The notes under the pieces are model-generated. The model was not told the DNA's origin, searched no databases, and saw only the letters and a list, made by a program, of their open reading frames with translations. 64,000 nt of DNA from Candidatus Treponema equifaecale (lineage in GTDB: Bacteria; Spirochaetota; Spirochaetia; Treponematales; Treponemataceae): positions 1 through 64,000 of the forward strand of contig JAGHUJ010000023.1 in the NCBI GenBank assembly GCA_018064905.1, in the 5' to 3' direction. The position numbers and the translations under genes are program-made. Below are positions 1-64,000 of this stretch, one piece after another (the stretch's first letter is position 1; every line of letters starts with the position of its first letter).

Positions 1-981
1 CTTATTACCGGTGCAAATTCGGCTGCAGGCGGTGCGCTTTTTGGTGTTACTCCTGCTTCTGTCGTTAACAATCCTGCTCTTACAGCATGGCAGCAGCGCA
101 GTGTTCTTGATGTGGCTGCAACAGCTCTTGTAAGCTCAAATGGTGATGATAAGGATTATACTGATGGTTCAATGGGAAGCGCATGGGAAATCGGTCTTAT
201 GATTCCTTCAAGATGGTGTGTTTCAACACTGCTTTTCCAGGGCATTTGGTCGGAATTCATTGATATGCCTGTTGGCGACAGCATCAATTTTACTGCTGGT
301 GTTTCAAAGGACATCACTGATCAGGTTTCTGTTGGTATTACTGCTGATTTCGGTTACCTTTTTGGTGAAGCTGGAAGCGACTGGTCACTTGGAGCAAATC
401 TTGGTGCATATTACAACTTTGGCGACTGGAAGTTCATGAAGGATATTCGTTTTGGTGCTTCATTGATGAATCTTGGAAAAACTTACACTGATTCAAAAGT
501 TGCTAAAGGTGTTGATCAGGTTGAAGATCCGCTGAGCAATGCAAAGGTTGACGCATGGCCTGGAATTGCAACCCTTAAGACTGGTGTTGCCGCAACATTC
601 CTTTCAACAGACATTATGAAGCTTGGACTTTCTCTGGATGCTTCTTATCCGGCATTCCAGGATTTTGTTCTTGATGCAGGTGTTCAGATTCAGCTCTGGG
701 ATTTCCTCAAGATTTCTTCATCATGGGAATATGATGTTCTTGAAGCTTCAAGAAAAGCTGAAAACTTCATGCCTTCAGTTGGCGTAAGCTTCAGATTCAA
801 CTTCAACTCAAAGAAGAGCGAATTCATGAAGAATCACGGCTGGGAAGAAAGTGAAATCACAGTTTCTGGCGCATGGAAACAGCTTTACAAAAATGTTAAC
901 GCAATTTCCGGCGGTGCTGTAATGGAACTTGGTCTTGCTGATACCAAGGCACCTGAAATCAAATTGTGGGGAGAAAAATAA
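1..981 (+). CDS. outer-membrane beta-barrel-like protein (treponemal UPF0164/FadL-like family), 5' end outside window
   Basis: Frame 1 is open from base 1 (LITGANSAAGGALFGVTPASVVNNPAL...) through the listed ORF. GANSAAGGALFG N-terminal region and alternating aromatic/hydrophobic beta-strand pattern. Confidence 0.6.
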   Translation, partial: LITGANSAAGGALFGVTPASVVNNPALTAWQQRSVLDVAATALVSSNGDDKDYTDGSMGSAWEIGLMIPSRWCVSTLLFQGIWSEFIDMPVGDSINFTAGVSKDITDQVSVGITADFGYLFGEAGSDWSLGANLGAYYNFGDWKFMKDIRFGASLMNLGKTYTDSKVAKGVDQVEDPLSNAKVDAWPGIATLKTGVAATFLSTDIMKLGLSLDASYPAFQDFVLDAGVQIQLWDFLKISSSWEYDVLEASRKAENFMPSVGVSFRFNFNSKKSEFMKNHGWEESEITVSGAWKQLYKNVNAISGGAVMELGLADTKAPEIKLWGEK

Positions 982-3900
982 ATGAAAAAGACATTGATTG
1001 CCATTGGAGCAGCAGCTCTTCTTTCTGGATTTGCTTTTGCAGAAAAGGGAACTGTATACATTTCTCCAAACAATGACGGTGTTCAGGATATTCTTGATAT
1101 TCCTCTTCAGATTAAGGAGAGCCGTTATGTAAGCGAATGGAGCCTTGTTATTGAAAATGAAAAAGGTGAAATCGTAAGAACAATCGGAAATAAAGACAAG
1201 AGACCTACAAGAATCACATTCAAAACATTCTGGAAATCTCTTTTCACACCAAAGGCTGGTGTAACAATTCCTTCATCAGTTGCATGGAACGGAACTATGG
1301 ACAATGCAGAAGTTGCTCCAGACGGAACTTATTTCTACTATTTTACTGCAACAGATGACAACGGAAACAAGGCTTCAACAAACAAATATACTGTAGTTGT
1401 TGATAACACAGCTCCAGAGATTGAAATTGCTCAGCCTTCAAATGACGGAAAAATCTTTGGTGAGGGTGCAAAAACTCTCTTTACTGTAAAACAGTCTGGT
1501 TCTATGGAAGACGAATGGGTTGGTATTTTCTCAAATGCTGAAGGAAAACCAGTTCGCACATACAAATGGACTTCTTCTGAACCTCTCAAATTTGACTGGG
1601 CTGGTACTGACGATGTTGGTTCACCACTTCCAGACGGCGTTTACAGCTACAAAATTTCTGCAAAGGACCGTGCCGGAAACGTTTCTGCACCTGCGGGAAT
1701 TTCAAACATCATCTACTCTGCTGAAAAACCTGCTACAAACATTTCTGTATCAGGAAGCCGCTACTTCTCTCCAAATGGAAACGGCGTAAATGATACAGTT
1801 ACATTCCTTGTAAAGATTCCGCTTCCTGATGTTCGTTCTGGAAACAAGCTCACTGAATGGGCTGTTAAAATCAACGATGAAAAGGGAAACACTGTTCGCA
1901 CATACAAAGGAACAGACAATCCACCTGAGACAGTTATTTTTGACGGAAAAACTGATTCAAACAGCAAGGCAGCAGAAGGTTCATACCAGGCTGTTGTTAC
2001 TGCAAAATACCTCAACGGATATGAGCCTGATGTAGTTCGCTCACCTGATATCGTGCTTGATACAACTGCACCAGTGGCAAGAACAAAGGCTTCAAGCCTT
2101 ACATTCTCTCCAGATGGTGACGGAAATCTTGATACACTTGAAATCGTTCAGGACATTGCCGCAAATGCAGGTTCTCCAATTGAAAACTGGATGGCAAAGA
2201 TTGTTGATGAAAACGGAACCACAGTCCGTGAATTTGATTTCGGTTCATTCCCACCAGAAAGCATTGTTTGGGACGGTTTGGACAGTTCAAATGCTCTTTC
2301 ATCTGACGGAAAATATAACTACATCCTTACTGCAACAGATATGGCCGGAAACTCTTCTGAAATCAGACTGGCTGAAGTTGTTTCACTTGATACAACTAAG
2401 ACAGAACTTTTGCTTGCTGTAGCACCAAAGGCATTCAATCCAGCTTCAGCAGACAAGGCAAAGGCTTCAGTTTCTCTTACACCAGTTGTTAAGAGCGGAA
2501 GTTCAATCTCCGGATATACAGTTGAAATCAAAGATTCAAAGGATGCTGTGGTTTGGTCACAGAACGGAACTGCTCTTCCTGCTGCAATTTCATGGAACGG
2601 CGTTGCTGCTGACGGTACTCGCTGTGCTGATGGAAAATATGTTGCAACACTTTCTACAAAATCAACAAACGGAGCTGAGGCTTCTACAAAAACTCAGCCA
2701 TTTGAAATCGATACTGTAGCTCCTGCAATCAAACTTGAAACAGCTTACACATTGTTCTCTCCAGATGAAGACGGAAACAAAGATGTTCTTGCAATTTCTA
2801 CAGAATCTTCTTCAGAAGAGGGCTGGACTGCATACATCTACAACAGCAACAATCAGGTTGTAAAGACATTCTCTTGGAAAGGCAAGGTTCCTGCAAAAGT
2901 TGAATGGGACGGTACTGATGCTTCTGGAAACAAGGTTTCTGACGGAACTTACAGAATCGCATTTGCTGCAACTGATGCTGCCGGAAACTCAAACAATGCA
3001 GAAATCGGAAACATCAAAGTTGATAAGCGTGAGACAAAGGCTTACCTTACTGCTGATCTGGATGCATTCTCTCCAAACGGCGACGGATATCTTGAATCTC
3101 AGAAATTCGCAATCAGAACAACTTTGGCTGAAGGAATTGAAAGCTGGAGCTTCTCAATTGTTTCTCCAGAAGGAAAGACTGTTAAGCAGTGGACAGAAAA
3201 AGATCAGGCAAACCTTCCTGCTGAAATCACATGGAACGGGGCAGCAGCTGATGAAAAGGTTGCTGAAGGCGTATTCACAGCAAACCTCAAGATCAACTAT
3301 GCAAAGGGTAATGTTGTTGATGTTAAGTCTTCTGCATTCATTTGTTCTGTAACTCCACCACAGCTTTCTGTTAAGACTGCACCACAGTACTTCTCTCCAG
3401 ATAACGATGGTGAAAACGATGATCTCTACATTCAGCTTAAGGGCAATGACATTGTTCCTCTTAAGAACTGGTCATTTGTAATCAAGGACCCACAGAACGG
3501 AAAGCCATTCTGGGCTACATCTGGAAAGGCTTCTATTACAGAACGCATTATCTGGGATGGACGCGGTAACAGCGGTGAATTGGTTCAGTCTGCTATGGAT
3601 TATCCTTATACATTTACTGTAACTGATACACTTGGCATGACAAGCGTTGTTGAAGATGTAATCAGCGTTGACGTTCTTGTAATCCGCATTGGTGATGTTC
3701 TCAAAATGGCTGTTCCTTCTATTATCTTCCGTCAGGATGAAGCAGACTTTGGTGTTGCTGTTACTGATGCAAGCGGAAAGGTTACAAAGCCTGGCATTAC
3801 TGAAGCTCAGAAGAAGAACAATGAACGCGTTCTCAAACGTATTGCACAGATTCTCAACAAGTTCAAGAACTACACTGTAACAGTTGAAGGCCATGCAAAC

Positions 3901-4128
3901 TCTGTTACGGGTCTTGAAGATGAAGAAACAACAAACAAATACGGAAAGGCACTTGTTCCACTTTCTCAATCTCGTGCAGAATTTGTACGGGACTTCCTTA
4001 AGAAGAACGGTGTTGACGGTTCAAGGCTTTCTGCTGTTGGTCGTGGTGGCCGTCAGCCAGTTGCTAAGCGTGGTGACAAAGACAACGCATGGAAGAACCG
4101 CCGCGTTGAATTTATCCTTAACAAATAA
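982..4128 (+). CDS. large exported protein with multiple FlgD-like Ig repeats (FSPNGDG..D motifs) and C-terminal OmpA-family domain
   Basis: Signal peptide MKKTLIAIGAAALLSGFAFA; repeated 'FSPDGDGNxD...W.G.D..G....DG.Y.Y...A.D.AGN' units; C-terminal VEGHAN...LSQSRAEFVRDFLKKNGVDGSRLSAVGRGGRQP...NRRVEFIL is OmpA-like. Confidence 0.8.
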   Translation: MKKTLIAIGAAALLSGFAFAEKGTVYISPNNDGVQDILDIPLQIKESRYVSEWSLVIENEKGEIVRTIGNKDKRPTRITFKTFWKSLFTPKAGVTIPSSVAWNGTMDNAEVAPDGTYFYYFTATDDNGNKASTNKYTVVVDNTAPEIEIAQPSNDGKIFGEGAKTLFTVKQSGSMEDEWVGIFSNAEGKPVRTYKWTSSEPLKFDWAGTDDVGSPLPDGVYSYKISAKDRAGNVSAPAGISNIIYSAEKPATNISVSGSRYFSPNGNGVNDTVTFLVKIPLPDVRSGNKLTEWAVKINDEKGNTVRTYKGTDNPPETVIFDGKTDSNSKAAEGSYQAVVTAKYLNGYEPDVVRSPDIVLDTTAPVARTKASSLTFSPDGDGNLDTLEIVQDIAANAGSPIENWMAKIVDENGTTVREFDFGSFPPESIVWDGLDSSNALSSDGKYNYILTATDMAGNSSEIRLAEVVSLDTTKTELLLAVAPKAFNPASADKAKASVSLTPVVKSGSSISGYTVEIKDSKDAVVWSQNGTALPAAISWNGVAADGTRCADGKYVATLSTKSTNGAEASTKTQPFEIDTVAPAIKLETAYTLFSPDEDGNKDVLAISTESSSEEGWTAYIYNSNNQVVKTFSWKGKVPAKVEWDGTDASGNKVSDGTYRIAFAATDAAGNSNNAEIGNIKVDKRETKAYLTADLDAFSPNGDGYLESQKFAIRTTLAEGIESWSFSIVSPEGKTVKQWTEKDQANLPAEITWNGAAADEKVAEGVFTANLKINYAKGNVVDVKSSAFICSVTPPQLSVKTAPQYFSPDNDGENDDLYIQLKGNDIVPLKNWSFVIKDPQNGKPFWATSGKASITERIIWDGRGNSGELVQSAMDYPYTFTVTDTLGMTSVVEDVISVDVLVIRIGDVLKMAVPSIIFRQDEADFGVAVTDASGKVTKPGITEAQKKNNERVLKRIAQILNKFKNYTVTVEGHANSVTGLEDEETTNKYGKALVPLSQSRAEFVRDFLKKNGVDGSRLSAVGRGGRQPVAKRGDKDNAWKNRRVEFILNK

Positions 4129-4181
4129 CGGGAACGGTGGTTGAGTCTTTTGAAACTACCGTTATGACCGCTTGAAATTAA

Positions 4182-4220
4182 CCGCCGGGTTGGCTATGCT
4201 CAATTCCGGCGGTTTTTTTT
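4182..4220 (+). terminator. Rho-independent terminator
   Basis: CCGCCGG...CCGGCGG stem followed by TTTTTTTT. Confidence 0.85.
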
Positions 4221-4973
4221 ATGACTTCAGAACTAATTCAAAAAATACAACGGCTGGCTTTGGAATTTGAGACAAGTGATTTTCTTTTAAAAGATCCTTC
4301 TCAATTTATGCACGTTTATTCTAAAATCTCAGATGTGGAAGCTGCTGCCTTTATTTCTGCAAATCTTGCATTCGGAAGGCGGGATCAGATTTTAAGCCAT
4401 GTAAAAATGATTCTGGATGCTGCGGGACCTGATCTGACTGAATGGATTTTGAATGAAGGTTACAGGTCTTTCTTTCCCAAGAATCAAAAATCCTTTTACA
4501 GAATGTACACAAACTCTGATATGCTGCTTTTTTTTGAGGGCCTAAAAGATATTTTTACCGCTTGCAGCACTGCCGGTGAATTCTTTGAGAAGAAATGGAA
4601 GGAAGAATGTCAGAATGAAGGTGAGTTCGTGTATCTTCACAAGGTTATTGCGGGGCATTTCAGCACGGATTGCAAGCTTCTGCCTCATTCTAAAGGTTCC
4701 AGCGCAAAAAAGGTGAATATGCTCCTTAGATGGCTGGTTCGGGACAATTCACCGGTGGATCTGGGCTTGTGGAAATGGTATGACAAGAAGAATCTTCTGA
4801 TGCCGCTGGACACCCATGTTATGCAGCAGGGAAATGAACTTGGCCTGATTAAATCAAAATCAGCAACTTTGAAGACCGCAATCGAACTGACAAAAAAAAT
4901 GTCGGAGATATTCCCCGACGATCCAGTAAAAGGTGATTTTGCCTTGTTTGGTCTTGGCGTTAGCCTTCAATAG
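4221..4973 (+). CDS. TIGR02757 (DUF2400) family protein
   Basis: 250 aa ORF with 'AAAFISANLAFGRRDQILSHV' and 'PLDTHVMQQGNELGL' characteristic of this family. Confidence 0.75.
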   Translation: MTSELIQKIQRLALEFETSDFLLKDPSQFMHVYSKISDVEAAAFISANLAFGRRDQILSHVKMILDAAGPDLTEWILNEGYRSFFPKNQKSFYRMYTNSDMLLFFEGLKDIFTACSTAGEFFEKKWKEECQNEGEFVYLHKVIAGHFSTDCKLLPHSKGSSAKKVNMLLRWLVRDNSPVDLGLWKWYDKKNLLMPLDTHVMQQGNELGLIKSKSATLKTAIELTKKMSEIFPDDPVKGDFALFGLGVSLQ

Positions 4974-5448
4974 AAACCATGCTTCCTACTGCGGCTCGTT
5001 CAGCATAAACTGAATTTCTTCCGCGGTATGGATTTGCCATCTGCACTGCGTGAAGCTGTGTTTTAATCTGGTCAATGTGTGCACGCAGCATGGTTCTGTT
5101 CTTTTCATTCTGAATGAGAACCTGTTTCTGAAGGTCATCAAGGTCAGACTGAAGCTGTGCGATGCTTGAATTTTCAGCAATTGAAAGTCCCGGCATTACC
5201 TCGTTGTACATTCCCTGCATTGGAACAATTACTTTCTGAAGGCTTGCGATGTTTGCAACAATCTGGCTTTCAAGCTCAGCGTGTGCCATCATTGCATCTC
5301 CGTCTTCAACTTCAATTTTTCCCTGCTGCTTTTCAAGAACTACAAGATATTCTGCAAATTTATTTCTCTGCTGCTCCAGAAGTTTTCTGAAGCGTTTAAG
5401 AATTGCAACTCTTTCGTCCAGTTCTTCTTTGGAAATTTCTTTAGCCAT
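4960..5448 (-). CDS. FlgN-like flagellar chaperone / coiled-coil protein
   Basis: 162 aa helical protein directly downstream of fliS; FlgN-like size and heptad pattern. Confidence 0.5.
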   Translation of the reverse strand: MAKEISKEELDERVAILKRFRKLLEQQRNKFAEYLVVLEKQQGKIEVEDGDAMMAHAELESQIVANIASLQKVIVPMQGMYNEVMPGLSIAENSSIAQLQSDLDDLQKQVLIQNEKNRTMLRAHIDQIKTQLHAVQMANPYRGRNSVYAERAAVGSMVSIEG

Positions 5449-5457
5449 AAAATCCCC

Positions 5458-5898
5458 CTAACCCTGAATGTTCAATGTCTGCTGGGCTGTCTGCGGTGCT
5501 GCACTTGTGTTTGCTGCTGCAACCTCCCATGCCGAGGTAAGTTCTTTAATCATATTGAGGATGAAAGCCAGCTTTTCTTTGTCCTGTGCGATGCTTACGT
5601 TCATCAATTCCTTGTTGAAATAAACATAAAGCGACATAAGGTTCTGTGAAATCTGTCCGCCTTTTTCCATATCAAGGGAAACCTGAAGCTCGTTGATGAT
5701 TTCCTGTGCTTTCATTATGTGGCGTCCAAAACTTTCAATCTTGTTTGCGGCAATTTTGTCATAAGCGTCAAAACTTGCCAGTGCTGCTGAAAGTTCCTTT
5801 GCCGCACCCTGATAAAGCATTACGATAAGCTTTCCCTGACTTGCAGTTTTTACCGCTGTTGTCTGATAGGCGCTGTAAGGATTGTTGTTAAAACCCAT
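5458..5898 (-). CDS. fliS: flagellar export chaperone FliS
   Basis: MGFNNNPYSAYQTTAVKTASQGKLIVMLYQGAAKEL; ...LNELMNVSIAQDKEKL typical of FliS. Confidence 0.9.
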   Translation of the reverse strand: MGFNNNPYSAYQTTAVKTASQGKLIVMLYQGAAKELSAALASFDAYDKIAANKIESFGRHIMKAQEIINELQVSLDMEKGGQISQNLMSLYVYFNKELMNVSIAQDKEKLAFILNMIKELTSAWEVAAANTSAAPQTAQQTLNIQG

Positions 5899-6093
5899 GT
5901 TTCCCTCCCAGAAAAATTCATAGATTATTGCATCCCTGAAACTAAGGTTCCTGAAACTTTTGTTTTAGAGATTTCCTTTCTAATTTTCGGACGATACAAA
6001 ATTAACTTTAGATTTTTGTTTTGCTTTTTTAATGACGAAAGACGGAAAATTCTGTATATTTATAGTGAATAATTGCAACTTTTTGAGGACAAA

Positions 6094-8214
6094 ATGGCTG
6101 ACGATAATCAGAACAAAGACGAAAAAAACAAGAACGAACAGGATCCATATAACTTCTTTAAGCTTTCTGCTGATGACAATGATGATAAAAATGACGGCAA
6201 CAAAAACGGAAAAGGCCCAAGATTCCCATTCTTTGGTCTGATGATTGCGATTGTTGCGGTTCTGGCTTTTGTAAATATCTTTTTGATGAAGAAGCCCGAA
6301 GATCAGCTGATTGATTTTTCAACATTCCAGCAGCTTATTGCTCAGGACAAGATTGAGCGTGTTGAAATCAACCTGAACACAAACCTTTACATCGGTTATG
6401 GAAAAGAAGTTGCTCCTGATTTTATGGCTTCTGCCGTTCAGGAAAAAACTCCAAGCTATCCCTGGTTAAAGACCAAAACTGCAGGACTTCCGGAACGCCC
6501 TGTCTACAGAACAACAGGTGTGCTTCTGGATACCTTTACTGATCTGCTTAAAACTAAAAATATTCAATATAAATTCATCCGTGAAAGCTCAAGCCTTCTC
6601 ATGCAGATTTTCCTCAATTTGCTTCCTGTTATTGTGCTGGTTGCTTTGTGGGTATTTGTCTTCCATAAAATGGGAAGTGGTGTTGGCGGCGGAATGGGTT
6701 CAATTTTTGGTAATGGCGGAAACCGTTCCAAGGCAATTGATGAAGGCAAGGTAAAGACTCGTTTTGCTGATGTTGCCGGTGTTGATGAAGCAAAGGAAGA
6801 ATTGGTTGAAGTTGTGGACTTTCTTAAGGAGCCAAAAAAATACACTGATATTGGTGGTAAGATTCCAAAGGGTGTTCTTCTGGTTGGACCTCCAGGAACT
6901 GGTAAGACTTTGCTGGCTCGTGCTGTTGCTGGTGAGGCTGGTGTTCCGTTCTTTAGAATTTCTGGTTCTGACTTTGTTGAAATGTTCGTTGGTGTTGGTG
7001 CCAGCCGTGTCCGCGATTTGTTCAGACAGGCTCGGGAAAAGGCTCCTTGTATTGTATTTATTGATGAAATTGATGCTTTGGGTAAGAGCCGTGCCAACAG
7101 TTATTCAAGCAACGACGAGCGTGAACAGACCTTGAACCAGCTTCTGGTTGAAATGGACGGTTTTGACAATGACAAGGGACTCATCGTTCTTGCCGCTACA
7201 AACCGTGCGGATGTTCTTGATGCAGCTCTTCTCAGACCAGGACGTTTTGACCGTCAGGTTCCAGTAGAAAAGCCAGATGTAAAGGGCCGTGAAGAAATTC
7301 TTAGAATTCATGCAAAGAATGTTAAGCTGGATGAAGACGTTGATTTCAATTCAATTGCTCACGGTACAATCGGTTTTGCCGGTGCTGATTTGGCAAATGT
7401 TGTGAATGAAGCTGCTCTTCTTGCAGTCCGCAACGGTCATAAAAAAGTTTCAATGTCTGACTTTAACGATGCCATCGACAAGGTTAGCATTGGTCTCAAA
7501 AAGAAGAACAAGAAGGAAAACGAAAAGGAACGAAATCTTGTGGCTTACCATGAAACTGGCCACGCTTTGATTGGTGCCTTTACTCCTGATTATCCTCCTG
7601 TGAATAAAATCACTGTTGTTCCTCGTTCTCACGGCGTAGGTGGATTTACTCAGTACCGTGAAGAAGAGGAGCGCCATTTTAAGACAAAGCAGGATATGAT
7701 CAACGAGGTGGACAGCTGTCTTGGTGGCCGTGCCGCAGAGCAGATCATGCTTGGTGAAATTTCTACAGGCGCTTCAAATGATATTCAGCGTGCTACAGAT
7801 ATTGTCCGGGATATGATTACTGTATATGGTATGAGCAGCAAGTTCCGCAATATGACTTTGGGAAAGCGGGGCGGAGGTTATTCTGCTGAACCAAGCCTTA
7901 TCCGTGAGTTCAGTGAAGAAACACAGAAATACATTGACGAAGAAATTTCTAAGCTTATCGACGAACGATATGAACACGTGCTTCAGGTGCTTACAGAAAA
8001 GAAAGATTTGCTTGAGTTCATTGCAAAGCGTCTTCTTGAAATTGAAACAATGGAAGGCAAGGAATTCTATCAGATTGTGGAAAATGCAAACCGTTGTGAG
8101 CAGTTAACGGAAGATGCAAAGGCCGTTGCAGAGAATACAGAAAGTTCTGAGCCGGTAAATCCAGCGGCTGAACCAGTTGAAGCTCCAGTAGCAGCAGAAG
8201 GTGAAGAAAAATGA
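6094..8214 (+). CDS. ftsH: ATP-dependent zinc metalloprotease FtsH
   Basis: Walker [12 protein letters not shown] region, HEXXH ([10 protein letters not shown]). Start chosen at ATG 6094 with GAGGAC upstream rather than TTG 6073. Confidence 0.97.
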
Positions 8215-8885
8215 AAAAGATAGTATCAGCAATTTTTGCACTGTTTTTTGTGGCAGGACTTGGTTTTTCTCAGGGAATTCTGACTGCTCCTGCATACTTT
8301 AAGACGGTTTCAGAATTTTACGGAACAATCAAGGACTACGAAGCCGATGTAGACATTAAAGCTGGAAAAAACAGCATGAGCGGAAAAATTTCCTTCAAGC
8401 GTCCAGACCTGCTCAGAATTGACTTCACAAGTCCAGAAGATCAGGTAATCTGTTTTAACGGTGACATGCTTACAATTTATCTTCCTGGAAGTGCCGCAAT
8501 TTTGAACCAGTCGGTTGAACCAAGTTCTTCTGCCGGTGCTGCAAATATGTCAACTCCACAGGGGCTGGCACTTATGAACCGCTATTATTCAGTAAAATAT
8601 GAAGTTGGACAGGATCCTGTTCCGTTGGATGAAAACAGTGATGAAACAGTAATCAGATTGATTCTTTCAAGAAAAAATGCTTCTGAAGCTTTCAGCAGCA
8701 TAAAAATTGCTGTCTCACCAAAAAACAATTTAATCAGAAGAATTGAAGCCAGAACGCCGCAGAACGATATGTTCACCTTTGACTTCAAGAATTATGTTTT
8801 GAATCAGGGAATTTCTGATCAGAGATTCATCTATGATCCACCAGCATCTGCAAACAATTACAACAACTTCCTTTATACGGAGTAA
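8211..8885 (+). CDS. lolA: outer-membrane lipoprotein carrier protein LolA family
   Basis: Signal peptide; 'DYEADVDIKAGKNSMSGKISFKRPDLLRIDFTSPEDQVICFNGDMLTIYLP' is LolA-like; 4-bp ATGA overlap with ftsH. Confidence 0.8.
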   Translation: MKKIVSAIFALFFVAGLGFSQGILTAPAYFKTVSEFYGTIKDYEADVDIKAGKNSMSGKISFKRPDLLRIDFTSPEDQVICFNGDMLTIYLPGSAAILNQSVEPSSSAGAANMSTPQGLALMNRYYSVKYEVGQDPVPLDENSDETVIRLILSRKNASEAFSSIKIAVSPKNNLIRRIEARTPQNDMFTFDFKNYVLNQGISDQRFIYDPPASANNYNNFLYTE

Positions 8886-8892
8886 CTGAAAA

Positions 8893-9981
8893 ATGGAAAG
8901 CTACGGCGAGATTTTGAGAAAGGCCAGAGAAGCAAAAAATCTGGATTACGATACAGTATATAGAGAAACTTCAATTACAAAGGAATATCTCATTGGGCTT
9001 GAAGAGGAAAATGTTTTTGCTTTTCCAGGTGAGCCATATATGGTGGGATTTCTTAAGAATTATGCTGACTTTCTTGGTGTGGATTCGGCTCACGTTGCAG
9101 CACTTTATCATGCAAAAAAGCTTCAGGAATCGCCACCGCCTGCTGAACTTACAAAACGTGAAAAGCCTCGCTTTTTGATTCCATTGCTTGTTGCTGCCGG
9201 AGTTCTTCTTTTTGCAGGACTCGTTACTGGAACCGTGTTTCTTATCGATAATATTCGTGCAAAAAATGAAGCAAATGTTTCTGTTTCAAAAGGCAAGATT
9301 TCAAAAAAATACGAGCTTGGTGAAAAGGTTTTTGAAGGCAGAGTTTATAAGAACGATCAGCTCATTGTTGGCAGCGAGAAGGGAAATATCTTCCTTACTA
9401 TTGCTGAAACTGAGTCAATTTTTGGTTTGGAAACTCCTGTTGGCGTTCAATTTGTTGAGCTTTCTGAAGAAATTGAGATGGATGTGGACGGTGATTCAAA
9501 ACCTGAACTGATTGTATATGTTTCAGATGTTTCTCAGAAAAATGTGGATCGCGGTGCTGAAGTCAGAATCATGCTGAAGAATTCTGCAAATGCTGCAGTT
9601 GCTTCACCTGATGAAAACCAGATTCCAAATGCTGAGGATCTTCCAAAGGATCAGAACAGAACTGAAGTATTCTCTGATACCCGTGCTTATCCATTTACTG
9701 TAAACGCTGTATTCCGTGCCGGATGTTTGTTCAGATACCGTTCAGACCGTAAGGAAGTGGTTGAAGATTACTTTGCAAACGGTGACGTAATCAACATTAC
9801 TTCAAGCAATGGTACAAGAATCTGGATGGCAAACGGAAACGCTGTTAAGCTTCAGGTTGTGGCAAACGGCAAGACTTATGATCTTGGTGTTTCTAAGGCC
9901 GGTGAAGTTGTGGCAGAAGATATCAAGTGGATTAAAGACACTGATGGAAAATATAAAGTAGTGGTGACAAAACTTGACTAA
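8893..9981 (+). CDS. RodZ-like helix-turn-helix transmembrane protein
   Basis: N-terminal 'GEILRKAREAKNLDYDTVYRETSITKEYLIGLEEE' HTH_25-like, single TM, C-terminal DUF4115-like beta domain. Confidence 0.75.
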   Translation: MESYGEILRKAREAKNLDYDTVYRETSITKEYLIGLEEENVFAFPGEPYMVGFLKNYADFLGVDSAHVAALYHAKKLQESPPPAELTKREKPRFLIPLLVAAGVLLFAGLVTGTVFLIDNIRAKNEANVSVSKGKISKKYELGEKVFEGRVYKNDQLIVGSEKGNIFLTIAETESIFGLETPVGVQFVELSEEIEMDVDGDSKPELIVYVSDVSQKNVDRGAEVRIMLKNSANAAVASPDENQIPNAEDLPKDQNRTEVFSDTRAYPFTVNAVFRAGCLFRYRSDRKEVVEDYFANGDVINITSSNGTRIWMANGNAVKLQVVANGKTYDLGVSKAGEVVAEDIKWIKDTDGKYKVVVTKLD

Positions 9982-11536
9982 CAACAATTCAAATAAATTT
10001 TTCATTGATCAGCACGGTTGTGCAAAAAATCAGGTTGATGGTGAGCTTCTGGTTGCTCATCTTGTGGCAAAAAACTGGACTCAGACCTTTGAACCTTCTG
10101 AGGCTGATCTGATTATTGTAAATTCCTGCGGCTTTATTGAATCTGCAAAAACAGAAAGCCTTGATGCAGTAATGTCTGCCCGTCAGATGTATCCAAAGGC
10201 CAAGATTCTGCTGGCCGGATGTCTGGCTCAGCGTTATGCAAATGAACTTAAGGACAATCTTGAAGAAGCTGACGGATTCTTTGGAAACGGAGACTTGGAC
10301 CAGCTTTACAAAGTGGTTGAGCCGTTGATGAAGGGTGAGAGACCTGTGCTTGTTCCTGAGCAGAAGGGTGTTTGTGGTGGAAACCGAAACATGCTTTTGA
10401 ATTTTCCTGGAACTGCCTTTGTCAAAATCACTGAAGGCTGCAATAATCGCTGTTCATTCTGTGCTATTCCTATTATTCGTGGTGAGCTTAGAAGCCGTCC
10501 TGCACAGGAAATAATTGACGAAATAAAACTGTTGATTTCTCAGGGTGTTTACGAGCTGAATTTGATTGGTCAGGATCTGGCGGCTTATGGTACAGGTCGT
10601 GAGGACAATGTTTTTGGAACCGGAAGAACATATCTTCCAAAGGGAACTCCTGGGGATTTGTCTGTTGAAGGCGGAAGCAATTTAATCGGTAACTCAATGG
10701 ATGAAGATTCTTCAAATGCTTCTGAGCCTGCAAAAATGACCAGCGGATTGGCACAGCTTTTAAAACAGATTTCTGCCCTTGAAGGTACTTTCAGATTGCG
10801 CCTGCTTTATATACATCCGGATCATTTTAATGAAGATATTCTTCCTGTAATGAAAGCTGACGAACGCTTTGTTCCATATTTTGACATTCCGTTCCAGAGC
10901 GGTGACGATGATACAATTCTTGCAATGCATCGTGTTGGATGCCAGAAAAAATACAAGGCGTTGATTGATTTGATTCGTTCATACTTTCCTGAAACTGCCA
11001 TTCGAACAACATTTATGGCAGGTTTTCCAGGAGAAAGCGATGCCGCTGCTGAAAATACCCGCAACTTCCTTAAAGAAATCTGCACTGACTGGAGCGGCTG
11101 CTTCTCATATTCAAAAGAAGACGATACTCCGGCCTATGATTTTAAAAAGCAGGTTCCTCATAAGACCGCGGAAAAACGAGCTGCTGAGCTGGTTTTGATT
11201 CAATCAGAAATTACCAAAGAAAGACTTAAGCTCCGTTGCAGTAAAGAATACGACATCCTCATTGAAGAAGTGCTTTCAGAAGGTGAGGAGAATCCGGACG
11301 AAGGACTTGCAATTGGTCGTGCATGGTTTCAGGCTCCTGAAGTTGACGGCAGCGTAGTTGTCCGCTATGACCGTTCTGTTCAATCTGAGGTGGATGCTGT
11401 AAAAACCGGACGGCTGGTTCGAGTAAAGATTGTTTCCAGCGGAGATGTTGATTTAAACGGAGACTTTGTTTGTGATTCACCGCTGAACAAAGGAATTTTG
11501 AAAAATTCGTTGAAATTTGCACAGAATGAGATATAG
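9974..11536 (+). CDS. rimO: ribosomal protein uS12 methylthiotransferase RimO
   Basis: MiaB/RimO fold: N-terminal GCAKNQVDGE, CNNRCSFCAIPIIRG radical-SAM motif, C-terminal TRAM region. Confidence 0.85.
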   Translation: MTNNNSNKFFIDQHGCAKNQVDGELLVAHLVAKNWTQTFEPSEADLIIVNSCGFIESAKTESLDAVMSARQMYPKAKILLAGCLAQRYANELKDNLEEADGFFGNGDLDQLYKVVEPLMKGERPVLVPEQKGVCGGNRNMLLNFPGTAFVKITEGCNNRCSFCAIPIIRGELRSRPAQEIIDEIKLLISQGVYELNLIGQDLAAYGTGREDNVFGTGRTYLPKGTPGDLSVEGGSNLIGNSMDEDSSNASEPAKMTSGLAQLLKQISALEGTFRLRLLYIHPDHFNEDILPVMKADERFVPYFDIPFQSGDDDTILAMHRVGCQKKYKALIDLIRSYFPETAIRTTFMAGFPGESDAAAENTRNFLKEICTDWSGCFSYSKEDDTPAYDFKKQVPHKTAEKRAAELVLIQSEITKERLKLRCSKEYDILIEEVLSEGEENPDEGLAIGRAWFQAPEVDGSVVVRYDRSVQSEVDAVKTGRLVRVKIVSSGDVDLNGDFVCDSPLNKGILKNSLKFAQNEI

Positions 11537-11544
11537 TTTAAACT

Positions 11545-12594
11545 ATGGAAAATTCCTCTGGCAAAAAATTAGATTCTCTTACAGGACTGTTTGACCGCAC
11601 AGAAATTGAATCTCATGTGGTTTCTCTTATAAAAAAGAATGTTCCATTTGTGTTTGCCGTCATCGACATTGACAATTTTAAGAACGTTAACGACGGCTAT
11701 GGACATACTGTTGGTGACCAGGTAATTAAAGTCATAGCAAAAAAACTTAAGTCCGGTGTAGGCGACAGAGGAATGGTTGGCAGGTTCGGTGGAGATGAAT
11801 TCATCGTTGTTGCTGAAAATATCACAGAATACGATGACTCCTGGAAATTCTGCCGTAGTATTTTTGATCATATAAACGGCGTTGAAATTGAAAATTATCC
11901 TGGCCTTTTTATTACTGTTACTTTGGGACTTTCAAGATTTCCTTGTGATGCCAGCACTTATGACGAAATTTTTGAGACTGCTGACAAGGCTCTTTACAGA
12001 GGAAAGATAAAGGGAAGAAGCTGTTTTATCATCTATCTTGCAGAAAAACACAAGGACATAAAGCTTTTATCCAGCAAGGATACTTCTATAAATTCAATGC
12101 AGCGGCACGCTGATATTTTTTCCAGCCTGAACAATGCGAAAACCTTCTCTCGTGGAATAAAGGCTTTGTTCAAGAACCTGTGTGTTTCGCTGATGATTGA
12201 CCACATCTGTATTCAGGCGGATGACAAACTGTATTTTAATGAAACTTATGCCCTTGCAAAATCAAAGAAATTTGCTCCATTTGATGAAAAGCTTATAAAA
12301 GAGAATTTAAATCCTTCCAACGGAATTTTCTTCGTAAACGACATTTCAAAACTTGAATATCTTAAAGGAAAACCTCTGGCAGTGGAATGTGAGCAGCAGA
12401 ATATTCTTTCAATGTTTTTTGCAAAAATTGCTTACGGAAAAGAATTTTATGGCTATTTGAGAGCTGATTCAGAAACTGCTGTCCGAATTTGGCAGAACAA
12501 GGATATGGATTTGCTTTTGACTGCGGCTTCACTTATTGCAACAAAACTCCACTATGAAAAAGTTTCCTTTGAAGAAATGACAAAAGGGAACTGA
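11545..12594 (+). CDS. GGDEF-domain protein (diguanylate cyclase)
   Basis: DxLTGLxxR, IDIDNFKNVNDGYGHTVGD, GRFGGDEF. Confidence 0.9.
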   Translation: MENSSGKKLDSLTGLFDRTEIESHVVSLIKKNVPFVFAVIDIDNFKNVNDGYGHTVGDQVIKVIAKKLKSGVGDRGMVGRFGGDEFIVVAENITEYDDSWKFCRSIFDHINGVEIENYPGLFITVTLGLSRFPCDASTYDEIFETADKALYRGKIKGRSCFIIYLAEKHKDIKLLSSKDTSINSMQRHADIFSSLNNAKTFSRGIKALFKNLCVSLMIDHICIQADDKLYFNETYALAKSKKFAPFDEKLIKENLNPSNGIFFVNDISKLEYLKGKPLAVECEQQNILSMFFAKIAYGKEFYGYLRADSETAVRIWQNKDMDLLLTAASLIATKLHYEKVSFEEMTKGN

Positions 12595-12600
12595 GTTTTT

Positions 12601-15042
12601 ATGCCTGAAAATTTTACAACTGATTCAATTACAACAAATGAACCTGACATTTTTGACATAATGGCAGGAGCTTCTCCACAGACTCAAAGCTATCTTGATG
12701 TTCTTAATGAAGAGCAGCTGGAAGCCGTTACTCATTCTGGTTCGCCTCTTTTGATTCTGGCTGGTGCCGGTTCTGGAAAGACCCGTGTAATCACCACAAA
12801 AATTGCCTATCTTATTGCTGAAAAAAACATAGATCCCTACCAGATTCTTGCCGTGACTTTTACAAAAAAAGCCGCAAATGAAATGCATGAGCGTGCCATT
12901 GCTCTTGATGCACGTGCCCAATATTCACAGATAAGGACTTTTCACTCATTTGGTGCCTGGTTTCTTCGTCTTAATGCACAGGCTGCCGGAATTGATCCAA
13001 ATTTTACTGTTTACGATGATGATGACTGCGTTACATTGATTCAGAAGGCAATGCCAAAGCTTACAAAACAGCAGGTAAGTCATTTTGCTCACGAAATTTC
13101 TCTGGCTAAGGATTATTGTTATCTTCCTGATTCTCCAAAGCTTGATGAAATTGACTCTGATCCTGAATTCCGTGAGGTTTATGAGGCCTATACAAAGCGT
13201 CTTCGTGAAACTGGAAATGTGGATTTTGGTGATCTGATTATGCTGCCTTATCTTGTGCTTCATAACGACGAATATGTTCGAATGCGGCTTTTCAATCGTT
13301 TTCGGGTCATTATGGTGGACGAATATCAGGACTCCAACGTGGCTCAGTTTCTTTTGCTGCAGGAATTGTGCGGTGCCAAGTACGGAATGGCGGCTTCTCC
13401 AGAAAATCCTGATGGGATTTATGTCTGCGTTGTTGGTGATGATGACGAGTCGATTTATAAATTCCGTGGGGCTGAAATTCAGAACATTCTTACGTTTAAG
13501 GACAAGTTTCCGGGAACAAAAATTATCCGTCTTGAAAAAAATTACCGTTCCACAGAGCAGATTCTGAGCATTGCTGACGATGTTGTCCGCAACAATGAAG
13601 GCCGTCTTGGAAAAACGCTGAGTGCTGAACGGGGACAGGGAAAACAGCCGGTTCTGGCCTTCCTTCCAAATCAGGATGAAGAGGCGAATTTCTGTGCCGA
13701 CCTTATTAAGCTTGCCCATGAGCACGGCTGTCCTTACAGTGACTGGGCCATATTATATAGAACAAATGCTCAGTCTTTGACATTTGAATCAACTTTCCTC
13801 CATAGAAAAATTCCTTATCAGGTGGTGGGTTCCCTTAAATTCTATGAGCGTGAGGAAATCAAGGACATTCTGGCCTATCTTTCGCTGCTTGCAAATCCCC
13901 GTGATGAAATTGCCTTTAGAAGAATCGTGAACAAGCCGACCCGCGGAATTGGTGCTACAACTCAGGAAAAATTGATTGCGGCCGCAAGAGAAAACATTGT
14001 AACTGCCGCTGATTATAATCTTCTGGAAGCCTGCAAAAAGAGCGCAGCTTCTCTTTCAAAAAAAGCGAAGGAAGGAATTGAAAAATTTACAGAAGCCTTT
14101 GATGAATTCAAGGACAAGCTAGGGATTGGAGCTGCGCGAAGCGTTGCAGAGGAGGTGGTTGAGCCTGTCGAAACCTCCGCAGCTGCAATGAAGGCGATAG
14201 CCGGAACAGCGGAAAGCCCGACGGCGACAGCCGTAGCTCCCGAAAAAGAAAAACTTCCTGGTGAAATTTCTGTAAAACTTTCTGAACTTATTGAGCTTAT
14301 TTCTGAAAAATCCGGAATTAAAAATTACCATGAGACTCAGGATGAAGTTTCGGGAACTCAGCGTGTGGCAAACCTTCAGGAACTGGCAAATTCTGCGGTG
14401 CTTTACGAATGTTCCAGGGAAGGACTTTTGGAATTTCTGGACCACATTGAGCTGGACAGAACTTTGGAAAATCCGGATGAAGAAACTGACGACAACCGCG
14501 TAACTTTGATTACTCTTCACAACACAAAAGGTCTGGAATTCAACAGGGTGATTATGACCGGAATGGAGCTTGGAATTTTCCCACGGCAGGACAAGACAGG
14601 TTCAGATCTGGAGGAAGAACGCAGACTTTGCTATGTTGGAATCACCCGCGCAAAAAATGAGCTTTATATGACCAACTGTTCCGTGAGAAGAATGTACGGA
14701 AGAACTGAATTCATGGCGGTAAGTCCATTTTTGCTGGAAATTGACAGTGAAAAGCTAAAGACAATCGGACACGCTCCTGCCAGCTTTAGAAGAAGTTCAT
14801 TTAGGGGCGGGGATTATGGAGAGCGTGGATTGAGCCATCCTGATACGGAAAGCGACCCGATCAAGAAAAAATATTCAAAGGGAACAAAGGTTTTCCACGA
14901 CGATTACGGTTACGGAATAATCAGTTTTTCTGAAGAAAATGAAGAAGGGGAATATTGCATTACTGTAAGCTTTGAAAATTCCGGAAAGAAAAAATTCATT
15001 CCGAAATATCAAAGCCACAGTTTAATGGTAATAAAAGATTAA
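12601..15042 (+). CDS. uvrD: UvrD/PcrA-type superfamily I DNA helicase
   Basis: LNEEQLEAVTHSGSPLLILAGAGSGKTRVIT, VDEYQDSN, VVGDDDESIYKFRGA, TLHNTKGLEF, YVGITRAK. Confidence 0.95.
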   Translation: MPENFTTDSITTNEPDIFDIMAGASPQTQSYLDVLNEEQLEAVTHSGSPLLILAGAGSGKTRVITTKIAYLIAEKNIDPYQILAVTFTKKAANEMHERAIALDARAQYSQIRTFHSFGAWFLRLNAQAAGIDPNFTVYDDDDCVTLIQKAMPKLTKQQVSHFAHEISLAKDYCYLPDSPKLDEIDSDPEFREVYEAYTKRLRETGNVDFGDLIMLPYLVLHNDEYVRMRLFNRFRVIMVDEYQDSNVAQFLLLQELCGAKYGMAASPENPDGIYVCVVGDDDESIYKFRGAEIQNILTFKDKFPGTKIIRLEKNYRSTEQILSIADDVVRNNEGRLGKTLSAERGQGKQPVLAFLPNQDEEANFCADLIKLAHEHGCPYSDWAILYRTNAQSLTFESTFLHRKIPYQVVGSLKFYEREEIKDILAYLSLLANPRDEIAFRRIVNKPTRGIGATTQEKLIAAARENIVTAADYNLLEACKKSAASLSKKAKEGIEKFTEAFDEFKDKLGIGAARSVAEEVVEPVETSAAAMKAIAGTAESPTATAVAPEKEKLPGEISVKLSELIELISEKSGIKNYHETQDEVSGTQRVANLQELANSAVLYECSREGLLEFLDHIELDRTLENPDEETDDNRVTLITLHNTKGLEFNRVIMTGMELGIFPRQDKTGSDLEEERRLCYVGITRAKNELYMTNCSVRRMYGRTEFMAVSPFLLEIDSEKLKTIGHAPASFRRSSFRGGDYGERGLSHPDTESDPIKKKYSKGTKVFHDDYGYGIISFSEENEEGEYCITVSFENSGKKKFIPKYQSHSLMVIKD
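14119..14241 (+). repeat. in-frame copy of composite hairpin repeat (GGGAT...CCC family) inside uvrD
   Basis: Near-colinear with the reverse complement of 50980-51106 (AGGGATTG-AGC--CGCGAAGCG-TG...GGTGGTTGAGC-TGTCGAAAC-...ATGAAGGC...AGCCGGAA--GCGGAAAGCCCGACGGCG--AGCCGTA...CCC). Confidence 0.9.
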
Positions 15043-15044
15043 GC

Positions 15045-15185
15045 CTTCTTGCTCTGTCACCGCAGTGGTTGAGACTTCTTGCTCTGTCACCGCAGCGGTT
15101 GAGTCTTTTTGCTCTGTCACCTCGACCGTAGTGGAGAGGTCTATAAATATAGATTTCTCCACGCACTTCGTTTGGTCGAAATGAC
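15045..15185. repeat. GTCAYYTCGA element array: 3 heads (period 30), one complete + copy, one complete inverted copy
   Basis: CTTCTTGCTCTGTCACCGCAGYGGTTGAG x2, then TGTCACCTCGACCGTAGTGGAGAGGTCT, then AGATTTCTCCACGCACTTCGTTTGGTCGAAATGAC. Confidence 0.9.
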
Positions 15186-15193
15186 GGCAGTTT

Positions 15194-16738
15194 TTACTGA
15201 GCCTTTTTAGCCTGCAGTTTTTTCATTACGAACAGGAAGCCGATCATCAGTGCTGTTCCCAGAATCAGTGAGGCTGCTGCATTTTTTACAAAGCCTGCAA
15301 AGATGTATGTCACAAAGGAAATTACCGCACAGCTTAAGGCGTATGGAAGCTGGGTTGAAACGTGATTTACGTGATCACATTGTGCACCGGCACTGGCCAT
15401 GATTGTTGTGTCTGAAATTGGTGAAATATGGTCACCGCAAACAGCACCTGCCATACAAGCTGAAATTGAGATTATGCGCAGAGGATTGTCTGCTTCCGGG
15501 AAAACTGCGATACAGATTGGAATAAGAATTCCGAATGTACCCCATGAAGTTCCTGTTGCAAAAGCAAGAAAACCGGCGATTACAAAGATGATTGCTGGAA
15601 GTAGACTCTGCAATGATGAAGCGCTTCCGCTTACAACTCCTGCAACAAATTCCTTGGCACCAAGACTGTCTGTCATTCCTTTTAGAGTCCATGCAAGGCT
15701 TAGAATCAGGATTGCAGGAACCATAGCTTTGAATCCGTCTGGAACACACAGCATTGCGCCTTTGAATGAAATTACTCTTCGGACAACATAAATTCCAACT
15801 GTAATTACAAGGGCTGCAAAGGAACCAAGCACAAGACCAACTGAAGCATCACTGTTGGCAAATGCATCGATAAAGTTCAAATAGGTTTCGTTTGCAACCA
15901 TCTGTCCTTCAACTTCGCCTTCTACAAGTTTTGTAAAGAATCCGCCTGAATAAATCATTCCCAGTGTACACATTACGATAAGAACTGCGATTGGAAGAAT
16001 AAGGTCAATTACTCCGCCTTTTCCGTTTGTCTTATCATCCAGATCAAGTTCCTTCTCGCTCATCATCTGCAATGCCTTTTCGTATTTTGACATTGTTCCG
16101 TATTCAAGACGAAGGAAAACCATGCAGAGCATCATTACAATGGTAAGAAGCGCATAGAAATTATATGGAATTGCCTTGCAGAAAAGTGCCAGCCCGTTTT
16201 CGCCTTCTGTTACAAATCCAGAAACTGCTGCTGCCCATGATGAAATTGGAGCTATGATGCAGACTGGAGCTGCCGTTGCGTCGATAAGATATGCCAGCTT
16301 TTCACGGGAAATGCCGTATTTGTCTGTTACTGGGCGCATAACTGAACCAACGGTAAGGCAGTTGAAATAGTCATCGATAAAAATCATGACTCCAAGAAAA
16401 ATTGTTGCAAACTGTGCACCAACCTTGGTTTTGATGTGGCTTCTTGCCCAGCGTCCGAATGCAGCAGAACCGCCGGCCTTGTTCATCAAAGCAACCATAA
16501 TTCCAAGAACTACAAGGAACACCAGAATACCTGCATTGTAGGCATCTGAAACCTGTGTGATGAGTCCGTCGCTGAACACATGGTTCAAAAATCCTGCAAA
16601 ACCTGCTCCTGCATCAACAGCATAGAAAATGCCGCCAAGAACAATTCCAACAAAAAGGGAAGAATAAACTTCCTTTGAAATCAACGCCAGTGCAATGGCT
16701 ACGATGGCTGGTACAAGAGACCAAAAACTTCCGACCAT
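15194..16738 (-). CDS. Na+/H+ antiporter NhaC family protein
   Basis: 514 aa polytopic protein; 'FATGTSWGTFGILIPI' and 'AGAVCGDHISPISDTTIMASAGAQCDHVNHVSTQLPYAL' typical of NhaC-type transporters. Confidence 0.85.
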   Translation of the reverse strand: MVGSFWSLVPAIVAIALALISKEVYSSLFVGIVLGGIFYAVDAGAGFAGFLNHVFSDGLITQVSDAYNAGILVFLVVLGIMVALMNKAGGSAAFGRWARSHIKTKVGAQFATIFLGVMIFIDDYFNCLTVGSVMRPVTDKYGISREKLAYLIDATAAPVCIIAPISSWAAAVSGFVTEGENGLALFCKAIPYNFYALLTIVMMLCMVFLRLEYGTMSKYEKALQMMSEKELDLDDKTNGKGGVIDLILPIAVLIVMCTLGMIYSGGFFTKLVEGEVEGQMVANETYLNFIDAFANSDASVGLVLGSFAALVITVGIYVVRRVISFKGAMLCVPDGFKAMVPAILILSLAWTLKGMTDSLGAKEFVAGVVSGSASSLQSLLPAIIFVIAGFLAFATGTSWGTFGILIPICIAVFPEADNPLRIISISACMAGAVCGDHISPISDTTIMASAGAQCDHVNHVSTQLPYALSCAVISFVTYIFAGFVKNAAASLILGTALMIGFLFVMKKLQAKKAQ

Positions 16739-16741
16739 TTT

Positions 16742-16915
16742 TTATTTTTCCTCCGATTCAGAAAGTTTTGTAAAATCAGCCTTAAGCGGTTCCTTAATTC
16801 CGTCGCTTTCCAGCTTTTCTATTACCTTGATTGCATAGTCCAGCTCTTCCAGCTGGGTTGAGGCACAGTAAGTTTTTATTGTCTTCAGTGCCTTGATGAC
16901 TTTTTCATTATTCAT
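16742..16915 (-). CDS. small conserved hypothetical protein
   Basis: About 57 aa (MNNEKVIKALKTIKTYCASTQLEELDYAIKVIEKLE...), adjacent upstream of the NhaC-like gene. Confidence 0.5.
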   Translation of the reverse strand: MNNEKVIKALKTIKTYCASTQLEELDYAIKVIEKLESDGIKEPLKADFTKLSESEEK

Positions 16916-16934
16916 AGCATCCTCCATTTTTTTT

Positions 16935-16961
16935 AGTCATTTCGTTTCGCTCGAAGTGACT
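16935..16961. repeat. head-to-head inverted fragment of the GTCAYYTCGA repeat
   Basis: AGTCATTTCG-tttcgct-CGAAGTGACT. Confidence 0.7.
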
Positions 16962-17031
16962 AAAGTTTTTTCTATTTTATTTTACCACGCTTTTGTAGAT
17001 TTCAGTTGAAAAATTCGCTAAAATAAAAATT

Positions 17032-17340
17032 ATGAGTGAACACAAAACAGTAGACGAGACAACTCTCGAAAATCTTCTGTATCTTTCTCGCCTTTCTCCA
17101 GAAAGTACAGACATGGCAACATTGAAAAAGCAGGTAGACGAAATTGTAGGCTACTTTGACATTCTTTCAAAATATGATGATTCAGAAAATCCATACGATG
17201 CATATCCTTCAACAGAGGCAGAAAAGCTTCGTGAAGACAACATTGTGGCAGGTCTGGATATTCCTGACGTTAAGAAAGTAACAGACAAATTCATGGACGG
17301 TTATTTCCAGGTTCCAAAAGTTCTTGGTGAAGGGGCGTAA
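17032..17340 (+). CDS. gatC: Asp-tRNA(Asn)/Glu-tRNA(Gln) amidotransferase subunit GatC
   Basis: LLYLSRLSPESTDMATLKKQVDEIVGYFDIL; upstream of gatA. Confidence 0.88.
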   Translation: MSEHKTVDETTLENLLYLSRLSPESTDMATLKKQVDEIVGYFDILSKYDDSENPYDAYPSTEAEKLREDNIVAGLDIPDVKKVTDKFMDGYFQVPKVLGEGA

Positions 17341-17342
17341 TT

Positions 17343-18845
17343 ATGTTTTACACAATATCAGAAACAGTTGAAGCTCTTAAATCAGGAAAAACTACTTCTG
17401 TAGAACTGGTAAAATCTTCAATCGATACTTTTGAAAATGACAAAAAATCAGAAAAGCCCCTCAATGCTTTTCTTGAAATTTATGACGATGTTCTGGAGCT
17501 GGCAAAGACTTGTGATGAAAAAATTGCTGCTGCCCGTGCTGACGGTTCAATCGAAAAGCTTTATGAAGCGCAGCCATTGTTCGGACTTCCATTTGCAAAC
17601 AAGGACAATATTTCAGTTCGTGGAAAAAAGCTTACCTGTTCTTCAAAAATCCTTGAAGGCTACGTGGCTCCATACAATGCAACTGTAATCAACCGTCTCG
17701 TAGAAGCTGGTGCAATTCCACTTGGCCGCTGTAATCAGGACGAATTTGCCATGGGTTCATCAACTGAATATTCTGTTTACGGTCCAACACGAAACCCAAT
17801 CAACCGTGACTATGTTTCCGGCGGTTCTTCCGGCGGTTCTTCTGCTGCAGTTGCCGCAAACCAGGCTCTTTTTGGTCTTGGTACTGAAACTGGTGGTTCT
17901 GTTCGTTTGCCTGCTTCTTACTGCGGTGTTTACGGTCTTAAACCAACTTATGGCGTTCTTTCACGCTGGGGTGTTGTAGCTTATGGTTCTTCACTTGATC
18001 AGGTTGGTATTCTTGGACATACCCCTGCAGATATTGCCACACCTCTTTCAGTAATGTGCGGAACTGATTTCTATGATGATACTTCCGCAGACCTTCCTGA
18101 AAGTTCTTCTCTTAAAAATCTTGAAGCTTACAAGGATTTTGCATCACTTAAAATTGCTGTTCCAAAGCAGTTTGAGGAAGCAAAAGGTCTTGATGAAGAT
18201 GTACGCAAGGTGTTTGAAGATGTTAAGGCCTGGTTCACTTCAAAAGGTGCAAAGATTGAGTCTGTTGACCTTCCGATTCTTGACGCATCAATCGCTTCAT
18301 ATTATGTAATTGCACTTTCAGAAGCTGCATCAAACCTTAGCCGCTTTGACGGAATCCGTTATGGTGCGCGTGAAGACAATGGCAAAGGCTATGACCAGCT
18401 TTATGTTGATACTCGTTCTAACGGTTTTGGTCCTGAGGTTAAACGCCGAATTATCATCGGTAACTATGTTCTTTCTGAGCAGTTCTCTGGCACAACCTAC
18501 AAAAAGGGTATGTCCGTTCGCGCACGCATTCAGAGAGAAGTTGCCGCATTGTTTGAGAACTACGATTTGATTCTGTGTCCAACTTGTCCAACTGCCGCAT
18601 TCAAACTTGGTGAAAAATACGATGATCCAATGGCTATGTACCTTTCGGATCTCTACACTGTATTCGTAAACCTTGCACGCATTCCTTCAATTTCTGTTCC
18701 TGCTGGCTTCACTTCTGATGCAAACGGAAAGATGCCTGTTGGTATTCAGTTTGCTGGAAAAATGTTCAGCGAGGCAAAGATTCTTCAGCTTGCTCAGGCT
18801 TGGGAAGAAGACCACGCAGGTTGTGGCGTTCCTGTAAAAAAATAG
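17343..18845 (+). CDS. gatA: Asp-tRNA(Asn)/Glu-tRNA(Gln) amidotransferase subunit GatA
   Basis: Amidase signature GGSSGGSSAAVAANQALFGLGTETGGSVRLPASYCGVYGLKPTYG. Confidence 0.96.
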   Translation: MFYTISETVEALKSGKTTSVELVKSSIDTFENDKKSEKPLNAFLEIYDDVLELAKTCDEKIAAARADGSIEKLYEAQPLFGLPFANKDNISVRGKKLTCSSKILEGYVAPYNATVINRLVEAGAIPLGRCNQDEFAMGSSTEYSVYGPTRNPINRDYVSGGSSGGSSAAVAANQALFGLGTETGGSVRLPASYCGVYGLKPTYGVLSRWGVVAYGSSLDQVGILGHTPADIATPLSVMCGTDFYDDTSADLPESSSLKNLEAYKDFASLKIAVPKQFEEAKGLDEDVRKVFEDVKAWFTSKGAKIESVDLPILDASIASYYVIALSEAASNLSRFDGIRYGAREDNGKGYDQLYVDTRSNGFGPEVKRRIIIGNYVLSEQFSGTTYKKGMSVRARIQREVAALFENYDLILCPTCPTAAFKLGEKYDDPMAMYLSDLYTVFVNLARIPSISVPAGFTSDANGKMPVGIQFAGKMFSEAKILQLAQAWEEDHAGCGVPVKK

Positions 18846-18898
18846 GTAATAGTGACTGGGGCTTGCGCCGATTGAGCCTGTCTGCATTAGTTGTTTTG

Positions 18899-19048
18899 TC
18901 TTCAACTGTAGCGTCAGGTGTTTTTGTCACTTCGACTGTAGCGTCGGGTGTATTTTGTCACTTCGACTGTAGCGTTAGCGGAATGGAGAAGTCTATCACA
19001 TTGCTTTGGTAGATTTCTCGACTGCACTGCGTTACGCTCGAAATGACA
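18899..19048. repeat. GTCAYYTCGA element array: 3 heads, one complete + copy, one inverted copy
   Basis: GTCTTCAACTGTAGCGTCAG / GTCACTTCGACTGTAGCGTCGG / TGTCACTTCGACTGTAGCGTTAGCGGAATGGAGAAGTCT, then AGATTTCTCGACTGCACTGCGTTACGCTCGAAATGACA. Confidence 0.9.
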
Positions 19049-19096
19049 CGGCGCAGGAGACTCTTGCACTTATCCATACTCATTATTTCAGCAAAT

Positions 19097-19924
19097 ATGA
19101 AAATATTTTCTAAAATCATTTTTACGATTTCAATTCTGTTTTTTATTGCCGCAGGGTTGTTCTTTGTGAAATCTTATGTTGAGATGAACAGAATACCAGA
19201 ACCTGTTCCGGAGCCTGTGGAATCCTTTGCCAGCGGTGTTGTTCTTGCACCAACTGCAGGGCTGAATCTTTATGGCCGTGATGAAAAAATGCACAAGATT
19301 TCAAGTCTACAGAAAGGCGAAATTCTTCAGCTGCTCCAGATTGATGGAGAACTTCAGGAAAAAGTTTTTTCAGAAACAGATGCTGCGGAAGAAAAATATT
19401 TTCACGCCGTTCATGACAATCTGGACTATTGGGTTTTTGAAGATTATGTGGCTTTGGATTGTGTTCCTGCGCTGATAATCGAAAAAAGCAAAGTTTATAT
19501 GGAAGAAAATGCTGAAAGTCAGGTGGCTGCTACTCTTTCATTTGCCACAATTGTTGCGGTGAAAGAATCAAATGAAGAAAAGCCCTTTGCTTTAGTGCGA
19601 TGGTTCGACAAGTCCCAGCAGAAAATTCTGGAAGGATTCATTCCTTCAGAAAAAGTTTCTACATATATGGATGATGTTCAGGTGGCGGCAATTGTTGAAA
19701 AGCTTCGCAATACCTGGAGAGCCGTTGCAAGAAACGATTTGTTCAAAAAAGCCTTTTCGCTTAAACCAAGTCCAAAAATGCTGAAGGTTCTTCAGGGAGA
19801 GCAGGTTGAAGTGGTTACAAACAGCTACAAGGAAGCAGTTCGGGCTCTTCCCGGCAGCAGGTATCAGGTAAACATGGGTGAGTTGAACACAGTGGATCAA
19901 AGCAGGGATCCGTTCGCAAGATAA
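19097..19924 (+). CDS. SH3-like-domain, membrane-anchored hypothetical protein
   Basis: MKIFSKIIFTISILFFIAAGLFFVKSY N-terminal TM segment; SH3-like repeats (VLAPTAGLNLYGRDEKMHKISSLQKGEILQLL). Upstream 19043 start overlaps a repeat, so 19097 is preferred. Confidence 0.55.
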   Translation: MKIFSKIIFTISILFFIAAGLFFVKSYVEMNRIPEPVPEPVESFASGVVLAPTAGLNLYGRDEKMHKISSLQKGEILQLLQIDGELQEKVFSETDAAEEKYFHAVHDNLDYWVFEDYVALDCVPALIIEKSKVYMEENAESQVAATLSFATIVAVKESNEEKPFALVRWFDKSQQKILEGFIPSEKVSTYMDDVQVAAIVEKLRNTWRAVARNDLFKKAFSLKPSPKMLKVLQGEQVEVVTNSYKEAVRALPGSRYQVNMGELNTVDQSRDPFAR

Positions 19925-19940
19925 ATTGCAATTATCAAGC

Positions 19941-20074
19941 AGATTTCTCCATGCGCTACGCTTAGTCGAAATGACTCAAGCATATTTGCTAAGGTTGATT
20001 AGTCACCTCGAGTAAAATGTTTTTGTCACCTTGAGTAAAATGTTTTTGTCACCTTGAGCGAAGTCGAGAGGTCT
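19941..20074. repeat. GTCAYYTCGA elements: one inverted copy followed by 3-head array (period 23) and one complete + copy
   Basis: AGATTTCTCCATGCGCTACGCTTAGTCGAAATGAC ... GTCACCTCGAGTAAAATGTTTTT / GTCACCTTGAGTAAAATGTTTTT / GTCACCTTGAGCGAAGTCGAGAGGTCT. Confidence 0.9.
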
Positions 20075-20111
20075 ATAAATAAAATTCAATTTTTGATATA
20101 CTGAGAGAACT

Positions 20112-21656
20112 ATGGCTATTGATAAATATGAAATCGTAATCGGATGCGAAATCCATACACAGCTTCTTACAAACACAAAGGCCTTCTGTGCCTGTGAAAA
20201 TAAATACGGCGGAATGCCAAACACACGTGTCTGCCCGGTTTGTCTTGGACTTCCTGGTGCTATGCCACGCATTTCTAAAGGCTATGTTGAGCTTGGTGCT
20301 GTTGCAGGTCTTGCTTTGAACTGTAATATTGCCCGCTTCACAAAATTTGACCGCAAGCACTATTTCTATCCTGACTTGGCTAAGGGATATCAGATCACTC
20401 AGTATGATATTCCTCTTTGTACAGACGGCCATGTTGATCTTCCAATGAGCCATTATTCAAAGGATGAGCAGAAAGGCGGGGAAAAGTTCCGTCCAAACAA
20501 TTTTAAGGGTGAGAACTGTATCGTAGAAAATGCCGGCAAAAAATACCGCCGTGTTCGCATTGAACGCATTCACCTTGAGGAAGACGTAGGTAAGTCTCTT
20601 CATCTTCAGGGGGCACATTCATACATCGACTACAACCGTTGTGGTACTCCACTTGTTGAAATCGTAACAAAACCGGATATGACTTCTCCTGATGAAGCTG
20701 CTCTTTTCATGCAGACAGTTCAGGAAATCTTGCGCTATGTAAAAGTAACAAACGGTAATCTTGAAGAAGGAAACATGCGCTGTGATGCCAACATCAACCT
20801 TAATGTTTGGGAAGACGGCAAGCTTTATCACACACCAATTTCTGAAATCAAGAACCTTAACTCATTCAAGGCAATCCGTGAGGCAACAGCATACGAAGCA
20901 AAGCGTCAGCTTGAAGAATTCATCAATGACCGTCAGGAATTCAATGCCGGATTCAAGGTTACTATGGGTTGGGATGAAGCTAAAGGTCAGACTGTTGTTC
21001 AGCGTACAAAGAACTCTTTCGTAGACTACCGCTTTGTTGTAGAACCAGACATCAAGCCTTTCAGCGTTGAAGAAGAACTTATCAAGCGTGCAGAAAGCCG
21101 CGTTGGTGAACTTCCAGAAGCAAAAAGAATCCGTCTCCAGAAGGATTATGGGCTTTCTGATTTTGACGTAGAAACTTTGACTTCAACCCGTGACCTTGCC
21201 TTGTGGTTTGAAGAAGCTGCAAAGGGTGCAAAAGACGTAAAGAAGGTTGCAAACTGGATTCTTGCTGAGCTTCTTGCGGTTCTCAACGAACAGAGAAAGT
21301 CCATTACTGAAGTTTCAATCACTCCAAAACATATCACAGACCTTGTAAATGCAATCGCAGACAAGAAAATTTCAAATGCACAGGGTAAGACAGTATTTGC
21401 AAAGATGCTGGAATCTGGAAAACTTCCTGCTGACATCATCAAAGAAGAAGGCATGGAAACTGTTTCTGATACTGGTGCAATTGAAGCTATTGTTGATAAA
21501 GTTATTGCCGACAATCCAAAGGCTGTTGAAGACTTTAAATCTGGTAAGACAAATGTTGTCGGATGGCTTACAGGACAGGTAATGAAGGCTTCTCAGGGCA
21601 AGGCAAATCCTGGAATGGCTTCTAAGCTGGTTGGTGAAAAACTGGCAAAACTGTAG
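20112..21656 (+). CDS. gatB: Asp-tRNA(Asn)/Glu-tRNA(Gln) amidotransferase subunit GatB
   Basis: YEIVIGCEIHTQLLTNTKAFC...NTRVCPVCLGLPGAMP; full length with C-terminal YqeY-like region. Confidence 0.96.
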   Translation: MAIDKYEIVIGCEIHTQLLTNTKAFCACENKYGGMPNTRVCPVCLGLPGAMPRISKGYVELGAVAGLALNCNIARFTKFDRKHYFYPDLAKGYQITQYDIPLCTDGHVDLPMSHYSKDEQKGGEKFRPNNFKGENCIVENAGKKYRRVRIERIHLEEDVGKSLHLQGAHSYIDYNRCGTPLVEIVTKPDMTSPDEAALFMQTVQEILRYVKVTNGNLEEGNMRCDANINLNVWEDGKLYHTPISEIKNLNSFKAIREATAYEAKRQLEEFINDRQEFNAGFKVTMGWDEAKGQTVVQRTKNSFVDYRFVVEPDIKPFSVEEELIKRAESRVGELPEAKRIRLQKDYGLSDFDVETLTSTRDLALWFEEAAKGAKDVKKVANWILAELLAVLNEQRKSITEVSITPKHITDLVNAIADKKISNAQGKTVFAKMLESGKLPADIIKEEGMETVSDTGAIEAIVDKVIADNPKAVEDFKSGKTNVVGWLTGQVMKASQGKANPGMASKLVGEKLAKL

Positions 21657-21701
21657 AAGATTGAGAATTACAAATTAAGAATTAGAATTTAAGAATTGCA
21701 A

Positions 21702-22535
21702 ATGACAGAAGTTCAGAATTTGGCAAAATCTATCTCTCTGCGCTACGGAACCATAAAACGTGCCCGCGGATGCTTTTTGTATACTGAAAAAGGCATCCGT
21801 CTTACTGATTTGTATCAGGAGGGCGGCAGGGCAATTCTTGGCTGGGGCGGAAAAGGTGCCTTCACAATTCTTAAAAATGTTCTTGAACGTGGTATCACAG
21901 GATCTTATTTTACAGATTTTTCTTTGAGCAGCACAAAATACAAGTCTCAGTTGAGCCGCGCCCTTAGTCAGCTTTTTGCCGGGGATCGAACTGCCTATAT
22001 GTTCAAATCAAAGAACGAGGCTTTGCAGGCAGCAATCAAAATTTCACCGGATTCAACTTCAATTTACCGTCCCTGGAATCCTGAAAACATTGACTGGAGA
22101 GATGTGGACTGCATCATATTCACACCAGCTCTGCCTTGGACGGACGATATTTACATTCTTGTGGTAAAAGATGGCTTGGTTGGAGTTTCTGATGAGTGTA
22201 AAATTCCAAATGTAGATTTTGAAAACGCGAACCAGCTTTCTGCACCAATCTGTGCGGCTGTAACCCGTTCTGTTTTTGACCTTATCAAAGCCTTGCAGGA
22301 GCGCGAGGAAAAACACTGGTTCATCTTTGACAAAATTCTTACAAAATACTGGACTCGTAAAGGTCCATATCTTTTTCCAAAAATTTCACAGGACGAATAT
22401 TCTGCATTTGTAGAACACTGCCTGGAATGTGAGCTTGTAATCAGCCCTGAATACAACCAGCCTAGCATTGTGCCATTTGGTGCAGCTTTGGGGGCTTTCA
22501 GAAAATTGGAGAAGAATCCTTATGGCTCAAACTGA
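21702..22535 (+). CDS. conserved hypothetical protein (remote class-III aminotransferase-like N-terminus)
   Basis: ORF with good start context; 'RARGCFLYTEKGIRLTDLYQEGGRAILGWGGKGAF' resembles a degenerate aminotransferase motif. Confidence 0.5.
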   Translation: MTEVQNLAKSISLRYGTIKRARGCFLYTEKGIRLTDLYQEGGRAILGWGGKGAFTILKNVLERGITGSYFTDFSLSSTKYKSQLSRALSQLFAGDRTAYMFKSKNEALQAAIKISPDSTSIYRPWNPENIDWRDVDCIIFTPALPWTDDIYILVVKDGLVGVSDECKIPNVDFENANQLSAPICAAVTRSVFDLIKALQEREEKHWFIFDKILTKYWTRKGPYLFPKISQDEYSAFVEHCLECELVISPEYNQPSIVPFGAALGAFRKLEKNPYGSN

Positions 22536-22836
22536 TTTGGTTCTGTTCATCGCAAAACTGGTTGCCGGCGGAATAATTGCTTTTCTTGCTATTATGCTTT
22601 GGAGCAAAACCCGTCATGTCAGCTGGATGTGTCTTGTTACTGGTGAAGTTTTTTCATATGCGGCAATTGTATTTGAACTTTTGGTAAAGCTTGGAGTAGC
22701 CAGTTCAACAAATCTGCCTTTTTTTGGTTTTGGCGTTGAAGGAATTCTCCTGCTTTTGAACATTGCCACATCGCTTTTCATTATTGTAGCTTTCATCATG
22801 CTTTTAGCCAGCAGTTCGAGGGGTGAAAATGTCTAA
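22522..22836 (+). CDS. small integral membrane protein, unknown function
   Basis: MAQTDLVLFIAKLVAGGIIAFLAIMLW..., three hydrophobic segments; overlaps the upstream CDS end by 14 bp. Confidence 0.55.
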   Translation: MAQTDLVLFIAKLVAGGIIAFLAIMLWSKTRHVSWMCLVTGEVFSYAAIVFELLVKLGVASSTNLPFFGFGVEGILLLLNIATSLFIIVAFIMLLASSSRGENV

Positions 22837-23287
22837 GGCTTCTGAATATTGGAATGAGTATCTTACAAAGACCGGACAGAAAGCTGAAGAAGCTGGCTTT
22901 ACTGGTGAACTTTGCTTTGAGGATTCTGGTTTTAACGGAATGGAAAAGCTGAACCTGATTCTCAGCGGCAGAAAAACTGCGATTTTTTCAGCCTTTGATT
23001 CATATATTGTGAACCGAGAGCCTGTTCCTGTGTGTGGTGAAGTTTACATTGTTGAAGACGGTGAAAAAAATCCAAAGTGCATAATTGAAGTTACTGACGT
23101 GAACATTCTGCCATTCTGTGATATAAGCTGGAATCTTGCTCAGCGTGAAGGTGAAGATGAGAATTTCAGTCAGTGGCGGGAAAAACAAATTGAATATATG
23201 AAGGACGAGGCTGATCTTTGTGGCTTTGATTTTAACGAAGGCTCAAGGGTTGTGTGCCAGATCTTTCAGGTAATTTATAGAGCATAA
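22829..23287 (+). CDS. ASCH-domain protein
   Basis: 'MEKLNLILSGRKTAIFSAFDSYIVNREPVPVCGEVYIVEDGEKNPKCIIEVTDVNILPFCDIS..' and 'LAQREGEDENFSQWREKQIEYM' match ASCH/EVE-like layout. Confidence 0.75.
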   Translation: MSKASEYWNEYLTKTGQKAEEAGFTGELCFEDSGFNGMEKLNLILSGRKTAIFSAFDSYIVNREPVPVCGEVYIVEDGEKNPKCIIEVTDVNILPFCDISWNLAQREGEDENFSQWREKQIEYMKDEADLCGFDFNEGSRVVCQIFQVIYRA

Positions 23288-23313
23288 AAGCATAATTTAA
23301 GGAGGAAAAAATT

Positions 23314-23709
23314 ATGGCAAAAAAATCAAGCTCACTTTTTTGGACAATTCTTAATCTGGCAGTTGGTGTAATGCTTGCTGTTGGCGGTATCTGGGCTTTG
23401 CAGGGTGGCGGTGACTTTGCTGCAAAAGCTTTGAAGGGGCTTTCTTCTGGCGACATGTCTAAGATTCTTGGAATTGTATTCGGTGTAATTGAGCTTTTGT
23501 CTGGTATTTTCATCATTCTTCAGCTTTTTATCGGCGACAGAATGGGCCAGCTTGGAACAATCCTTAAGCTTATTATTGTAATTGTATGGGCTGTTGCAAT
23601 CGTAATTGCAGATATTTTGAACGGAAACTTTGGCAATTTCCTTTCATGGCTCTACACATTTGCAGGTCATCTGATCGTACTTGCTGCTTTGCTTGTAACA
23701 AGAGACTAA
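23314..23709 (+). CDS. integral membrane protein, unknown function
   Basis: 131 aa, several TM segments, GGAGG RBS upstream. Confidence 0.6.
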   Translation: MAKKSSSLFWTILNLAVGVMLAVGGIWALQGGGDFAAKALKGLSSGDMSKILGIVFGVIELLSGIFIILQLFIGDRMGQLGTILKLIIVIVWAVAIVIADILNGNFGNFLSWLYTFAGHLIVLAALLVTRD

Positions 23710-23735
23710 AAAAACATTATCTTGTAAATAACGAA

Positions 23736-23797
23736 AAAGCCCCTGACGGTTTTGTTTAGAATTGTAATTCATAAACATGTTGTCAGGGGCTTTTTTT
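23736..23797. terminator. bidirectional Rho-independent terminator
   Basis: AAAAGCCCCTGAC ... GTCAGGGGCTTTTTTTT long stem flanked by A-run and T-run. Confidence 0.8.
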
Positions 23798-23871
23798 TGA
23801 CCCATACACGAGTCGAACGTGCGACCTGTTGCTTAGGAGGCAACCGCTCTATCCAGCTGAGCTAATGGATC
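23798..23871 (-). tRNA. tRNA-Arg (anticodon CCT)
   Basis: Reverse complement GATCCATTAGCTCAGCTGGATAGAGCGGTTGCCTCCTAAGCAACAGGTCGCACGTTCGACTCGTGTATGGGTCA folds as a cloverleaf; anticodon stem GTTGC/GCAAC, loop CTCCTAA; no encoded CCA. Confidence 0.92.
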
Positions 23872-23906
23872 AGATTGTATTAGGGTATCAGTTTTTCGCC
23901 ATTTAC

Positions 23907-24587
23907 TCAACTAACTGCAAAAGTCTCTGAGAGAATCTCAGGCAGTCTGCAGACCTCTTCAGCTCCGCTTACTAGAATTCCTCCCATTCCCAGCTGAATT
24001 GCCAGATCAAGGTCAATGTCATAGCGGTCTCCAATGGAAATGCATTCTGAATATTCTATCTGTTTGCCTGTGGCCTTTCTTGAAATTTCCAAAGCCAGAT
24101 CCAGAATCTTCTTAGAAGGTTTTGAAGCCATGCAGCTGTCCAGTCCAACAATTTCCGGAAAAAGTTCTGAAATGCCTATTACTTCCAGCGTTTTTCTTGC
24201 AGGGAGCACAGGATTGTTGGTAACGCAGATCATATAGTAGTTTTTTGAAAGCTCTGTAAGAGATCTGATCAGCGGTTCGTCCCGATGAAGATATTCTGCA
24301 GGATCAAAGAGTCGCTTTCGCCATTCTATGCTGGTTTCGATTGAAACTCCAAAATGAGTGAACAGGTTCCCCAAAGAGATTTTCTGACCGTTGTTTTCCT
24401 GTGCCCATTTTTTTCTGAAATCTGAAACTTTTTTTCTGGCTTCTTCTGCTGTGATTCCGTTTAGTTCAGCCCAGTAGCGTACCTGGGAATCTATCTGCTC
24501 ATGGGCATAACTCTGGCAGGTGTAGAGGGTTGAATCGATGTCAAAAATTAAGACTTTTGCTTTTTTGGGCAAGTTGAAGGTCTGCAT
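23907..24587 (-). CDS. HAD-superfamily hydrolase, pyrimidine 5'-nucleotidase-like
   Basis: VLIFDIDSTLY...; CVTNNP; SIGDRYDIDLDLAIQLGMGGI. Confidence 0.8.
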   Translation of the reverse strand: MQTFNLPKKAKVLIFDIDSTLYTCQSYAHEQIDSQVRYWAELNGITAEEARKKVSDFRKKWAQENNGQKISLGNLFTHFGVSIETSIEWRKRLFDPAEYLHRDEPLIRSLTELSKNYYMICVTNNPVLPARKTLEVIGISELFPEIVGLDSCMASKPSKKILDLALEISRKATGKQIEYSECISIGDRYDIDLDLAIQLGMGGILVSGAEEVCRLPEILSETFAVS

Positions 24588-24590
24588 GTT

Positions 24591-25757
24591 CTATAGTCCC
24601 ATGGCAAAGCAGCCTTCCACAATGTCGTCGTAGTCACCAAGTCCGATTCTGGCGAGAATCAGGTCTCCGATAAGCTCTGCATCGGTGCAGTATTGTGGAG
24701 TGATTTTTAGGCCGCTTTGCTTTTCCTTTTCTTGAATTAAATTTTCGTTCAGTGCCTGGCCGCCGGTGATTGTCATCTCTTGTGGAAAATATTCCCCTGA
24801 AGCTTCGGCGGCCTGCTTAAGCTGTGCCACCGCTGAACCAAAGTCTTCGCCGGCTTTAAGCAGTTTGCCTAAATTCCAGAAACCGGTGGAAACTGACGGT
24901 AATGTGCGAAGACCTTCTGCAAATACCGGCTTTGTTGTGCAGAGATTCAATCCTTCTGTGGAGCCGGCCCTGTCGCACAATTTTCCAGGAAGCACTGTTC
25001 CAGTTCCAATCAGGGCAACTGCAAAGTCAGGGCCGCCGCAGAAAACCAGAGTGCCGATGTAAAGTCCTGTAAGTTCCTGTGCTTCAGCAGTAATTTGTCC
25101 TGCAAATTTTCCAGATTTAACAAAGGGCGGAAGCTTGTCCGAGTCTCTTTGAGTAAATCCGCAGCGCAAAAGCTCTTCATGCGTCCAGTAGGCCGGAACA
25201 AAGCGTTCCTCTGGAAGAATTGTAAGGGCCTTTCCTGTAAGCTTGTAGATAAGATATTCCGGCCCTGAAAATATTCTGCTTGCCTTGTTCCATTCTGTGG
25301 GGTACAGCTGTTTGAATGCTAGAAGCCGCGGAATAAAAATGGATTTTGTCTTAGGCAGGGTCAGGCTGGAAGGGATTGGCTCGTTGTGAAGAAGTGTAAT
25401 TGGTTGGAAAGTGTGAGCGCTGGGAACCCCGGAGTTGCCCGCAGGGCAATGAGCGTTAGCGAAGGGTGGACATAGCGACGGCTTTAAGCCGGCACACCCT
25501 TTGTTTTCTGCATTTAAATTTTCAGATTCAGCTACAATGGTTGGACCGTTGCCGCTGATGCAGATTGCTTCAATTCCGTAGTCTGGATTTTTTTGTGTAA
25601 GTTCAGAAACTGCCTTTTTTAGCGCCGGTAACCATTCCTCTGCGTGACCTGTGACAAAATTCTGGCGGGAAACAAAAACTGGCTCTTTTTTGTCTGTCAT
25701 AAGTGCCGCTTTAAGAGAAGATGTTCCAATGTCAACGCAAAGAATAGTATCTGGCAT
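24591..25757 (-). CDS. FGGY-family carbohydrate kinase-like protein
   Basis: ILCVDIGTSSLKAAL; FCGGPDFAVALIGTGTVLPGKLCDRAGSTEGLN; TGGQALNE. Confidence 0.75.
   Translation of the reverse strand: MPDTILCVDIGTSSLKAALMTDKKEPVFVSRQNFVTGHAEEWLPALKKAVSELTQKNPDYGIEAICISGNGPTIVAESENLNAENKGCAGLKPSLCPPFANAHCPAGNSGVPSAHTFQPITLLHNEPIPSSLTLPKTKSIFIPRLLAFKQLYPTEWNKASRIFSGPEYLIYKLTGKALTILPEERFVPAYWTHEELLRCGFTQRDSDKLPPFVKSGKFAGQITAEAQELTGLYIGTLVFCGGPDFAVALIGTGTVLPGKLCDRAGSTEGLNLCTTKPVFAEGLRTLPSVSTGFWNLGKLLKAGEDFGSAVAQLKQAAEASGEYFPQEMTITGGQALNENLIQEKEKQSGLKITPQYCTDAELIGDLILARIGLGDYDDIVEGCFAMGL
25408..25502 (-). repeat. palindrome-rich in-frame insert within the FGGY-kinase CDS
   Basis: Reverse strand AAAGGGTGTGCCGGCTTAAAGCCG...TTGCCCTGCGGGCAA...CACACTTT; hairpins TTGCCC-TGC-GGGCAA and CGGCT-taa-AGCCG; outer AAA-GG-GTGTG/CACAC-TTT. 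Confidence 0.6.
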
Positions 25758-25791
25758 AAAAAAATATGGGGTTGTCTAACAAGTTAAAATA

Positions 25792-25848
25792 TGTCACCTC
25801 GAACAAGGTCGAGAGCTCTGTAGATTTCTCCACTTCGGTCGAAATGAC
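25792..25848. repeat. tail-to-tail pair of GTCAYYTCGA elements
   Basis: TGTCACCTCGAACAAGGTCGAGAGCTCT / AGATTTCTCCACTTCGGTCGAAATGACA. Confidence 0.9.
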
Positions 25849-25901
25849 AAATTGTTTCTTTTGAGACATCCCCATTAAAACAAAATAAAGTTCTGTTTTT
25901 G

Positions 25902-27158
25902 CTATTCACCCTTTTCGTTGTCTTTCTTGATGAGCTTGTCGATGATTGAGCGGTTGTCGAGCAAGTCTGAAAGACCCTGATTGTGATGAATGCGTGTGAT
26001 TACGTTTGCAAAGAGACCGGAAACATTTGTGCTGATGAACCATTCCTTGTCCTTGAGGTCCGGATGGTAAACAGCGTTTGTTCCGATGATTCTGTAGAAC
26101 TGTCCCTTCTTGTATGCTTCGTCAAAGAGCTCGATTGCATTTCCTGTGAAGAATGGAAGTGAAACTGCAGCGATAACCTTTGTTGCACCCTGCTCCTGAA
26201 GGAACTGCATGGCTTTGAGCAATGTACCGCCAGTACCAAGCATATCATCAGCAAGGAAGGCAACCTTTCCTTTTACGTCACCAAGAAGCTTGATTGATTT
26301 GATGTTTGTATTTTTTGCATCCTGTGTTACTACAGAATAGTCGCGCTCTTTGTAGATCATTGCCAAAGGCACTTTGAGACCTGTTGCGTAGAACTTGTTG
26401 CGGTCAATGGCACCTGTGTCCGGAGAAACAACTACAACGTCTTCCTTGTCTGGACCAGAGAAGTTTACAACTTTTGTAAGCTCGCGGATGATCTGGTAAG
26501 AAGCGTGGAGATTGTCCAAGCATGCTGTGTTGAATGCGTTTACGATTTCGCGGGAATGAATATCAAGAGTGATGATTCTTGTAACCTGCTTCATTTCGTA
26601 TACGTGGCAGAGAAGGGCAGCTGTAAGACCTTCACGGCTCTTCTTTTTATGCTGGCGGCTGTATGGGAATGCAGGGAGAACCAATGTGATAGATTTTGCT
26701 CCTGCCTGCTGAACAGCGTCGATTGTTACAAGCAATGTCATTACATGGTCATTTACAGAGAATGTAACCATGTTTTTTCCACCGTTCATTGGAATTGGCT
26801 GGTGGTTTTCTGCATCCTGGAAAATGTAGATGTCCTTTCCGCGAACGCTTTCAAGAATTTCAGCTTTAACTTCACCGTTGGCAAACCATGTGAAGAGTGT
26901 CTCCACCTTGAACTTTGGCGGACGATATTTGTCTGTAGCTCCACGAACAACAAGATCAGATGTAACGAGGTCGTTGCGGAAGTTGATGTCCTGAACCAGT
27001 TTTTCCTTTTCAAGATTATAGCGCTTTGAAATTACATCGCTCTTAAGTGCAAAACGATGTTTATACATGTGGCGCAAGTGTGCAATTACTTCATCAGCAA
27101 AAACTGCACCACCCGGACAAGCAATAACTCCAAGGTTGGTTGGTTCTGAATATGGCAT
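25902..27158 (-). CDS. prs: ribose-phosphate pyrophosphokinase (long form)
   Basis: DIHSREIVNAF, VVSPDTGAIDRNKFYATGL, VAFLADDMLGTGGTLLKA; start at MPYSEPTNLG with RBS. Confidence 0.9.
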   Translation of the reverse strand: MPYSEPTNLGVIACPGGAVFADEVIAHLRHMYKHRFALKSDVISKRYNLEKEKLVQDINFRNDLVTSDLVVRGATDKYRPPKFKVETLFTWFANGEVKAEILESVRGKDIYIFQDAENHQPIPMNGGKNMVTFSVNDHVMTLLVTIDAVQQAGAKSITLVLPAFPYSRQHKKKSREGLTAALLCHVYEMKQVTRIITLDIHSREIVNAFNTACLDNLHASYQIIRELTKVVNFSGPDKEDVVVVSPDTGAIDRNKFYATGLKVPLAMIYKERDYSVVTQDAKNTNIKSIKLLGDVKGKVAFLADDMLGTGGTLLKAMQFLQEQGATKVIAAVSLPFFTGNAIELFDEAYKKGQFYRIIGTNAVYHPDLKDKEWFISTNVSGLFANVITRIHHNQGLSDLLDNRSIIDKLIKKDNEKGE

Positions 27159-27240
27159 TTTATTTCCTCTGAAATGAATTGAAAATATACCAGGAATCTC
27201 TAAAAACTTCGTTTTCATAGATTCTCTCGCATATAAGGTT

Positions 27241-27268
27241 ATCTCTAAAAATTGCAATTTCTAGAGAT
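27241..27268. repeat. 28-bp palindrome in the prs / SGNH-hydrolase intergenic region
   Basis: ATCTCTAAAAATTGCAATTTCTAGAGAT. Confidence 0.75.
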
Positions 27269-27309
27269 TCCATATCAAATTATATCTTTTAAAGAACGGT
27301 TATTCAATC

Positions 27310-27315
27310 TATAAT
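27310..27315 (+). promoter_or_regulatory. putative -10 box of the SGNH-hydrolase gene
   Basis: TATAAT with weak TTTTAA/TTTAAA about 16-17 bp upstream. Confidence 0.35.
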
Positions 27316-27341
27316 GACAAGGAATACAAGACAATCGCATT

Positions 27342-28544
27342 ATGTGCTGCAACTTATTCTGGGGGGGGCACGGTGAGGTTGTGTCTGATTTGAACAAGGT
27401 GCTTGATATGAATTGTGAATACACAAAATGGGTGGCAATGTGGGGCAATGCAATGTCCATTTCTGAGAACCGTCCTGAAGGCTATGGCAAGAACATCACT
27501 CTCCGTTATCCGATTCACTGTCCTTTCAACGGGGATAAAATCAGACTTACCTTTGATAATTTCTGCGGCACGGAACCAATTCAGATTGAAAAGACTACGG
27601 TTCTGTGCCAGGGAAAGTTTCATTCTGTTTCTTTTGATGGAAATGACTGTGTAAAAATTGAAGCAGGGAAAAATGCGGTTTCTGACGAAGTTGAACTTCC
27701 TGTTGTTCGGGGCGAAACAATCTTTGTAAGCTTTTATCTGAAGGAATGTGCACAGCTGCGTTCTTCTGTTTACGTGCAGGGACCTCTTTCCGGCGGAAAA
27801 TATGCTGTGGGCGACTGTACTGAGGTTCCGGAATTTGACATAAATATTTCTCGAAAGACAAACATCTGCTATTTTCTCAGCAATGTTTCAGTTCACACGA
27901 ATCAGGAAAATAGGGCAATTGTCTGCTATGGAGACTCAATCACAGCTCAGGACTGGCCAGACCTTCTTCAGCAAAAATTTGAGGCTGCAGGAATCAACAA
28001 TGTTGCTGTCATCAGAAGAGCTACCAGCGGTTCAAGAATCCTGCGACAGTATTCCTGCATAACCTACGAATCTTATGGTCTTATGGGAAAGAACCGCTTT
28101 GACCACGAGCTTCCAACTGACGGGGCTGATACAGTGATCATTCAGCAGGGAATCAATGATATAATTCATCCGGTTGGAACTGAAGTGAACCCGTTCAGGC
28201 CTATGAGCGATTTGCCTTCGGTTCAGGAACTTTGTGCCGGCATGGACTGGTATGTTCAGAAGACTCTAGAATTTGGCTACAAGGTTTTTCTTGGAACTTT
28301 GCTTCCGATTGAGGGCTGGAGAACCTATGCGGATTTTAGGGAAGTGCTGAAGAATCAGTTCAATGAATATATGCGGCAGAACAAAAATGTGAACGGGGTG
28401 ATTGATTTTGATCTTGCTGTTCAGAATCCGGAAAATCCAAAATCCTTTGCAAAGGGCTGTGACAGCGGCGACCATCTTCATCCTAGTTTACAGGGCTATG
28501 AAAAGATGGCGGAATGTGCCTTTAACGTTCTTTCAAAACAGTGA
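27342..28544 (+). CDS. SGNH/GDSL-family hydrolase
   Basis: 'AIVCYGDSITAQDWPDLLQQ', 'VIIQQGINDI', 'DGDHLHPSLQGYEKMA'-like triad. Start uncertain: 27342 or 27408 (AAGGTG RBS-like). Confidence 0.8.
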   Translation: MCCNLFWGGHGEVVSDLNKVLDMNCEYTKWVAMWGNAMSISENRPEGYGKNITLRYPIHCPFNGDKIRLTFDNFCGTEPIQIEKTTVLCQGKFHSVSFDGNDCVKIEAGKNAVSDEVELPVVRGETIFVSFYLKECAQLRSSVYVQGPLSGGKYAVGDCTEVPEFDINISRKTNICYFLSNVSVHTNQENRAIVCYGDSITAQDWPDLLQQKFEAAGINNVAVIRRATSGSRILRQYSCITYESYGLMGKNRFDHELPTDGADTVIIQQGINDIIHPVGTEVNPFRPMSDLPSVQELCAGMDWYVQKTLEFGYKVFLGTLLPIEGWRTYADFREVLKNQFNEYMRQNKNVNGVIDFDLAVQNPENPKSFAKGCDSGDHLHPSLQGYEKMAECAFNVLSKQ

Positions 28545-28563
28545 AAATTTCACTATAGTATAA

Positions 28564-29570
28564 GTGATGAAAATGACTTTTATGGGCACAGGAACCAGCC
28601 ACGGAATTCCTGTGATCGGCTGTTCTTGTCCGGTTTGCACTTCTTCTGATCCTCGGGATAACAGACTCAGGTGTTCTGTTTATGTTGAAAATTGCGGAAA
28701 TTCTGAAATCAGCGGAAACGGACAGTCTTTTGAAACAACGAACATTGTAATCGACACCGGTCCGGAATTCAGAATTCAGTGCCTTAAACACAAAATTAAG
28801 CGGCTTGATGGTGTTCTTCTCACACATTCCCACGCTGATCATATTTATGGTCTGGATGATCTCAGAATCTTCAGCTACAGAAAACTGGAACCTGCTGCAA
28901 TGCTGGCTTGTAGGCAAAAAAATCCTGCAATGAGTGAGCACGATGCCTTCCGCATGAATTCAATGGATTATGCTGTAAGGAAACTGAAGGTGCGGGGCTT
29001 CCTATCTATGCGAATTCAGGAACTCTTGAAAGAATCATCTTCACTTTTCCCTATGTGTTCAACAAAATGGCTGCTGGCGGCGGAATCCCAAAACTGAATC
29101 TTCTTGCGGCCGACAATCATACAGACGAGGATCCTATAAAAATCGGAAGCTTTGAAATTGTTCCTGTACCAATGCTTCACGGCAGCATGATTGACTATGG
29201 CTGGATTTTGCGGAACAAAAATGCTGATGGTGAGTATGTTTCCATCGTTTATTTGACTGATTGCAGCCAGATTTCAGACAGGTCCATTGAGCTTGTGAAG
29301 GCTGCCGGTGGAAAAATTGAGCATCTTGTAATTGATGCCCTTCGCGAAAGTCCTCATCCGACCCACTGTAATTTTGAGCAGTCTCTTGGTTATGCTGAAA
29401 GAATTGGTGCAGTTCATACCTGGCTTACCCATATTTGCCACGACAGAACTCATGTTGAAATTCAGAAATACATTTCGGAAAATCTTGGAAAATATCCGGG
29501 GCTGTCTGAAATTGTCAGGAAGGGTGGAAGTGTTGAGCCTGCTTATGACGGTCTTGAAATTGAGGCTTAG
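28564..29570 (+). pseudogene. MBL-fold metallo-hydrolase, split by an apparent 1-nt frameshift near 28990
   Basis: ORF 28564-29097 carries HSHADHIYGLDDLR. The downstream frame continues GLPIYANSGTLERIIFTFPYVFNKMAAGGG... into ORF 29055-29570 with MLHGSMIDYGWI and DALRESPHPTHCNF. Confidence 0.85.
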
Positions 29571-29690
29571 CATTTGGATTTTGTTTTTATGCAAATTTTG
29601 TAAATAACTTTCCTGCTTATTGACATTATGCTGGAAATTTCTTATAGTATTTGAACTTATTTAGTAATTAATTTTAGGTAGGTATAAATC

Positions 29691-29924
29691 ATGTCTAGAG
29701 TTTGTGATATTTGCGGTAAAGGTTCTCAGTCTGGTAACAGAGTTAGTAAATCATACAACCACACACGCCACACATGGAGACCAAACATCATCAAGGTTAA
29801 GACAGAAGATTTCGGAAGAACAGAAACTTTGAACATCTGCACACGCTGCTATCGTTCTGGTTTTGTAACAAAGAAAATCACTGTAGTTCCTGCAAACGCT
29901 GGCGCTCCAGTAGCTGCTAACTAA
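29691..29924 (+). CDS. rpmB: 50S ribosomal protein L28
   Basis: MSRVCDICGKGSQSGNRVSKSYNHTRHTWRPNI. Confidence 0.95.
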   Translation: MSRVCDICGKGSQSGNRVSKSYNHTRHTWRPNIIKVKTEDFGRTETLNICTRCYRSGFVTKKITVVPANAGAPVAAN

Positions 29925-29949
29925 TTTAATCAATTTCGGTTAAATGAAA

Positions 29950-29986
29950 CCCGTGTTCTGTTACGAGCACGGGATTTTTTTATTTT
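29950..29986 (+). terminator. Rho-independent terminator of rpmB
   Basis: CCCGTG...CACGGGATTTTTTT. Confidence 0.8.
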
Positions 29987-29995
29987 AAATAATAT

Positions 29996-30070
29996 TGCCC
30001 CACGGATGGGGCATGACGTGAACAAATTGCGAGAATTGCAAGGCAATTCTCGTCAGCGACAGGAGGTCGC
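29996..30070. repeat. nested hairpin module between rpmB and uvrB
   Basis: TGCCCCA-CGGA-TGGGGCA; TGACG...CGTCA enclosing CGAGAATTGC-AAG-GCAATTCTCG; GCGAC-AGGAG-GTCGC. Confidence 0.8.
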
Positions 30071-30072
30071 AT

Positions 30073-32070
30073 TTATTTTCCGTAAGTTCTTTCAATTTCC
30101 ATGATCTGGTCTCGGATTGCTGCGGCCTGCTCGTATTCAAGTCTTTCTGCAAAATCAGCCATTTCTTTCTTTAACACATCAATAAGCTTTTTACGCTGCT
30201 TTGCGTCAAAGAGATTTGCACCTTTCTTGATCATGCTGAATTCAACCTCTGCGTTTTCTTCAGCATCTTTCTGGGCTCTTACAAGAATGTCCTGAACAGC
30301 CTTGCTGACGGTGTGAGGCGTGATTCCGTGCTCTTCATTGTATTTCTGCTGAATTTCACGGCGGCGTTTTGTTTCGGTTACTGCTTCCTTGATTGCAGGA
30401 GTCATGTTGTCCGCGTACATTACAACAGTTCCGTTTTCATTTCGGGCAGCACGGCCAATAATCTGAATCAAACTTGTGGTAGAGCGCAGGAAGCCAATTT
30501 TATCAGCATCAAGAATTGCAATGAAGGAAACTTCAGGAAGGTCAATTCCTTCTCGAGGCAGGTTGATTCCAATCAAAACATCAATTTCACCGGTTCTCAG
30601 GGATTTTAAAATTTCAACCCGTTCAAAAGTGTCAATTTCAGAGTGAATGTACTTAACCTTCATCTTCAATCCCAAAAGATAGTCAGTCAAATCTTCCGCC
30701 ATCTTCTTTGTCAAAGTCAAAATCAGGCTTCTTTCACCCTTTTCAACACGGGCCTGAACTTCCTTGTAAATGTCTTCCATCTGGCCTTCGCTTGGACGAA
30801 TGTCAACGATTGGATCCAGAAGACCTGTAGGACGGATAATCTGCTCAACCACCTGTGTAGACTGGGCGATTTCTTCTTTTCTAGGAGTTGCAGTGACATA
30901 AATCACCTGGTTCAGCTTCTTTTCAAATTCAGCAAATTTAAGAGGCCTGTTGTCCAGGGCTGAAGGAAGTCGGAAACCAAAATCAATCAAATTCTGCTTT
31001 CTGCTTCTGTCGCCTTCATACATTGCACCAATCTGAGGAACTGAAACATGGGCTTCATCAATAAGGCACAAAAAATCATCAGGAAAATAGTGGAGAAGGG
31101 TTGCAGGAGGCTCACCGCTCTTTCTGTTTGAAATCGGCCCTGAATAATTTTCAATTCCAGAGCAGTAACCCATTTCCTTCATCATTTCAATGTCGTATGT
31201 TGTTCGTGTTTTAAGACGTTCAGCTTCCAGAAGCTTTCCCTGAGCATTCAAGGTTTCCAGCCGTTCGTCCAGTTCCTTCTGGATTCTTTCTGTGGCGCTG
31301 ACCAATGCTTCGTGAGGAACAACGAAGTGCTTTGAAGGATAAATCTGAAGCTCGTCCAGTTCTTCTTCAATTTCCCTTGTAATCACATTAAATCGGCGGA
31401 TTCTCACAATTTCATCAAAATCCAGCTCAATTCTGTAGGCAGTGTCGGTTTCCATGTAAGGAGGGTAGACTTCAATCACATCACCGTGAATCCTGAAATT
31501 TCCCCTGTCCATAGCCATATCGTTCCGGCTGTACTGAATCGAAATCAGGCTTTCTGCAAATTTTCTTGTGTCGAGGATTTCACCCTTTGAAACGTGAACC
31601 CTCATGTCCTTGTAAAGTTCAGGCATACCAAGACCGTAAATGCAGCTGACAGTAGCAACAACAATAACATCCCGCCTTTCCATCAAAGAATAGGTTGCAC
31701 GGATTCGAAGGTTGTCGATTTCCTTGTTTACCGCCGCATCTTTTTCTATATAAAGGTCACGGGCCGGAACATAAGCTTCAGGCTGGTAATAGTCGTAGTA
31801 AGAGACAAAATATTCCACCGCATTGTTCGGAAAAAATGACTTGAATTCCCTGTAAAGCTGGGCTGAAAGGGTCTTGTTGTGGGAAATAATCAAAGTCGGC
31901 TTCTGAACCTTCTCAATGATTTTGGCCATGGTGAAAGTTTTTCCAGAACCAGTAACGCCTTTCAAAGTCTGGTAACGGTCGCCCCTCAAAAATCCTTCTG
32001 CCAGTTTGTCAATTGCCTGTCCCTGGTCACCGCTAGGTTCATAAGGACTAACTACCTGAAATTTACGCAT
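30073..32070 (-). CDS. uvrB: UvrABC system protein B
   Basis: YEPSGDQGQAI, GVTGSGKTFTMA, YFVSYYDYYQPEAYVPARDLYIEKD, GINLPREGIDLPEVS. Confidence 0.97.
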   Translation of the reverse strand: MRKFQVVSPYEPSGDQGQAIDKLAEGFLRGDRYQTLKGVTGSGKTFTMAKIIEKVQKPTLIISHNKTLSAQLYREFKSFFPNNAVEYFVSYYDYYQPEAYVPARDLYIEKDAAVNKEIDNLRIRATYSLMERRDVIVVATVSCIYGLGMPELYKDMRVHVSKGEILDTRKFAESLISIQYSRNDMAMDRGNFRIHGDVIEVYPPYMETDTAYRIELDFDEIVRIRRFNVITREIEEELDELQIYPSKHFVVPHEALVSATERIQKELDERLETLNAQGKLLEAERLKTRTTYDIEMMKEMGYCSGIENYSGPISNRKSGEPPATLLHYFPDDFLCLIDEAHVSVPQIGAMYEGDRSRKQNLIDFGFRLPSALDNRPLKFAEFEKKLNQVIYVTATPRKEEIAQSTQVVEQIIRPTGLLDPIVDIRPSEGQMEDIYKEVQARVEKGERSLILTLTKKMAEDLTDYLLGLKMKVKYIHSEIDTFERVEILKSLRTGEIDVLIGINLPREGIDLPEVSFIAILDADKIGFLRSTTSLIQIIGRAARNENGTVVMYADNMTPAIKEAVTETKRRREIQQKYNEEHGITPHTVSKAVQDILVRAQKDAEENAEVEFSMIKKGANLFDAKQRKKLIDVLKKEMADFAERLEYEQAAAIRDQIMEIERTYGK

Positions 32071-32149
32071 GGAGATATTCTAAGTCAAAAAAGGAAAATT
32101 TGGAATTAGGAAAGAAAATTAGGAATTAGGAAGGAGGAATTAGGAATTT

Positions 32150-32435
32150 ATAGGGGAAAAGCCTTTCCCCTAGTCGCAGCCCAAGGTCTGCTTCCATACC
32201 CCATTCGCCTGGGAGCTCGCGCCCCCAAACCCCGCAGAACTCCATGTCATTCTCGTCAATGCCACTAATTTACGGTCATTGAGCTTGTCGAAATGACCTT
32301 GAATGGTGGTTTCGACAAGCTCAACCACCGCTTAAGTTTATGGCATTGGTCATTCCGGTGCTCTGAACTCCATGTCATTCTCGTGCTTCGACACGGGAAT
32401 CTCCTTCTGTCATTTCGAGCGAAGTGGAGAGGTCT
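32150..32435. repeat. composite repeat island (nested hairpins, 20-bp direct repeats, GTCATTTCGA copy)
   Basis: GGGGAAA-AGCC-TTTCCCC; GAACTCCATGTCATTCTCGT x2; GGTCATTGAGCTTGTCGAAATGACC; GGTGGTTTCGACAAGCTCAACCACC; TGTCATTTCGAGCGAAGTGGAGAGGTCT. Confidence 0.9.
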
Positions 32436-32548
32436 AAACAATAAAAATTTCATTTAAAATCTTTCTACCTATCCCCATCCATGATTTAATTCTTCAATAT
32501 GACTTTTTATCAGTCCTATGTTTAAATATTGTCATAGGAGAAATTCTT

Positions 32549-32821
32549 ATGGTCTATTCTTTTATGACATTAAATGACAATACGGAAATCGTACATTCTG
32601 AAATGCAGCCAGATGGCCGTGTAAAAGTTTATATGGAAACTCCTGACGAAAAATTATGTTTTAAACACGCCACTTGTTGGTTGCCAGAGTATGAATGGGA
32701 AGATGTTTATGGCTATTCCGAAACTGAAATGGAATTTTTCAAAAAACTTATGGAGTCAAATGCACATCTAATAATTGATTTCTCAAAAAACGGAGGATTC
32801 TTGAATGCCTCAGGTCTTTAG
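32549..32821 (+). CDS. hypothetical protein, partner of downstream DUF4160-like gene
   Basis: 90 aa ORF overlapping the next gene by 17 bp. Confidence 0.55.
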   Translation: MVYSFMTLNDNTEIVHSEMQPDGRVKVYMETPDEKLCFKHATCWLPEYEWEDVYGYSETEMEFFKKLMESNAHLIIDFSKNGGFLNASGL

Positions 32822-33083
32822 TATCGGGAGTTTCAAAATTTACTTTTGGACAAATGAAGGAAATCCTAAAGAACCTGTACATGTTCATGTTTCTGAAGGA
32901 ATACCGTCAGAAAATGCAACAAAAATTTGGATTACTAAAGAAAGTAAAACGATAGTTGTTCACAATAAATCGAAAATTCCGCAAAAAGCATTGAACAATA
33001 TTTGTCGATACATTGAAGCAAATACTTTTCAGATTTTTTCAAAATGGAAGGATTATTTTGGTGAGTTGACTTTTTATTGTTAA
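32805..33083 (+). CDS. DUF4160-like protein
   Basis: 'MPQVFSIGSFKIYFWTNEGNPKEPVHVHVSEG' is the DUF4160 N-terminal signature. Confidence 0.75.
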   Translation: MPQVFSIGSFKIYFWTNEGNPKEPVHVHVSEGIPSENATKIWITKESKTIVVHNKSKIPQKALNNICRYIEANTFQIFSKWKDYFGELTFYC

Positions 33084-33119
33084 ATTCACATTCTCCACTT
33101 TCCTTCCGATAAATTTAAT

Positions 33120-33503
33120 GTGAAAAAACTTCTTTTCCTGATTTTAACTTTTCTTTTTCTCCTTCCTTTATTTTCACAGAGCTCTAAACCTGCTTACAAA
33201 TCCACCATGACTGAAATCAAAATCGGAAACAATCCTCTTTTGCTTCGGATTTTTGCTTTTGACGATCTTGAAACTGGCAGAAAACTTGCTGAAGAAAACT
33301 ATGGTATAAAAAATTTTCTTTCAATTACGCAGGAAAAGGATTTTAAAAAACTGAAAATAATGTTTCCGGACAATGAAATCCATGGCTGGGAATACGGAAT
33401 GTTCAAAACAGAAAGAGAATTCTGGGTTTTCAGAAACAAGGGAAATGGATTTCTTTACGGAACCGGCAGGTACATCAAAGGCTACTCAAAAGCTTCTGAA
33501 TAA
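33120..33503 (+). CDS. secreted hypothetical protein
   Basis: GTG start, signal peptide KKLLFLILTFLFLLPLFSQS. Confidence 0.55.
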   Translation: MKKLLFLILTFLFLLPLFSQSSKPAYKSTMTEIKIGNNPLLLRIFAFDDLETGRKLAEENYGIKNFLSITQEKDFKKLKIMFPDNEIHGWEYGMFKTEREFWVFRNKGNGFLYGTGRYIKGYSKASE

Positions 33504-33566
33504 TTTTTTGTAACAGTGCGAATTTTCATTAAACATTTCTTCTATTCTGTGCTATAATCTTAGAAC

Positions 33567-35666
33567 ATGAAAAATCGTTTTCTTCCAATTCTATTCATTT
33601 TTTCTCTTTTTACGCTGTTTTCTTGCGACATGAAGAAGGAAGAAATCAAAATTGATTTGCATGATGAATTGTACTGGGCTCCCTGCGATGCTGAAAGTTC
33701 TCCAGAGAATATTGAAGCCCAGAACATTGATTTTCAGAAATTCGAAGTCCACAATGGAAGAAACATCGCCAGACTGGTAGGCATGAAAGGCTCTTACATC
33801 TGGCTTAAGGCTGATTTTGAAATTTCACCTGAATTAAAGAATGAGTCTCTGGGACTTGCGATTTCTTACCTTCACTATGCCTGCAAAACTTATTTAAATG
33901 GAAGTTATGTTGGAAGCAGCGGAACCTTTCCTCCTGAAGAACGCTCCAACATGTATGCGTCCAGCTATTTTTCATTTCCAGAAGGCCTTTTGAATCAGGA
34001 CGGAAAAAATACACTTCTTTTAAAAGTCTGGTGCCACGGCCGCAGTGCAATTTCAGACAAAGTTTTCGTTATGAAAATGGATGAAGCCAAGCAGCTGGCA
34101 AACCAATATACGGCAAACAATTCAAGAATGTACATAATGTTTGAAGGCGGTATGTTCTCTGCTTTCATTCTGTTTTTCCTTGTATGGCTTCGCCGCAGGG
34201 AAGAAATGGACAAGCTTTTATTTGCAATTTTAAATCTTGTTTCATTGGTTTTTACAATTCCTTTCTTTGCAGAAGAAGTTCCATGGTATACCACAACGGC
34301 TCTTCCTCATATATGGTTCATAAAGCTTTTCCTTTGTGGAAGCATGTGTGATATCTGTTACTTTCTTGCATCCTTCAACATTCACTATCTCAGAATAAAG
34401 GAAAACAAAATTGTCAAAAGGGTAAGACTTGGACTTCTGCTTTTTTCACAGTTTGTATGTGCCGTTGCCCCAGATTACGATGCCTTGATGGCTGTCTGTC
34501 CGTTTGTAATGGTACTTTGTCTCGTTCACATCATGTTCGGACTTGTTTATCTTGGAATCCACATGTACAAAAGAATTAGCCTTAAAAGAGACATTATCTT
34601 CCTTAGTTCTTTCACTCCACTTGCACTTACCATTATTGCGGATTTCATAATTAAAGACGGATTTTACAAGCTGGATGTTCCATACCTTACTGTTTACGGC
34701 TGGCAGCTTACGATTGTTGCCTTCTTCGTGCACCTCATCATTGAATACACAGGACTTGCAAAACAGGCTGAATATCTCAATGTTGAGCTTGAAAACGAAG
34801 TCATTGCCAAAACCCAGCACCTTATTGAAGTCAATGACAGGCTTGAATTTGAAAAGCGTCGTTCCATTGCTGATCTTGAAATGGCTGCAATCGTTCAGCA
34901 AAAGTATTTTCCATATCCAAACAAAAAATTCCGTGGATGGGACATTGCAATCTGTTACAGTCCTTGTTCAAAGGTTTCTGGTGACCTTTACGACTATTAT
35001 CACGAAAATGACAGCGAAGATTTGCACGGGTTCTCGCTTTTTGACGTTTCTGGACACGGAATTTCTTCCAGCTTGATTACAATGCTTGCCAAAAACATAA
35101 TTTTCCGTTGTTTTAAAGAATGCAGGGATCGCCGTAGGCCTGTTTCTGAAGCCCTGTATGAAGCAAATGATCAGATTATTGATGCAAAGGGAAATGTAGA
35201 GAATTATCTTACAGGACTTATGTTCAGATTTGGAAATTTTGACGAAAAGGATGAAGTTGTAATTGAAATGGCCAATGCGGGGCATCCAAATCCGATTCTT
35301 TATTCTTCTAAGAGCAACATAATTGCAGAAATTGAAAACTCTGTTTCTGAACCTCATTATGGAGCCATTGGAATCAAGGATATTGCAGTTTCATTCCCGC
35401 CAATTGACTTCAAAATGGGAAATGATGATATTCTGGTCTGCTATACTGACGGACTTACAGAAGCCATGAACAGCAACCATGAGCAGTTTGGGGTGGAAAC
35501 TGTAAAGAAAATAATTCGCGACAGTTACGCAAAGAATGCACAGTCAATTCTTGAAGATATCATCGACGGCCTTTATGAATTCATCGGTGACACTCCAAGA
35601 GACGATGACCTGACAATCATGGTGTTCAAGCGCGAAGATTCCCAGAACTTCATCGAAGAACTTTAA
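33567..35666 (+). CDS. SpoIIE/PP2C-family serine phosphatase with 7TM sensor region
   Basis: N-terminal lipoprotein/7TM-DISM-like part; C-terminal AAIVQQKYFPYPNKKFRGWDIAICYSPCSKVSGDLYDYY...DVSGHGISSSLITMLAK...DDILVCYTDGLTEAMN. Confidence 0.88.
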   Translation: MKNRFLPILFIFSLFTLFSCDMKKEEIKIDLHDELYWAPCDAESSPENIEAQNIDFQKFEVHNGRNIARLVGMKGSYIWLKADFEISPELKNESLGLAISYLHYACKTYLNGSYVGSSGTFPPEERSNMYASSYFSFPEGLLNQDGKNTLLLKVWCHGRSAISDKVFVMKMDEAKQLANQYTANNSRMYIMFEGGMFSAFILFFLVWLRRREEMDKLLFAILNLVSLVFTIPFFAEEVPWYTTTALPHIWFIKLFLCGSMCDICYFLASFNIHYLRIKENKIVKRVRLGLLLFSQFVCAVAPDYDALMAVCPFVMVLCLVHIMFGLVYLGIHMYKRISLKRDIIFLSSFTPLALTIIADFIIKDGFYKLDVPYLTVYGWQLTIVAFFVHLIIEYTGLAKQAEYLNVELENEVIAKTQHLIEVNDRLEFEKRRSIADLEMAAIVQQKYFPYPNKKFRGWDIAICYSPCSKVSGDLYDYYHENDSEDLHGFSLFDVSGHGISSSLITMLAKNIIFRCFKECRDRRRPVSEALYEANDQIIDAKGNVENYLTGLMFRFGNFDEKDEVVIEMANAGHPNPILYSSKSNIIAEIENSVSEPHYGAIGIKDIAVSFPPIDFKMGNDDILVCYTDGLTEAMNSNHEQFGVETVKKIIRDSYAKNAQSILEDIIDGLYEFIGDTPRDDDLTIMVFKREDSQNFIEEL

Positions 35667-35687
35667 GACTATTCATTCATATCAACT

Positions 35688-35838
35688 TGTCACTTCGCGT
35701 GAATTGTGTCATTTCACATCAACATGTCACTTCAACTGAATTGTGTCATCTCATATCAACATGTTACTTCGACTGAATTGTGTCATTTTCGTATCAACAT
35801 GTCACTTCGACTGAAGCGTCAGCGGAATGGAGAAGTCT
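35688..35838 (+). repeat. GTCAYYTCGA head array (4 heads, period 37-38) ending in one complete copy
   Basis: TGTCACTTCRACTGAATTGTGTCATYTCATATCAACA units starting at 35688, 35725, 35762 and 35800; the last continues to GAGAAGTCT. Confidence 0.92.
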
Positions 35839-36874
35839 ACACCTTAAAAATTCCCACCTGTGCACAGGCAAAAATAATTCCAAAAAGGGTGAATGCACTT
35901 AGGATGCTTGTCCAAACCACCAGCTGTCCTGCCAGTTCGTCGTCATTGTTCATTTCTGTTGCCATTGGAACTGAGCTTACGGCTGTAGGTGTTCCGAACA
36001 ATGCGATGAGTGCTGGAAATTCCACTTCCCTGAACCCAAAAAAATAAGCACATACCAATGTTGAAACAGGAACAATCAGAACCCTGGCCAGTGTACCGAT
36101 AGTGATCAGCTTTTTTAATCTGGCCACCGCGCTGAATGTAAAGGTTCCACCAAGAGCAATCAGGGCTACTGGTGTGGCGCAGCTTCCAACCATCTGAATT
36201 GTTCTGTACAGGAAGGGCAGGTTGTCCTTGATTGTGAACACTTTTTTTGTAATTTCAATTCCTTCTTCATTGAGAAAGGTTGTTTCTGGAATGAAGTATC
36301 TGATCACAAGGAAAACAAAGCCTGAACCGCAGCCAATGATCAGTGGGTTTGTGGCGATTTTTTTTAAGATGCTGAGCAAATCAAATTTCTTTCCTTCTTC
36401 CTTCATAAACATTGTAAGGCTCAGAACTGCCAGAATGTTGAAAAGAGGAATGAAGAGTGAAGAAAGGATTGAAGCTACTGCAATTGCCTGAAACTCGTTT
36501 CCAACCAGAGAAATTACCAGGGAAAGTCCGATGATTGCGTTGTTTGAGCGGTATGCGGCCTGAACCATTACACCTTTCTGCCGAACATCCTTCACAAAAA
36601 GTCCGCACAGAACAGCGGCAATGACAAAGGTTCCAAGAATTGCAACAAAAGTGAATGCACAAACCTTGCCATAATTTGCGATGGCACCAAGATTTGAAAC
36701 ATTGTAAACATTGTAGAAAAGCATCGTAGGCAAGCAGCATCTGAAGCTAAGTTTGTTCAGCAGTTTAAAAAAATCCTGCGGAAAAACCTTTAAATTTTTA
36801 AGAACATATCCAACAAGAATTGTAAGAACAACAGGAAGAACTGCGTTGCAGGTAAAGAATAATTTAGAAAGCAT
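35837..36874 (-). CDS. AEC (auxin efflux carrier) family transporter
   Basis: Ten-TM protein; 'AAYRSNNAIIGLSLV', 'PTAVSSVPMATEMNNDDELAGQLVVWTSILSAFTLF'. Confidence 0.85.
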   Translation of the reverse strand: MLSKLFFTCNAVLPVVLTILVGYVLKNLKVFPQDFFKLLNKLSFRCCLPTMLFYNVYNVSNLGAIANYGKVCAFTFVAILGTFVIAAVLCGLFVKDVRQKGVMVQAAYRSNNAIIGLSLVISLVGNEFQAIAVASILSSLFIPLFNILAVLSLTMFMKEEGKKFDLLSILKKIATNPLIIGCGSGFVFLVIRYFIPETTFLNEEGIEITKKVFTIKDNLPFLYRTIQMVGSCATPVALIALGGTFTFSAVARLKKLITIGTLARVLIVPVSTLVCAYFFGFREVEFPALIALFGTPTAVSSVPMATEMNNDDELAGQLVVWTSILSAFTLFGIIFACAQVGIFKV

Positions 36875-37190
36875 GAAAAAATTATAGAACTAAATCAAAA
36901 AAACTAAAAGTTAAAAAGCACACATAATCGCCCCACCAGAAAAAATCTGCAACTTTTCACTTTAGAAATGGTCTAATATGATGGATAATGTTATTGATTG
37001 AATGTAGAGTTTTATAAAATTTCACGAAATGTCTAAGAAATAAATGGAGCGGAGCCGAAGTTCTGACAAAAAATTGTCTGCAACTTGTTGCACCACGATA
37101 TTTTTGGCAGGTTTTCGGTGGAAGCGCAGTTTATTTCTGAATTTAGGACAAATATATAAAACTCAAAATTTATTTCAAAAGAGGATAAAA

Positions 37191-37952
37191 ATGGCACAGT
37201 ATATTCAGGGAAAAGATGAAGACGGTAAATTCCGTTTTGAAACAATGGTTTATTTCTGCGAAGCAAACGACAACAAGCAGCTTTCGCTTTATGATTTGCT
37301 TAAAATAACCTCTGACGGTGCGGTGGAAGACTACAACCAGCAGGGAATGAGCAGAGATGTTCTTTACAACAATCATTATGCGATTCTTGTAAGCAGACTT
37401 TCCTTCCACTTCCACAGAATGCCAAAGGAGAATGAAGCCATCGTATTTAAAACCTGGGAAGAAAAGCCAGAGCCGCTTCAGCTGGTTCGTGCATATGAAA
37501 TTGAGAGCAAAACAGGCGAAAAGCTTGTAAGCGGAATCAGTTCATGGATTCTTGTTGATCCAGACAGCCGAAGAATCATTCCTACAAAGAAATTTGAAAT
37601 GCGTCCTGAAATTACAAGAGTTGAAGACCATGAATGCATGAAGTACGGAAAAATTCCTCATCCAGAGGAAGCTGAAATGCAGGTTTTTGACGAAAGAATC
37701 ATCAAGTATTCAGATTTGGATGGAAACGGCCACACAAACAATGCCAGATACGGTGCCTTTGTTGCAGACGCTCTTCCAGAACAGCTCCGCCATGTGACTT
37801 TTACTGATTTCCGTTTGAACTACGCAAAGGAAGCCAAAATCGGCCAGAAGCTGACAGTTTACGGAAAGATTGATGAAGAAGTTAAGAAACTGATTTTAAT
37901 CGGAAAAATGGAAGACGGAACAGTAAGCTTTGAAGCTGAATTGTGCTGGTAG
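37191..37952 (+). CDS. acyl-ACP thioesterase family protein
   Basis: FRFETMVYFCEANDNKQLSLYDLLKITSDGAVEDYNQQGMSRDVLY; DLDGNGHTNNARYGAFVADALP. Confidence 0.85.
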   Translation: MAQYIQGKDEDGKFRFETMVYFCEANDNKQLSLYDLLKITSDGAVEDYNQQGMSRDVLYNNHYAILVSRLSFHFHRMPKENEAIVFKTWEEKPEPLQLVRAYEIESKTGEKLVSGISSWILVDPDSRRIIPTKKFEMRPEITRVEDHECMKYGKIPHPEEAEMQVFDERIIKYSDLDGNGHTNNARYGAFVADALPEQLRHVTFTDFRLNYAKEAKIGQKLTVYGKIDEEVKKLILIGKMEDGTVSFEAELCW

Positions 37953-37972
37953 TGAAGATTGCCACGCGGATT

Positions 37973-38198
37973 TCAGGTTTACAATTGCTAAACCTGAAAA
38001 ACAAGCGAGTCAATCCCTTGAACGAAGTGTGGATTGACCGTTTGTATTCGAGATTCCTACGGAATCTCAAAAAAATAGCCACCAAGGATGGTGGCTGCTA
38101 AAGAATTCCCTAAATTGTCATTTCGAGCGAAGTCGAGAAATCTATAAATCGTTATAATATAATGAGTTATAGACCTCTCCACTACGGTCGAGGTGACA
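37973..38198. repeat. hairpin island: four hairpins plus tail-to-tail GTCAYYTCGA pair
   Basis: TCAGGTTTA/TAAACCTGA; GTCAATCC/GGATTGAC; GAGATTCC-TAC-GGAATCTC; AGCCACCA-AGGA-TGGTGGCT; TGTCATTTCGAGCGAAGTCGAGAAATCT and inverted AGACCTCTCCACTACGGTCGAGGTGACA. Confidence 0.9.
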
Positions 38199-38216
38199 AA
38201 AATGATACTTTTTCAG

Positions 38217-38244
38217 TGGCCTCAGAAATGGTGGCCATTTTTTT
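38217..38244 (+). terminator. possible Rho-independent terminator
   Basis: TGGCC-tcagaaatggt-GGCCATTTTTTT. Confidence 0.4.
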
Positions 38245-38806
38245 AGTTCTTAGCTCTTTCTACGAATGAACCGTCGCGTGTATCGATTACGATGCGGTCA
38301 TCTGTGTTACAGAACAATGGAACTTTAACTTCCATACCTGTATCAAGTGTAGCTGGTTTTGTAGACTTACCAGAAGTATCACCCTTAACACCTGGTTCAC
38401 AGTAAGTGATTGTGCGAGTTACCTGGATTGGAAGGCGAACACCAACTGGTTTTCCTTCGTAGTATGTAACTTTTACTTCGTAGTCATCATCTGGAGAAAT
38501 GTAACCAGCGTTGTCGCCGAGGTAGTCCTTTTCCAAAGTGATGTCATCGTAAGTTTCCTGATCCATGAAGTGGAAATCGTTTCCGTCGATGTAAGAAAGT
38601 TTTACAACTTTTTCTACCAATTCAACTTCTTCGAATTTTTCACCAGCATCAAGACCGAGGTCCATTGTGCTTCCTGTTACGATGTTTGCAACGCGGAGCT
38701 TTGTAACCATACCCTGGCGTCCTGATTTCTGTCCGAGCATCTTCTGAACGATAAGTGGTGCACCTTCATACATGAAAGCTGTTCCAACTTTGATTTCGTT
38801 TGTCAT
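38243..38806 (-). CDS. efp: elongation factor P
   Basis: MTNEIKVGTAFMYEGAPLIVQKMLGQKSGRQGMVTKLRVANIVTGSTMDLGLDAGEKFEEVEL. Confidence 0.93.
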   Translation of the reverse strand: MTNEIKVGTAFMYEGAPLIVQKMLGQKSGRQGMVTKLRVANIVTGSTMDLGLDAGEKFEEVELVEKVVKLSYIDGNDFHFMDQETYDDITLEKDYLGDNAGYISPDDDYEVKVTYYEGKPVGVRLPIQVTRTITYCEPGVKGDTSGKSTKPATLDTGMEVKVPLFCNTDDRIVIDTRDGSFVERAKN

Positions 38807-38907
38807 CAACATAATATGTTACCTCAAAAAAAATAGTATGAATGTTTATTTAGTAATTTTAGAATGTTTTTCCAAGAATTTCAAGGACTCAAAATCACTG
38901 CGGCAAT

Positions 38908-40278
38908 CTACATTTCAAGTTTGTCAATAAAATCAAGCAGGTGCTGGGCCAGGTTTCCGTTTGAAATCAGTTTTTCGCTGAATTTTCTGAAACTTTCCGT
39001 AAATCCACTTTCCTTTAAAGCAGAGTAGTGCAGCAGTTTTTTTAATAATTCTTTGGGCGTTGCCTCGCACCTTAAAGGTGCTCCGCCGGGCTCTTGCTGC
39101 AACTCCTCGCTGCGCTGTGGTGTTTCCGCAACGATCCCTAACGCAAAGTTTTCCGCTGTGGACTTGTTGTAGCTGTTCCAATATTCCTTCAAAACTCTGA
39201 ATTGTTCTTCATCAAAAAAAACTTCCATTCTGTCCAGCAAAGCGTTCACTTTTACCAGCTGATAATCTTCATCCTGAATATAAGCATGCCACACATAAGG
39301 AATGCCGCTCAAAGCCGCTCTGGAAAGAGAATCTTCACCCCGGATAAAGTTGAAATTCATCTGTGTTAAAAGGTAGTCCCATTCTTCCTGCTGAAGAAAC
39401 GGCAGCTCCAGGACTTTAAATGGTTTTCCTGCTGCTTCATATGCCTTCATAAAAGGATCATGTCCTTTTCCAGAAGCAAGATTTACGCAAACGGAAAAAT
39501 TTTTGTCCTTTCTCTGCATTTCATCCTGAAATTCCTGAATTGCCTGAACTATTGGAACACAGTTCCTTTCATATGAAAAAAATGAAATGTTAAAAACCGA
39601 GCAGGTGTTGACTTCAACACCCAGGAACGAGCGGGTGTTGAAGTCAAGGCCCAAGAAGGAGCGGGCCTTGCGGGTGGCGTTTGAACCCGCAGAGGGGGTA
39701 GCGGAAAAGCTTTGCTTTGGAGCGAGGGGGAGACTTCCCCCACCTTTTGAAAAAATCAAACCTCCGGTTTTTTCAGTGAATCCGGGCATGAAGAAACGTT
39801 TTTTGATGTTGGTCTTGCGGGTGCCGCTTCTGAGAAGGTGAAAGTCGTCAGCATATTCTTCAGCAGTGAGATAATCCAGGTTCAGAATTTGAACAGGATT
39901 TGTAAAGGCCTCGGAAAAAATGCTGTTTTCAAGCCAGTCTGGTCTTCCGCACTGAAATCCTTCAATTATCACTGGATAATCTGCAATGTTCAATTCCAAA
40001 TTATCTGCTTTTATCACGAAATTTTTGTCCGGAGTGCAGTTTTCCAGATCCCACTTTACAACTTTCCAGACAGAATCCTTGTAGTGGAATTCCTGAATGT
40101 CCTTTGAAGGATTCACATCTTTTGCCATGGACTTAAAACTTTCCAGATTGCTTACCACCAGTGCCAGTTCAAGCTGTGGACGCAAATCTGAAACAGCCTT
40201 TGCAAGACGGTAGAGAACTCCGATGTCTCCAAAATTGTCCACTACCTTGCACAGAATCATCATGCTGTTAATTTTCAT
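38908..40278 (-). CDS. earP: EF-P arginine rhamnosyltransferase EarP (DUF2331)
   Basis: LCKVVDNFGDIGVLYRLAKAVSD; FIRGEDSLSRAALSGIPYVWHAYIQDEDYQLVKVNALL; next to efp. Confidence 0.93.
   Translation of the reverse strand: MKINSMMILCKVVDNFGDIGVLYRLAKAVSDLRPQLELALVVSNLESFKSMAKDVNPSKDIQEFHYKDSVWKVVKWDLENCTPDKNFVIKADNLELNIADYPVIIEGFQCGRPDWLENSIFSEAFTNPVQILNLDYLTAEEYADDFHLLRSGTRKTNIKKRFFMPGFTEKTGGLIFSKGGGSLPLAPKQSFSATPSAGSNATRKARSFLGLDFNTRSFLGVEVNTCSVFNISFFSYERNCVPIVQAIQEFQDEMQRKDKNFSVCVNLASGKGHDPFMKAYEAAGKPFKVLELPFLQQEEWDYLLTQMNFNFIRGEDSLSRAALSGIPYVWHAYIQDEDYQLVKVNALLDRMEVFFDEEQFRVLKEYWNSYNKSTAENFALGIVAETPQRSEELQQEPGGAPLRCEATPKELLKKLLHYSALKESGFTESFRKFSEKLISNGNLAQHLLDFIDKLEM
39055..39141 (-). repeat. 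in-frame copy of composite GGGAT...CCC repeat inside earP
   Basis: Reverse strand TTAGGGATCGTTGC...AGAGCCCGGCGGAGCACCTTTAAGGTGCGAGGCAACGCCC; outer stem GGG-at-CGTTGC/GCAACG-CCC; encodes LGIVAETPQRSEELQQEPGGAPLRCEATP. Confidence 0.8.
39599..39790 (-). repeat. tandem 30-bp repeat and palindrome cluster inside earP
   Basis: GAGC(A/G)GG.. units at 39599, 39629 and 39659 (10-aa RSFLG(L/V)(D/E)(F/V)NT); hairpins GGTGTTGA-ct-TCAACACC, CAAGGCCC/GGGCCTTG, GGGGGA-gact-TCCCCC. Confidence 0.8.
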
Positions 40279-40289
40279 TTCTGATTCCT

Positions 40290-42470
40290 TTAGAATTTCA
40301 AACCGAATCGAATTGAAGGCACAAGATGCACAGAATCTCCAAAGTTGATGGAACCGATTCTCTGTTTTCGTATTTCCTGGTCGAATGCACCGTCGTTAAA
40401 GTCATTTATGTTCAGGTCAAATACTCCTGCCACAAAAATCTGAAAGCGATGGACAGGTTTAAATGAAAGTGAAAGCCTCAAAGAAGGAACAAGATTCAAT
40501 CCCTTGTCTTCGATATCTTCAAAAATGTAAATGAAGCGTGTGTAAAGTTCTGTATCCAGCATAAGGTTTCCGTAGAGAGGATGCTGATGTCCAATTCCCG
40601 GCGAAAGTTCAAAAATATCACCAAAATTTGAAAGAGGCTGATGGGTCAAAATGCTTCCATAAATGTTTTTTGTTCCAAAATGAACTCCAAGTCCAATGTG
40701 CTGGTCAATGTCTATGTTCAGTTCAGGCTGAATTGTAAATTTTTTGTTAAGTTCAAGTCCTGCCTCTTGAACCTGCTTTTTGAGTTCAAGACCGTGTATT
40801 TTTTTTGCTGTAATCTGTTCATCTTCAAGCAGCACTTGTCCTGCTTTAAAACTCAGACCGATTCCTTCCCGTGGATAAAGGTTCTGTTTTTCTGAAGTGT
40901 GAACCAGATAACCTGCCACGTCATATTGTTCAACCGTTGCGCGGATTATGGTTGGAATGAGGCTTGGTTTGTATATCAGCACTTTGAAATTTTCATTTGC
41001 AGGAAAACCAATGACTGTTTTCTTTCCCAACAGTGGCATTGCAGCAATCGGAACCTTTATGTTTTTGTACTGAATTACTCCATCCAGTACCTGCGCAAGA
41101 AGATTTCCATCAAAGTCAAATATTGCACATTCGTAGTAGCCGTCCAGAATAATCTGAGTGCTGCCTAATGTAGAACGAATTTCATTTTCATTCAATGCAA
41201 GCATGCAGGAAAGGTACAGTTCGCAGGCGTGCATATCAACAAAGGCATTCTTCACATAGTCAACTCCGCCGTCTGTTGATTCGTTCAGTCTTTCTGCCAG
41301 CCTGTTGAAAATACCATCGCTTTCGTTCTGTGCGTTTTCTGTCTGATTTTCATTCTGTTCATTTACGACAGCCGTTGTTTTTTCAGTGGCCTTTGGAAAT
41401 ATCTGCCACATCATTTTTTCGCCACGGTTTCTCAGATTAAATGTACCTGAATAATAGGAATGAACGTCCTTGTAGAAGCTGGTAAGAAAACGCGCTATTC
41501 CACTCTGAATGAAGGTTCCGTTTTTGAATGGACAATAGTCACGCTCCAAAAGTATGTTGTAATATTTGTTGATTCTTGGAACATAGCTTTTGTCGTACAG
41601 TTCTTTATCCGTGTTCCAGCGGTTCGGCAGTGTGATTATATGACCGTATTTTTTGAATTTCCAATTGTTTCTGCAAGGTGGAACCGTAGGAACAATGTCC
41701 TCACCGTTCACGATATTCCAGATGAAGTTATATTTGTAGTTGTTTACATCGTCGGCCTGAGTTACGTTTGGTGCAGCGAATGTGTAAACGAACATTTTTT
41801 CAGAATTGAATATGCTCTGGTCAACAAGACTTGCCCCAAGAAGATTTGCAACTGCTGCTCCACGGCTGTGACCTGTAATCAAAAAACAGGCCTCGTCAGG
41901 ATCGATTTTTTGTTTGAGCATGTAGTACACAAGTGCATTCTGAACCTGAACCATAGTTCTGTAGAAGCCCTCATGCATGATGGTGTCCGCTCGTGTTGAA
42001 TCGCTGATGGCAAGATTTGAGATCCATTCGTTTGCATTCAAAGGGGTTCCTCTTATGACTACAAAAATCAGCGTCTTGTTTCCGGATGGCCCTGAGATTT
42101 GTTTAGAAGCAAAACTGAAGGCTGCCTGATTGTCACCAAGCACAGGGGTGGAATAATCTATCTTGTAGTGAAATTCCATTGCGTTTTCTTTTATTCCCAA
42201 TGCCTTGTAGCTGAGTTTGACTTCATTTTCATTTGGATTCTCTGCAACATCAACATAAGAAATTTCCGAAAGCATCGCGGCAACTCTTGCAATTCCGTGA
42301 TGGTATTCAAAGGCTGAAGCTTCCAGAATCCAGTTGTCGTTCCATTCTGTTGAAACAGGCTGAGGTCTTGGAGAGACGGTCATAAGTCCAGAAACTGGAA
42401 ATGTGAGATTTAATGAATAAGCGTTTATTGCACCAAAAAGGGCAGCTGCCAGTGTGAGTAATTTTTTCAT
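40290..42470 (-). CDS. secreted class-3-lipase-like protein with C-terminal predicted beta-barrel
   Basis: Signal peptide; GHSRGAAVANLLG nucleophile elbow, D/H residues in AAPNVTQADDVNNYKYNFIWNIVNGEDIVPTVPP; C-terminal amphipathic strands ending in FGLKF. Confidence 0.75.
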   Translation of the reverse strand: MKKLLTLAAALFGAINAYSLNLTFPVSGLMTVSPRPQPVSTEWNDNWILEASAFEYHHGIARVAAMLSEISYVDVAENPNENEVKLSYKALGIKENAMEFHYKIDYSTPVLGDNQAAFSFASKQISGPSGNKTLIFVVIRGTPLNANEWISNLAISDSTRADTIMHEGFYRTMVQVQNALVYYMLKQKIDPDEACFLITGHSRGAAVANLLGASLVDQSIFNSEKMFVYTFAAPNVTQADDVNNYKYNFIWNIVNGEDIVPTVPPCRNNWKFKKYGHIITLPNRWNTDKELYDKSYVPRINKYYNILLERDYCPFKNGTFIQSGIARFLTSFYKDVHSYYSGTFNLRNRGEKMMWQIFPKATEKTTAVVNEQNENQTENAQNESDGIFNRLAERLNESTDGGVDYVKNAFVDMHACELYLSCMLALNENEIRSTLGSTQIILDGYYECAIFDFDGNLLAQVLDGVIQYKNIKVPIAAMPLLGKKTVIGFPANENFKVLIYKPSLIPTIIRATVEQYDVAGYLVHTSEKQNLYPREGIGLSFKAGQVLLEDEQITAKKIHGLELKKQVQEAGLELNKKFTIQPELNIDIDQHIGLGVHFGTKNIYGSILTHQPLSNFGDIFELSPGIGHQHPLYGNLMLDTELYTRFIYIFEDIEDKGLNLVPSLRLSLSFKPVHRFQIFVAGVFDLNINDFNDGAFDQEIRKQRIGSINFGDSVHLVPSIRFGLKF

Positions 42471-42485
42471 TTTTCTTTTCCGATT

Positions 42486-43844
42486 TTAGAGAGCGGTTCT
42501 CGAATTTGAAGATAAACCTGAGCCTTCAGTTTGTTGCTGGGAAGTCTGCTGCGATTCCCTGGAATCCAGAGTTACCTTCAGTTTTTTGTATTCGTCATTT
42601 CTGTATACGGTTACTGTAACAGTGTCTCCCGGTTTTTTTGCTTCCAGTGCACTTGTGTAATCTGCGTATGTTCGAACATCAATATTGTCGATTTTTGTGA
42701 TTATGTCACCGCCAAGATAAATCGTAGTCGGATTGAAGCGGCTTCCATACTGAACTTGTTCCGTTCCACCAAGAATTCCGCACTTGTCTGCAGATGAACC
42801 AGACTCAACCTGGCTTACGAGAATGCCATAGTTTATTTTGATTCCTGCATATCTTGCGATTGATGAAGTCATCTGAACCGGCTTGATTTTCATGACACCA
42901 CGGCGAACTTTTCTGTAGGTGATAAGGTCTTCCACAACTCTGCGGGCTGTGCTTACAGGAACTGCAAATCCAATTCCCGCAGAACTGCCTGAATTTGAAA
43001 TGATCATTGTGTTGATTCCGACCATTTTTCCTTTTGTATCAAGAAGCGGGCCGCCAGAATTACCTGGATTGATGGCTGCATCTGTCTGAATCATGTTTCT
43101 GATGATTACATTTGAACTTTCCTGAATCGGGCGTCCAAGACCTGAAATTATTCCGGTTGTCATGGTTCTTTCAAGGGCAAATGGGTTTCCAATAGCGATT
43201 ACTTTCTGTCCAACCTTAAGCTTGTCCGAGTCTCCAAAATCAATTGTCTTAAGCTGAACATTATCAGGAGGATCAAATTTTATTACGGCAATGTCGCTTT
43301 CAACATCTTTTCCTATTACAACGCCTTCGTATGAGGTTCCGTCTGCCAGAGAAATATTTATCTTGCTGGCATTTGAAATTACATGAACATTTGTCACTAC
43401 ATAACCGCGTTTGTCGATGATGGAGCCTGAACCGGAACCACCGTCCTGAACAATCGGTTCAAGAAACCAGTTTACTCCCATGACCTGAGTGGTGATGTTA
43501 ACTACGGCCTCATTGCATTTTTCGTATACAGAAATGTTCTGAAGCTCATCCTGAGTGTAGGCTGAGTCAAAATTCTGTGAGGAATTCTTTGAGGCTGCCA
43601 CTGTATATGTTTTTTCATCAAAAGATTTTTCTTCAATAATAAGGGCAGTTTTATTTGAATCTGGGGTCTGAACTGTTCCATCCTTCTGATTTGCAGAAGC
43701 TTCAGAAACTTCCACCTGTGCGTCGTGCTTTACTTCTGTTTCTGTCTTTGAAAGAAAAGCAAATCCAGCAACGGCAAATACAATTCCCGCCAGAATTCCA
43801 AAAAAAGTTGATTTTATAAGTTGCAGTTTTGAATAAAGTTTCAT
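42486..43844 (-). CDS. HtrA/DegP-like trypsin-type serine protease with PDZ domain
   Basis: VVTNVHVISNASKINI, SDIAVIKFD, NPGNSGGPLLDTKGKMVGINTMI; C-terminal PDZ. Confidence 0.93.
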   Translation of the reverse strand: MKLYSKLQLIKSTFFGILAGIVFAVAGFAFLSKTETEVKHDAQVEVSEASANQKDGTVQTPDSNKTALIIEEKSFDEKTYTVAASKNSSQNFDSAYTQDELQNISVYEKCNEAVVNITTQVMGVNWFLEPIVQDGGSGSGSIIDKRGYVVTNVHVISNASKINISLADGTSYEGVVIGKDVESDIAVIKFDPPDNVQLKTIDFGDSDKLKVGQKVIAIGNPFALERTMTTGIISGLGRPIQESSNVIIRNMIQTDAAINPGNSGGPLLDTKGKMVGINTMIISNSGSSAGIGFAVPVSTARRVVEDLITYRKVRRGVMKIKPVQMTSSIARYAGIKINYGILVSQVESGSSADKCGILGGTEQVQYGSRFNPTTIYLGGDIITKIDNIDVRTYADYTSALEAKKPGDTVTVTVYRNDEYKKLKVTLDSRESQQTSQQQTEGSGLSSNSRTAL

Positions 43845-44176
43845 AGTTCCATTATACTTTTTTTCAGCTCAACATAAAAGTTCTGACGAAGACCTTTTTC
43901 CACCTGAATCTCATATTCTTCAGACTTGTGGCCTTTTTTTGTGACTTTAAGACTGTATGTGCCTTCCCGAAGATTTTTTATCTTAAGCTCAGTTTTTCCC
44001 TGATACTCTCCGTTTATGTAGACAGAGGCCTTTGCTGTGTTGCAGCGAATTGAAATTTCAGTTTTGTCTTCTGCTATTTCCACATTTTCCTCACTTAAAA
44101 GAGGTTCTGAAAAAGCAGGTGCAGAGAAGAGTAGAAAAAAAACAGCGGACAATATAAAAATCAGTCTTGAATTCAT
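43841..44176 (-). CDS. PEGA-domain exported protein
   Basis: AKASVYINGEYQGKTELKIKNLREGTYSLKVTKKGHKSEEYEIQVEKG. Confidence 0.8.
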   Translation of the reverse strand: MNSRLIFILSAVFFLLFSAPAFSEPLLSEENVEIAEDKTEISIRCNTAKASVYINGEYQGKTELKIKNLREGTYSLKVTKKGHKSEEYEIQVEKGLRQNFYVELKKSIMEL

Positions 44177-44185
44177 GCTTTTAAA

Positions 44186-44869
44186 CTATTGCGAATCCAT
44201 CTCTTTGTCAAATTTATCAAGCAAACCGTGTTCCAGAAAACTGAAATGGCCGTTTCTTGTGATGATTATGTGATCAACCATTGTTATTCCCAGCAGATAA
44301 GATGCCGCATACAGCCGTTTTGTTGTGTTTATGTCATCTTGTGAAGGAGCTGGATTTCCTGCAGGATGATTATGGCTCAAAACAACAGCCGAGGCGTGCT
44401 CTTTTATTGCTTCTATGAAAACTTCAGCAGGCCGCATTATGGCCATATTTCCTGAACCAGTGCAGATTACCCTAATAGAGATTATTTCTTTTGCTCCGTT
44501 CAAGCTGACGCAGATGAAATGTTCCGTGTTCTGGACTGCGTAATTTTGAATGTATGGAATTACATCCCGTGGAGTTTTTAGCGCACACTGAGGCTTTCTG
44601 TTCAGTCTTCGTCCCAGCTCCAGTGCCGATGCAATGGAAAGGGCTTTGTTTGGTCCGATTCCGTTTATCTTCAAGAGATTTTCCACAAGATTTTCGGGAT
44701 TTGACTTCATTACAGCTTCCAGCACTTTTTGAGAAAGCGGTTCTATTGGCAGCTGTTTTGTTCCGGAACCCAGTACCATCATCAAAAGCTCCTCATTGCT
44801 TGGATAGCTGATTCCATTCTGCAAAGTAAGTTCCCGCACTCCGATTTTGTCTTTAATTTGATTTTCCAT
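44186..44869 (-). CDS. radC: RadC family JAB-domain protein
   Basis: NGAKEIISIRVICTGSGN...VLSHNHPAGNPAPSQDDINTTKRLYAASYLLGITMVDHIIIT. Confidence 0.93.
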   Translation of the reverse strand: MENQIKDKIGVRELTLQNGISYPSNEELLMMVLGSGTKQLPIEPLSQKVLEAVMKSNPENLVENLLKINGIGPNKALSIASALELGRRLNRKPQCALKTPRDVIPYIQNYAVQNTEHFICVSLNGAKEIISIRVICTGSGNMAIMRPAEVFIEAIKEHASAVVLSHNHPAGNPAPSQDDINTTKRLYAASYLLGITMVDHIIITRNGHFSFLEHGLLDKFDKEMDSQ

Positions 44870-44982
44870 CTTCTACCTTTTTTCGTTTTTTGAAATAAAA
44901 TTCCTCATTATATAAGTAGAAAAAAATGTTCAGTTTCGGCAGTATTTTTCAGAAAAAATGCAAAAATTCCGATAATTTTTTT

Positions 44983-45579
44983 ATGAGGAATTTAAAAATT
45001 AAACATTTTGGAGTTTTTTCAGCGATTTGTGCTGTGATCTTTGCTTTTTCTGCCTGTGTTTCCACAAAGCATGTGGAGCCTTGTTCAAGAGAACTGTTGG
45101 GTACTGGAATTAAAAGTCCTGTTCAGCTGGCAGATTTTTTCATTTCACACAATCCTGAGTATGGAAAAACTGAAATCTTAAAAATGGCGGAAGTTTACGT
45201 GGCTGAAGCGGCAATGGAAAACATAAATTCAGATGCAGCTTTTGTTCAGATGTGCCTGGAAACTGGTTTTCTGCGATACGGTAATCTGGTTCAGCCTGAA
45301 TGGAACAACTTTTGTGGACTTGGAGCAATGGGACCAGAACATCCCGGAGAAATTTTTGAGACAATGGAAATTGGTGTACGCGCCCATATTCAGCACTTGC
45401 AGGCCTATGCAACCACGGCAGAAGTTGAGCTGAATAATCCTCTTGTGGATCCGCGATACAGCTGGCCGCACAAGACCAGAAATGCAAAAACCGTATTCGA
45501 GCTGGCAGGCACCTGGGCCACCGACAAGGAATACGGCTTTAAGTTGGACAATCTTCTAAGCGAACTGGAAAATTTCTAG
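44983..45579 (+). CDS. glucosaminidase-domain lipoprotein
   Basis: Lipobox FSAC; YVAEAAMENINSDAAFVQMCLETGFLRYGNLVQPEWNNFCGLGAMG. Confidence 0.8.
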   Translation: MRNLKIKHFGVFSAICAVIFAFSACVSTKHVEPCSRELLGTGIKSPVQLADFFISHNPEYGKTEILKMAEVYVAEAAMENINSDAAFVQMCLETGFLRYGNLVQPEWNNFCGLGAMGPEHPGEIFETMEIGVRAHIQHLQAYATTAEVELNNPLVDPRYSWPHKTRNAKTVFELAGTWATDKEYGFKLDNLLSELENF

Positions 45580-46275
45580 TTATTTTATTGTTGTTCCTGT
45601 GTAAGATTTTCCTTCAAGAATTGCGCGGGTGTTTTCGATATTTTTGCCGCCTGCACAGATTACAACCAGCTTCATGCTTTCAGCTTTCTTTGAAGCGATT
45701 GGATCAAACGGACAGTTTTTGCCTGGAACCCATTCATCACCAACCATTTTTCTAAAATCAGCCCAAGAGATTTCGTCCAATGGCTTTGCATCTGGATTTT
45801 TTCTTGGGTCGTCTGTGTAAACCTTTTCAGTGTTGCTCAAATTTACAACAGTGTCTGCGTTGAATTTTTCAGCAAGAAGAACTGCATCATTGTCTGTTGA
45901 AAAACCTGGCTTCCATCCTGCAGCAACCAGAATTTTTCCTGTGAATTCATTTGCAACTGTTGGATCTGTCACAACTGCTTCCTTGCACAAATCGCCAAAG
46001 CTTGCCTTTACAAACTGTGCGTTCAGACGAGTTGCCATGATTCCGATCCAGTCTGCAGCATCTGTTCCTGCATCTGGAGCTGTTCCTGTTACATCACGGA
46101 ATGCCTTCTGGTAAATTCTTGCAGGTCCGCCGCCGCCTACAACCAGAATAAGACGGTCTTCAGGATTCTTTGCAAGAAAGTCCTTTACCATTTCAACAAA
46201 TTTAGAAACAAAATCAACGTCAGGATATTCCGGAGCTACAATTGAGCCTCCAACTGACAAAACTTTAGTAGACAT
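45580..46275 (-). CDS. pyrH: UMP kinase (archaeal-type-like PyrH)
   Basis: VLSVGGSIVAPE; VVGGGGPARIYQKAFR; ADWIGIMATRLNAQFVKA; TDNDAVLLAEKFNADTVVNLSNTEKVYTDDP. Confidence 0.8.
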   Translation of the reverse strand: MSTKVLSVGGSIVAPEYPDVDFVSKFVEMVKDFLAKNPEDRLILVVGGGGPARIYQKAFRDVTGTAPDAGTDAADWIGIMATRLNAQFVKASFGDLCKEAVVTDPTVANEFTGKILVAAGWKPGFSTDNDAVLLAEKFNADTVVNLSNTEKVYTDDPRKNPDAKPLDEISWADFRKMVGDEWVPGKNCPFDPIASKKAESMKLVVICAGGKNIENTRAILEGKSYTGTTIK

Positions 46276-46296
46276 ATAAATAACCTCCAAATAGTT

Positions 46297-48015
46297 TTAG
46301 TAAATTCCAAGTACAACAGGATTGTTCCAAAGGGAGCTGTAGTTCACGTTTCCCTCGCTGGATTCTTCCCATATTGATTGTAATGCATAAGTTTTTGGTC
46401 TGTAAACGATTTTGCTGTTGTCAGAAATTGTCTGCTTCAGTTCGTTCCATCCCCGTGAAAAAGCAATATGCTGACCGTCCAGATTTCCAAAATAGAATTC
46501 CGCAGAATTTTCCACAGCTTTAAATGATTTGTATTCCATTCCAAATCCCAGTGCAATGTCTGCCGGAACCCAGCCATAGCCTTCAAAATAAATTTCGTTC
46601 CACCAGTGGTTCTGTGCGTTCAGTTCTGAATCTACCAGAATTCCGCTTACAGGATTTGCAGGAATTCCAGATGCGCGGAGAAGTGCGGCGTAGAAAATAG
46701 AAAAGTCATAGGCATCTCCGTCTTTATTTTTCAGAAGATCCATTGGAGAATAATCTGATTTTCTAAGCTTGTCCTTGAGTTTGTAGTTCTGCAGGATGTA
46801 TGTGTAAATCAGCTTTGCCTTGTTGAATGGATTCTTTTCCTTTCCTGTGATTTTTTTTGCCAGTTCGATTATTTCTGCATTTTCGCTGGCCACAAGATTG
46901 TCTGCCTGAGTGAAAACCTTGAAAATCTGTCGTTCCTTTTCAGAATATTGGCGAACCAGTTTTGAGGAAAGGTTTGTGTCCACGGCGTATGTTGAGACGA
47001 TGTAACTCTGCTGATACCGTGTCTTTCTGTTTGCAGAATTTGATTTAGCCAGCTCAAACTTGTACACAACGGTATTTCTGAAGTCTTCCAAAACAGGCTC
47101 CGGAATGCATTCTGTTAAAGTTGCCATTGGCTGGCTTGCTGAAACTACTGGTTTTGGCATTCTCAAAGTGATGCTGGTGCTGTTCTTTGAGTTGATGTTT
47201 TCAATATCTGCATTTACTTGAATTACGTATGTTTTTCGGGAATGGAAGAATTTGTTTTCCTTTGAAACAGTGACTTCCATTCCATAGGTGTTGCTTTTTC
47301 CTTTGTCTGAAGCAATCACAAGAGGGCCTGAAGCAGCTCCATCAGGAATTCTCACGCGGATTTCATTGTCGCTCCAGTATTCGTAGTCAAAATCAGTCAT
47401 GCTGGCAGGAATAAACTGAAGATCCATTTCTCCTGTTGTGTCACCTGCTGTCTGTTGTGCCATGTCCGCATCATCTCGTGCTGCAGAGAACAAAACCTGG
47501 CTGTTGCCCCTGATTGAACCGAAATTTGAACCGGTAATTGTGATCAAAGTTCCGTATCCGCCGGTTGCAGGTGAGATTGAAGCAATTGTTGGAGAAGTTG
47601 TCTTTGCATCTTTTGGAACAGCTACAGGAATGCCGGTTTCATTTGCAAAAAATCCGGGTTTAGAACGACCTGCCTGAGTGTGAACAACGATGAGTCCGTC
47701 CTGAACATTTGAAGGAAGAACAAGCTTAATGAGGCTGTCTGTCCAAACAATGTAGCTGGAAGCCGTAATTCTGCTGCCGCCGATTTCAACACAGCTGGAA
47801 CCGCGGGTTGAGCCAAAATTGGTTCCACGGATTACCATTGTGTCCCCTGGTGAGCCAACAGAAGGAATGACGGTTGCAATTGACGGAACTTTTTTTGCCT
47901 TTACTGTTGCAAAGGTCAAAATTACCAGAGCCATCAAAACAAGAGCTATCAATAGAAAAAATCTGATTGAAGAATATTTGCGAAAAATAAGTGATAAGGT
48001 TTCTTTAAGTTTCAA
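46297..48015 (-). CDS. transglutaminase-like protein with IPT/TIG domains
   Basis: PSVGSPGDTMVIRGTNFGS and ISPATGGYGTLITITGSNFGS; 'DGDAYDFSIFYAALLRASGIPANPVSGILVDSELNAQNHWWNEIYFEGYGWVPADIALG'. Confidence 0.85.
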   Translation of the reverse strand: MKLKETLSLIFRKYSSIRFFLLIALVLMALVILTFATVKAKKVPSIATVIPSVGSPGDTMVIRGTNFGSTRGSSCVEIGGSRITASSYIVWTDSLIKLVLPSNVQDGLIVVHTQAGRSKPGFFANETGIPVAVPKDAKTTSPTIASISPATGGYGTLITITGSNFGSIRGNSQVLFSAARDDADMAQQTAGDTTGEMDLQFIPASMTDFDYEYWSDNEIRVRIPDGAASGPLVIASDKGKSNTYGMEVTVSKENKFFHSRKTYVIQVNADIENINSKNSTSITLRMPKPVVSASQPMATLTECIPEPVLEDFRNTVVYKFELAKSNSANRKTRYQQSYIVSTYAVDTNLSSKLVRQYSEKERQIFKVFTQADNLVASENAEIIELAKKITGKEKNPFNKAKLIYTYILQNYKLKDKLRKSDYSPMDLLKNKDGDAYDFSIFYAALLRASGIPANPVSGILVDSELNAQNHWWNEIYFEGYGWVPADIALGFGMEYKSFKAVENSAEFYFGNLDGQHIAFSRGWNELKQTISDNSKIVYRPKTYALQSIWEESSEGNVNYSSLWNNPVVLGIY

Positions 48016-48050
48016 AGTCAGTTTCCTGCATCTTTCCGGCAGCAGGAATT

Positions 48051-48821
48051 TTACTGCTGCTTCTGAGTATCTTCTAAATTATTACTCATTTCCTGGAAAT
48101 TTGGAACAGACATTCTTCTTGGAGGAGCAGAAAAATTTGGTCTGAAAGGATCAACTGAAGGAAGTGAATGTCTGAATCCGCCTCTTCTGCCTCCTGAAAC
48201 CATAGCTGAAGCTCTTACAGTCTTCTGTTCAATCAATTCTCTTTGTGGTTCTTCCAGAATGAAGTTCTGAAGGTTTGTGTCGTTCTGAGCAGCCGCTTCT
48301 TCAGATGCCTGATCTGATTTTTTGAGTGAAGCCAATGCAATTCCCTGAGACAGGCTTTCTGAACGGATTGAACCGTCGATTACAACCTGCTTTTCTGAAA
48401 TTGGCTGAATGTTGTTTTCTGTCTTGATTTCGATGGCGGCAACTTCTTTTGCACCTGCATCTGAAACAGCCTTGTTGTGCATTGGAATAAATACAACGGC
48501 AAAAACCGCCGCCGCTGCTGCAAAGCTTGAAGCATATTTTGCAAATGGAATTACATAGGATTTCTTGGTTACGCTGATTGTTCTGGAGTAGCTCATTCTG
48601 CTCTGAAGTCTTTCAAAGCTTTTGTCCGCGAAACTCTGGTCTACGGTCTTTGATTTTGCATCTTCCTGCAGAATATTGTGAAGGGACTGCATTTTTTCAA
48701 ACTCAGCTTTTGCCGCTGGATCAGCCTCAACTGCCGCCTTATATTGAGAAACATATTTTTCTGGCATTTCTCCGTCAATGTAAACGGAATGCAGGTCTTT
48801 TTCAGGAGATGTAGACATCAT
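48051..48821 (-). CDS. anti-sigma factor-like membrane protein
   Basis: N-terminal ~90 aa cytoplasmic region, single TM (YASSFAAAAAVFAVVFIPM); overlaps the ECF sigma gene. Confidence 0.65.
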   Translation of the reverse strand: MMSTSPEKDLHSVYIDGEMPEKYVSQYKAAVEADPAAKAEFEKMQSLHNILQEDAKSKTVDQSFADKSFERLQSRMSYSRTISVTKKSYVIPFAKYASSFAAAAAVFAVVFIPMHNKAVSDAGAKEVAAIEIKTENNIQPISEKQVVIDGSIRSESLSQGIALASLKKSDQASEEAAAQNDTNLQNFILEEPQRELIEQKTVRASAMVSGGRRGGFRHSLPSVDPFRPNFSAPPRRMSVPNFQEMSNNLEDTQKQQ

Positions 48822-49350
48822 CAGCCCCCAGTAATTTTTCAAGCTGTTCTCTGGCACGGAACATTCGAATCTTTACATTGCCTTCAGTGATTCCAAGCAC
48901 CTTGCCGATTTCCTTGTAGTTTAAGTCACCATACTCACGAAGAATGAGCACTTCACGGAGACTTTTTGGAAGTTTGTTGAGGGCTTCAAGGGCAATCCGT
49001 TTTGCGTCCTCTTTAAGAAGATTTGTGTCGGCACTTTCTGCAACCTTCTTGCCTTCGTAGAGAGCCTTGTGATAAGCCTTTGCTTCACGAAGCTTTCTCT
49101 TGGCATAGTTCAGGCTGGCGTTCTTTACAACTCTGATAAGCCAGAATTTGGCATCATCCATTGAAGGAAACACCATCTTCTTTTCGCTGGCCTTGATGTA
49201 GGAGTCGTGAACCAGGTCCTCAGCTGCCTCTTCCTCATTTACAACGCGCCATGCAACTCTGTAGAGCAGGGTGAATGTCTCATTGTAAATGGCCCTGAAA
49301 TCAGCCGGATTTGCAGCGTCATATGTTCTATTGTTCTGTAAGTCCAGCAT
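48802..49350 (-). CDS. ECF-type RNA polymerase sigma factor
   Basis: TLLYRVAWRVVNEEEAAEDLVHDSYIKA (region 2); LPKSLREVLILREYGDLNYKEIGKVLGITEGNVKIRMFRAREQL (region 4). Confidence 0.92.
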   Translation of the reverse strand: MLDLQNNRTYDAANPADFRAIYNETFTLLYRVAWRVVNEEEAAEDLVHDSYIKASEKKMVFPSMDDAKFWLIRVVKNASLNYAKRKLREAKAYHKALYEGKKVAESADTNLLKEDAKRIALEALNKLPKSLREVLILREYGDLNYKEIGKVLGITEGNVKIRMFRAREQLEKLLGADDVYIS

Positions 49351-49406
49351 GATCCCCTTCCTCATACAAACAAACAAGCATTATAAAAAAAAGTTACAAA
49401 AAAAAT

Positions 49407-50953
49407 TTAATTACGTTTCCAGGTTGGGCCGGTTGGAGTATCGATTATTGTGATGCCCCTTGCAGCAAGATCGTTGCGAATCTGGTCAGCCTTTGCAAAG
49501 TCCTTGGCTTTTTTAGCTTCTGTTCTTGCAAGTACAAGAGCTGTGATTTCTTCAGCCTCAGGATCTCCTGCATGGTCATCTGCGGCAGGTGAATTTGCAG
49601 AAGTCTGCTGAGCCAAAGCTTCAAAACCGTATTTAATCACATCCAGCGAAATGACCTTGTCCATTTCAAAAATTGCAGCCAAAGCGTCCAGAGCCTTTCT
49701 GCCTTTTCCATTTGATTCTTTCTGAAGTGCAGAAAGTGCAATTGGAGTTGCCAGATCGTTTTCAAGACCTTCCTTAAAGCGTACAAGATTTTCAGACTCA
49801 ACCTTCATCTTGCCAAGAATTTCAGCATAGTTTTCTTTTGTAAGACCTGCCTTTTCTTCATCATTTGCCTTCTGAATCAGTTTTGCGATTCTTGAATTCA
49901 ATGCGGCACGGCCCTGTTTTGCAGAGTCCATTCCATTTGCTGAATAAACCAGAGGTTTTCTGTAGTGGCCGCCCAAAAGGAAGAATCTGTAGTCCAAAGG
50001 TTCATATCCCTTATCTTTTAAAGAATAGCCCTTGTTTTCTGGAAGTGGTGTCTGCAAAGTGATGAAATTTCCTGAAGACTTGGACATTTTTCCGCCTTCA
50101 AGAATAAGGAATTCATTGTGGAGCCAGTAATTAACCCAAGGTCCTTCCTTTCTGTCTTCTTCTGAGAATGAACCTTCACTCTGAGCAATTTCATTTGTAT
50201 GGTGACAGGAACATGGTCAATTCCGCCTGTATGAATGTCAAAATGCTTTCCAAGATATTTCATAGACATAGCTGAACATTCAATATGCCAGCCAGGATAT
50301 CCCCGGCCCCAAGGTGAATCCCATGTCATTGCCTGATCTTCAAATTTAGATTTTGTGAACCAGAGAACAAAGTCTCCCGGATTCTTTTTATTTTCATCAA
50401 CAACAGCAACCTTACGCTTTCCGGCACCTGCAACAAGGTCTTCAAGATTAAGGTTTGCAAGCTTTGTGTAGTCAGAATAAGTTGAAATATCAAAATAAAG
50501 GTTTCCACCAGCCATGTAAGTGTGACCGTTGGCTTCGATTTTTTTGATAAGTTCAATCATCTCATTGATGTGTTCGGTTGCCTTACAGATTACATCAGGA
50601 TGGCGGATGTTCAGGGCGTCAATGTCCTTCATGAAGGCTTCTGTATAGAACTGTGCAACTTCCAGAACGGACTGGTGGCGTTCAGCTGCAGATTTTTTCA
50701 TTTTGTCTTCACCGTCATCACCGTCTCCAGTAAGGTGTCCAACATCCGTGATGTTCATTACGTGCTTGATGTCATATCCAAGGTACTGCAGGGTTTTGTC
50801 GAGAATGTCCAGAAAAACGTATGCACGAAGGTTTCCGATGTGAGCATAGTTGTAAACCGTAGGGCCGCATCCATAAAAGCCAACGAAATTCTCCCTGATA
50901 GGTTTGAATTCCTGCATTGCATGACCCATTGTGTTGTAAAGTTTAAGTGCCAT
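49407..50953 (-). pseudogene. cysS: cysteinyl-tRNA synthetase, interrupted by an apparent 1-nt frameshift near 50204
   Basis: N-terminal ORF 50018-50953 (YGCGPTVYNYAHIGNLRAYVFLDIL; GIDHVPV) and C-terminal ORF 49407-50087 (MSKSSGNF KMSKS motif). The missing segment reads HHTNEIAQSEGSFSEEDRKEGPWVNYWLHNEFLILEGGK in the -1 frame. Confidence 0.92.
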
Positions 50954-50979
50954 AATCGTCCTCTGAAAAAAAAGAAAGT

Positions 50980-51106
50980 GGGTGTTACGGCTTACGCCGT
51001 CGGGCTTTCCGCAATTCCGGCTTTAGCCTTCAATGTTTTGTTCTGGTTGTTTCGACAAGCTCAACCACCGCCACAAAACATCGCTTCGCGTTGCTACAAT
51101 CCCTAA
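50980..51106 (-). repeat. intergenic copy of composite GGGAT...CCC hairpin repeat
   Basis: Reverse complement is colinear with uvrD 14119-14241; TGTTTTG...CAAAACA stem around GGTGGTTGAGCTTGTCGAAAC. Confidence 0.9.
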
Positions 51107-51250
51107 CACATTTCTTCAATTTTATTCCAATTTTTGCTTATGTTCAATTGGAAGAGAAAAAGTGAGAAAATTACTTTGCACTCAATTTCCACCTGGGATT
51201 TTCCGATACTATGAAAGACAATGTTTTTTTTGATATAATAAAGCTAACGG

Positions 51251-52468
51251 GTGGAAAACATGCTTCAGTTATCATTTGTAAATTTTAGAAAAGACACTTA
51301 TATTCTCGTTGAGGGCAAGGAAGATACTGACCGCTTCTACATCATTCAAAGCGGCCACGTAAAGATTGTTCACCAGAACGAAATTCCTGGCACACCTCCA
51401 GAGGTTCTTGGACCTGGAGACTTCATCGGCGTTATTTCCAGCATGTCCGGCCATTCTCAGATTGAAACTGTTGTTGCCATGTCCGACGTTGTTGCAATTT
51501 CTGTTAAGCGTGACCAGTATCCAGAGCTTATTGAAAAAAACACACCTGTAGCTATGAAAATCATCCGCACCTTCGCACACCGAATGCGTGTTCTGAACGA
51601 AACACTGATGAAGCAGACCCTCAAGAATTCTTCAACAGAACAGCCTGTTCAGATTTACAATGTTGCGGAATACTATTACAACCAGAAGCAGTACGATATT
51701 GCAGCCTTTGCATACTACCAGTTCATCAAACTGTGCAAGACTGGTCCACAGGCAGAAAAGGCAATGAAGCTGTTTGCGGCTCTCAGAAAATCTTCAAAGG
51801 CCGTTTATCTTGAATCTAATCAGGATTTGCTGCGTGTTTACCCTAAGGGAACAATGATTATGTCAGAGTCTCAGGGTGGAGCAGATATGTTCATCATTCA
51901 GGACGGTACAGTCAAGATTTCCAAGATTGTAGACGGAACAGAAGTAACACTGGCAATTCTCAAAAAAGGTGATATGTTCGGTGAAATGGCTTTGCTTGAA
52001 AATAAACCTCGCTCAGCTTCTGCTATTGCCACAGATGACTGCCGTCTTATGACAATCAACAAATCGAACTTCAATCAGATGGTTGCCACACAGCCTCAGC
52101 TGGTTTCCCGCCTTACAACAATGCTGGCAGACCGTCTCTGGTCTATGAACCGTCAGCTTGCAAACTCTTTGCTGGGTGGAAATCCTGTTGCAAAAATGAC
52201 AGACATGCTGGCTCTTCAGGTTGAAAAGAACAGAATCGAACTTAAGAAAGGCACTCAGTACCAGACAACTCTTACAGTTGAAGATATTGCTACAATGTGC
52301 GGTCTGAAAAAACAGGATCAGATGCGCCACATCTATTCATTCCAGAATTCCAGCCTCATCAAAATCAACGGCGGCAAGATTTTCATTCCGGATTGTCTTG
52401 AATTGGTAAAACAGGCAGCCTTCTACAGAAAGCAGATTGCAAAACAGCAGGCCACAACACAGAAATAA
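51251..52468 (+). CDS. cyclic-nucleotide-binding-domain protein (two cNMP domains)
   Basis: YILVEGKEDTDRFYIIQSGHVKIV and GADMFIIQDGTVKISKIVDGTEVTLAILKKGDMFGEMALLENKPRSASAIA. Confidence 0.88.
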   Translation: MENMLQLSFVNFRKDTYILVEGKEDTDRFYIIQSGHVKIVHQNEIPGTPPEVLGPGDFIGVISSMSGHSQIETVVAMSDVVAISVKRDQYPELIEKNTPVAMKIIRTFAHRMRVLNETLMKQTLKNSSTEQPVQIYNVAEYYYNQKQYDIAAFAYYQFIKLCKTGPQAEKAMKLFAALRKSSKAVYLESNQDLLRVYPKGTMIMSESQGGADMFIIQDGTVKISKIVDGTEVTLAILKKGDMFGEMALLENKPRSASAIATDDCRLMTINKSNFNQMVATQPQLVSRLTTMLADRLWSMNRQLANSLLGGNPVAKMTDMLALQVEKNRIELKKGTQYQTTLTVEDIATMCGLKKQDQMRHIYSFQNSSLIKINGGKIFIPDCLELVKQAAFYRKQIAKQQATTQK

Positions 52469-52478
52469 CAGGAACCAG

Positions 52479-53006
52479 ATGAAAAAATTAGCAGCATTTG
52501 CAGCAGTTTTGTTTTCAGTTTTCTCAACCTTTGCACTTCCTGACGGTTTTTCTAAGATTCATCTTGGAATGTCGCTGGATGAGCTTAAGTCCGAGCTTAA
52601 AAAAGATCTGCAGTTCTGCTACCGTGGTGACAGGGATGTTTCTCTTTCTCCAAGTGATGGCCAGATTTTGATTGAAACCGATGCTTCCGGGGCGGACTAT
52701 TCGTTTTTGGACCGCTGTTATTTTCAGTTTGCCGATGAAAAGCTTTATATAATCACAATCAACATGAAGAATTCCAAGATTGACCATTATTCAATTTTCT
52801 CAAAGTTGTGTGAAAAATATGGTCAGCCAAAGGAACTCAATCCAAACAAATCCTTGTGGCAGGATTCTTCTGTAATTATGACACTGGAGCGTCCCCTTAC
52901 TTTAAAATATGTTGATGCAAAGTCTTTCAAAGACAAAAAGGACAAGTCCAACATAGAAAAGACCACCGGCGAAAAAGCCAGAGACGCATTCCTTGATTCT
53001 CTGTAA
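52479..53006 (+). CDS. secreted hypothetical protein
   Basis: Signal peptide MKKLAAFAAVLFSVFSTFA; 'FSKIHLGMSLDELKSELKKD'. Confidence 0.6.
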   Translation: MKKLAAFAAVLFSVFSTFALPDGFSKIHLGMSLDELKSELKKDLQFCYRGDRDVSLSPSDGQILIETDASGADYSFLDRCYFQFADEKLYIITINMKNSKIDHYSIFSKLCEKYGQPKELNPNKSLWQDSSVIMTLERPLTLKYVDAKSFKDKKDKSNIEKTTGEKARDAFLDSL

Positions 53007-53008
53007 CA

Positions 53009-53110
53009 TGTCTTTTCGAACTTAGTTCATTTGTCATTACGGATTTGATTCGATCTGTCATTTTGAGCGTACTCGACAAGTACACTCGTTGTCGTGCTTG
53101 TTCGAAATCT
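53009..53110 (+). repeat. GTCAYYTCGA-type repeat locus with 3 heads
   Basis: TGTCTTTTCGAAC.. / TGTCATTACGGATT.. / TGTCATTTTGAGCGTACTCGACAAG...GTTCGAAATCT at 53009, 53032 and 53056. Confidence 0.75.
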
Positions 53111-53148
53111 ACATATAAAAACTGTACTTGCTGTTAGGAATTTTTACC

Positions 53149-53595
53149 ATGAAAAGAATACTGAAGAATTTATTTCTGTTCTGTTTGCTTGCCCTTATGC
53201 TTACGGCCTGTTCAGCAACGGAACTTCCTGTCAAAAATCTAAAAATCACAAAAGCCGACGGGACTGAAATTACTGTAAAGGCTGAAATTGCAAAAAAAGT
53301 AGAGGAGAGAAACAGGGGCTTTATGTTCAGAAAACACATTCCCGATGGTACTGGAATGCTGTTCATATTTGAGCGTGATCAGATTCTGAATTTCTGGATG
53401 AAAAACACTCCGCATCCGCTTTCAATTGCTTACATCGATTATTCTGGAAAAATCAGAAATATCTACGATATGAAACCCTTCAGCGAGGCGGGAATTACCA
53501 GCACCGTCAGCGTTCGATATGCTCTTGAAGTGCCTCAGGGCTGGTATGAAAAAACAGGAATAAAGGTGGGTGACACCTTAGACCTCAAGTTTTAA
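53149..53595 (+). CDS. DUF192-family lipoprotein
   Basis: Lipobox LTAC; VEERNRGFMFRKHIPDGTGMLFIFERDQILNFWMKNTPHPLSIAYID. Confidence 0.88.
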   Translation: MKRILKNLFLFCLLALMLTACSATELPVKNLKITKADGTEITVKAEIAKKVEERNRGFMFRKHIPDGTGMLFIFERDQILNFWMKNTPHPLSIAYIDYSGKIRNIYDMKPFSEAGITSTVSVRYALEVPQGWYEKTGIKVGDTLDLKF

Positions 53596-54723
53596 AAGCT
53601 CCATTGCAGCAATCTTGTCATCAGGATCAATTTCCAGAACAGTCTGGAAGTAGCTTGCCGCAACTGCAGGATTTCCTTCCTTAAGCGCAACGTATCCCAA
53701 ATTTGAAATAATCTTTGTGTTTTCGCTGTCCTTAGCGAGAGCCTTTTCAAGAATCTTCTTTGCACCGGCCAGGTCTCCTGTTTCCAAAAGACAGATTGCC
53801 AGCTCGTTGTAAGTGTCGCTGGTATCTCCGCTGTCACAGGTAAGGGCTTTTTCAAATGCAGCCTTTGCATCTTCAAATCTGCCCAGTTTTCTTAAACCCC
53901 ATCCAAGCATGAACCATGCGTTCCAGACATGAGGATTCTTCTGAATGAAAAGTCTGATTTCTTCAAGTCCTTTTTCTTCTTCACCATTGCTGATGAAGTC
54001 ATAGGCAGCCTTAAAGTGGTCGTCTTCCATGTTGCGGTTTGAAATATCGTTTATGAGTTCCTGAGCACGGTTCTTCTTGTAAAGTCCGTTTTCTCCCAGT
54101 TCTTCATCGCTGATATCGCAGGTAAGGGCAAGGTATGTTTCAAAATTGTCCTTTGCTTCACCATACTTGCGCTTTTTAAGATTGAAGAAGCCTGCGTTAA
54201 AGAATGCGTCTGGCATTGGTGGTTCTGCTTCAAGTGCTTCGCGGTAATAGTTCTGGGCGTCCTCATCATATGCGTTGGCATCGTCAATAAGCCCTGAGCG
54301 TCTGTATGAATCTGCACGCTGATCAAAGAAAAGCGCCATGTTCAGAACTGTAATCATGTCTTCTGGATCAAAACCGCGCAATCCTCTGAAAATTTCTTCA
54401 GCCAATTCCCAGTCTTCGTTCTTTGCTTTGAGAATAGCCGCTTCCATCAGTTCCTTTTTAATGTCCGGGCGTGCTGATTTTAAGATTGAGCGATAGTAGA
54501 GAATGTGCTCATGCTTTGGATCATATGCCATTACTGTAAGGAGACCTGCAAGAATCTGTTCCTGAGTGAGTTCCTTCATGTCAAAAGTGCCAGGAGCATC
54601 AGAATCTTTTTTTTGTACTGGCAGAGGAATTGTTGTGTCCAAATGCATTGCCTGAGAGGAGAGTTTAAAATCCTCCGGCAAGTTTATGAAATAAATTGAG
54701 TCTAATGGTGATACTGGATTCAT
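53578..54723 (-). CDS. tetratricopeptide-repeat protein
   Basis: Multiple TPR units (WNAWFMLGWGLRKLGRFEDAKAAFEKALTCD, ENTKIISNLGYVALKEGNPAVAASYFQTVLEIDPDD). Confidence 0.85.
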   Translation of the reverse strand: MNPVSPLDSIYFINLPEDFKLSSQAMHLDTTIPLPVQKKDSDAPGTFDMKELTQEQILAGLLTVMAYDPKHEHILYYRSILKSARPDIKKELMEAAILKAKNEDWELAEEIFRGLRGFDPEDMITVLNMALFFDQRADSYRRSGLIDDANAYDEDAQNYYREALEAEPPMPDAFFNAGFFNLKKRKYGEAKDNFETYLALTCDISDEELGENGLYKKNRAQELINDISNRNMEDDHFKAAYDFISNGEEEKGLEEIRLFIQKNPHVWNAWFMLGWGLRKLGRFEDAKAAFEKALTCDSGDTSDTYNELAICLLETGDLAGAKKILEKALAKDSENTKIISNLGYVALKEGNPAVAASYFQTVLEIDPDDKIAAMELLKLEV

Positions 54724-54729
54724 GTTTTC

Positions 54730-55692
54730 CTATTCCGTTTGTGCTGGGGAAGCAGGCTGAGCTGGAGCAGGGGATGCTGGTGACGGCTGCTGTGCATTTG
54801 CCTGTGGTTGAGCTTTTGCCGCTGCCTGAGCCTGCTGTACATGTGCTGCCTTTGCTGCGGCCAGCTGATCTGTAACTGAAAGCTGTGTTTTGCGTACTGC
54901 AGTAAGGTAGTTGTTTAAGTGCAGTTTGAATGGCAATGGAATTGATGTTTCGTCAAATTTAATGCTGACTGCACAGATGTCTTTTCTTCCCTGAATCAAA
55001 TCTGCAGAAACAATCATACCATTGATTGAAACTACTTCCTGCGGCTCGTCAAATTCAAGTCTGAGGACAGAAGGCTTGTTTGCAAGGAACTGTGACAGAC
55101 CGATAAGGAGAACTTTTGCACCAGAGAATGAAATGTCTCTGAGAACACAATGTCTTGGAACACCTTGAACGATTACAACACATTCTTCCTTTGTGAGTCC
55201 AAGCTTTCGTTTGCTGTCTTCATTGATTACAACCCTTTCTTCTCTGCGGCGAATCGCATTTGCATTTGCTTCAAGAAGTCTTCCTACGATTTCAATCAAA
55301 TCATCAGGCGGACGCTGAGTAAACTGAAGAGTAACTACAACAAGATCCTTGGAATTCATGTAAGGCTGCATTTTTGCAACCCTGGCTGAAACCAGGAATG
55401 TGATTATGTCCTTGTCCTGTTCTGAAAAACAGAAGCGCAGGTTTACAGTCTGATTCTGATTGTCTTTGTTGGCCAATGCAGCAAAAGCTCCGCCTTTAGT
55501 TCCGACGATAATTTTTGCAGCCATAAAAGATGTGGAATTAATGATACAAGGCCACTGACCACCGTTGCACTTAATATACACCTGTCTTGGATCCAAGCCC
55601 AATGCACGGATTATGTCCTTTGTGAAAGTTACTTCTGTGTCGCGATACTGGTCGTAATATTTTGTAAGCTGTTGACTTGTAGCAATACCCAT
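54730..55692 (-). CDS. PilZ-domain-like protein
   Basis: 'CVLRDISFSGAKVLLIGLSQFLANKPSVLRLEF' PilZ-like; Ala/Gln/Pro-rich tail. Confidence 0.7.
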   Translation of the reverse strand: MGIATSQQLTKYYDQYRDTEVTFTKDIIRALGLDPRQVYIKCNGGQWPCIINSTSFMAAKIIVGTKGGAFAALANKDNQNQTVNLRFCFSEQDKDIITFLVSARVAKMQPYMNSKDLVVVTLQFTQRPPDDLIEIVGRLLEANANAIRRREERVVINEDSKRKLGLTKEECVVIVQGVPRHCVLRDISFSGAKVLLIGLSQFLANKPSVLRLEFDEPQEVVSINGMIVSADLIQGRKDICAVSIKFDETSIPLPFKLHLNNYLTAVRKTQLSVTDQLAAAKAAHVQQAQAAAKAQPQANAQQPSPASPAPAQPASPAQTE

Positions 55693-55795
55693 AAAGATAA
55701 TTTTAACCCAATATAGTCTAATGGTCAAATGAAAACATGCCGATAATGTCCGGTTGTCTTCAATTTTTTAAAACAACCTTAAATAAAATTCCGGA

Positions 55796-56869
55796 TTATC
55801 GAAGATTGTCGTTGTTCTGTTTTTCGCGATTCTTTTCCATTACAAAGCTGATGAAGTGGTCTTCCAGTGTTTTGTGCGGGCCCGGAATATTCAGACGCTT
55901 TCTGGCGCGGGCATTGTCTCTTCGAAGTGTGTACTGCTGGTAGAAATCGCGGTAATCTTCGCTGACATCTGTCTTAACGTCTGCACCCAAGAATGATGAA
56001 ACTTCATCACGGCCAATTGCACCGATTCCCTGTTCCTTAAGAATGGATTTAAGCTTTGTTATCTGCTCGTATGAAATTCCGAACAAAAATTCTTCCATAG
56101 CCTGGTTTACATCAGGTGTTCCAAGCTGAGTCTTGATGAATTCGCTCCACTGGTCGTCCAGCTGAAATGAAATCATAATAAGCTCGCTGGTACCCATCAT
56201 AGTCCCAAAAGCCGGCGCAAGTCTTGAACGGGCCTTCCATACGGACTGCAATACAGGTGAAATATCTGAAATGTTCTGGTCGGCACGATGTTCCCAAAGC
56301 AAAAGTAAGGAAAGAGCCAGCTGGCGGCGGGAATCCATGGAAAGAGAAGTGTCACGAATCAAATTCAGGTAGACATCCTCTGCAAGAAGCAGAAACATCA
56401 TTGAAACTGTCTCATCGTGGAATGCTCTGTTGAATTTATCCTCAAAACCTGCATTTTTTGAAAGTTTTTCCAGTGAGGAGAATGTATGAAGCTTTGAAAC
56501 AAGAAATCCTTTGCCAAGAGTTGCTTTAGATGGCAGCTGAAGGGTTGTGTCACCTTCACGGGTTGAGTTTATGAGTGACTCAATCAGGGACTGAGGTGTT
56601 CGTGAACCAACTGTAAGATCTGCCCGTTCCAAAAGTGAAGGGAAGTTCGCAATAGCCAATGCCAGCTGCTTTAAGTCTTCGATTCTTTTGTTCAGCAGCT
56701 CCAGGTGCTCTACGTCTGTTTCTGCAAGTTTTGCACGAAGCTCAACTACCATTTCCCGCTGTTTTTCAGTGAAAACGACGATACCAGTGTCAATTTCTTC
56801 ACCGGTTGGTTTTTCTTCTTCAAAAAATTCACTGAGGTCTACTGATGTGAACTGATTTTCGGCTTCCAT
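55796..56869 (-). CDS. conserved hypothetical protein
   Basis: 357 aa ORF with RBS, no recognised domain. Confidence 0.6.
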   Translation of the reverse strand: MEAENQFTSVDLSEFFEEEKPTGEEIDTGIVVFTEKQREMVVELRAKLAETDVEHLELLNKRIEDLKQLALAIANFPSLLERADLTVGSRTPQSLIESLINSTREGDTTLQLPSKATLGKGFLVSKLHTFSSLEKLSKNAGFEDKFNRAFHDETVSMMFLLLAEDVYLNLIRDTSLSMDSRRQLALSLLLLWEHRADQNISDISPVLQSVWKARSRLAPAFGTMMGTSELIMISFQLDDQWSEFIKTQLGTPDVNQAMEEFLFGISYEQITKLKSILKEQGIGAIGRDEVSSFLGADVKTDVSEDYRDFYQQYTLRRDNARARKRLNIPGPHKTLEDHFISFVMEKNREKQNNDNLR

Positions 56870-56972
56870 TTTTTTCTTTCTTCTTTTCTTAAAATTTCTA
56901 AAATCTCTAATTGTTTAAAGTATACCACAGTTTTGACTAATTTCAACAATGCAAACAGCCGAATTTCTAAGT

Positions 56973-58277
56973 ATGAAAAAGTTTTTTGTTTTCTTTTTAG
57001 TATGTTTTTGTTGTTTTTCTTCAGTTTTTGCAGCTGAAGATATGTTGATATTGAGTCAGGACATTCGTATTGAAGCTGACAAGGGCAATGATTTTAAAAC
57101 TGCCGGTGGATATCATCTTTATATAAGGAAGAAACCGGGAATTGAATCTGTCATGCTTGTTGAAACGACAAAGGATCCTGAAGGAAAAGAAGACAATTAC
57201 GCTTACAGAGCCTTGGAATACAATCCTGTTAACGGAGACGAAATTCGTTATCTGAATGGAAAGGTTCTGGATTCAAAATATGCAAGATACAGCCTCATTG
57301 ATTCCACTGCAGAAGCTGATGAAATTTTCGGTCAGGCCTTTCATATTTATATTCCTTCAGAAATTGCATACGGTTATCCCTGGACCAGAAACGGTACTGT
57401 TCAGATTGACCGTGGAACCTTCATCAACATTCGCTCTTTCAGCAAAAAATATGGAGACTACACTGGAGAATATGCTGACAATGCCTTTATGTTCGATTTT
57501 GGCGCACCTGTAATAAGAAGAAAACCAAAACCAGCTCCTGTAGTGATTGAAAAACCTGTTCCTGCACCTGTAGTTCCACCTGCACCTCCTGCACCAGTTC
57601 CAGAACCAGAGCCAGATCCGATTGAGGAACCTGAAGTAATCATTCTTACGGACAACTACAATTCCATTGCCGCTGAGAAATTCAAGGAAATCGCAGATTT
57701 TGGAAATGGTGAAATGTATTTTTCAAAAGGACCAAAATTTCTTCCTGCAGATGTGATGAAGGCCCTGGATTCAATTTCACCAAAAAAGAAGGTTGATGTG
57801 GTGTTTGCCATTGATACAACCGGTTCAATGAAAGACGACATGCAGGAGCTTAAGGAAGTGTGGATTCCAGAGCTTATTGAAAAAGTGAAGGAATTTGAGA
57901 GCCTTAGACTGGGACTTTTGCTTTATCGTGATTACGGTGACACTTACAGATATATGGATCTTCCTGTCCGCCGCTATGATTTTACTGAGAATGTTGAATA
58001 TTTTAAGAAAAATCTGAATGAAGTGAAGATTCTTGGAAAGGAAGGCGGAGATATTCCTGAAGCAGTTTATGAGGCTCTGTATGCTTCAATGGATTTTTAT
58101 AAATGGCGATATGACGCTTACAGAAAAATTATTCTGATTGGTGATGCTGAACCTCATCCAAAGCCAAGAGGTCTTGGAAAATTCTCAAAGGATCTGGTTG
58201 AAACAATCGCAAAACAGAAAGGAATTGTCATCGACACAATTATCGTGCCTGATGACAAATCAGAAAGAGGCCGTTAG
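56973..58277 (+). CDS. von Willebrand factor A-domain exported protein
   Basis: Signal peptide; Pro-rich linker; MIDAS-like VDVVFAIDTTGSMKDDM. Confidence 0.85.
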   Translation: MKKFFVFFLVCFCCFSSVFAAEDMLILSQDIRIEADKGNDFKTAGGYHLYIRKKPGIESVMLVETTKDPEGKEDNYAYRALEYNPVNGDEIRYLNGKVLDSKYARYSLIDSTAEADEIFGQAFHIYIPSEIAYGYPWTRNGTVQIDRGTFINIRSFSKKYGDYTGEYADNAFMFDFGAPVIRRKPKPAPVVIEKPVPAPVVPPAPPAPVPEPEPDPIEEPEVIILTDNYNSIAAEKFKEIADFGNGEMYFSKGPKFLPADVMKALDSISPKKKVDVVFAIDTTGSMKDDMQELKEVWIPELIEKVKEFESLRLGLLLYRDYGDTYRYMDLPVRRYDFTENVEYFKKNLNEVKILGKEGGDIPEAVYEALYASMDFYKWRYDAYRKIILIGDAEPHPKPRGLGKFSKDLVETIAKQKGIVIDTIIVPDDKSERGR

Positions 58278-58660
58278 TTTTTTGCTGGAATTTTAGCAAG
58301 TTCCAGCTTTGCCAGTTTTTCATAGGCACCTGGAATTTCACCTGGTGCTGTGTGGGCATAAAGTGAAACAACTTCGTTCAGGATTACGGAAGCCTTTTCG
58401 TAGTCCTTTTCTTTTATGTAGATGTGTCCGATTTCGTAGCTTGCTTCTGCATAAATTGGAAGTGCATCGGCATAGCGTTCTGTAACGGCATTGTAGTAGC
58501 AGAGGGCAGCCTTGTAATTGCCGGATTCAAAGGCGTCCTGTCCTTTCTGAATGAGTTCCTGTGCTGTAAGTTCCATTGGAATTTCCTTTGGAACGGATGA
58601 ACAGGATGCAAATACAAAAAATATTGAGATAAGTGCCAGGTTAAGAATTAATTTTTTCAT
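58274..58660 (-). CDS. TPR-containing lipoprotein
   Basis: Lipobox FASC; AQELIQKGQDAFESGNYKAALCYYNAV TPR. Confidence 0.75.
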   Translation of the reverse strand: MKKLILNLALISIFFVFASCSSVPKEIPMELTAQELIQKGQDAFESGNYKAALCYYNAVTERYADALPIYAEASYEIGHIYIKEKDYEKASVILNEVVSLYAHTAPGEIPGAYEKLAKLELAKIPAKN

Positions 58661-58738
58661 AAATTTATTTTACCATTTCTTTTAGACTTGTGATACAATT
58701 TTTAGCAGAAAAAAACGATTTCATCAGGAGGTTCACCT

Positions 58739-59560
58739 ATGGCTGTAATAACAATTTCTCGACAATATTTTTCTGGCGGTGATGAGATTGCGCAGATGGT
58801 TGCTGAAAAACTGGGCTATAAGCTTTATGACCGTAATGCCGTTTACAAAAAAATAATTGAGCTGGGCTGTCCTGAAGAAAAAATCAAGAATTATGATGAG
58901 GTTCGTCCTGGAATTTTTTCTGCACTTTCAAAGTACAATGATGAATATCTTTACTATCTTAAGACTGCGATTCTTACAATTGCCGAGGAAGGAAACTGTG
59001 TAATTGAAGGCCGTGGTGCCTGCTTTATTCTGGAAGGAATTGAAAATCATGTTTCTGTCCGGGTTTTTGAGGATGCTGAGGACAGAATCAGAAAGCTGGC
59101 AGAAAAAGACGGAATTTCGCTTCAGACTGCTGCAAGAAAAATAATCAGGTCAGACAAAAAACAGTACAACTTCATAAAATATTATTTTGATGCTGATATC
59201 CGTCAGGCAAGGGAGCAGAATCTTTTGCTGAACACCAGTATTTCAGACGTGACTTCCTGTGCACAGGCCATCATCGGTTTTACAAAAGCTGTGGCAACTT
59301 CAGAACGGGAACACAAAGGTGATGAAGTCCTGGGTGAATTGCTGCTTGGTCAGAAAATCATCAATATGCTTCGATTCGTGTATTTCATCGACATTGACTC
59401 AATGAAGGCCGAAGTTGAAGACAAGAAGATCACGTTGCAGGGAATCGCCAGCACAAAGGGAATCGTGGACAATGCCATCAAAATCCTGAACTGTGAATTC
59501 TCAGACTATGATGTTGTCTCAAAAATTCGCATAGTTCAAGGCGGAATGGGAGAACGGTAG
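58739..59560 (+). CDS. cytidylate kinase-like protein with C-terminal BON-like segment
   Basis: MAVITISRQYFSGGDEIAQMVAEKLGYKLYDRNAV; GNCVIEGRGACFIL; C-terminal MKAEVEDKKITLQGIASTKGIVDNAIKI. Confidence 0.75.
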   Translation: MAVITISRQYFSGGDEIAQMVAEKLGYKLYDRNAVYKKIIELGCPEEKIKNYDEVRPGIFSALSKYNDEYLYYLKTAILTIAEEGNCVIEGRGACFILEGIENHVSVRVFEDAEDRIRKLAEKDGISLQTAARKIIRSDKKQYNFIKYYFDADIRQAREQNLLLNTSISDVTSCAQAIIGFTKAVATSEREHKGDEVLGELLLGQKIINMLRFVYFIDIDSMKAEVEDKKITLQGIASTKGIVDNAIKILNCEFSDYDVVSKIRIVQGGMGER

Positions 59561-59665
59561 AAGACTGGAGAGTTGAGGACTGTTTTTGCTTCATAATAGA
59601 ATATTCTTTTTTCTTTTTTAAATTTCCATGATAGAATATCAAAACATCTTTTAGGAGTGATATAA

Positions 59666-60121
59666 ATGAAAAAAATTATTTTATTAGTTCTGACAGTTTT
59701 TATGACTGCTGCCCTTTATGCACAGAATGCAAAATCAACAGGTCTTACAGACAAAGATGTGCAGAATTTTGCAAAACATTTCAATTCTATTTCCGCTGAT
59801 ATGGAAAAGGCTTTTGGAGATGGTGCTGAAAACCAGGGTTACATTTCAAAAAAAGCCGATTATTTGAAAGCTGAAAAAATTCTTGCAAAATATGGCTTTA
59901 CCGGTACAGACGCAGTAGAAAAATATGCAATGCTTGGCCGATGTGTTGGTGTTCTCACTGTAGAAAAAAGTGGTGCCATGGAAATGTACAAGGCTATGGG
60001 AATGGCAGGAATGGATCCTATGGCCGCACAGAGACCTTATATCAATCAGAAAGACTATGAGGTTGTTGAAAGAAACTGGGCCGCTGTTGCAAAAGCAATT
60101 GCTTACGAAGGTGCTCAGTAA
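59666..60121 (+). CDS. secreted hypothetical protein
   Basis: Signal peptide MKKIILLVLTVFMTAALYA. Confidence 0.6.
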   Translation: MKKIILLVLTVFMTAALYAQNAKSTGLTDKDVQNFAKHFNSISADMEKAFGDGAENQGYISKKADYLKAEKILAKYGFTGTDAVEKYAMLGRCVGVLTVEKSGAMEMYKAMGMAGMDPMAAQRPYINQKDYEVVERNWAAVAKAIAYEGAQ

Positions 60122-60196
60122 GATGCAGAACAGGAAACTGCATTGTTTGATTTTCTCTGAAAGATTTCAAACACGCAGTCTCCACGGATATTCTGT

Positions 60197-60279
60197 CCTG
60201 TCCTAACAAGAATTGCCAGATGGCAATCCTTGCATTTCAGTTAAAAATTTCTGCGGCATCCGTGCCGCAATTTTATTTG
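60197..60279. repeat. 83-bp direct repeat, copy 1
   Basis: CCTGTCCTAACAAGAATTGCCAGATGGCAATCC...TGCGGCATCCGTGCCGCAATTTTATTTG. Confidence 0.95.
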
Positions 60280-60333
60280 TCAAGAAATGTTTTGCATTTC
60301 TTGTGGAGCGTTAGCGACAGAATTCACGGACAT

Positions 60334-60416
60334 CCTGTCCTAACAAGAATTGCCAAATGGCAATCCTTGCATTTCAGTTAAAAATTTCTGCGGCATCCGT
60401 GCCGCAATTTTATTTG
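60334..60416. repeat. 83-bp direct repeat, copy 2 (one mismatch), overlapping the glyA stop codon
   Basis: Same as copy 1 with AGATGG->AAATGG; contains glyA stop (complement of 60410-60412). Confidence 0.95.
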
Positions 60417-61909
60417 CAAAATTCTTTCTTCAAGAAATCCAAATCCAATTCTGGGTAGAGAACGAACTTGCTCAAAAGTGCCTGAACTCTCTTTGAAGCA
60501 GCTTCTTTTACTGCTGGGTCGAGCTCAATCTTGAGCTTAGCTGGTTTTCCGTCTTTTGTAACGCCTGGTTTTGTTCCCTTGAGAACCTGGTCGATGATTG
60601 AAGCAACTTCTTTCATTTCTTCTTCTTTCATTCCCAAAGTTGTGAGGGCTGGAGTACCAAGGCGGAGACCTGAAGTATACCATGCACCGTTCTTGTCATA
60701 AGGAAGTGCGTTTGCGTTAACTGTAACACCAGCCTGGAACATTGCAGCTTCAGCCTGTTTACCTGTAAGGCCGTAAGATGTTACGTCAGCAAGCATAAGG
60801 TGGTTGTCTGTACCGTCTGTCTGGAGACGAACGCCAAGAGCCTGAAGTTCTTTAGCCAGAGCCTTAGAGTTTGCAACAACCTGTGCTGCGTAATCCTGAT
60901 ATTCCTTTGTGTTTGCTTCTTTGAAAGCCAAAGCTTTTGCAGCCATTACGTGTGGAAGTGGACCACCCAAAACCATTGGACAACCCTTGTTTACGTAGTC
61001 AGCAAATTCTTTCTTACAGAGAATCATGGCACCGCGTGGACCACGGAGTGTTTTGTGTGTTGTTGTTGTAACGATGTCTGCCCATTTTACTGGATCTTCA
61101 TCGCCTGTGAACACTTTACCAGCAACGAGACCTGCGAAGTGTGACATATCTACCATGAGAACTGCTCCAACTTTGTCTGCGATTTCGCGGAAACGTTTAA
61201 AGTTGATTGCTCTTGGATAAGCTGAATAACCAGTCAAAAGGATGAGAGGTTTAACTTCCATTGCCTGCTTTTCGATTGCATCGTAGTCCAGGAGACCTGT
61301 TTTTTCATCAACGCCGTATGGATGAGATTCAAACATGCGGGCAGAAACGTTCATTTTGTAACCGTGTGTAAGGTGGCCACCGCAAGAGTAGTCCAGACCC
61401 ATCAATTTCTGGTTTCCGAAGCGTTTGCGGAGTTCTGTGAACTGTTCTTCTGTAAGATCGTTGAGTGATTTTACACCAAGTTCTTCCAAAGTTGGTGTTT
61501 CAACCTTTGCAGAAAGAATTGCCCAGTATGCAACCAGATTTGTGTCAGCGCCTGAGTGTGGCTGAACGTATGCATAGTCTGCACCAAAAAGGGCTTCTGC
61601 TTCGCGGGCTGCTGTCATTTCTACAGAGTCAACGTTTACACAGCCACCATAGTAGCGGTGTTCTGGATAGCCTTCAGCATATTTGTCTGTAAGAAGGTTT
61701 CCCATTGCTGCCTGAACTGCCAGTGAACAGTAGTTTTCAGAAGCGATGAGCTTAAGGTGTGAGCGCTGGTTTTCGATTTCGTTTACAACGTCAGCAGCGA
61801 TTGAAGGATTTACAGTTGCAACCTGCTGAAGATTAGCAACGTAAGCACACATTGCAGCAGTTGGTTTGTTGCCGCAAGAAGAAAGATAATTCTCTAATGG
61901 TGTAGCCAT
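60410..61909 (-). CDS. glyA: serine hydroxymethyltransferase (long form)
   Basis: SENYCSLAVQAAMGNLLTDKYAEGYPEHRYYGGC; VTTTTHKTLRGPRGAMILCK. Confidence 0.95.
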   Translation of the reverse strand: MATPLENYLSSCGNKPTAAMCAYVANLQQVATVNPSIAADVVNEIENQRSHLKLIASENYCSLAVQAAMGNLLTDKYAEGYPEHRYYGGCVNVDSVEMTAAREAEALFGADYAYVQPHSGADTNLVAYWAILSAKVETPTLEELGVKSLNDLTEEQFTELRKRFGNQKLMGLDYSCGGHLTHGYKMNVSARMFESHPYGVDEKTGLLDYDAIEKQAMEVKPLILLTGYSAYPRAINFKRFREIADKVGAVLMVDMSHFAGLVAGKVFTGDEDPVKWADIVTTTTHKTLRGPRGAMILCKKEFADYVNKGCPMVLGGPLPHVMAAKALAFKEANTKEYQDYAAQVVANSKALAKELQALGVRLQTDGTDNHLMLADVTSYGLTGKQAEAAMFQAGVTVNANALPYDKNGAWYTSGLRLGTPALTTLGMKEEEMKEVASIIDQVLKGTKPGVTKDGKPAKLKIELDPAVKEAASKRVQALLSKFVLYPELDLDFLKKEFCK

Positions 61910-61980
61910 GATTTTTCTCCAAAAATTCAAAAAATAATCGCTACAAGTTTAATGAAAAATCAGGCTCTTTTCAATTAAAT

Positions 61981-63873
61981 TTAAATTTCTTCCAGATCTT
62001 CAAGCTCTTCTGCTGAATCAGCTTCTTCAATCTCTTCCATATCATCAACATCTTCAATTTCTTCAACTTCATCCAAATTTTTTGGTTTAGCTGCGATTTT
62101 TGGATTAGCGACAGAAGTATCTGAACTGTGATGGATTGCAAATTCTTCAAGGCCTTCCTTGTTTACCAGATTCATCAGAATATGTTTCTTTACGGCGTTC
62201 ATTTCAATCACCATCTTTCGGCTGAGTTCAAGCACTTCTGAGAATTCCAATGTTGCTTCTTTTTCTCGGCCTGCATCCACCAGTTTGATCAAAGTGAGGG
62301 CCTTCATTCGAAGCTCTTCGTTAAGTTCTTTAAGCTGAATCATATTCGGCATACGGCCATACTTTTGAGTTCCGTCACCGTAAAGCCATTTGTCAAAGTC
62401 CGAAGTGCCCTGCTCAACATAATTTGTGATCGTTTTGGAATTGCCGTGGAGATATTCAAGGAGAAGGACGGTCCAGTCAAGGTGAGCATACATTGCTTCA
62501 ATAACAATCCAAAGCTCGCTTTTGTCCGCTGTCCATACTTGTTCAGAAACATTTGTAAGCTTGAAGAAGTCAATGTCGCGGCGGATTTCCTCAAGGTTCT
62601 TACCGTTTGCAACAGCATTTACATAAATTGGATCCTGACTGCGGCTCATGGCCAGAGCTTCTGTTGTGTTCTGTTTTACGATGTCCGAAATTTCACTGAC
62701 ACATTCTTCGATTCCTTCAAGGCTCTGGTTGTTTTTGTCAATGCTGTCTGAAATGCTTTCAACCTGACGGGAAACAACTTTTTCACCTTCAGAAACAGAA
62801 GAGAAGTGGGCGTTGATTTCTTTGTTTCGCTGAACTACAACTCCATAGTCGTCAATTACCTGTTCAAAAGATGTGATGAAGTCCGTAACCTGAGCAGAAA
62901 TTTCTCCAAAGGCAATTCCGGCTTTTTTACTTGATTCAGAGGCATTGCTGATGAAATTTGTCATCTGTTTAAGTGAAGAAGTGATTTCCTTTACATGGCC
63001 TGCAGTCTGTTCACTAAGCTTTCTGATTTCGTCCGCAACTACAGCAAATCCCCGGCCTGCATCTCCTGCGTGTGCTGCTTCAATTGATGCGTTCATGGCA
63101 AGAAGGTTTGTTTCACTGGCAACAGAGGCAATCAGGGAAATTGTCTGGTTCAGAAGAACGATGCCCTTGCTGATTTTTTCTACGTCTGCAACAGTTGTCT
63201 TTACAAGGGCCGCACCGTTTTCAGTTACGCTCTGAAGCTGTGACGAGGACTGTTTCTTGCTGTTCAATTCAACGATTTTTTCATTCAGAGCCTGACCGAC
63301 TTTTTCAATGATTATTCCGGTTTGCTGAATTTCTTCTGCCTGCTGCTGAACCCGCTGACGATATTCCGTAATGTTTTTTCCGATTTCCTGATTTTCTGAG
63401 ATTGCTGAATTTTCAAGGCGTTCAAGATTCTTTACTTTTTCGTGGATGTAGTCGGCACCAAGCGAGATTCGTGATGAATTTGTAACTGCATCCTGAACCT
63501 TTGCCAGAAATTCGTTGGAATTGTCCTGAGTGTGGATTACGTTAAGTTTGAGCTGATGAAGAAGCTTGTCCAGACGGCCACCGATAAATTCCTGCAGCTT
63601 TTCACTGAGCTTCTGAAGTTCCCTCGCTGGTGTGTGAACCTTGTTTCTGCGTGAAAAGTCACCCTGATAAACTGAATCTATATAATTTGAAAGATGACGA
63701 ATCTGAAGGTGAACGAAAATATAATAGGAGAAAAATATCACCAATGCTATGATTGCCGTTCCAATGGCAAAGGCAGAATCAGTTTGTGTGAATTTTTTTA
63801 GAAGAATTTCAGCTGCAACGCAGGCAATGATTGCTACAAGCATTAAAAATGGAAACTTAGTCTTATTATTCAT
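61981..63873 (-). CDS. methyl-accepting chemotaxis protein
   Basis: Two N-terminal TM segments; signalling hairpin [38 protein letters not shown]; acidic C-terminus with CZB-like region. Confidence 0.93.
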
Positions 63874-63939
63874 ATCCTTTTTATTCTATAATCAAAACAT
63901 TAGATTTTCAATTTTTTTCTAATACGGTAGAATAAAAGA

Positions 63940-64000
63940 ATGATTAAAGCTCCTATTTCAGATAAAGATTTGCTCAAGCACCTGGATTCAATTCACAAGG
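63940..64000 (+). CDS. start of an unidentified CDS truncated by the window end
   Basis: ATG followed by an open frame MIKAPISDKDLLKHLDSIHK. Confidence 0.35.
   Translation, partial: MIKAPISDKDLLKHLDSIHK

Follow-up and report, generated by a model that had tools for sequence, protein, structure and literature searches.

A palindromic element family of Treponemataceae with exchangeable hairpins and a copy in frame within an FGGY-family kinase gene

The kinase locus and related sites in the window

The window is a stretch of 64,000 nucleotides (contig JAGHUJ010000023.1 of assembly GCA_018064905.1) from Candidatus Treponema equifaecale, a gut Treponema of the T. bryantii/T. ruminis group. Its minus strand encodes at 24591..25757 an FGGY-family kinase of 388 amino acids, assigned by a match to FGGY_N and by ortholog alignment. 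The original prediction described 95 bp at 25408-25502 as a palindrome-rich in-frame insert with two hairpins and a peptide atypical for the kinase, and this description holds: the insert is translated through without a stop codon, and in an alignment with 29 orthologs of the genus the peptide NLNAENKGCAGLKPSLCPPFANAHCPAGNSGVPSAHTFQPI replaces a short turn, variable among the orthologs, between two conserved segments. The insert has no counterpart in any of the 29, and conservation of the peptide among relatives that lack such repeats, which would have refuted the prediction, was not found in them. Because no ortholog has the peptide, the insert is derived and species-specific in this sample. 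A scan of the kinase against curated families reported no model of a Rickettsia palindromic element (RPE), and the kinase presumably tolerates the additional residues.

The insert contains, at 25411..25499 on the plus strand, a complete copy of a dispersed element, which the kinase gene reads antisense to the element strand. This copy scores 83.5 bits (E 3.9e-14) with covariance model R1, built from 15 copies with hairpin loops trimmed for alignment, and 86.8 bits with model R2, built from 89 matches. The closing stem had been predicted to include an AAA/TTT arm; GTGTG...CACAC followed by CC is indeed the boundary of the family, but AAA/TTT (25408-25410 with 25500-25502) belongs to the flank, since other copies have no such pairing.

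A search for the unit elsewhere found further copies in the window and the genome, including two in the window that had not been predicted. The second copy (14116..14241, plus strand; R1 E 1.6e-4) lies in frame, in the sense direction, in the uvrD helicase ORF 12601-15042, where it supplies extra residues at a place where orthologs vary in length; its R2 E-value of 1.5e-8 comes from a model that has this copy among its building sequences. The third (50980..51109, minus strand; R1 E 5.5e-5, R2 E 4.2e-7) is intergenic, just upstream of ORF 50018-50953. A probable decayed relative lies in frame in earP (ORF 38908-40278) at 39055..39146 on the minus strand. It has the same outer ends (GCGTTAGGGAT...AACGCCC), and the predicted likeness of its closing stem to that of the kinase insert is only partly right, because the AAA/TTT arm does not belong to the family. 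Its core is absent and the covariance model does not recognize it, but judged by its ends it is likely akin to the family. A second in-frame insert in earP (39600-39760, minus strand, GGGSLPLAPKQSFSATPSAGSN...) apparently derives from a different G+C-rich palindromic repeat, and peptides like the one that it encodes (VFSATPSAG) are present in the CarA linker of locus L258. The predicted sharing of AGCGTTAGCGA and GGACAT with an intergenic place was confirmed at 60306-60333, where GAGCGTTAGCGA...GGACATCC lies amid other palindromes and carries core words common to the element; this place has no match to the covariance model.

Architecture and covariation of the element

Aligned copies of the element are approximately 85-135 bp long, with five helices around a conserved core, TGAGCGNNAGCGAAG, and the consensus GCnnn-A-[P2]-TGGnRCCCC-GnAG-[P4 hairpin]-TGAGCGNNAGCGAAGGGYGGA-[P2']-GA-[P5 hairpin]-n-nnnGC-CC. 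Helix P1 (GCnnn/nnnGC) closes the element, P2 to P4 are nested and P5 is a side hairpin. In the kinase copy, on the plus strand, the 5' arm of P1 (GTGTG, 25411..25415) pairs with CACAC (25493-25497), covarying among copies at all five pairs, and the terminal CC follows at 25498-25499. The 5' arm of P2 (GCGCT, 25417..25421) has its partner at about 25473-25477, in a register that differs among copies, and this is the weakest helix, with 81% of cells paired; P3 (ACCC, 25426..25429, with GGGT, 25464-25467) is paired in 99% of cells and has two-sided changes at 4 of 4 pairs. The conserved core TGAGCGTTAGCGAAG (25450..25464), which consists of invariant alignment columns, lies between two hairpins, P4 (TTGCCC-GCA-GGGCAA, 25435..25449) and P5 (CGGCT-TTA-AGCCG, 25479..25491), both of which are exchangeable modules according to covariation and module comparisons.

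In an alignment of 89 copies that was fitted to the model and therefore leans toward the structure, 93.8% of cells are paired (63.8% in shuffled and approximately 40% in slid versions), with a covariation score of 0.651 against 0.167 and two-sided changes at all 21 helix pairs. The first set of copies, aligned with no model fitting but with P4 loops trimmed by complementarity, agrees (93.3% paired, score 0.602). The fold of a single copy is only moderately above chance (z about -2.0 to -2.1, with 6-8 of 200 shuffles equally good), and it is the family-level evidence that is decisive for the element. The share of G-T among helix pairs of the element is 0.95%, whereas G-U makes up 8.2% of pairs in tRNA stems of the same loci (Fisher p about 4e-24, a nominal value since the copies are related). 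The ratio of GT to AC mismatches, an asymmetry meant to show which strand folds, is 31:19, from small counts.

A second subfamily (L271, L294, L296, L307, L327, L338) shares the core and has different ends (CTACGCCGCCATGGAGCCCC... / ...GGTCGRNTTAGC). In some copies (L005, L006, L007, L035, and those at 14116-14241 and 50980-51109 of the window) the P4 loop contains a 25-bp palindrome similar to GGTGGTTGAGCTTGTCGAAACCACC, itself dispersed through the genome as a repeat in its own right, so that one repeat is nested in another.

Distribution among genomes

Plain BLAST of the genome against itself finds the element in 8 places, and R2 finds 74 copies. A DNA search of 59 genomes (this one and relatives) gave matches in 17, all of the same genus. 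R1 matches at least 71 of 98 genomes of the genus and R2 at least 171 of 245 genomes of the family Treponemataceae, in 12 of 20 genera; these counts are lower bounds, as the best candidates alone were scored. The covariance-model search gave almost no matches in the rest of the phylum. Two isolated matches fall outside the family: L129, in a genome of another family (G372), and L279, in a Ruminococcaceae bin. A Treponema site (L019) has flanks 94% identical to those of L129, and a misbinned contig or transfer is therefore likely. Among the matches listed, the hosts of the exact core pattern are gut Treponema, including the isolates Treponema sp. JC4, T. ruminis RU1 and T. bryantii XBD1002 and NK4A124. 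The core pattern was not found in viral contigs, phage and plasmid records contain nothing that matches the kinase copy, and Rfam has no family matching at the gathering score. Copies within one genome are mostly 60-75% identical, with no sign of a very recent burst.

Placement relative to genes

With genes called from ORFs and hexamer scores rather than curated annotation, 9 of 158 copies lie inside ORFs, compared to approximately 140 expected from coding density. Most intergenic copies are at most 15 nt from a stop codon: the 3' end of a gene faces the copy within 15 nt in 88 of 145 cases and the 5' end in 14 of 145. Both orientations relative to genes occur. Several insertion sites are common to different species; others vary among species, and some are empty in relatives. 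Long ORFs called over three copies in the genome of the window (L117, L451, L462) resemble no known protein by eye and were set aside as spurious.

Besides the FGGY kinase and UvrD (window 14116-14241), in-frame copies occur in an RluA-like pseudouridine synthase (two species), in CarA between its CPSase and GATase domains, in UvrC (three species), likewise between domains, in TatD, and at the N-terminus of CoaE. These unrelated proteins translate the element in three or more different frames. The recurrent linkers appear to be tolerant sites, because different species hold different inserts there. Many copies (L134, L159, L160 and L188 among them) are flanked by short repeats in runs, for example AACTCCTAACTCCTCACTCC or TTTTCAACTTTCCGTTTTC, and these are also translated in the in-frame cases.

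Exchange of hairpins

Comparisons of copies at sites shared between genomes, not all of them independent of one another, identified 44 two-sided changes of helix pairs (38 of them from one Watson-Crick pair to another) and 16 one-sided changes. The four bases that differ between L010 and L011 amount to exactly two double changes. Flanks and element are nearly identical in L074 and L187 apart from the P4 hairpins, which are altogether different, and between L068 and L164 it is mainly the P5 hairpin that has changed. Two copies of genome G109 also carry the P4 hairpin seen in L187, and across copies the same P4 is combined with differing P1 and P5, and vice versa. Because hairpins are swapped at shared sites and the modules occur in differing combinations, the hairpins behave as units that can be exchanged. 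The simplest route of exchange would be recombination of one copy with another across the conserved boxes.

Proposed mobility and alternative explanations

The kinase insert is very probably one copy of a new family of non-autonomous mobile palindromic DNA of Treponemataceae in which hairpins are swapped as units. In the proposed mechanism, a fixed scaffold (P1 to P3 and the core) would carry interchangeable hairpins and would be spread by a recombinase or transposase acting in trans. Selection would purge almost every copy inserted into a gene, leaving mostly those just behind stop codons, together with the few that landed in an open frame in a linker or loop of a protein, such as that of the FGGY kinase; these would be translated as about 30-40 extra residues that have no common peptide function. 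Hairpins would be replaced whole, probably through ectopic conversion of one copy by another or through template switching from arm to arm, and because they would be replaced as units, both arms would stay Watson-Crick.

No target-site duplication is apparent, as the left and right flanks of 77 copies have no excess of matches, and at related sites additional filler sequence or too much divergence prevents a comparison with an empty site at base precision. A Y1 transposase matches in 26 of 98 genomes, its presence does not track the copy number of the element, and genomes with many copies (G109, G113, G074, G059, G071) are without it. The element may, as a tentative extension of the model, be a modular DNA parasite with cassette hairpins on a fixed scaffold, recognized as folded single-stranded DNA by an undiscovered spirochete recombinase. 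This would explain why Watson-Crick covariation is nearly perfect and G-T intermediates are almost lacking.

The best surviving alternative, though an unlikely one, is a REP-like host site for insulation of gene ends or for binding of the nucleoid or gyrase, kept by selection after ancient mobility. The position of copies just behind stop codons and the sites common to different species would both be expected of such a site; against it, other sites differ among species and some are empty in relatives, copies lie in frame within proteins, and the placement is accounted for just as well by selection against insertions at other places.

It is still less probable that the element is a structured RNA (a riboswitch, a stabilizer of 3' untranslated regions or a small RNA) scattered in the genome, of which the kinase copy would be a stray insertion. 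Its multi-branched fold covaries strongly and many copies are where a 3' untranslated structure could act, but the scarcity of G-T pairs relative to tRNA stems, the occurrence of both orientations relative to genes with antisense reading in the kinase, the swapping of whole hairpins and the lack of an Rfam family all argue otherwise.

That the kinase has acquired a functional domain in this peptide is very unlikely, even though its open frame is kept intact, given that it is present in one species only, at a variable turn, and that the frames in which the element is read differ among hosts. An artefact of metagenome assembly deserves next to no weight: the genome is a bin of 223 contigs and many relatives are also metagenome bins, but at the level of the family both the core and model matches are found in isolates, namely Treponema sp. 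JC4, T. bryantii XBD1002 and NK4A124, and T. ruminis RU1 with its complete chromosome, and species share several insertion sites.

Comparison with known systems

Integron attC sites conserve structure while their sequence varies, as the Treponema element does, and their substrate is folded single-stranded DNA. Their outer boxes are RYYYAAC...GTTRRRY, whereas the outer arms of the Treponema element are GTT...AAC rather than AAC...GTT, with five helices and no cassette array. Inspection of copies found GTT...AAC arms on both strands, and identity with attC was rejected.

Prokaryotic miniature inverted-repeat elements (MITEs: ERIC, RU and similar) are likewise non-autonomous, small, dispersed and sometimes fused in frame to genes (PMC2759123, PMC10969869). 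The Treponema element differs in its lack of target-site duplication and in a terminal inverted repeat of only 5 bp that varies among copies; a MITE of the DDE type was rejected on the absence of duplication in 77 copies. The described REP families (PMC3733652), including REP/BIME mobilized with RAYT (Y1), resemble it in being palindromic, extragenic, often just behind genes and free of target-site duplication. The Treponema element is longer and multi-branched, ends in GCnnn/nnnGCCC rather than the GTAG/CGTC type, and is abundant in genomes that have no Y1 transposase. Membership in REP/RAYT was rejected because there are five helices rather than a short single hairpin tagged GTAG or CGTC, and because genomes with many copies lack a Y1 partner.

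The closest parallel in behaviour is with RPE, small dispersed palindromic repeats of about 150 bp that sit between genes and in frame inside unrelated proteins, nearly half of the copies being in frame (PMC10969869, PMC2635572). The Treponema element is also small, dispersed and palindromic, and both intergenic and in frame in unrelated proteins, but it belongs to another phylum, is approximately 90 bp long, has only about 6% of its copies in frame and encodes no common peptide, and its five helices make up a scaffold on which hairpins can be exchanged. Judged by the published descriptions of RPE, it is best placed in a new family that resembles them in action but is separate from them, the exchange of hairpins being its unusual feature. 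No element of this kind is described for Treponema in the open-access literature that was searched, and the family is apparently undescribed.

Rickettsia is the best-known case of palindromic elements inserted in frame, and a 2024 review regarded the same route of protein evolution in other prokaryotes as merely conceivable (PMC10969869). The Treponema element is a second system of in-frame palindromes, apparently unrelated to that of Rickettsia. Since it occupies a large gut group with cultured species, hundreds of genomes and recurrent linker sites (in CarA, UvrC and the pseudouridine synthase), the entry of foreign palindromes into proteins becomes testable. The scarcity of G-T pairs together with the swapping of hairpins is also a warning that strong covariation by itself is no proof of a functional RNA.
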